IMG/VR virus record: IMGVR_UViG_3300028883_000135
Location: 1-24,515 of that record
Origin: a virus
Strand: one strand, 5' to 3'
Length of the DNA: 24,515 nt
Shown here piece after piece: positions 1 to 24,515 of this stretch. Below the pieces are notes generated by a model. The model ran no database searches. It was given only the letters and a program-made list of their open reading frames with translations, and was not told where the DNA came from. Numbering within the stretch: the stretch's first letter is position 1; every line of letters starts with the position of its first letter. A program made the position numbers and the translations under genes.

Positions 1-84
1 GTTAGCGAAGGCGCGATAGTCGGCCACATTTTAATTTCAAAAACAGAACGGAAAACGGAAAACGGTGGCCTGAGTGTCTCATGA
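1..84 (+). CDS. Possible 3' end of an upstream gene (partial)
   Basis: Frame 1 is open from the window edge to a TGA at 82-84, giving 27 residues that end in NGGLSVS. The other two plus frames contain stops within the first 35 bases or have no open stretch. If real, this is the tail of the gene preceding the helicase and overlaps its GTG start by 11 bp, the same tight overlap style seen later in the window. Nothing in 27 residues identifies a family. The stretch also holds three ACGGAAA-like heptamers (48-68), so it may simply be noncoding repeat sequence. Low confidence. Confidence 0.3.
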   Translation, partial: VSEGAIVGHILISKTERKTENGGLSVS

Positions 85-1681
85 TGATTCAAAGATAATC
101 CCGCATCCCGCGGCGGCGGCCAGTGATCCGGAGGCGATCCGGCAGCAGGTGGAGGCCCGCAACCAGGCCGAGGCCGAGCAGTACGGCGGCGGTGATGGGG
201 ACGGTCCGGCGGTCGACTCCGATTTTATCCGGCAGTGCCTGAACATGAACGAGCTGGGCGACGGCCTGCTGTACAAGCGGCTGCACCGGGGCCAGTTCCT
301 GTTCAATAAATCGATGGACTGCTGGATGTCCTGGACCGGTCATCACTGGGAGGTCGATCGGTTAGACGGGGCCAAGGCCGCGGTGGAGGCCGTGGTGGAA
401 GCGTATTTGACCGAGGCCCGCGCCGTGTCGGTCGAGATCCGCAACCTGGGTGATGACGCCGGCCAGAAAGAGCATCAGCTCAAGTATCTGCGCAAGGAAT
501 TGAACAAGCGCGGCGGCATGCTTCGCAGTACCCGCCGGCGCAGCAATTGCCTGGCCATGTCCCACACCTGCGAGGCGCCCCTGGCCATCCGCGGGGATGA
601 GATCGACGAGCGGCCGTATCTTCTGGCCTGCGCCAACGGCGTGGTCGACCTGGTCACCGGCGAGCTGGTGGACGGCCGTCCTGAGGATTACCTGCTCAAG
701 GCCAGCCCGGTGGAGTGGCAGGGCATCGACGCCGCATGTCCCACCTGGGAGCGCGCCCTGGATGAGATCCTGTCCGGCAATCAAAAGCTGGTCCAGTTTG
801 TCCAGCGCATTTTCGGTTATGCCCTGATCGGCGAGGTGCGCCAGAGCCTGCTGGTGGTCCTGGCCGGCCAGGGGCGCAACGGCAAATCCATGATCGTCGA
901 GATCATGTCCGAAATCCTCGGCCCCCTGGCCGGCGCCATCCGCTCGGAAATGCTGCTCGATCAGTTCCGCACCGCCTCCAGCGCCGGGCCGACCCCGGAT
1001 ATCATGGCCCTGCGCGGCCTGCGCCTGGCGTTTGCATCGGAAACCGACGACGGCTGCCGGATCTCCCCGTCCCGGGTCAAGTGGCTGACCGGAAACGACA
1101 AGCTCACCGGCCGCAACCCTCATGACAAGTACGAGGTCCAGTTCAAGCCAACCCACACCCTGTTTCTGCTGACCAATCACAAGCCGCATGCCCCGGTCGA
1201 TGATTTTGCGTTCTGGGAGCGGGTGGTGCTGGTGCCCTTCGAGCTGTCCTTTGTGGATCGCACGCCGCGGGCCGACAACGAGCGCCGCGCGGATCCGGAT
1301 CTGCCGGTCAAGTTGCGCGCCGAGTTGCCCGGCATCCTGGCCTGGCTGGTCAAGGGGTGCCTGCACTATCAGCGCGAGGGCTTAAACCCGCCGCCGATCG
1401 TCAAGGATGCCACGGCAGAATATCAGCGCGACGAGGACCTGATCGCCGATTTCCTGGAGGACTGCTGCATCATCGGTCCGGATTACACGGCCGGGGCCAC
1501 GGCCCTGTATCAGAGTTTCGAGGCCTGGTGGCAGACCAATGTCAGTAAGAGGGCGCCCAAGCAGAAGCGCTTTGGCTCGCTCATGAAAAAGCGCTTTAAA
1601 AAGGAAAAACTGTCGGGGATCTACCGCTACCTGGGGGTGGGCATCGTCGACCAGGACCATCAGGACGATCCGATCGGGTAG
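74..1681 (+). CDS. Phage/plasmid primase-helicase, D5/P4 type (SF3 helicase)
   Basis: The 535-aa protein resembles the C-terminal half of P4-type replication proteins: a D5_N-like region followed by a superfamily 3 helicase. Walker A is GQGRNGKS at residues 265-272, the acidic Walker B-like segment is RLAFASETDD at 317-326, and motif C/sensor 1 is TLFLLTNHKP at 362-371. The C-terminal ~90 residues (EYQRDEDLIADFLEDCC onward) match the usual winged-helix-like tail of this family. SF3 proteins form hexameric rings that unwind the replication origin or fork. The archaeal-type primase domain often fused at the N terminus is absent, and the separate zinc-ribbon/Toprim primase at 1950 probably supplies priming. 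The chosen GTG start has only a weak Shine-Dalgarno; no in-frame ATG occurs until residue 58. A terminator-like hairpin straddles the stop codon. Confidence 0.88.
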   Translation: MSHDDSKIIPHPAAAASDPEAIRQQVEARNQAEAEQYGGGDGDGPAVDSDFIRQCLNMNELGDGLLYKRLHRGQFLFNKSMDCWMSWTGHHWEVDRLDGAKAAVEAVVEAYLTEARAVSVEIRNLGDDAGQKEHQLKYLRKELNKRGGMLRSTRRRSNCLAMSHTCEAPLAIRGDEIDERPYLLACANGVVDLVTGELVDGRPEDYLLKASPVEWQGIDAACPTWERALDEILSGNQKLVQFVQRIFGYALIGEVRQSLLVVLAGQGRNGKSMIVEIMSEILGPLAGAIRSEMLLDQFRTASSAGPTPDIMALRGLRLAFASETDDGCRISPSRVKWLTGNDKLTGRNPHDKYEVQFKPTHTLFLLTNHKPHAPVDDFAFWERVVLVPFELSFVDRTPRADNERRADPDLPVKLRAELPGILAWLVKGCLHYQREGLNPPPIVKDATAEYQRDEDLIADFLEDCCIIGPDYTAGATALYQSFEAWWQTNVSKRAPKQKRFGSLMKKRFKKEKLSGIYRYLGVGIVDQDHQDDPIG

Positions 1682-1706
1682 TTTTTCGATCGTCCTGATG
1701 GTTTTT
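1656..1706 (+). terminator. Intrinsic terminator overlapping the helicase stop codon
   Basis: A perfect 15-bp inverted repeat has arms ACCATCAGGACGATC (1656-1670) and GATCGTCCTGATGGT (1688-1702). They are separated by a 17-nt loop that contains the TAG stop (1679-1681), and the second arm runs into TTTTT (1702-1706). This is the standard stem plus U-tract form. The first arm lies inside the coding sequence, so a translating ribosome would disrupt it until termination. Confidence 0.7.
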
Positions 1707-1733
1707 GACCGGATAACGGTCTGTTTTTATTAA
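1705..1733 (+). promoter_or_regulatory. Possible sigma70 promoter with an operator-like dyad in its spacer
   Basis: TTGACC (1705-1710) and TATTAA (1728-1733) are 17 bp apart. The spacer begins with the dyad GACCG-GATAA-CGGTC (1707-1721), which overlaps the -35 box and could bind a dimeric regulator. It follows directly after the terminator and would restart transcription for the small ORF and the primase. This rests only on hexamer matches and spacing. Confidence 0.35.
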
Positions 1734-1767
1734 AATTCAAAACTGAGGACACCTGCAGGTGGACTAT

Positions 1768-1953
1768 ATGACCATTTTTCAAACAATATTAAAGGATAAA
1801 AACCTTACTTTGATTTTTATTTTTTATGACGGAAAAGGTCTTATGGTCCTGAAAGGTTTTAACGGTATGGAATTAAAGCGGAAAATGGCCCGGACGATGG
1901 AAAAAGCGCGCCGCCCGATGGTCCTGATGGTCCTGCGGGGGGCGGCCCGATGA
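1768..1953 (+). CDS. Small hypothetical protein before the primase (61 aa)
   Basis: ATG at 1768 is preceded by AGGTGG (1757-1762) with a 5-nt spacer; a GTG at 1759 is an alternative. The product begins MTIFQTILKDK and has a basic C-terminal half. Its TGA overlaps the primase ATG (ATGA at 1950-1953), suggesting translational coupling. The first half is AT-rich, unlike its neighbours, and the end contains a near-repeat coding MVLMVL that shares the GATGGTCCT unit with the terminator arm upstream. No family is recognised. It could be a leader ORF whose main job is to deliver ribosomes to the primase start, or it may not be a stable protein. Confidence 0.45.
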   Translation: MTIFQTILKDKNLTLIFIFYDGKGLMVLKGFNGMELKRKMARTMEKARRPMVLMVLRGAAR

Positions 1954-3344
1954 ACGTTTTGGATCTGCTCAAGAGCCGCGGCATCGAGCCGTGCCTGGCC
2001 ACCCGCGGCCGGGCCGGCGAGGAGTATTGGAGCCCGTGCCCTTCCTGCGGCGGGGATGACCGTTTCCATGTCTGGCCGGAGGAAAAGGGCAACGGCGCGT
2101 ACTGGTGCCGCCAGTGCGGCCGGTGGGGCGATGATGTCCAGTTCCGGGTGGATTTTATGGGCATGGACTACCCGGCGGCCTTTGCCGATGCCGGCCGCGA
2201 GCGTCCCCTCGACTATAAACGCCCGGCCCCGCGCCGGGAAAAGCCCGTTTTTCAGCCGCGGGCCGTGGCCGATCCGGATGCCGACTGGCAGCGCCAGGCC
2301 CGAAAACTGGTCCACGAGGCCCACCAGGCCCTGCTCGACAATCCGGCCCAGCTGCGCTGGCTGCGGGACAAGCGCGGCATCACCCAGGACACGGTCCAGC
2401 AGTTTCAACTGGGCACGGTGGCCGGCGAGAACAACCGCAACTGCCGGTTCCGCAGCCGCCAGGCCTGGGGCCTGCCGGAAATCAAGCGCGACAACGGCCG
2501 GCCCAAGGCCCTTTGGATCCCCCGCGGCCTGTTGATCCCGTACATCACCGGCGACACGGTCCAGCGCATCCGGATCCGGCGCCCGAAAGTCGACTGCCCG
2601 TCCAAAAAGGACGTGCGCTTTTACGTGCTGCCCGGATCGGCCATGATGCCCATGGCCATTGCATCCGATCAGCGGGCCGCGGCCGTGGTCGAATCCGAGC
2701 TGGACGCCATCCTGGTGGCCCAGGACGCCGGCGACCGGGTGGCCAGTATCGCGCTGGGGTCGTCATCGGCCCGGCCGGACCAGGCGGTCTGGCCGATCCT
2801 GAAAAAGGCCCTTTGCATCCTGGTGGCCCTGGATTTTGATCAGGCCGGGGCCAAGGCCTGGCGGTGGTGGCAGGATCAGTTTGCCCGAGCCCGGCGCTGG
2901 CCCGTGCCCCAGGGCAAGGATCCGGGCGAGGCCTGGGCCGGGGGGGTGGACCTCAAGGCCTGGATCTCCGCCGGCCTGCCGCCGGCCTGCCGTTTGGGAC
3001 CATCCGTTTTGACTGGTGATGACAAAGGGGCGGCGGCTAAAGATCCGGATGGGGATCCGGAAACGCCATCGGAAAAAACAGCCGCGGAAAACGGTCCAGA
3101 GACAGCGTGTCCGGACGTGGCCGAGACCGTGACCCGGCTCTACGGTCTGCTATGCGACGTGCCGCGCATCCGGATCCGGGCCACGGCCGATCAGGTCCAG
3201 CTGCTGCATGTCCCGTATCGGATAGACGATACTTTCCGGGGCGTCTCGCGCCTGGTCTATTCTGACGCGGCCTGCTGGGACTATCTGCAGGCCCATCCGG
3301 CGGACGTGATCGGCGCCGATAATTTTTATCAGAAAACTATTTAA
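1950..3344 (+). CDS. DNA primase with P4-type zinc ribbon and Toprim domain
   Basis: The 464-aa protein starts with a zinc ribbon whose ligands are C30, C33, C53 and C56 (CPSC...CRQC), with the GGxDRF motif (residues 34-39) typical of phage primases that read template DNA. A Toprim domain follows: VVESELD (246-252, acidic E248/E250) and DFD (295-297), the metal-binding residues that catalyse RNA primer synthesis. Residues beyond about 325 contain a low-complexity charged stretch and an unassigned ~80-aa tail starting near VTRLYGLL. With the SF3 helicase just upstream it forms a split primase-helicase pair. The start overlaps the preceding small ORF by 4 nt, and its own Shine-Dalgarno is poor (G-rich GGGGGGCGG), consistent with coupling. 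Confidence 0.85.
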   Translation: MNVLDLLKSRGIEPCLATRGRAGEEYWSPCPSCGGDDRFHVWPEEKGNGAYWCRQCGRWGDDVQFRVDFMGMDYPAAFADAGRERPLDYKRPAPRREKPVFQPRAVADPDADWQRQARKLVHEAHQALLDNPAQLRWLRDKRGITQDTVQQFQLGTVAGENNRNCRFRSRQAWGLPEIKRDNGRPKALWIPRGLLIPYITGDTVQRIRIRRPKVDCPSKKDVRFYVLPGSAMMPMAIASDQRAAAVVESELDAILVAQDAGDRVASIALGSSSARPDQAVWPILKKALCILVALDFDQAGAKAWRWWQDQFARARRWPVPQGKDPGEAWAGGVDLKAWISAGLPPACRLGPSVLTGDDKGAAAKDPDGDPETPSEKTAAENGPETACPDVAETVTRLYGLLCDVPRIRIRATADQVQLLHVPYRIDDTFRGVSRLVYSDAACWDYLQAHPADVIGADNFYQKTI

Positions 3345-3355
3345 GGAGGCTGTTT

Positions 3356-3895
3356 ATGACTTGTATCGTCGGTTTGGTTGATAGTGGGAAGGTTTACATG
3401 GGCGGAGACTCGGCCGGGGTTGCCGGGCTGGATATCTGCACCCGGAAGGATCCAAAGGTTTTTATCAACGGCTCGTTTCTGGTGGGCTACACGTCATCGT
3501 TTCGTATGGGGCAGCTGCTGCGGTTCAAACTGTCGCCGCCCAAGCATTATCCGGATGTCGATATTTATCAATTCATGGTGGTCGATTTTGTGGAGGCGGT
3601 CCGGGGGTGTCTGAAAGAAGGCGGTTACACCCGGGTGAACAATAACCAGGAAACCGGCGGTTCTTTTCTTGTGGGCTATAAAGGCAGGCTGTTCGATGTC
3701 GCGGCTGATTTTCAGGTCGGTGAGGTTGAAAAAGGGTATACCGCCTGCGGTTGTGGCCAGTCCTTTGCCCTGGGGTCGCTTTATCAGACCGAGGGCCAGA
3801 AGAATCCGAAAAAGCGTGTGCTGGCGGCGTTATCGGCGGCCCAGGAGTTTAGCGCCGGCGTGCGGGAGCCGTTTCACGTTTTGGAAATTGAATAA
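3356..3895 (+). CDS. Proteasome beta/HslV-like Ntn-hydrolase
   Basis: The 179-aa protein begins M-T-C-I-V-G. If the initiator Met is removed, numbering gives T1, D17 (in GGDSAG) and K33 (in RKDPKVF), exactly the catalytic Thr, Asp and Lys of proteasome beta subunits and HslV. A glycine-rich GCGQSFALGS segment near residue 134 matches the conserved GSGxxxAxG helix start of that fold. Length is close to HslV (~175 aa), and no propeptide is needed. Family members are threonine peptidases that work as barrels, usually fed by an ATPase; no HslU-like partner is in the window. It has an excellent ribosome-binding site (AAGGAGG, 3344-3350) just after the primase. Possible roles are phage or host protein turnover, anti-defence, or a non-peptidase amidohydrolase function. 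The family call is firm and the substrate is unknown. Confidence 0.8.
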   Translation: MTCIVGLVDSGKVYMGGDSAGVAGLDICTRKDPKVFINGSFLVGYTSSFRMGQLLRFKLSPPKHYPDVDIYQFMVVDFVEAVRGCLKEGGYTRVNNNQETGGSFLVGYKGRLFDVAADFQVGEVEKGYTACGCGQSFALGSLYQTEGQKNPKKRVLAALSAAQEFSAGVREPFHVLEIE

Positions 3896-3908
3896 AAGGG
3901 GACTTTTT

Positions 3909-4103
3909 ATGAAAATGGCATATATCGCCACGGACACCAAAACAAAAGAATGCTACGCAATCTGTTCGGCTGATCCGGATTTTATATCTGACGCGGCAGA
4001 AGAATTGCGGCAGTGGAAAAAAGACGGGGCGGTTATAGAGCTTTTACCGCGCGAGGAGGCGCTGTCCCGTTTTTTAAAAGATCTTCCGGGGCCAGAAAAA
4101 TGA
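3909..4103 (+). CDS. Small hypothetical protein (64 aa)
   Basis: ATG at 3909 follows AAAAGGGGAC, a reasonable Shine-Dalgarno, 13 bases after the Ntn-hydrolase stop. The product (MKMAYIATDTKTKECYAICS...) looks like a compact alpha/beta protein: a strand, an acidic helix (DAAEELRQWKKDG), and a second strand leading into VIELLPREEA. No family is recognised. Its stop overlaps the next start as ATGA at 4100-4103. An open frame extends far upstream inside the Ntn-hydrolase gene but has no matching ribosome-binding site. Confidence 0.65.
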   Translation: MKMAYIATDTKTKECYAICSADPDFISDAAEELRQWKKDGAVIELLPREEALSRFLKDLPGPEK

Positions 4104-4405
4104 AAAAAAGTCCAGACGTATTGCAGCAGATGGAGCGGCTGACCAAGGCGGAGCTGATCGAGTTGATCAAGGAACGGTCGCTTTATATCCACGTCAAACC
4201 CCGGGATGTCCTGTGGGCACGGTATCTGGTTAAAAACCGTCGGGCGGCGGCGTTATGGGACGAATGCTGCGACGATTCAAAAACCGCCCGGGGTGATCTT
4301 ACAAAGCATCAGGCGACCTGGAAAAAAGAGGATAAGGCTCTAAAATTATGGGCCGAAGCGGCTCGGCTGGCTGACCTTGCCCTGGGGATGAACCATGCCG
4401 GTTGA
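4100..4405 (+). CDS. Hypothetical protein (101 aa)
   Basis: The start ATG overlaps the previous TGA by 3 nt, and CCGGGG lies about 10 nt upstream. The protein is largely helical, with many charged residues: MERLTKAELIELIKERS near the start and QATWKKEDKALKLWAEAARLADLALGM near the end. The first segment is reminiscent of short helical phage proteins with a leucine-rich helix, but no family can be named. Its end overlaps the HNH gene by 11 bp, placing it in the same polycistronic run. Confidence 0.65.
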   Translation: MKKSPDVLQQMERLTKAELIELIKERSLYIHVKPRDVLWARYLVKNRRAAALWDECCDDSKTARGDLTKHQATWKKEDKALKLWAEAARLADLALGMNHAG

Positions 4406-4676
4406 CTGGACAAAATATCCGGCCGACTGGGATGCCATGGCCCGGGCCGTCAAAGAGGAGGCCTGCTGGCAGTGCGAGTGCTGCGGCAAGCAGTGCCGCC
4501 GGCCGGGCGAGCCCTTTGACACCCACCGCCGGACGTTGACCGTGGCCCATTGCAACCATGTCGAGATGGACTGCCGCCCGGAAAACCTGGCGGCCATGTG
4601 CGCGCCCTGTCACCTGCGCTATGACGCGGCCCACCATGCCGAGACCCGGGCGCGTCGGAAAAAGGGGGTCAATTGA
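4395..4676 (+). CDS. HNH endonuclease
   Basis: The 93-aa protein has the ordered features of a small phage HNH nuclease: zinc ligands C27 and C30, the first His in VAHCNH (H52), the Asn in RPENL (N64), and C69, C72 and H73 in CAPCH. HNH nucleases nick or cut DNA with one metal ion in a beta-beta-alpha fold. In phages they often sit near terminase genes and assist packaging, or act as free-standing nucleases. Here it is 6.7 kb from the terminase and embedded in the small-gene cassette, so a modification or recombination role is equally plausible. The start overlaps the previous gene by 11 bp, and the stop overlaps the next start (TTGA). Confidence 0.8.
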   Translation: MPVDWTKYPADWDAMARAVKEEACWQCECCGKQCRRPGEPFDTHRRTLTVAHCNHVEMDCRPENLAAMCAPCHLRYDAAHHAETRARRKKGVN

Positions 4677-5176
4677 CTACCAGCGCCTTTCTGGATCCCA
4701 AAACACAGGAATACGTGATTTTAAGCATATCATGGCTGAATGAATACACCTCACCGCCGGACGGTGCCCCGCGCATCCTGGCCGGGTTCTGCGTACCCTG
4801 GCCCCTGAGGGATCCGGACGATACCATCCAAGATATGTGGGCCTTGCTGCCGGACGTAGATCCTGGCTGTGGCTATGTCCTAACGTTTTATTCGGACACC
4901 ATCAAGCCCCGCAAACACTGGACGCCCGAGCGTATGGCGTCCAACCGGCTGCGACTGATGAAAGCGCGCATCCGGAAAAAAGATCCGCTGTTTGCCGATC
5001 AGTTTATTAAAAAACAGATCGCCAGCAAGCCGGACTATTATGACCCCGCGGCCATTACCAAGGAGATCGAGGAGAGAAAAGTCTGGCACAAACAGTGGGA
5101 AAAGGACGCACTTGAAAGCTGGGTCACTAATACTCAACCCCAAAAACCAAAGGAGGAAAACCATGCTGCTATATGA
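4673..5176 (+). CDS. Hypothetical protein with TTG start (167 aa)
   Basis: TTG at 4673 is preceded by AAAGGGGGTC and overlaps the HNH stop; the next in-frame ATG is 60 nt further on and lacks a comparable site, so TTG is preferred. The protein begins MTTSAFLDPKTQEYVILSIS. An N-terminal half rich in strands and prolines is followed by a basic, helical C-terminal half (RLMKARIRKKDP, EIEERKVWHKQWEKDALESW) that could bind nucleic acid or a partner. No family is recognised. The last 14 nt overlap the following gene, whose Shine-Dalgarno AAAGGAGG lies inside this coding region. Confidence 0.6.
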   Translation: MTTSAFLDPKTQEYVILSISWLNEYTSPPDGAPRILAGFCVPWPLRDPDDTIQDMWALLPDVDPGCGYVLTFYSDTIKPRKHWTPERMASNRLRLMKARIRKKDPLFADQFIKKQIASKPDYYDPAAITKEIEERKVWHKQWEKDALESWVTNTQPQKPKEENHAAI

Positions 5177-5459
5177 ACAGGAACTTGCCAGAAAAATGGT
5201 CGAGGAGATGACGGCCATGGGGCTATTTGACAACATTGGCCGGGGTGTCAACAGGATCTGCTGCACCTCGGTGGACGATGCCCGGCAGGCCATCGATACT
5301 TGCCAGAACAGGATTGTCCTGGACCTCAGTTTGGCATATGAGGCCCGCGGCCAAACTCGCAAAACCTTGCTATCCCGGATTAACTCACGCATTAAAAAAC
5401 TAAAAAAGGAGGTAAAACCAAATGGCAGCCATAACACCATGCGGGATTCTGGAAATTAA
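5163..5459 (+). CDS. Hypothetical protein (98 aa)
   Basis: ATG at 5163 has a strong AAAGGAGG site with 6-nt spacing, so the shorter start is chosen over a longer upstream reading. The protein (MLLYEQELARKMVEEMTAMG...) is predicted mostly helical, with a very basic C-terminal helix (LLSRINSRIKKLKKEVK) suited to nucleic-acid contact. Two adjacent cysteines occur in RICCTS. No family is recognised. It overlaps the next gene by 38 bp, and the basic tail is encoded by the A-rich stretch that also serves as the next gene's ribosome-binding region. Confidence 0.65.
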   Translation: MLLYEQELARKMVEEMTAMGLFDNIGRGVNRICCTSVDDARQAIDTCQNRIVLDLSLAYEARGQTRKTLLSRINSRIKKLKKEVKPNGSHNTMRDSGN

Positions 5460-5688
5460 CAATCTAAGCGTGTTGAAGTTTCGCAGCTTGGCGGAGGGCG
5501 GCGGGTCGAAGGCCTATGACGAGTGGGTCGAGGTCTGGGACTGCGAGACCCCGCTTTTCAACCTTACCACCCACGATCAGGACCGGATCACCGACGCCAT
5601 CCGCGTCTACAACCTGGGGCTGGAGTCCGGCCGGACAGAAGGCAAGGCGGATGCCCGCCGGGAAATCCGGCAGGCGCTGGGGCTATAA
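5422..5688 (+). CDS. Hypothetical protein (88 aa)
   Basis: ATG at 5422 follows AAAGGAGG (5405-5412) at 9-nt spacing. The protein has a short beta-rich start (MAAITPCGILEINNLSVLKF) and an acidic middle (YDEWVEVWDCETPLFNL), then a helical end (ADARREIRQALGL). No family is recognised. Its TAA shares one base with the ATG of the radical SAM gene (TAATG at 5686-5690), so the two are likely translated together. Confidence 0.65.
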   Translation: MAAITPCGILEINNLSVLKFRSLAEGGGSKAYDEWVEVWDCETPLFNLTTHDQDRITDAIRVYNLGLESGRTEGKADARREIRQALGL

Positions 5689-6506
5689 TGATCAGAGTTT
5701 TTCCCAGAAAAACAAAGTGGACGCCGGTGGATGATCTGGCATTCGTCGGGGATCCCGGACTGTTTCGGCCGGCAGAGCAGCCGGTGTTTATTTCCTGTAC
5801 ATTTACCTGGGATATCTACGAAGCAGAGCGGCTTTTTCATTCCTGGTCGCGGTTTTATTCCGATGTCCGTCTGGGCGGGCCGGCCTTTGGCGATCGTGGC
5901 GGAGATTTTACACCGGGCCGGTTTTTAAAGCCGGGAGTCACGATCACCTCGCGGGGCTGCCCCAAAAGCTGCCCCTGGTGCATGGTGCCGGCCAGAGAGG
6001 GCGGGATCCGCGAGGTGCCCATCCGTGACGGGTGGGACGTCCAGGACAACAACCTGCTGGCCTGCTCGTTTGATCATGTCCGGAAGGTCTTTGAAATGCT
6101 GGCCGGTCAGCGCCACCCGGTGTTTTTTCATGGCGGCCTTGATTCCGAGTTTTTAACCGAAAAGCATGTTGGGCTTCTGGATTCGATCCGGGTCGGTGAA
6201 ATGTGGTTTGCCTGCGACAGCATAGGGGCAGAGTATAACACAGAAAAGGCGGCCGAGTTTTTATCCCATTATCCGCGATATAAAAAACGGTGCTACGTGC
6301 TGGTGGGGTTTAACGGCGAGACCGTGGCCCAGGCTGAAAAGCGCCTGTTTAAGGTCTGGGACCTGGGTTTTTTGCCGTTTGCGATGCCGTATCGATCGGA
6401 CGCCGCAAAAAAAGAGTTTTACGGGGCAGACTGGTTAAGATTAATCAAAACATTTTCACGGCCGCCGGCCACAAAAGCAGCGATGAAAGCGCGGGCGGCG
6501 GCTTAA
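5688..6506 (+). CDS. Radical SAM protein of unknown substrate
   Basis: The 272-aa protein carries the radical SAM [4Fe-4S] signature CX3CX2C at C91, C95 and C98 (RGCPKSCPWCMVP). A partial TIM-barrel's worth of sequence follows: a GGLD segment after strand 3, FACDS, and VLVGFNGET. Such enzymes cleave S-adenosylmethionine to a 5'-deoxyadenosyl radical. About 80 residues precede the cluster, and there is no SPASM, TRAM or B12 domain, so it is not a typical MiaB, RlmN or QueE. Start at 5688 is coupled to the upstream gene. It lies directly before an NDT-like gene, a ParB-like gene and a methyltransferase fusion, so a nucleoside or DNA-base substrate is an attractive but unproven inference. The family is certain and the reaction is unknown. 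Confidence 0.8.
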   Translation: MIRVFPRKTKWTPVDDLAFVGDPGLFRPAEQPVFISCTFTWDIYEAERLFHSWSRFYSDVRLGGPAFGDRGGDFTPGRFLKPGVTITSRGCPKSCPWCMVPAREGGIREVPIRDGWDVQDNNLLACSFDHVRKVFEMLAGQRHPVFFHGGLDSEFLTEKHVGLLDSIRVGEMWFACDSIGAEYNTEKAAEFLSHYPRYKKRCYVLVGFNGETVAQAEKRLFKVWDLGFLPFAMPYRSDAAKKEFYGADWLRLIKTFSRPPATKAAMKARAAA

Positions 6507-6521
6507 AAAAGGAGGCAACCG

Positions 6522-6962
6522 ATGATCATCTACATCGCGTCATCCTGGAAAAATCAGCACGCCGTGGAGCTGCTCACCGACAAGCTGCGGGATCACGGCC
6601 ACGAGGTGCGCTCGTTTATCGAAAACAATCTGTATCTGGGCGCCGATGCCGAAAAGCCCGGCGGGTTCGAGGCCTGGGTCAGGACCGAGGCGGCGGCCAA
6701 GGCGTTCTGTTTTGACACCGGCGCGGCCACCCAGTCGGACCTGGTGGTCTATGTCGGTCCATCGGGCACCGATGCCTGGGCCGAGGTGGGGGCGGCCTGG
6801 GCCTCCCGGGTGCCGGTCTACGGCCTGTGGGCCAAGGGCGAGCCGGCCGGCCTGATGCGCAAGATGGTGATGTCCTGGTTTCTGTCGTTTCGGTCTCTGC
6901 TCGATGCCATCGATGCCGATGCGGCGCGCATGGCCGACACCCGCCTGGAGGTAATCCGGTGA
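6522..6962 (+). CDS. Nucleoside 2-deoxyribosyltransferase-like protein
   Basis: The 146-aa protein opens with MIIYIASSWKN, the strand-1 motif of the NDT superfamily (IYLASxxxx). The key segment is SDLVVYVGPSGTDAWAEVGAAW at residues 72-93, whose E88 aligns with the nucleophilic Glu of nucleoside 2-deoxyribosyltransferases. These enzymes break or swap the glycosidic bond of deoxynucleotides; relatives include DUF4406-type phage proteins and nucleotide-binding domains. It has a near-ideal ribosome-binding site (AAAGGAGG, 6510-6517). The GTG of the ParB-like gene overlaps its stop (GTGA). Beside a radical SAM enzyme and a methyltransferase-like gene it may supply or salvage a modified nucleotide. 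A purely structural Rossmann-like role is the alternative. Confidence 0.7.
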   Translation: MIIYIASSWKNQHAVELLTDKLRDHGHEVRSFIENNLYLGADAEKPGGFEAWVRTEAAAKAFCFDTGAATQSDLVVYVGPSGTDAWAEVGAAWASRVPVYGLWAKGEPAGLMRKMVMSWFLSFRSLLDAIDADAARMADTRLEVIR

Positions 6963-7579
6963 AAAAACCCGTCATGACAATCGAAGAGTGGCCCCTGGCG
7001 GCCATCAAGCCCTATTGGCACAACGCCAAACAACACAATGAGGCCTGGATTGCGGCCAGCATCAAGGAATTTAAACCCGATCAGCCGATCGTGGTCGATG
7101 CCGAGGGCGTCATCATCAAGGGCCATGGCCGTCTGGCCGCGGCCAAACGGCTGGGGCTGGAGACCTTTCCGGTCTACCAGCGCACCGACCTGAGCCCCGA
7201 CCAGGTGCGCCTTTCCCGGCTGGCCGACAACCGGTCGGCCGAGGCGGGCTGGGACGCGGAAAAGTTAGACCTGTCCTTTGCCGAGATCGACATCGCGGAC
7301 CTGGCAATCGATCCGGCGGATCTGGGCCTGGATGAGCTTTTGACCGATCTTGAAAAAACCACCCTGGTCGACATGCCGGACACCCCGGCCCCGGTGGACG
7401 GCCGGCGCAAGCTGCAGCCCAAGAAAATTCAGATCAAGCCGGTGCTGTATGCCGAGGATGTCCAGGTGTTCGAGCAGGCCATGCTGGCCGCCGGGGTGCT
7501 CAACCGCGGCCAGGCCCTGGTCGAGATCTGCCGGTTTTACCTGGCCCATTCAGGAGGTGACGATGGTCTCAAAGGCTAA
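6959..7579 (+). CDS. ParB/Srx-fold domain protein
   Basis: The 206-aa protein has a ParB N-terminal-like domain at residues 8-110: PLAAIKPYWHNAKQHNE, then IVVDAEGVIIKGHGRLAAAKRLG with GHGR at 55-58 (box II), and LADNRSAEAGWDAEKL. In phages and mobile elements this arrangement is common in ParB-methyltransferase proteins, where it precedes a DNA methylase; the fold also hosts nucleases and CTPases. The methylase half is missing here, but the next gene encodes a methyltransferase-like domain, so the usual fusion seems split. The C-terminal ~70 residues (KKIQIKPVLYAEDVQVFEQAML...) form a separate helical segment. GTG start at 6959 has TGGAGGT upstream and is coupled to the NDT-like gene. It is unlikely to be a partition protein, as no ParA or HTH domain is seen. 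Confidence 0.8.
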   Translation: MKKPVMTIEEWPLAAIKPYWHNAKQHNEAWIAASIKEFKPDQPIVVDAEGVIIKGHGRLAAAKRLGLETFPVYQRTDLSPDQVRLSRLADNRSAEAGWDAEKLDLSFAEIDIADLAIDPADLGLDELLTDLEKTTLVDMPDTPAPVDGRRKLQPKKIQIKPVLYAEDVQVFEQAMLAAGVLNRGQALVEICRFYLAHSGGDDGLKG

Positions 7580-8378
7580 AAAACTTTCCTGCTGGCATGC
7601 GGTGGAAGCGGCTCTGAAGTCCGGCGATCTGGTGCGCCCGCCGGTGTGCGACCGCTGCGGCCAAAAGGCGCCCCCGGACAACCCCCTCCAGGCTCACCAT
7701 GCGGATTATGACCAGCCCCTTTGTGTCGAGTGGTTGTGCAAGCGTTGCCATATGGTCGAGCACCATGGCGGGGCCGTCAGAAAAAAAGACAATTCCACTC
7801 TGCGCCAGAAAAGCTTGCTGCGCCAGAAACTGCTGGCCGAGATCGATGACCCCGTGGTCCTGGAAACCCACGGCGGCGCCGGCAAGTTGTTTTTAGCGTG
7901 TTATAAAGATGTTGCAGCCGGCATTGTGTTTGAAAAAGAGCCTGTCAAAACCGCGATTCTGGCACAGCAACGCCCGGCCTGGTTGGTGTATGAGTGTGAC
8001 AGCCGGCATGCCCTGGCGTCTGGCGTAGGGGCCCGGTTGCAGCCCGATTTTTTCGATCTGGACCCCTACGGGGACCCATGGCCGTTTATCGACTGTCTTC
8101 TGGCCGGCGGTCATTACCGCCCGGTCCGCATGGCCCTGGCGGTCAACGATGGCCTTCGTCAGAAATTGAAATTAAACGGCGGGTGGTCGGTCCGATCCAT
8201 GCGCCAGATGGTGGAACGTCACGGCAACAATTCCCTGTATGCCAATTATCTGGAAATTTGCCGGGAAAACATGGCCGGCCTGGCCCAGGCGGCAGGGTAC
8301 CACCTGGTGCGCTGGGCCGGCTATTATTGCGGGCATGTGGATCAGATGACCCATTATGCGGCGGTTTTGGAGCGGTAG
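7563..8378 (+). CDS. HNH-like zinc finger fused to an SAM-dependent methyltransferase-like domain
   Basis: The 271-aa protein has two parts. Residues 10-68 form a zinc-binding HNH-like finger (C29, C32, H45/H46, C59, C62, H63). Residues 95-270 look like a class I methyltransferase: motif I ETHGGAGKLF (101-110), an acidic end of strand 2 at FEKE (123-126), ECDSRHAL (144-151), and motif IV DLDPYGDPW (165-173). The DPYG tetrad recalls DPPY of DNA amino-methyltransferases and DPFG of tRNA guanine-N2 methyltransferases. DNA is the likelier target given the adjoining ParB-like protein. Start at 7563 has AGGAGGTG upstream and overlaps the ParB-like gene by 17 bp. It ends tail-to-tail with the minus-strand cassette, overlapping by 25 bp. 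The zinc finger is clear; the methyltransferase call is motif-based. Confidence 0.65.
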   Translation: MVSKAKKLSCWHAVEAALKSGDLVRPPVCDRCGQKAPPDNPLQAHHADYDQPLCVEWLCKRCHMVEHHGGAVRKKDNSTLRQKSLLRQKLLAEIDDPVVLETHGGAGKLFLACYKDVAAGIVFEKEPVKTAILAQQRPAWLVYECDSRHALASGVGARLQPDFFDLDPYGDPWPFIDCLLAGGHYRPVRMALAVNDGLRQKLKLNGGWSVRSMRQMVERHGNNSLYANYLEICRENMAGLAQAAGYHLVRWAGYYCGHVDQMTHYAAVLER

Positions 8379-9109
8379 GCCGCCAGATCTTTTTTGATGT
8401 AGCGCGGTTTGCTGTACCGGTCCAGCAGGTCCTCGACCGTGACCAGAAATTCGGCCCAGTCGATGGTATCAGCGAAAGGATGATGATTGAGTTTGCCGAC
8501 TTTATACAGATCCACAAAATCATGGGTTTCATGGATTAGGCGATATACGGCCGCTGGATCGATCACCGGCTCAAAGCTGACCCAGGTTTTCAGCCCGTTT
8601 TTATGGGCGGTTTTCAATGCCTGGATGCGATCTGCGGGCAATGCGGCCCCCGGTTCCCATTTTTTAGATTGGTCCGGGTCATCCAGGGTCAGGGTGGCGG
8701 CCCAGATGCAGCGGGCTTTTTGCAATATGGGCAGGTCCCGTTCCACGGCCCAGGCCCCGGCCTTGGTCAAAACCTGGGTTTTCAGGTGGTATCCGGCGGC
8801 AATGGAAAGGGCCTGTCGGGTGATTTTGTGCTGTTTTTCAATGGGCTGGTACGCATCGCTGGTAAAACTTAACAGGATCCGTCGGGGATCCCCGGCAATT
8901 TTTCGGGCGCTGCGCTCAAACAGTTTGATGATATCTTTTCTGGGCTGGGGGTCGGCTGAAAATTGTTCCCGGGCGTTTTTAGCGAATTTATACGGCGGGA
9001 TTCCCGGCACATAGCAATAGGTGCACCCATGGCTGCAGCCTTTATACAGGTTGGCGGCCAGGGGCGAGTATTCCAGGGCTTTTCCTTTGGGCTCGTAAAT
9101 GATGCACAT
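8354..9109 (-). CDS. Radical SAM protein, spore photoproduct lyase-like (SplB/COG1533 type)
   Basis: The 251-aa protein has the CX3CX2C cluster at C25, C29 and C32 (YKGCSHGCTYCYVP), placed close to the N terminus as in COG1533 proteins. LLSFTSDAYQPIE, KTQVLTKAG and WAATLTLDD follow in the order of that family, ending with VSFEPVIDP. Relatives include spore photoproduct lyase, which reverses a thymine dimer, and many uncharacterised radical SAM enzymes. ATG at 9109 has AAGGAG on the minus strand; a longer reading upstream lacks support. It is the last gene of the minus cassette and overlaps the plus-strand methyltransferase gene tail-to-tail by 25 bp. A DNA repair or modification role is inferred only. 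Confidence 0.8.
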   Translation of the reverse strand: MCIIYEPKGKALEYSPLAANLYKGCSHGCTYCYVPGIPPYKFAKNAREQFSADPQPRKDIIKLFERSARKIAGDPRRILLSFTSDAYQPIEKQHKITRQALSIAAGYHLKTQVLTKAGAWAVERDLPILQKARCIWAATLTLDDPDQSKKWEPGAALPADRIQALKTAHKNGLKTWVSFEPVIDPAAVYRLIHETHDFVDLYKVGKLNHHPFADTIDWAEFLVTVEDLLDRYSKPRYIKKDLAAYRSKTAA

Positions 9110-9195
9110 GGTGGTTCTCCTTTTTAAGATGTTTTTCAGGGCGGCCGAGTTGAATCCGCCCGGAGCTCTTTGACAATTTGCAAAACGTTTGATTT

Positions 9196-9231
9196 TCCCC
9201 TGGCCCTGTGAGGCTTGGGCCGGGGGATTTT
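9196..9231 (+). terminator. Strong hairpin with T-tract on the plus strand
   Basis: CCCCTGGCCC (9197-9206) pairs with GGGCCGGGGG (9217-9226), one G-T wobble included, around a 10-nt loop. TTTT (9228-9231) follows on the plus strand. The T-tract orientation would stop plus-strand read-through entering the minus cassette. On the minus strand the same hairpin lies between two genes and is followed by an A-tract, so there it is more likely an mRNA structure than a terminator. Confidence 0.5.
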
Positions 9232-9662
9232 TACGGTTTGGCCAAAACAGCCACATACTTTTCAAGACCCTGGTCCGGATCCAGCCAAAACGACGCCACC
9301 CAAATTTCGAGCACGGCCCGCTGAAAGGCGGTCAGCTCTTTGAGCGCGGCTTCGGTGGCGGTCCGGTCGATGTCCCATTTTTCTTCGTACATGCCGGGGT
9401 AGAGCGCGAATGAATCCTCGACATTGGCCTGCATGTGCTGCCCGGCAAGGCCCGCGGTGAGAAAAGTTCCATTCATCACGTCCACGAACATTTTCAGCTG
9501 GCCGGCGGTAAACCGGCCCTTGAGTTCTCGCATGAGCGTGGCCTGGTAGAGCCCGGGGACGGCGGCCAGGGTGAATTCGGCGCCGGCGTTGGCTGATTTG
9601 AATTTGTTGCTGTAGAAATCGATTGCGGTTGTCGGGACCGCTGGCCCCATTTTTTTCAGCAT
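9231..9662 (-). CDS. Hypothetical protein (143 aa)
   Basis: The chosen ATG at 9662 has AAAGGAGTC on the minus strand 5-6 nt upstream. A farther in-frame ATG at 9677 lies inside that ribosome-binding sequence and is rejected. The protein (MLKKMGPAVPTTAIDFYSNKF...) looks helical, with repeated hydrophobic helices (ATLMRELKGRFTAGQLKMFVDVMNG, AALKELTAFQRAVLEIWVASFW) and an acidic linker. There is no signal peptide, cysteine pair or known catalytic motif. It follows the RHH-like gene closely and is the third gene of the minus operon. No family is recognised. Confidence 0.65.
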   Translation of the reverse strand: MLKKMGPAVPTTAIDFYSNKFKSANAGAEFTLAAVPGLYQATLMRELKGRFTAGQLKMFVDVMNGTFLTAGLAGQHMQANVEDSFALYPGMYEEKWDIDRTATEAALKELTAFQRAVLEIWVASFWLDPDQGLEKYVAVLAKP

Positions 9663-9673
9663 TTTGACTCCTT

Positions 9674-10084
9674 TCATTTTCTTGGGTATTTTTTGTAATA
9701 CTCATCCATATGTGATTTATCTCCTGACCGGCGGTATCGTGCGTATAATTTTGCGTATAGCCGATTCCGCTGAATTTGCTGTGTATCTGATCGGGTTCTT
9801 TGTTTCCCTTCGGGGAGTTTTCCCCATTTTTGGTGAAATTTGTCCATATGGCTGTAATCGTTATCTTTTATGTATTTTTTGTATGCCCGGTGGTACGCTT
9901 TTTGTCTTTTCGACATCGCGTCTACTGGTCGGAGAGGGGCCAGGTGTATTGTTTTCTCTATGTATTCCCGGTCCACAAGGAGTTTAATAATTGTCCCCAT
10001 GGGTCTTCGGGTGCGCGTTTTTATTTCGTGCAATTTTTGTAATGTCGCTCGGGGGATTGCGACACTAGTTTCTTTGCGTTTCAT
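9674..10084 (-). CDS. Possible ribbon-helix-helix protein with a duplicated SHMD segment (136 aa)
   Basis: Residues 5-42 (TSVAIPRATLQKLHEIKTRT...MGTIIKLLVDREY) have the strand-helix-turn-helix pattern of Arc/CopG-type DNA-binding proteins. The rest is basic and holds two related 25-residue units, 63-87 and 109-133. They share the pattern YxxxYxxYxxxxDxSHMD followed by an aromatic-basic tail, with 9 identities in 25 positions by eye. Duplicated basic aromatic helices suggest a second nucleic-acid-binding region. As the only likely regulator in the minus cassette it may control the promoter at 11289-11317. ATG at 10084 has a modest AGGG site. The sequence is AT-richer than its neighbours, suggesting a different origin. 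The RHH assignment is moderate and the SHMD repeat is seen directly. Confidence 0.65.
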   Translation of the reverse strand: MKRKETSVAIPRATLQKLHEIKTRTRRPMGTIIKLLVDREYIEKTIHLAPLRPVDAMSKRQKAYHRAYKKYIKDNDYSHMDKFHQKWGKLPEGKQRTRSDTQQIQRNRLYAKLYARYRRSGDKSHMDEYYKKYPRK

Positions 10085-10155
10085 AGTGGCCCTTAAATAA
10101 GTCTGTTGTGAGTTTTCACCGCCTCAACCCCTCCAGTGGAGAGGCTCAGGTGGTG

Positions 10156-10175
10156 GCCCCGGGCGGTCCCGGGGC
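10156..10175. other. Perfect GC hairpin between minus-strand genes
   Basis: GCCCCGGG (10156-10163) and CCCGGGGC (10168-10175) form an 8-bp GC-only stem with a CGGT loop. It is in the 99-bp gap just downstream of the 336-aa gene on the minus strand. There is no T-tract on either side, so it is not a classical terminator. It may stabilise mRNA 3' ends or reduce downstream expression. Nothing else stands out in the gap apart from a small CTCCAGTGGAG dyad near 10130. Confidence 0.5.
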
Positions 10176-10183
10176 GGTTAGCG

Positions 10184-11194
10184 TTAAGCGCTGATTTCTT
10201 CGACAACCTCCATGATCCGAAGATGTTCTGCGGCAATCTTGGCGCCGTATTCGATGGTTTCGCCTTTACGCTCACACCGGCACAAAACGAGGGTTTTGCC
10301 GGCCTTCCACGAATCGTTGAAAACATCATTTGCCTTTGCGGCGTCGATTGCATCAGCCTTGGACCCGAAACAATAAAGTCCGCCTTCATGGTCCTCTTTC
10401 GGTTTTTCGGTCAACCAATGCCGGAGTCGGTAAATTGTATTCGGGTCATAAACCGACCGGAGCTTGCCGTTTTGCTCCACGATTTTCCAGGCTTCTTTGG
10501 GGCGGTTCAGTTCGCGGATGTATTCTCGTCGTTCTCTGGCCCGCGCGGCGGCAATTTTTTTAGCCCGGTTGGGGACCATGCGGTTGAGGGCGGTTTCGGC
10601 CCGTTCGCCGGTGTCGAGAAAATAGGTTTTCTGGTAGATGCGCCCTTGGCGGCCGTAGACCTCGATGCGGCGGTCAACGGTGCGCGGGTAGGACCGCTTG
10701 CCGTATTTTTCCCATTCGGTGTCTTCGGCGTATTCATAGATTTTCCCGCGGTAGAGGCGGTGGTCGGTTTTGGCGGTCGGGTAGCGATCGAGGTATTGTT
10801 TAAGCCCTGGTCCGCCTTCCCGGGCCAGCCGGTTGAGATCAATGTGAAGCGTATTAATCCATCGGATGAGATCTTCCGCGGGGGCGGTGCGGATGATCGG
10901 GAAAAGCCGATTGTGAATTTTCATGAGGCGGCCGGCGGCTTCGCGCTTGGGGTCACTGGGGTTATGGCGCACCATGCCGACTGAAACGTTGAAACCGTGT
11001 TCGGGGCTAAACCGGGTACGCATACGATCTGTGTGTCTGAAACCGGAGCAATCCATTTGCCGCATGTGCCGAGCATGGGCATTTAGGGCGCGGTGGTAGA
11101 GTTTGCGCCGAACCGGGGCACCGCGGGTGCCGGGCCGGATGTCCGTTTTTAAATCTTCAAGAAATTGCTTGATGCGGGTTGATGTGGTAAGCAT
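10184..11194 (-). CDS. Hypothetical protein, first gene of the minus-strand cassette (336 aa)
   Basis: ATG at 11194 has AGGAGGT on the minus strand at good spacing, giving a 336-aa product beginning MLTTSTRIKQFLEDLK. It is basic and rich in Arg, Tyr and His, with no signal peptide or membrane segment. Residues ~100-200 contain many aromatic-charged motifs (LYRGKIYEYAEDTEWEKYGKRSYPR), and the C-terminal third ends with a strand-rich part (GKTLVLCRCERKGETIEYGAK). One Cys-x-Cys pair (CRC) is present, but no complete zinc site. No known family is recognised. The promoter upstream and its leading position make it the main product of the cassette. Nucleic-acid binding is a guess from composition. 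Confidence 0.7.
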   Translation of the reverse strand: MLTTSTRIKQFLEDLKTDIRPGTRGAPVRRKLYHRALNAHARHMRQMDCSGFRHTDRMRTRFSPEHGFNVSVGMVRHNPSDPKREAAGRLMKIHNRLFPIIRTAPAEDLIRWINTLHIDLNRLAREGGPGLKQYLDRYPTAKTDHRLYRGKIYEYAEDTEWEKYGKRSYPRTVDRRIEVYGRQGRIYQKTYFLDTGERAETALNRMVPNRAKKIAAARARERREYIRELNRPKEAWKIVEQNGKLRSVYDPNTIYRLRHWLTEKPKEDHEGGLYCFGSKADAIDAAKANDVFNDSWKAGKTLVLCRCERKGETIEYGAKIAAEHLRIMEVVEEISA

Positions 11195-11232
11195 GGGGCT
11201 ACCTCCTATCGCTTAATGGGTTTTAGGGGGTC

Positions 11233-11270
11233 AAAGCCTCATTCCGGGTGCCTCCGGGGTGGGGCTTTTT
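11233..11270. terminator. Nested hairpin with T-tract in the divergent promoter region
   Basis: Outer arms AAAGCC (11233-11238) and GGCTTT (11263-11268) enclose inner CCGG arms (11244-11247 and 11254-11257). TTTTT (11266-11270) follows on the plus strand; the minus strand has TTT. It falls within the predicted 5' leader of the minus transcript, so it may act as an attenuator there. On the plus strand it would block transcripts entering from the left. Confidence 0.5.
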
Positions 11271-11288
11271 CGTGCTGATCATGGTTCC

Positions 11289-11317
11289 TTTATACTATGC
11301 GTTTTGCAAACTGTCAA
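11289..11317 (-). promoter_or_regulatory. Near-consensus sigma70 promoter for the minus cassette
   Basis: On the minus strand TTGACA (11317-11312) and TATAAA (11294-11289) are separated by exactly 17 bp. This is the best sigma70 match noticed in the window. Transcription would begin near 11282, leaving an ~88-nt leader with the hairpin at 11233-11270 before the 336-aa gene. Confidence 0.7.
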
Positions 11318-11332
11318 GAAAAAAGTTTAAAA
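11304..11332 (+). promoter_or_regulatory. Probable promoter of the packaging operon
   Basis: TTGCAA (11304-11309) and TTAAAA (11327-11332) are 17 bp apart on the plus strand in an AT-rich segment 50 bp before the small terminase start. The -35 boxes of this and the minus promoter lie only 2 bp apart, so polymerase could probably occupy one at a time. Confidence 0.45.
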
Positions 11333-11379
11333 ATTTTCCAGAAAAAAACGCTTTTTTATTATTAGTGGATTATAAAAAA

Positions 11380-12108
11380 ATGCAAGACCAAATAGACCGT
11401 ATCGAAAAACGCTGTGACCCGTCCGAGCTGGTGGAGGTCCGGCTGTTGCGCAAGGGCCTGGCCCAGTGCCAGAAGACCTACAACCAGGACCCCACCGCCA
11501 CAGCCAAGCGCAACTGGGACGCGGCCCGCGAGGGGCTTTCCGCCGTGATCGAGCGCCTGGAGGGCAAGTATTTTGCCCGGGATGAGGTCTTAAAGAATCG
11601 CCTGGCCGTGGTCAAGTACCTGGCCGGTCAGGGGTACAAGGCCAAGCGCCAGAAAGTGTATGACGACGCCAGGGCCGGTCTGCTCAAGATCCAGCCGGAC
11701 GGATCCGTGCGGGTCAATGACGTGGTGGCCTATATTGCCCTGGCCGGGTTAAAGCGGGTGAAAACCGCCGAAGGCGAGCTCGACGATCTGCACAAAAAGG
11801 AAAAGCAGCTCCAGATCGAGTGCCTGGAGGTCAAGCGTGACCGGGAGACCTTCAACCTGGAAAAAGACCAGGGCGCCTACATCGCCCGGGAGGACCACGA
11901 GGTCCAGATGGCGGCCCTGGCCGGGCTCATGGAGCAGACCGTGCGCCAGGCCCTGCGCTTTGTGCTCGAGGACACGATCCTGATGGCCGGCGGATCCACC
12001 AAAAAGCTGCAGACCTGCCTGGACGCGGCCAACCGGCGCCTGGATGAATCCTATAACGCCCTGGTGGCCGAGGGTGAGTTTCAGGTGATTTTTGAGGACG
12101 CCAACTGA
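11380..12108 (+). CDS. Terminase small subunit-like DNA-packaging protein
   Basis: The 242-aa protein lies directly before the large terminase, whose ATG overlaps its stop (TGATG at 12106-12110). After a helical N terminus, residues ~75-118 form a helix-turn-helix-like unit (VVKYLAGQGYKAKRQKVYDDARAGLL, then PDGSVRVNDVVAYI), as in Nu1-type proteins that recognise the packaging site. A coiled coil follows at ~128-165 (ELDDLHKKEKQLQIECLEVKRDRETF), then REDHEVQMAALAGLMEQTV, typical of the oligomerisation region. ATG at 11380 is preferred. An upstream GTG lies at 11248, inside the hairpin and promoter region, and would add an implausible hydrophobic segment. The Shine-Dalgarno is weak (AGTGGA). 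The assignment rests on position and fold-like pattern. Confidence 0.7.
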   Translation: MQDQIDRIEKRCDPSELVEVRLLRKGLAQCQKTYNQDPTATAKRNWDAAREGLSAVIERLEGKYFARDEVLKNRLAVVKYLAGQGYKAKRQKVYDDARAGLLKIQPDGSVRVNDVVAYIALAGLKRVKTAEGELDDLHKKEKQLQIECLEVKRDRETFNLEKDQGAYIAREDHEVQMAALAGLMEQTVRQALRFVLEDTILMAGGSTKKLQTCLDAANRRLDESYNALVAEGEFQVIFEDAN

Positions 12109-14027
12109 TGCCAGCCGCCGCCCATAAGCCGATCCCCGTCCCGTCCCGCTGGCGCCCGGCGTCAACGGCCGATCGTGTCGCGGCCCTCGAGGCGTATCTG
12201 AAGCTGCCGGTGGGGGTGAAAAAGATCCTGCGCAAAAAAAAGCCGGTGGCGGTCTCGGGCTGGGCCGAGCGCTGCCGGGTGGTGACCATGAGCTCGGTGC
12301 CCGGGCCGTGGAAAAACCGGACCGCGCCGTATCTGGCCGGGATCATGGATGCCTCGTTTTATCCGTCGGTCGAAGAGATCGACATCTGCGCGGCGCCCCA
12401 GACGGGCAAATCCGAGTGCATCAACAACTGCGTCGGGTACTGCATCGACCGCCGGCCCGGGTCGGTGCTGTATGTCTACCCGGACGAAATGACGGCCCGG
12501 GAAAACAACCAGGACCGCATCATCCCCATGATCACCAGCTCGCGGCATTTGCGGGCCTATATGACCGGTTATGTGGCCGATGCCAACTCGCTGCGCATCA
12601 ATCTGCAGCACATGCAGATCTATATGGGGTGGGCGCGCTCGGCATCCCGCCTGGCCAACAAGCCCCTGCCCTATCTGGTCTTGGACGAGGTCGACAAATA
12701 CCCGGACACCGCCGGCAAAAAAGAGGCCGGCCCCATCCCCCTGGCGGAAAAACGCACCCGGACCTATCGGGGGTACCGCCGGATCTGGAAGGCCTCCACC
12801 CCCACCATCGAGTCCGGCCCCATCTGGCAGGCCCTTCTGGCCGCCGACGTGATCTTTGATTTCTGGGTGCGCTGCCCAGGTTGCGGGGCCTGGCAGAAGA
12901 TGGAATTCAAGCACATCCGCTGGCCCAAAGACTGCCGGGATCCCAAGGTGATGGAGGCCAGGGACCTGGCCCGGTACGTCTGCCCCCGTTGTGAGGCGTC
13001 CTGGGATGATCAGGACCGGGACCGGGCCGTGCAGCAGGGCGAGTGGCGCAGCCGGCCGGCAGACGACAATGACCGGCCCATCACCCTGGAAACCTATTTA
13101 AAGGCGCGCAAACCCAAAAAGATCGCCTTTCACATCCCCTCCTGGTTGAGCCATTTTGTGGGGTTGTCGGAAATCGCGGCCCGGTTTTTGAAAGGACTGA
13201 CCGACAAGACGGCGCTCAAGGATTTTCGCAACAACGACGAGGCCGTGCCCTGGGTGGCGTATGCGGTGGAGCGCAAAGAAGACCGCATCCTGCTGCTGCG
13301 CGACGATCGGCCCCGGGGCCGAGTGCCGGGCGGCGGGGTCGTGGCGGCCATGACCGGCGCGGTGGACACCCAGGACTATGGATTCTGGTATGAGATCCGC
13401 GCCTGGGGCTATGGCCTGCAAAAGGAATCCTGGCAGATCCGCGAGGGGTATGTGACCACGTTCGAGGCCATCGAGGAGGTCATGTGGGCCAGCGAGTACC
13501 TGGACGCCGACGGCCTGTCTTATATCGTCAACCTGGTGCTCCAGGACGCCCTGGGCCACCGCACATCAGAGGTGTACGACTTCTGCCGCAAGCACCGTGG
13601 CAAAATAGTGCCGATCTTCGGACAGCAGACCATGGCCAACCCGCACACCTGGACTAATATCGAGTGGTATCCGGGCACCAAAAAGCCCATCCCTGGAGGT
13701 CTGAAGGCATTAAGGCTTAATTCGCAATATTACAAGGACGATCTGGCCGGGATCCTGGAAATTGCCCCGGCTGATCCGGGGGCCTGGCATTTTCACTCGG
13801 AGACCACGTTCGAGTGGGCCCAGCATCTGACCGCCGAGTACCGGGACGAGAAAAACATCTGGCAGTGCCCGTCCGGCAAGGCTAACCATGGCTGGGACTG
13901 CTCGTATATGCAATTGGCGGCCCATGATGTCCTGGGCGTGCGCCACTGGCCGCGGCCCGAGGCGGCGGCGGCCGCAAAGAAAAAGGCACGGCCGGCGGGG
14001 GGGCGGGTGCGGCCGAGGCGGTGGTAG
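12108..14027 (+). CDS. Terminase large subunit, GpA family
   Basis: The 639-aa ATPase-nuclease packages phage DNA into proheads and cuts it. Walker A is AAPQTGKS (95-102), with the Gln-Thr form seen in GpA proteins. Walker B is LVLDE (D193, E194) in LPYLVLDEVDKY. A zinc-binding insertion has CPGC (C256, C259) and CPRC (C292, C295). The RNase H-like nuclease domain begins at GAVDTQDYGF with D420, and a later acidic site lies near VLQDALGHRTSEVYDF. Length and order agree with lambda gpA (641 aa). It is translationally coupled to the small subunit. The C terminus is Ala-, Lys- and Arg-rich (about 620-639). GpA terminases usually make cohesive ends, so a cos site may lie nearby, but none was identified. 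Confidence 0.93.
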   Translation: MPAAAHKPIPVPSRWRPASTADRVAALEAYLKLPVGVKKILRKKKPVAVSGWAERCRVVTMSSVPGPWKNRTAPYLAGIMDASFYPSVEEIDICAAPQTGKSECINNCVGYCIDRRPGSVLYVYPDEMTARENNQDRIIPMITSSRHLRAYMTGYVADANSLRINLQHMQIYMGWARSASRLANKPLPYLVLDEVDKYPDTAGKKEAGPIPLAEKRTRTYRGYRRIWKASTPTIESGPIWQALLAADVIFDFWVRCPGCGAWQKMEFKHIRWPKDCRDPKVMEARDLARYVCPRCEASWDDQDRDRAVQQGEWRSRPADDNDRPITLETYLKARKPKKIAFHIPSWLSHFVGLSEIAARFLKGLTDKTALKDFRNNDEAVPWVAYAVERKEDRILLLRDDRPRGRVPGGGVVAAMTGAVDTQDYGFWYEIRAWGYGLQKESWQIREGYVTTFEAIEEVMWASEYLDADGLSYIVNLVLQDALGHRTSEVYDFCRKHRGKIVPIFGQQTMANPHTWTNIEWYPGTKKPIPGGLKALRLNSQYYKDDLAGILEIAPADPGAWHFHSETTFEWAQHLTAEYRDEKNIWQCPSGKANHGWDCSYMQLAAHDVLGVRHWPRPEAAAAAKKKARPAGGRVRPRRW

Positions 14028-14034
14028 AAAAAAA

Positions 14035-14056
14035 GGGATGAGGGATGAGGGATGAG
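14035..14056 (+). repeat. (GGGATGA)x3 heptamer array
   Basis: Three perfect tandem GGGATGA units (14035-14055) plus a G sit in the 56-bp gap after the terminase. They are followed by TAAA. The same array with the same flanks (AAA before, GTAAA after) recurs at 22166-22187, and inverted related units lie at 23914-23941. Confidence 0.85.
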
Positions 14057-14083
14057 TAAAACCATAAAACCAAAGGAGACCCG

Positions 14084-14431
14084 ATGTTAATGCAGCTGCA
14101 TCATCAATACAAGGACGGGCACACTGATTTCTGCGCCCAGCGGGATGTTGACACCATAAGCGACATAGAGGTTTTTGCCGCCGGCACAATGAGACACCAC
14201 CCGCTGCCGGCAGATGCCGTGTGGATGGCCTGCACCAAAGGGTCGAAATATTTTGTCCGCGGGATGGATTCAGACCGCCTGGCCCAGGCCGTGGAGCTGC
14301 TAAAGCGCCTGATGTTTACGGTCCACACGGCCCACCTGGACATGGGCGGCAAGCATCGATATTCGCTCACCCCGGCATCCTGGCCGGTCATTGCCGAAAT
14401 TCAGTCCTGGCTGTATGAGCTCGAGGGGTAG
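14084..14431 (+). CDS. Hypothetical protein (115 aa)
   Basis: ATG at 14084 follows AAAGGAGA with good spacing. The protein (MLMQLHHQYKDGHTDFCAQ...) has an N-terminal strand-rich part and a helical region (SDRLAQAVELLKRLMFTVHTAHLDMGG), with a final helix IAEIQSWLYELEG. No family is recognised. It sits between the terminase and a small HTH gene, flanked on both sides by heptamer repeats. That position is unusual for packaging genes, and suggests a late insertion into the operon. Confidence 0.65.
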   Translation: MLMQLHHQYKDGHTDFCAQRDVDTISDIEVFAAGTMRHHPLPADAVWMACTKGSKYFVRGMDSDRLAQAVELLKRLMFTVHTAHLDMGGKHRYSLTPASWPVIAEIQSWLYELEG

Positions 14432-14440
14432 CGGTTTTCA

Positions 14441-14468
14441 CCTTCAGCCTTCAACCTTTTACCTAATC
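14441..14468 (+). repeat. Degenerate CCTTCAA heptamer array and shared leader
   Basis: Units CCTTCAG, CCTTCAA, CCTTTTA and CCTAATC (14441-14468) precede AACCTCAACGACGAAGGAGT and the HTH gene. The same order of CCTTCAR heptamers followed by a related leader (AACGACAAAGGAGT) recurs upstream of 19403 and 22270. Confidence 0.75.
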
Positions 14469-14496
14469 AACCTCAACGACGAAGGAGTAAAAAAAC

Positions 14497-14748
14497 ATGG
14501 TCAAAAAATCAAGCGATCAACTACAGGGCATGAAAGAAATCTGCAGCTACGTCAACCGATCCGAGGCCACGGTCCTGTCCTGGATCCGGTCCCGGGCGTT
14601 CCCGGCGTCCAAGGTCGGCGGCGGGATCTGGGAGTCGGACAAAACCGAGGTCGACCAGTGGCGCAAGGACCAGGTGGCCGGACGGCCCCTGCCCGAGTTA
14701 GGAAACAGGAAAAAGGATAAAGAAAACAGTAAACCGATCTATCAATAA
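14497..14748 (+). CDS. Small helix-turn-helix DNA-binding protein (excisionase/HTH_17-like)
   Basis: The 83-aa protein has one compact winged HTH unit at residues 10-55: MKEICSYVNRSEATVLSWIRSRAFPASKVGGGIWESDKTEVDQWRK. This is the layout of MerR/excisionase-like domains in phages, with the wing at KVGGGIW. AAGGAGT with 7-8 nt spacing supports the ATG at 14497. The C terminus is charged and likely unstructured. Between terminase and connector genes it could be a packaging accessory protein or a regulator of the following intergenic region, which carries two dyads. Confidence 0.75.
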   Translation: MVKKSSDQLQGMKEICSYVNRSEATVLSWIRSRAFPASKVGGGIWESDKTEVDQWRKDQVAGRPLPELGNRKKDKENSKPIYQ

Positions 14749-14960
14749 CCCACTTCGTGCCTTGGTGCCTTCGTGGCAAAATCCGGCATAGTAAAATAGG
14801 CGCCATTTTACTATGTCAAGCGCAAAGATCGCTATCTTTCCCCATCCATCCATAAATCATCCCCATCCATCCCCCAAAATCCCGCAATCGTCAAAAACAC
14901 CCAAAACCCCATGATAGGGTGGACCTGTAATTTTTAAAATACCTTATAAGGGTTTTTCCC
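14749..14960 (+). promoter_or_regulatory. Intergenic region with two dyads and a C-rich, G-free tract
   Basis: This 212-bp gap contains, in order: a degenerate 8-mer array (TTCGTGCC, TTGGTGCC, TTCGTGGC; 14754-14777); a perfect 11-bp dyad CATAGTAAAAT (14787-14797) with its complement at 14805-14815 and a GC-rich loop; a second hairpin AAAGAT-CGCT-ATCTTT (14824-14839); and a C-rich tract without any G from 14832 to 14883. The tract has the composition of Rho loading sites. A 10-bp palindrome CCTTATAAGG lies at 14942-14951, with AAGGG just before the connector ATG. I see no convincing promoter hexamers. The dyads could be operators or processing sites. Confidence 0.5.
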
Positions 14961-15188
14961 ATGTCCTTTACCACCACCGACCTGGCCAGCATCGAGGCCG
15001 CCATCATTGCGCTTGCCGGCGGCTCGCGCGTCGAGCGCGTGATCGTCGACGGCGAGGTGATCAACTACACGCCGGCCACCATCCAAGAACTGCTTTTGCT
15101 GCGCGACAAGGTTAAGGCAGAAGTAGAAATCGCTGCCGGCACTGTCACCCTGCGCACCTACGCCAAAAACGGAGGCCGGGGCCTATGA
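14961..15188 (+). CDS. gpW-like head-tail connector protein
   Basis: The 75-aa protein (MSFTTTDLASIEAAIIALAGG...) has the pattern of lambda gpW-family proteins: an N-terminal helix, a beta hairpin with Gly-rich turn (GGSRVERVIVDGEVINY), and a second long helix (PATIQELLLLRDKVKAEV). In lambda gpW attaches after DNA packaging and completes the head for tail joining. The size agrees (gpW is 68 aa) and so does the position immediately before the portal. Its stop overlaps the portal start (ATGA at 15185-15188). AAGGG at 14948-14952 is the likely ribosome-binding site. Confidence 0.75.
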   Translation: MSFTTTDLASIEAAIIALAGGSRVERVIVDGEVINYTPATIQELLLLRDKVKAEVEIAAGTVTLRTYAKNGGRGL

Positions 15189-16705
15189 GCGGATTTTTTA
15201 GGCGTTTGCGCGACAATTACCGCCTGCTGACCCAGCTGCGCGAGCGTTCGGCCCAGTACGCCGCCGCCAAGAGCCCGCGCACCGCCGGCACCTGGTCTCC
15301 GGTGGACAGCCCGGTCAACGAAATTATCGGCGCCTCATCGGCGAACGTGCGCGCCCGGGTGCGTCAGCTGGTGCGCGACATGCCCTTTTTTGCCCGGGCC
15401 GTCAACATCATGACCGAGTACACGGTGGGCGAGGGTATCGGGTTCCAGTCGCGCGTCAAGGGCGCCGACGGCAAGCTCGACATCCGGAACTGCACGGCCA
15501 TCGAGGACGCCTTCAAGTGGTGGTCGGATGAAGCAGACTTTTCCGGCCGCCTGCATTTTAACGAAATCATCGAGCTCGACAAGCGCCAGGACTGCGAGTG
15601 CGGCGAGTTTCTGATGATCCAGCGCCAATCCGCCGATCCCGCCCGCTATCTCCCCTTTGCCCTGCAGCTCATCGAGGCCGACTGGCTGGACTCGATGGGC
15701 GCACGGCCTTTTCTGGCCAGCTCCACCATCGACCAGGGCATCGAGTACAACCCGGTCACCGGGCAGACCATCGGTTTTCATTTTGCGGACCCGGACTCCT
15801 GGGGCAAATCCTCGCGGGTCCGGGCCGATCAGGTGATCCACGGGTTTCAGACCCTGCGGCCGGGGCAGCTGCGCGGGATCTCTCCGTTTGCCCCGGGGGT
15901 CATGCTGGCCAACGACCTGGCCGCCATGATGGATGCCACGGTCGACGCCACCAAACTGGCCGCCAAGTGGCTGGCCCTGGTCGAGACCCCGGACCCCGCC
16001 GGCCGCCAGGTGGGCGTAGGGTTTAAAACGGACAGCACCACCGGCAACCGGATCGAGGAGCTGGAAAACGCGATCATCGATTATCTCAGGCCCGGCGAAA
16101 AGGTGACCCTGTCCACCAATCCCAACCCGGGCCAGACCTTTGTCCCGTTTGTCAAACTGGTCCTGTGCATGTTTTCCGTGACCACCGGCGCGCCTTACGA
16201 GCTGATCTCGGGCAACTACGAGGGGCTCAACTACACGGTGTCCCGCACGGTCCGCAACGATTTCGCCCACACCCTGCGGCCCATCTGCGCCCGCCACATC
16301 CGGCACGCCTGCATGCCGCCTTTCAAGATCGTCATGGACCAGGCCGTGCTGCGCGGCAAACTCGCCCTGCCCGGCTACTGGACCAATCCGCGCCGCTTTT
16401 GGGTCAGCGAGTGGCAGCCGCCGGGCATGGAGCCCATCGATCCGCTCAAAGAATCCAAGGCCGCCGCCGACGACCTGGCCAACCTGCTGCGCAGCCCCCA
16501 GGAGATCGTCAAACGCCGCGGCCGGGATCTCGAAGATGTCTACAACGAGATCGCCGCCGCCAAAAAAATGGCCGACGACCTCGAGATCACCCCGGTCGAG
16601 GTCTCCACTGCCCTGGCCGGCAACCCGGCGGCCGTGGAAGATCAAAAGGCCCTGAGCGTCCAGTTGATCGAACTGGTGGATAAATTGGAAATGTTAAACC
16701 TGTAG
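15185..16705 (+). CDS. Portal protein, lambda family
   Basis: The 506-aa protein matches lambda-type portals: MSGFFRRLRDNYRLL, then NVRARVRQLVRDMPFFARAVNIMTEYTVGEGI, the region around FNEIIELDKRQDCECGEFLMIQ, and the loop PYELISGNYEGLNYTVSRTVRNDF. The latter is the conserved GxNYSSxR-like motif of the family. The portal dodecamer forms the DNA entry channel and docks the terminase. The last ~70 residues (LLRSPQEIVKRRGRDLEDVYNEIAAAKKMADDL) form a helical barrel-like tail. Start overlaps the gpW-like gene by 4 nt. The TAG stop lies inside a GTAGGGGC repeat. Confidence 0.92.
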   Translation: MSGFFRRLRDNYRLLTQLRERSAQYAAAKSPRTAGTWSPVDSPVNEIIGASSANVRARVRQLVRDMPFFARAVNIMTEYTVGEGIGFQSRVKGADGKLDIRNCTAIEDAFKWWSDEADFSGRLHFNEIIELDKRQDCECGEFLMIQRQSADPARYLPFALQLIEADWLDSMGARPFLASSTIDQGIEYNPVTGQTIGFHFADPDSWGKSSRVRADQVIHGFQTLRPGQLRGISPFAPGVMLANDLAAMMDATVDATKLAAKWLALVETPDPAGRQVGVGFKTDSTTGNRIEELENAIIDYLRPGEKVTLSTNPNPGQTFVPFVKLVLCMFSVTTGAPYELISGNYEGLNYTVSRTVRNDFAHTLRPICARHIRHACMPPFKIVMDQAVLRGKLALPGYWTNPRRFWVSEWQPPGMEPIDPLKESKAAADDLANLLRSPQEIVKRRGRDLEDVYNEIAAAKKMADDLEITPVEVSTALAGNPAAVEDQKALSVQLIELVDKLEMLNL

Positions 16706-16730
16706 GGGCCGGCCCCCGTGCCTGCCCTTT
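16702..16730 (+). repeat. GTAGGGGC dispersed element, copy 1
   Basis: A 29-bp element starting GTAGGGGC and containing CCCCCGTG occupies most of the 43-bp gap after the portal gene and includes its TAG stop codon. A second copy, about 80 percent identical by eye, is at 18852-18880. The GGGGCCGGCCCC core is palindromic. Confidence 0.7.
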
Positions 16731-16748
16731 GTAAACAAGGATTCGACC

Positions 16749-18824
16749 ATGTCAAAAAAAATTACCCCGATCACGACCCGGTCCCAGCCCAAATCCGACC
16801 TGACCTATCGCACCCTGTCCCTGCGCCTGGCCTCCGACGGGCGGCCCTCCACCCTGGATGTGGAGGGCCGCAGCGTCGAGGTGGTGGGGGCCACGGAAAA
16901 CCCGGTCACCATTTTTGACTATGACCAGTGGGCCGAGATCGATGAAATACTGCTCATGTCGGGCCTGGAGATGCCAGAGTCCCGGCAGGTGCCGTTAATG
17001 GATACCCACAGCCGATATTCGACTGCCAGCGTTCTGGGGTCCTACCGCGACATGCGTGTCGAGGCGGACCAGCTGATGGGGCGGGCGTTTTTTTCATCGG
17101 CACCCGAGGCCGAGGGGCCTTACACCAAGGTATCCGAGGGCCATCTGACCGACTTTTCGGTCGGTTACCGCCAGATCCAGTCCGTCTGGGTGCCCGACGG
17201 CGAGACCGTCAAGATCAAGGGGCGCAGCTTTACCGGACCGGTGCGCGTGACCTCGCGCTGGCGTATCAAAGAGCTTTCCGTCTGTCCCATCGGGGCCGAC
17301 GAAATGGCCAAGGCCCGCACGGCCCCGGCAGCCCCTGAACCCCCTGTCAACCAATCAAAGGAGAAACCCATGAACGAACGCTTGAGAGCTATTTTAGAGG
17401 CCCGCGGCCTGGCAACGGACGCCACCGAGGATGAGGCCTGGGCCTTTCTGGGCCGGGGCATGGTGCCCGAAACGCCGGCGGCCGCCGGTACCGGCAACGA
17501 CAACCCGCCCGACGCCGACACCATCCGCGCCGCGGCCATCGCCGAAGAACAGGCCCGCGTCACCGAAATCACGGCCATGTGCGCCCGGCACGAGTGCAGC
17601 GACCTGGCCGAATCCCTGATCACCGGCAACGTGTCCCTGGACCTGGCCCGGCAGCAGGTTTTGGACCGCGTGGCGGCCCGGGAGGATGATCCCAATCTGA
17701 ATCACCACGGCCCGGCCGTCATCCAGGCCGACGAGCGCGACAAGTTCAGGGCTGCCGCCGGTGACGCCCTGATGATCCGGTCCGGGTCCCGTCCGGCCGA
17801 GCCGGCCGTCGGCGCCGACGATCTTTCCGGGTACACCCTGCGCGAGCTGGCCCGCCACTCGCTGCAGCTGGCCGGCCAGCCCACCGGGGGCCAGCCCCTG
17901 GAGATGATCGGCCGGGCCATGACCACCAGTGATTTTCCGTATATTCTGGCCAACGTGGCCAACAAAAGCCTGTTCGAGGGCTGGGATGCGGCCGAGGAAA
18001 CCTGGCAGATCTGGTGCGCCACCGGGTCCGTGTCGGATTTCAAAACCAATTACAGCCCGCGGGTCTCCGAGGCATCGGACCTGGAAGAGGTGCCCGAGTC
18101 CGGCGAGTACAAGTACGGCAAGCGCACCGAGGCCCAGGAATCGTTTAGCATCGCCACCTACGGCAAACTATTTGCCATGTCGCGCCAGACCGTCATCAAC
18201 GATGACCTGTCCGCCCTGACCGACACGCCCCGTGCCCACGGCGAAGCTGCGGCCCGCCTGGTGGGTGATGTGGTCTATGCAGTGCTGACCGGAAACGCGG
18301 CCATGGGTGACAGTGTGGCCCTGTTTCATGCCGACCACGGCAACCTGGTGGCTGACGGCAACGGCGGAGGTCCGGGTATTGCCACCCTTGCCGCCGGCAT
18401 TCTGGCCATGGGCACCCAGACCGACCTCCAGGGGTTGCGCCGGCTGAATATTGTCCCCCGGTTTTACCTGGCTCCCAAGGCCTTGGAAGGCAGCTCCGAG
18501 GTGTTTTTCCGGTCCGGCAATTTTGCCGACTCCGATACCGTGTCCACAGACAGCTCCCTGGCCGCCACCCGGGTCAATCCATACGGCGGCAACTACCTGA
18601 CACGGGTGTACGAGCCCCGCCTGGATGACGATGATCCGTTGCGGTGGTACCTGGCCGCCAAAAAAGGCAAGACCGTCAAGGCGTTTTTTCTCAATGGTGT
18701 CCAGAAACCGTACATGGAAACCAAGGCCGGCTGGACCGTCGACGGCGTGGAGTACAAGGTGCGCATCGATGTGGGCGCCAAGGCTATGGACTGGCGCGGG
18801 CTGTACCAGAACGACGGCAATTAA
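16749..18824 (+). CDS. Prohead protease fused to major capsid protein
   Basis: This 691-aa polyprotein combines two head functions. Residues 17-190 are an HK97/U35-like prohead protease with catalytic-type H87 (MDTHSRYS) and S137 (LTDFSVGY). Residues ~208-340 are a charged, helical scaffold-like region. Residues ~355-691 match Mu gpT-type major head proteins (LARHSLQLAG, AMTTSDFPYILANVANKSLFEGW, FALFxADHGNL-like ALFHADHGNL). The protease normally removes the scaffold region and itself from the assembled prohead. An excellent internal ribosome-binding site precedes M208, so a second, capsid-only product is likely. Such fusions are known among phages of this general type. The fusion start at 16749 has AAGGAT upstream. 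Confidence 0.87.
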   Translation: MSKKITPITTRSQPKSDLTYRTLSLRLASDGRPSTLDVEGRSVEVVGATENPVTIFDYDQWAEIDEILLMSGLEMPESRQVPLMDTHSRYSTASVLGSYRDMRVEADQLMGRAFFSSAPEAEGPYTKVSEGHLTDFSVGYRQIQSVWVPDGETVKIKGRSFTGPVRVTSRWRIKELSVCPIGADEMAKARTAPAAPEPPVNQSKEKPMNERLRAILEARGLATDATEDEAWAFLGRGMVPETPAAAGTGNDNPPDADTIRAAAIAEEQARVTEITAMCARHECSDLAESLITGNVSLDLARQQVLDRVAAREDDPNLNHHGPAVIQADERDKFRAAAGDALMIRSGSRPAEPAVGADDLSGYTLRELARHSLQLAGQPTGGQPLEMIGRAMTTSDFPYILANVANKSLFEGWDAAEETWQIWCATGSVSDFKTNYSPRVSEASDLEEVPESGEYKYGKRTEAQESFSIATYGKLFAMSRQTVINDDLSALTDTPRAHGEAAARLVGDVVYAVLTGNAAMGDSVALFHADHGNLVADGNGGGPGIATLAAGILAMGTQTDLQGLRRLNIVPRFYLAPKALEGSSEVFFRSGNFADSDTVSTDSSLAATRVNPYGGNYLTRVYEPRLDDDDPLRWYLAAKKGKTVKAFFLNGVQKPYMETKAGWTVDGVEYKVRIDVGAKAMDWRGLYQNDGN
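17357..17372 (+). promoter_or_regulatory. Internal ribosome-binding site and in-frame start for the capsid protein
   Basis: AAAGGAG (17357-17363), a 6-nt spacer and ATG (17370) lie in frame at residue 208 of the fusion, right after the proline-rich linker APAAPEPPVNQSKEKP. Starting here gives a 484-aa scaffold-capsid protein without the protease. The sequence is as good as or better than the fusion gene's own start site. Confidence 0.75.
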
Positions 18825-18851
18825 TCATCCGGGCAGCGGTTGCCCGTAACC

Positions 18852-18880
18852 GTAGGGGCGCCCCCCGTGGGCGTCCTTTA
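18852..18880 (+). repeat. GTAGGGGC dispersed element, copy 2
   Basis: GTAGGGGCGCCCCCC... followed by CGTGGGCGTCC lies in the gap between the capsid gene and the next gene. It resembles 16702-16730. Immediately before it, GGGCA-GCGGT-TGCCC (18831-18845) and CGGTT/AACCG (18837-18852) form two mutually exclusive stems. Confidence 0.7.
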
Positions 18881-18895
18881 CTCAGGAGAAACACC

Positions 18896-19291
18896 ATGCG
18901 CAACACCGGCCTGGCCACCCGCAAGGGGGTGGCATATTTCGAGTTTGATTTTTCCCGTCACGGCGGGGCTGTGGGCGACATCGAAGTGGAAGGCGACGAG
19001 ATCCCGATCGGCGCGGTCATCACCTCGGGCATCCACCACGTGACCGCTGCGGTCACCTCCGACGGGGAGGCCACCGTGGCCTGCAAGGCCCTGGGCGCCA
19101 ATGATCTGCTGGGGGCTACCGCCAAATCGTCCCTGACCAAAAATGCGCTGGTCGACCTGGTGCCCGACGGCACCGCGGCCCATATGATCCGGGTGACCAG
19201 CAACATTACAGCCCTGACCTATACCGTGGCCGTGGCAGACCTGACCGCCGGCAAGATCGTGACGGCGGTCGAGTATGTGATAACAGCCTAA
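18896..19291 (+). CDS. Hypothetical virion protein (131 aa)
   Basis: ATG at 18896 follows AGGAGA. The product (MRNTGLATRKGVAYFEFDFS...) is small, acidic and beta-rich with many Ala, Thr and Val residues: GGAVGDIEVEGDEIPIGAVIT, ATVACKALGANDLLG, TSNITALTYTVAVADL. That composition and the position right after the capsid gene fit a head decoration or head-stabilising protein. No specific family can be named. There are no catalytic motifs. Confidence 0.7.
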   Translation: MRNTGLATRKGVAYFEFDFSRHGGAVGDIEVEGDEIPIGAVITSGIHHVTAAVTSDGEATVACKALGANDLLGATAKSSLTKNALVDLVPDGTAAHMIRVTSNITALTYTVAVADLTAGKIVTAVEYVITA

Positions 19292-19297
19292 AGGCCA

Positions 19298-19367
19298 GGT
19301 GGAAGGTAGAAGGTAGAAGCCTGAAGCAAGGGCTTTCTGATTGTAACCTTCAGCCTTCTGCCTGCAG
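19298..19367 (+). repeat. Inverted heptamer arrays (GGTAGAA / CCTTCTG)
   Basis: Tandem GGTGGAA, GGTAGAA, GGTAGAA, GCCTGAA (19298-19325) face CCTTCAG, CCTTCTG, CCTGCAG (19347-19367). The arms are complementary at about 13 of 16 positions and would form a long imperfect hairpin in the mRNA, with GCAAGGGCTTTC in the loop. The following leader ends in AAAGGAGTC before the gene at 19403. Confidence 0.8.
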
Positions 19368-19402
19368 CCGAATCAACCTGACAAACGACAAAGGAGTCTA
19401 AA

Positions 19403-20461
19403 ATGGCAGACAATAAAATTGCAGAGGGCCGCTTTATCGAGGTGGCCGTGCCCACGGGCACGGAATCCGGGGATCCGGTCCTGAAAACCGGGCTGACCGG
19501 CGTGGCCATGAAGGATCGGGACACCGCCGGCAACGCGGTTATCGACACCCAGGGCGTCTATGATCTGTCGGTCCAGGCGGTCAACGACAACGGCAACTGC
19601 ACCATCGAGGTCGGCGATCCGGTCTATATCAATATGGACGATGACCCAGCCCTGACCGCCAAGGCCTCGGGCACCTATTTCGGCCTGGCCCTGGAGGCCA
19701 TCGCCGTCGGCGCCACCGACACCATCAACGTGCTCCAGATCAGCGTGCCGTCGGCCGGCGAGGCCGAGGGCGGCCGCTATACCCGGGAGCTGTTCGAGCA
19801 TGATCCCGTGGTATCGCTGAAAACCGGCGGGGCCGCGGTCGGCACCACCGGCGCCGAAAACATCATGTGTCTCGGCAAAAATATGTTCGAGTACCACATC
19901 CTCGGCACCCAGACCATCGTGGCGCCGTCCCTGGCGGCCGCGGGCCTGAATATCGGCATGGACCAGACCGACAACGACGGGGTCGAGATCTCCCAGGGGA
20001 TCCTGGCCCGCAACAAGATGGCCTTTACCATCGGCACCGACGCCTTTTATCTCAAGGTCACTTTCTCCATTGCCAATGTGTCCGGCACCGACGACTGTGC
20101 CGTGGGATTCCGCAAGGCCGCGGCCTACCAGGCGGCCCTCGATGACTACACGGACATGGCGGCCCTGAACGTGATTTCCGGCGACATCAAGGTCGAGACC
20201 ATCGTCAACAACGGCGACACCACCACCACCGACACCACCGACAACTGGGCCGATGCGGCCACCCACACCCTGGAGGTGTATGTATCGGCGGCCGGCGTGG
20301 CCTCCTACAAGATCGACGGCGTGGCCCCCACGGCCGTGCCCGAGACCGATTTCGAGTTTGACGACGGCGATGTGGTGGTGCCCTTCCTGCACATGGTCCA
20401 GGCCAACGCGGATCAGACCGGGGTGGTGGCGCTCAAGGAATGGGAGTGCGGACTACAGTAA
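19403..20461 (+). CDS. Capsid decoration-like (DUF2190-type) protein with C-terminal beta domain
   Basis: The first ~115 of 352 residues fit DUF2190-type decoration proteins: EGRFIEVAVPTGTESGDPVL, LTGVAMKDRD, TQGVYDLSVQAV, VGDPVYINMDDDP. After a short linker (SAGEAEGGRYTREL), about 230 residues form a separate beta-rich region with a lectin-like strand spacing (HILGTQTIVAPSLAAAGLNIGMDQTDNDG, YLKVTFSIANVSGTDDCAVGFRK, HTLEVYVSAAGVASYKIDG, VVVPFLHMVQAN). The second part resembles concanavalin-like jelly rolls and could display a binding domain on the capsid surface. That is inferred from strand pattern only. The unusual length for a decoration protein (normally 110-130 aa) supports a fusion. AAAGGAGTC precedes the ATG. 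Confidence 0.7.
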   Translation: MADNKIAEGRFIEVAVPTGTESGDPVLKTGLTGVAMKDRDTAGNAVIDTQGVYDLSVQAVNDNGNCTIEVGDPVYINMDDDPALTAKASGTYFGLALEAIAVGATDTINVLQISVPSAGEAEGGRYTRELFEHDPVVSLKTGGAAVGTTGAENIMCLGKNMFEYHILGTQTIVAPSLAAAGLNIGMDQTDNDGVEISQGILARNKMAFTIGTDAFYLKVTFSIANVSGTDDCAVGFRKAAAYQAALDDYTDMAALNVISGDIKVETIVNNGDTTTTDTTDNWADAATHTLEVYVSAAGVASYKIDGVAPTAVPETDFEFDDGDVVVPFLHMVQANADQTGVVALKEWECGLQ

Positions 20462-20463
20462 AC

Positions 20464-20548
20464 CAGCTGATAGCTGACAGCTCATGGCTGATAGCAAAAC
20501 CGCTGTCGGCCGGGCTTTCAGCTATGAGCTATGAGCTATGAGCGATGA
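20464..20548 (+). repeat. Inverted heptamer arrays running into a start codon
   Basis: CAGCTGA, TAGCTGA, CAGCTCA, TGGCTGA, TAGCAAA (20464-20498) face GCTATGA x3 and GCGATGA (20521-20548). The last unit contains the ATG of the next gene (20545). The arms are largely complementary, giving a hairpin of about 25-30 bp with a GC-rich loop. No usual Shine-Dalgarno is visible, so the hairpin may expose or hide this start. Confidence 0.8.
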
Positions 20549-20856
20549 CCTCAACGGACACCATATTTGAAACCGCCCAAAGCCGGATCTACCAGACCCT
20601 GGGCGCCCCGGCCGTGTTTACCCCTTTGACCGGGGCGCCGCAGGATCTGTACGTGGTGCTGCGGGAAGAGGAGAGTTTTCAGCCGGGCGGGTTTCAGTCG
20701 GCGGTGTGCGCCACCGAGACCGTGGTGCGCTACATGCGGGCCGACATCGACCGCAAGCTGGTCCCCGGCGAGACCTTTACCATCGGGTCTGCGGTCTACA
20801 CCGTGCGGGCCATGCGCGAGTGGACCTCCCGCCGGGGAAAGGCGGTGGTCTCATGA
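20545..20856 (+). CDS. FII-like head-tail stopper/attachment protein
   Basis: The 103-aa protein has an N-terminal helix (TIFETAQSRIYQTLG) and a beta barrel-like half: APAVFTPLTGAPQDLYVVLREEE, ETVVRYMRADIDRKLVPGETFTIGSAVYTVRAMREW. The part from the two-residue Asp spacing through PGETFTIGSAVYTVRA parallels lambda gpFII (RRGDTLTIGEENFWVDRV). FII-like proteins join the completed head to the tail. Its place between head and tail genes agrees. Its stop overlaps the next start (ATGA). The start lies in a heptamer repeat with no clear ribosome-binding site. Confidence 0.65.
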   Translation: MTSTDTIFETAQSRIYQTLGAPAVFTPLTGAPQDLYVVLREEESFQPGGFQSAVCATETVVRYMRADIDRKLVPGETFTIGSAVYTVRAMREWTSRRGKAVVS

Positions 20857-21461
20857 GCGGGATATCCGTCCAGGTCAACATGGATCAGCTCAGGGCCGTG
20901 CAGCTCAATCTGGCCCACATCGACGGGGCCGGCCGCACGGTCACCTGCCGGGCGGTCAACAAGACGCTCGCCGGCGTGCGCACCGATGCCGTGGCCGAGA
21001 TCCACTCCCGGCTGAACCTGACCAAAACCCGCATCCGTCAGGATTTCAAACTCTACAAGGCCACCTTTTCCGGGTGGCCGGGCAAGGTCAAGGCCGAAGG
21101 CGAGCCGGTCGGCCTGGCCTCTTTTGGCGCGCGCCAGACCCAAAAAGGGGTGTCTGTGCAGGTGCTCAGAAACAGTTCCCGGCAGCTGCTCAAGCACGCC
21201 TTTATCGCCACCCAGCAGCGGACCGACAAGAGCACCTATAAAAACGTCTACTGGCGGTCCTGGGCAGGGGAGCGCACCGGCCCGGCCGGCGGCAAGTTTT
21301 ATCCGCGCGAGTACCGGCAGCCCATCGAGCGCCTCACCGGGCCGCGCATCGAGGATATTTTCGGCAAACGGGAGGTCATGGCGGCCGTCGAGAAAAAAGC
21401 CGACGCCCGACTTTCCAAAAATCTGGACCACGAACTGGAATATTTTTTGAGCAACCTATGA
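20853..21461 (+). CDS. Minor tail protein Z-like (gpZ)
   Basis: The 202-aa protein matches the prophage minor tail protein Z family: TCRAVNKTLAGVRTDAVAEIHSRLNLTKTRIRQDFKLYKA in the first third, then GARQTQKGVSVQVLRNSSRQLLKHAFIA, and a C-terminal region AGKFYPREYRQPIERLTGPRIEDIF. In lambda, gpZ contributes to joining and completing the tail. ATG at 20853 overlaps the previous stop, and GGCGGTGG lies upstream. It ends by overlapping the next gene by 4 nt (21458-21461). Confidence 0.8.
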   Translation: MSGISVQVNMDQLRAVQLNLAHIDGAGRTVTCRAVNKTLAGVRTDAVAEIHSRLNLTKTRIRQDFKLYKATFSGWPGKVKAEGEPVGLASFGARQTQKGVSVQVLRNSSRQLLKHAFIATQQRTDKSTYKNVYWRSWAGERTGPAGGKFYPREYRQPIERLTGPRIEDIFGKREVMAAVEKKADARLSKNLDHELEYFLSNL

Positions 21462-22153
21462 GCACGATCCGCGAACAGATCATCACCGCCCTGGTGGTCC
21501 GCCTGGGCGATATCAAGACCACCGCCGGGTATGCCACCAACGTGGGGGCAAACGCCCTGCGGGCCGTGGATGTGCCGGCCGAATCCCAGCTGGACTATGT
21601 CACGGCCTGGCCCCAGCCCGAAGAGGCCATTAAAAAGTACGGCAAGACGGTCTGCAGCATGCCGGTCCGGGTCGAGGCCGCGGCCCTGTTCGGGGCCACG
21701 GATCCGTCGGTGGTGATCGAGCAGCTGCTGGGCGATCTGATCGAGTGTTTGACCGGGCGCCAGTGGTCTCTTTCGTTTTCCGCCGGCGCCACCGAGATCG
21801 TGGTCGGCCAGACCGTGACCGGTGTCGGTGCGCAAGGTTATGTCGCCGGCATCACCCTCGCTACCGGTACCTGGGCCGGGGGCGATGCCGCCGGCACGCT
21901 CACCCTGCGGCGCCAGACCGGTTCGTTTGGCGCCGGCGATTTAAAGGTGGCCGGATCCAAAATGGCCGAGACCCACGGCACCGCGACCGTGCAGAATCCG
22001 ACCGCCCTGGCCTGCGGGTCTTTGGCCGACGAGATCGCCTACACCGCCGGCGGCCCGGAATCCTGGCCGGCCGCCGGGGATCTCGTGTGCGGGGTGACCG
22101 CCGCGTTTACCATCGTTTATAAAACCGTTATCGGCAATCCATTTGCCCAATGA
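21458..22153 (+). CDS. Tail terminator-like protein with an inserted beta domain
   Basis: The 231-aa protein resembles gpU-type tail terminators but is longer than usual (~130-150 aa). Residues 1-100 (REQIITALVVRLGDI, DYVTAWPQPEEAIKKYGKTV, SMPVRVEAAALFGATDPSVVIEQLLGDLIE) and 186-231 (SLADEIAYTAGG, AFTIVYKTVIGNPFAQ) form the expected alpha/beta ring subunit that ends tail-tube growth. Residues ~110-178 are an extra Gly/Thr/Val-rich segment (VVGQTVTGVGAQGYVAGITLATGTWAGGDAAG...). It has the strand repeat style of phage surface modules. The insert should lie outside the ring. AACCTATGAG precedes the start, and coupling to the gpZ-like gene is likely. Confidence 0.7.
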   Translation: MSTIREQIITALVVRLGDIKTTAGYATNVGANALRAVDVPAESQLDYVTAWPQPEEAIKKYGKTVCSMPVRVEAAALFGATDPSVVIEQLLGDLIECLTGRQWSLSFSAGATEIVVGQTVTGVGAQGYVAGITLATGTWAGGDAAGTLTLRRQTGSFGAGDLKVAGSKMAETHGTATVQNPTALACGSLADEIAYTAGGPESWPAAGDLVCGVTAAFTIVYKTVIGNPFAQ

Positions 22154-22165
22154 CGGCAGGTTAAA

Positions 22166-22241
22166 GGGATGAGGGATGAGGGATGAGTAAAGGCCCTGGC
22201 CCTGCCCCCTCAGCCTTCAACCTTCAACCTTCAACCTAAAC
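22166..22241 (+). repeat. (GGGATGA)x3 followed by (CCTTCAA)x3
   Basis: Three perfect GGGATGA units (22166-22186) with the same flanks as at 14035 are followed by CCCTCAG and three perfect CCTTCAA units (22214-22234), then CCTAAAC. The gap then continues AACCTAATAAACGACAAAGGAGTC, the leader also seen before 19403. Two repeat types are therefore combined in one gap of ~116 bp. Confidence 0.85.
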
Positions 22242-22269
22242 AACCTAATAAACGACAAAGGAGTCAACC

Positions 22270-23286
22270 ATGCCAACCGCTGAAAACGCCAAACTGGAAT
22301 ATGAAGCCGGCCAGACCCCTGTGGCCTACACGGCCCTGACCGACCAGGGGGACCAGATGGATTTTAAATCTGCGGCCAGCCTGTGGTCCGGCCGGTCCGG
22401 CTATGCCCCGGTAATCCGTCCCAACGGCCTGATCTCGGGCTGCGCCGTGACCGTGGACGCGGCCAACGACAAGATCAACGTGGCCGCCGGCAAGGCCTAT
22501 ATCGCCGGCGTGGAAACCACCATCGAGGCGGCCGCGGACGAAGATATCACCCGCGCCCTGACCACCGACACCCACATCATCAACTCGGTAACCATCACCA
22601 GTGAGGGCGCCATTGACGTGTTGGCCGGCACCGACCACACCGCATTTGCCGCTGGCCGGGGCGAGGCTGGCGGGCCTCCCTGGATCCCCACCGGGTCCAT
22701 CGAGATCGCCCAGGTGCGCCTGACCTCGGTTGCCGAGGCCGTGGTCACCGCCGAAGAGATCTTCCAGGGTCCGGACACCTACACCGAGTGGTATTTTTCG
22801 CCGGTCTGGTCGGTGGAATATGCCGACATCGAAAACATGGTGCTGGGTCTGGCCGGGGTCAAGTTTGCATCGGCCCTGGATGCGCGACACTCGGATGACG
22901 CCGGCAGCACCACAGCCGGCAAGGCCGTGTATGCCGCCTATTACACCCCGACCTTTTCGGAAATTCCGGACGCCTATGATTTTGTGCCGCCGGGCAACAC
23001 CCACTCGATCTCCTCCAAACAGGTCTACGGCCGCACCAAAGGGAGTAAGTCCAGCTCCATCCAGGCCGGATCCTTTGGCGTGCAGCTGACCACCGGCGTC
23101 ACCGACGGGATGCTGCGGTTTGTGGACGATCTTTTGTGGTTCCGGTTTTATCCGGATGAAAACGCCGACCCCTATATCCTGTGCCAGGGGTATCTGGGCG
23201 CGTCCCAGAAATTTCCGGCCGACAACAACATCGAGGCCGCCTGCTCGATTGCCGCCGAGACCGTGGCCAGCCGGGTGAACGGGTAA
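22270..23286 (+). CDS. Major tail (tube) protein
   Basis: The 338-aa protein lies between the tail terminator and the chaperone, the standard site for the tube gene. It is rich in beta strands, Ala, Thr and Gly, with little Cys (MPTAENAKLEYEAGQTPVAYTAL..., GNTHSISSKQVYGRTKGSKSSSIQAG, MLRFVDDLLWFRFYPDENADPYILCQGYLG). The last segment, ending in a strand and helix (AACSIAAETVASRVNG), is typical of the tube fold. Residues ~50-150 could be an added surface domain (GLISGCAVTVDAANDKINVAAGKAYIAGVETTIE), a pattern seen in other phage tube proteins. AAAGGAGTC supports the ATG. It ends by TAATG overlap with a possible start of the chaperone gene. Confidence 0.7.
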   Translation: MPTAENAKLEYEAGQTPVAYTALTDQGDQMDFKSAASLWSGRSGYAPVIRPNGLISGCAVTVDAANDKINVAAGKAYIAGVETTIEAAADEDITRALTTDTHIINSVTITSEGAIDVLAGTDHTAFAAGRGEAGGPPWIPTGSIEIAQVRLTSVAEAVVTAEEIFQGPDTYTEWYFSPVWSVEYADIENMVLGLAGVKFASALDARHSDDAGSTTAGKAVYAAYYTPTFSEIPDAYDFVPPGNTHSISSKQVYGRTKGSKSSSIQAGSFGVQLTTGVTDGMLRFVDDLLWFRFYPDENADPYILCQGYLGASQKFPADNNIEAACSIAAETVASRVNG

Positions 23287-23309
23287 TGGCCTTTAACCAG
23301 GAGGCGTTT

Positions 23310-23732
23310 ATGAGCGCCGCGGTGGACCGCCGGACCGACACGGTTGTGATCGACACCCTGGCCGATTTTTTTGACGCGGGGGAACGGCCGGCGTTCACCG
23401 TCCAGAACCTGACCGCCGCCGAGATCGCCCGGGTGCGCGAGGCCATGCGCCGCAACGCCGCGGCCCGCCAGGCCCTGCTGGCCGCTGAACGTCAGGGGGC
23501 TGCCGAGGAGGCCGTGGCGGCCATCAAGACCCTGCTCGCCGCCACCGGCGGTCCGGGTGTGCCTGACGAGTACGCCCGGTATTTGTCCGTGGTGGTCCAG
23601 GGCTGTGTGGATCCGGCCGTCGACCACGAGACCGCCAAGCGCCTGGCCAAGGCCGCGCCGGTCGGGTTCGAGCAGCTGGCCCTGAAAATCCTGGAGCTGA
23701 CCGGTCTGGGCGGCGACATAAAAAAAAAGTAG
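23310..23732 (+). CDS. Tail assembly chaperone, G component
   Basis: ATG at 23310 has AGGAGG (23299-23304) at 5-nt spacing. An in-frame ATG at 23286, coupled to the previous stop, would add 8 residues. The 140-aa product is acidic/alanine-rich and helical (LADFFDAGERPAFTVQNLTAAEIARVREAM..., HETAKRLAKAAPVGFEQLALKILELTG), like lambda gpG and other short chaperones that coat the tape measure before tube assembly. It ends at KKK-stop on an A9 run. The A AAA AAG site at 23723-23729 and a hairpin allow -1 frameshifting into a 55-codon extension, making the longer G-T product (23310-23896). Confidence 0.82.
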   Translation: MSAAVDRRTDTVVIDTLADFFDAGERPAFTVQNLTAAEIARVREAMRRNAAARQALLAAERQGAAEEAVAAIKTLLAATGGPGVPDEYARYLSVVVQGCVDPAVDHETAKRLAKAAPVGFEQLALKILELTGLGGDIKKK

Positions 23733-23896
23733 ACCGCCTGTGGGCCGACCCGGAAGTCCAGGCGGCCCTGGCCCTGGGCTGGCGTTTTTCGCGCCCCCTG
23801 TTTGAATTGCGACCGGATCTGTTTCCGCACGGTTTTGCCACACCCGTCGAGCTCGAGCTCTGGGGGCGCTTTGCCAAGAACCTTAAAAAAGGTTGA
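23310..23896 (+). CDS. Tail assembly chaperone G-T fusion made by -1 frameshift
   Basis: The -1 frame after the A AAA AAG site opens at 23729 and reads VDRLWADPEVQAALALGWRF, then SRPLFELRPDLFPHGFATPV, then a Glu/Lys-rich end to a TGA at 23894-23896. This adds 55 residues to the 140-aa G product (195 aa in total). No ATG, GTG or TTG is available for independent start in that frame near the site. In lambda and most siphoviruses the T part binds the tube protein while the G part coats the tape measure, so the low-level fusion is essential for tail length control. The 7-bp hairpin 3' of the site (23734-23740 with 23759-23765) would stimulate slippage. Confidence 0.8.
23723..23765 (+). promoter_or_regulatory. 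Programmed -1 ribosomal frameshift signal
   Basis: The slippery heptamer A AAA AAG (23723-23729), read in the zero frame as ATA AAA AAA AAG TAG, is the most efficient type known in bacteria. Four bases later CCGCCTG (23734-23740) pairs perfectly with CAGGCGG (23759-23765); an inner GGG/CCC stem (23742-23744 with 23749-23751) extends the fold. The stop codon lies in the spacer. The A9 run could also cause polymerase slippage. Confidence 0.85.
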
Positions 23897-23913
23897 CGGT
23901 TTGCGGGTTTCAC

Positions 23914-23941
23914 TCATCCCTCATACCTCATCCCTCATACC
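23914..23941 (-). repeat. Inverted heptamer array (TCATCCC/TCATACC)
   Basis: Four alternating units TCATCCC, TCATACC, TCATCCC, TCATACC fill the gap between the chaperone fusion stop and the tape measure start. They are the reverse complement of GGGATGA/GGTATGA units, the same family as at 14035 and 22166 but in opposite orientation. The tape measure ATG follows after TGAGACACC with no clear Shine-Dalgarno. Confidence 0.85.
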
Positions 23942-23950
23942 TGAGACACC

Positions 23951-24515
23951 ATGGCCGATCTGAAAAAAACCATCGAGATTATCTTCCAGGGCACCGACAA
24001 GCTCGGCGGCACCGTGAGCAATATCCGTTCGTCTTTATCCGGCCTGGAGACCGGCATCGGCACCATTGCCGATCCCCTGGCCAGCGTGGCCGAGGGGATC
24101 CTGGCGGCCGACGCGGCCCTGGCGGCCCTGGCGGCCGGGGGCCTGGCCTATGCCTACAGCAAGTCCGTCGAATTCGAGGGCGCCCAGATCGAGCTCCAAA
24201 AGGTCATGGGCGACCAGCCGGCGGCCATCGATGCCGCGGCCCGGGCCGCCATCGACCTGTCCAACACCTACGGCCAGGCGGCCACCGACATCCTGGCGTC
24301 CACCGCCGATTTCAAGCAGGCTGGGTTTACCGCCGCCGAGGCCATGCAGCTGACCAAAGACGCCATGGACCTGGTGATCGCCGGCTCCATGGAGGCCTCC
24401 ACGGCCAGCGAGCTGCTGGTATCGGCATTAAAGGGTTTTGACGCCCCGGCATCCGATGCCCGGGTGCTGATGGACATCTTGAACGAGGTGTCCAACAACT
24501 ACGCCACCAATGTCG
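23951..24515 (+). CDS. Tail tape measure protein (N-terminal part)
   Basis: Open from ATG 23951 to the window end (188 codons), so partial at its 3' side. The N terminus (MADLKKTIEIIFQGTDKLGG) leads into a TP901-like tape measure region: KSVEFEGAQIELQKVMGD, AARAAIDLSNTYGQAATDILASTADFKQAGFTAAEAMQLTKDAMDLV, SELLVSALKGFDAP. An alanine-rich possible membrane segment lies at 45-72 (LASVAEGILAADAALAALAAGG). These proteins set tail length and later form the DNA channel through the envelope. The rest of the gene, usually 700-1500 aa, lies beyond the window. Confidence 0.87.
   Translation, partial: MADLKKTIEIIFQGTDKLGGTVSNIRSSLSGLETGIGTIADPLASVAEGILAADAALAALAAGGLAYAYSKSVEFEGAQIELQKVMGDQPAAIDAAARAAIDLSNTYGQAATDILASTADFKQAGFTAAEAMQLTKDAMDLVIAGSMEASTASELLVSALKGFDAPASDARVLMDILNEVSNNYATNV

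Follow-up and report, generated by a model that had tools for sequence, protein, structure and literature searches.

A gene at positions 3356-3895 (+) of the window, the 24,515-nt stretch of viral DNA analysed here, encodes a 179-residue proteasome-like N-terminal threonine hydrolase that is best filed as AAH type (phrog_1040 E=1.1e-19, AlphaFold2 (AF2) model, Foldseek). We consider it probable that this protein is an AAH-type (group I) threonine hydrolase, carried as a single-gene accessory by unrelated tailed phages, that self-assembles and acts as an ATPase-free peptidase. A broader proposal, to which we give an even chance, is that the AAH proteins form a stand-alone proteasome lineage, free of any ATPase, whose single gene moves among phages, prophages and plasmids, and which rhizobia have recruited into a NifA/sigma-54 regulon. 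Phage-borne proteasome homologues of this kind are already published (phrog_1040; PMC8665760), and the surprise is limited. Those described have no known function; the window adds a member that is clearly functional, as judged from its sequence.

The window, a viral contig of 24.5 kb, is classed as linear and may be a fragment. The product of ORF 3356-3895 opens with Met-Thr and starts MTCIVGLVDSGKVYMGGDS...RKDPKVF... (also written as beginning MTCIVGLVDSGKVYMGGDSAG). A Shine-Dalgarno sequence, AAGGAGG (3343..3349, +), lies 6 nt 5' of the ATG and overlaps the primase stop codon; its placement just 5' of the start codon counts against a propeptide. The upstream primase (1950..3344, +; zinc ribbon and Toprim; phrog_849 E=6.4e-30, Pfam PF08273) ends 11 nt before the threonine hydrolase gene, and the two are probably co-transcribed. 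Downstream lies a 64-residue frame with no assigned function (3909..4103, +), which is not conserved beside relatives of the threonine hydrolase gene. The primase and threonine hydrolase genes share their strand with the small ORFs and the HNH gene that come next. Elsewhere in the window, two radical-SAM-type proteins are encoded on the one contig, at 5688-6506 (+) and 8354-9265 (-); the latter has a match to PF04055 (5.4e-9) and a weak one to DUF5131, and the former gives weak matches only. The frame at 16749-18824 (+) encodes a prohead protease fused to a major capsid protein, with capsid family PF25209 in its C-terminal half, and matches at 31-32% over 99% the products of Rhodobacter phages RcKemmy and others, which are annotated likewise.

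The earlier note had placed Thr, Asp and Lys at proteasome numbering once the initiator Met is removed, and this proved exact. Thr1 (codon 3359..3361, +), the expected nucleophile, Asp17 (3407..3409, +) and Lys33 (3455..3457, +) occupy the precise proteasome positions. In an alignment of 43 phage, prophage and plasmid relatives, Asp17 and Lys33 are found in 43/43, and 42 have Thr at the first position, with Ser in the remaining one. The sole Ser1 relative, from Tenacibaculum phage pT24 (L054; MSTIIAV), is predicted to use this Ser as its nucleophile. Because Thr or Ser directly follows the start Met in all aligned relatives, a propeptide would not be needed. Gly43 (3485..3487, +; residue 44 when Met is counted) aligns with the oxyanion-hole glycine of HslV and the proteasome and is Gly in 42/43. 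The GxGxxxAxG segment, also described previously, was found at residues 132-140 (GCGQSFALG; 3749..3775, +), with G132 and G134 invariant across the 43 relatives. Residue 133 (codon 3752-3754), at the position of the Ser of the GSG motif in HslV and BPH, is Cys in the window protein and in 24 of the 43 aligned sequences, so the catalytic surroundings differ from those of HslV and BPH. A Cys after Thr1 together with Cys133 characterises much of the family in this alignment.

The closest relative, L002 on a 5.3-kb viral contig, is 84% identical to the window in protein and 72% in DNA; all other relatives found share about 62% identity or less. Nucleotide differences between the window and L002 distribute as 32/13/106 over the three codon positions, with a dN of 0.10 and a saturated dS, a pattern that points to strong purifying selection on the protein. 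Judged by this pattern, the threonine hydrolase ORF is not a chance frame. The possibility that the gene is a non-functional relic was also weighed. We found no point in its favour, and the purifying selection, intact frame, ribosome-binding site and conserved catalytic residues make it so improbable that it was rejected.

In homology searches, the window protein alone matched no Pfam family at E<=1, and gave weak matches to the bacterial proteasome beta subunit (E=0.03) and, against the PDB, to BPH (E=0.16). The PHROG family phrog_1040, named ‘peptidase HslV family’, was matched by the window protein at 1.1e-19 and by all 19 sequences of a smaller alignment that includes it; PF00227 was matched by 6/19 relatives. 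A profile built from the 19 sequences matched BPH 5ovu best (2.8e-9), with HslV 1m4y at 1.9e-7. The AF2 model computed from the same alignment (pLDDT 95.4, pTM 0.90) shows an Ntn hydrolase sandwich (alpha-beta-beta-alpha) of the kind seen in proteasome beta subunits, the fold whose absence had been set beforehand as grounds for refutation. Four helices flank the sandwich (H1 49-58, H2 70-88, H3 135-144 and H4 151-165), a single terminal strand spans residues 174-178, and the model has neither S12/H5 nor an insertion. Foldseek placed BPH 5ovs at the top of the PDB matches (E 1e-11, TM up to 0.83), followed by HslV at a TM of about 0.7 and proteasome beta subunits, and in a viral structure library at least three phage proteins had a closely similar fold (TM 0.95). 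The predicted fold, together with Thr1, Asp17, Lys33 and the oxyanion Gly, supports membership of the proteasome-like (Ntn hydrolase) superfamily.

In an effort to place the protein relative to HslV, we used the model TIGR03692, whose cut-off of 157.75 bits host HslV genes pass. This model gave no match to the window protein at E<=10 and none across the window and phage records at E<=0.001; four of 19 relatives matched it weakly (best 9.2e-7). The predicted H1 is short (residues 49-58) and is followed by a loop, the HslV sequence being without such a Pro-rich stretch in the alignment, and the loop that follows H2 exceeds that of HslV in length and resembles BPH more closely. With TIGR03692 silent, the fold nearer to BPH and no HslU-class gene over the family cut-off in 14 complete phage genomes, an HslV orthologue was rejected. 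The earlier description of a proteasome/HslV-like threonine hydrolase in a phage is borne out for the fold, the catalytic residues and the Thr after Met, and fails in the strict sense of HslV.

The companion claim that the window holds no ATPase gene was too broad. A D5-type helicase (74-1681) and a terminase (12108-14027) are both of ATPase class, and it is an HslU-class unfoldase alone that is missing. The HslU model TIGR00390 was run on the window, on 14 complete phage genomes that carry a relative and on a set of viral contigs, and nowhere scored above its cut-off; one T5-like phage gave a marginal AAA match (4.7e-4, below the HslU cut-off). The lack of a partner ATPase in the 14 complete phage genomes argues for an ATPase-free mode. 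An alternative is that the phage HslV-like subunit replaces the protease half for host HslU and thereby redirects degradation by host HslUV. HslU is available for such an arrangement in the three Bacillota hosts checked, where it scores over the cut-off, and the fold is related to HslV at a TM of about 0.7. Those same three hosts already encode their own HslV over its cut-off, however, and both the silence of the HslV model and the differences at H1 and after H2 speak against this arrangement. Members of the family also reside on Streptomyces plasmids, and actinobacteria are not generally known to encode HslUV; our HslV control search gave no match in Corynebacterium. We regard this alternative as distinctly unlikely, and continue with the ATPase-free reading.

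Relatives occur in 178 of 50,697 phage records, in 23 viral loci, in three Bacillota prophages and on 26 plasmids. Among the plasmid copies, those of rhizobia are 51-59% identical, with several of the plasmids symbiotic, those of Streptomyces are 50% identical, and Paraburkholderia is also represented. About 200 genomes of one host's order yielded only the seed itself, and the gene is thus rare in hosts. The word ‘unusual’ in the earlier note was overstated, given the 178 phage records, the family name in PHROGs and the phage-borne homologues reported in 2021 (PMC8665760). The linked genes for which a survey had been proposed did not emerge. Neighbours of the relatives change completely between genomes, and when all ORFs in the fetched loci were compared, no family recurred in most of the 34 distinct contexts, the exception being a terminase family near six Bacillota-type prophage copies. 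As far as gene context can tell, the threonine hydrolase gene behaves as a single-gene accessory module (‘moron’) with no conserved partner.

A gene that moves alone and changes its neighbours in this way is typically an accessory one, which lends some weight to the idea of a protease for host takeover or counter-defence, directed early in infection at the removal of one specific host protein. The location in the replication region, beside the primase and probably on a common transcript, points the same way. Against this idea, defence-system models (PADLOC) gave no match and no linked defence or anti-defence gene was identified, and the cellular copies on symbiotic plasmids need no phage target. 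We judge a dedicated takeover role to be unlikely; it is a proposal about the target and could hold together with the AAH-type peptidase that we prefer.

Nucleotide-metabolism genes, which are frequent in large phages, neighbour the gene in T5-like phages, in Geobacillus virus E3 and on a Bacillus licheniformis plasmid, among others. At L037, L038, L039, L044, L050 and L053, loci of large phages, the neighbours comprise thymidylate synthase, DHFR, ribonucleotide reductase, dCMP deaminase or PhoH.

A further alternative is that, instead of acting as a general peptidase, the protein is an Ntn hydrolase of other chemistry: a connectase-like protein ligase, for example, or an amidase or acylase. 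Connectase shares the fold and Thr1 and is nonetheless a ligase (PMC8665760). The replacement of Ser by Cys at residue 133, the Cys after Thr1 in much of the family and, in many phages, the setting among nucleotide-metabolism genes could all fit a different reaction. The hallmark of connectase is absent, however: the model retains both H1 and H2 and has no pair of helices inserted between S3 and S4. Among solved structures, those nearest to it are proteases or homologues of proteases. These observations leave another chemistry improbable. Nonetheless, two points count against our preferred reading: the Cys at residue 133, and connectase, which has the same fold and is a ligase and also a monomer (PMC8665760).

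The mechanism that we favour for the AAH-type peptidase can be laid out in a few steps. Host methionine aminopeptidase would remove the initiator Met and expose Thr1, which, on the basis of sequence conservation and the predicted fold, would form the active site with Asp17, Lys33 and the oxyanion Gly43. Subunits would most likely assemble in a BPH-like manner, as a small ring or double ring. With no dedicated ATPase, the assembly would cut peptides or loosely folded proteins during infection, from which the phage would presumably gain a benefit.

The cellular relatives offer a regulatory lead. Of 13 AAH loci from rhizobia and Paraburkholderia, 11 have a sigma-54 element-like site 5' of the gene, between -109 and -124 relative to the ATG (L040, L041, L045 and L058-L065, on rhizobial plasmids, symbiotic ones among them). 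The element is near the consensus of the -24/-12 type (TGGYA..TTGCW, GG-N10-GC). Shuffling produced a site of equal quality in 0 to 3% of trials per locus, and 14 control loci, examined over the corresponding interval, had none as good. A NifA-type TGT-N10-ACA motif lies within 450 nt in 10 of the 11 loci that bear the sigma-54 site, as compared to about 0.1 expected per locus. The 11 loci are partly related and are not 11 independent cases; Rhizobium, Sinorhizobium and Mesorhizobium are all represented. In four Sinorhizobium species, the AAH gene is flanked by rpoN-nifQ on one side and an iron-sulfur/nifS cluster on the other. Combined, the promoter motifs and gene order suggest that the rhizobial AAH genes belong to the nitrogen-fixation regulon. 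Among literature titles and abstracts, we found none linking a proteasome homologue to a NifA/sigma-54 regulon. The promoter evidence provides a concrete setting for cellular relatives at 51-59% identity and, if the recruitment is real, the first physiological setting in which AAH function could be tested.

Fuchs, Alva and Lupas (2021; PMC8665760) described 22 new proteasome-like classes, for which gene context was uninformative. Two of them, PPH and AAH, are linked to phages, and a third class, CPH, is likewise flagged as present in phages (PMC8665760); CPH is a second, less favoured candidate class for the window protein. PPH is about 140 residues long and lacks helix H2 (PMC8665760). The window protein shares with it the nature of a phage-borne proteasome-like subunit but has 179 residues and an H2 at 70-88, and an assignment to PPH was rejected. 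Aeromonas phage 2L372X (L052:4001-4963) has two proteasome homologue genes in tandem, an AAH-like one and, immediately downstream, another (VTTIAYKNGVMVSDGRMSLG...) that may be of PPH type. The phrog_1040 profile spans 277 positions including a C-terminal extension, which the window protein lacks. Members from Pseudoalteromonas (L050:4001-5167) and Vibrio (L057:4001-4963) phages carry a C-terminal extension of 140-210 residues whose fold is unassigned.

BPH provides the best fold match and the best profile match, and shares with the window protein a long loop after H2; long pore loops have been linked to unfoldase-free BPH (PMC8665760). Identity to BPH is only about 20%, however, and BPH falls on a separate branch of the tree. 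HslV has the fold, the T1-D17-K33 set and the GxG segment in common with the window protein, which differs in its longer loop after H2, its lack of a TIGR03692 match and the absence of HslU. In the maximum-likelihood tree, the window protein sits in a 17-row clade (support 96/85) with rhizobial, Streptomyces and Bacillota-prophage copies, and BPH and HslV lie on a separate branch (BPH branch support 98/94).

AAH has been reported from alphaproteobacteria, actinobacteria and many phage genomes, with phages having carried it into Firmicutes and Bacteroidetes (PMC8665760). It is a group I class with helices H1-H4, no propeptide and no AAA+ partner (PMC8665760). The window protein likewise has four helices H1-H4, no propeptide and no AAA+ partner; its relatives occur in phages and Bacillota prophages, and the nearest cellular copies lie on rhizobial and Streptomyces plasmids. 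On distribution, fold and tree, with AAH and CPH compared by description only, AAH is the best filing for the window protein, from which it differs in nothing that defines the class.
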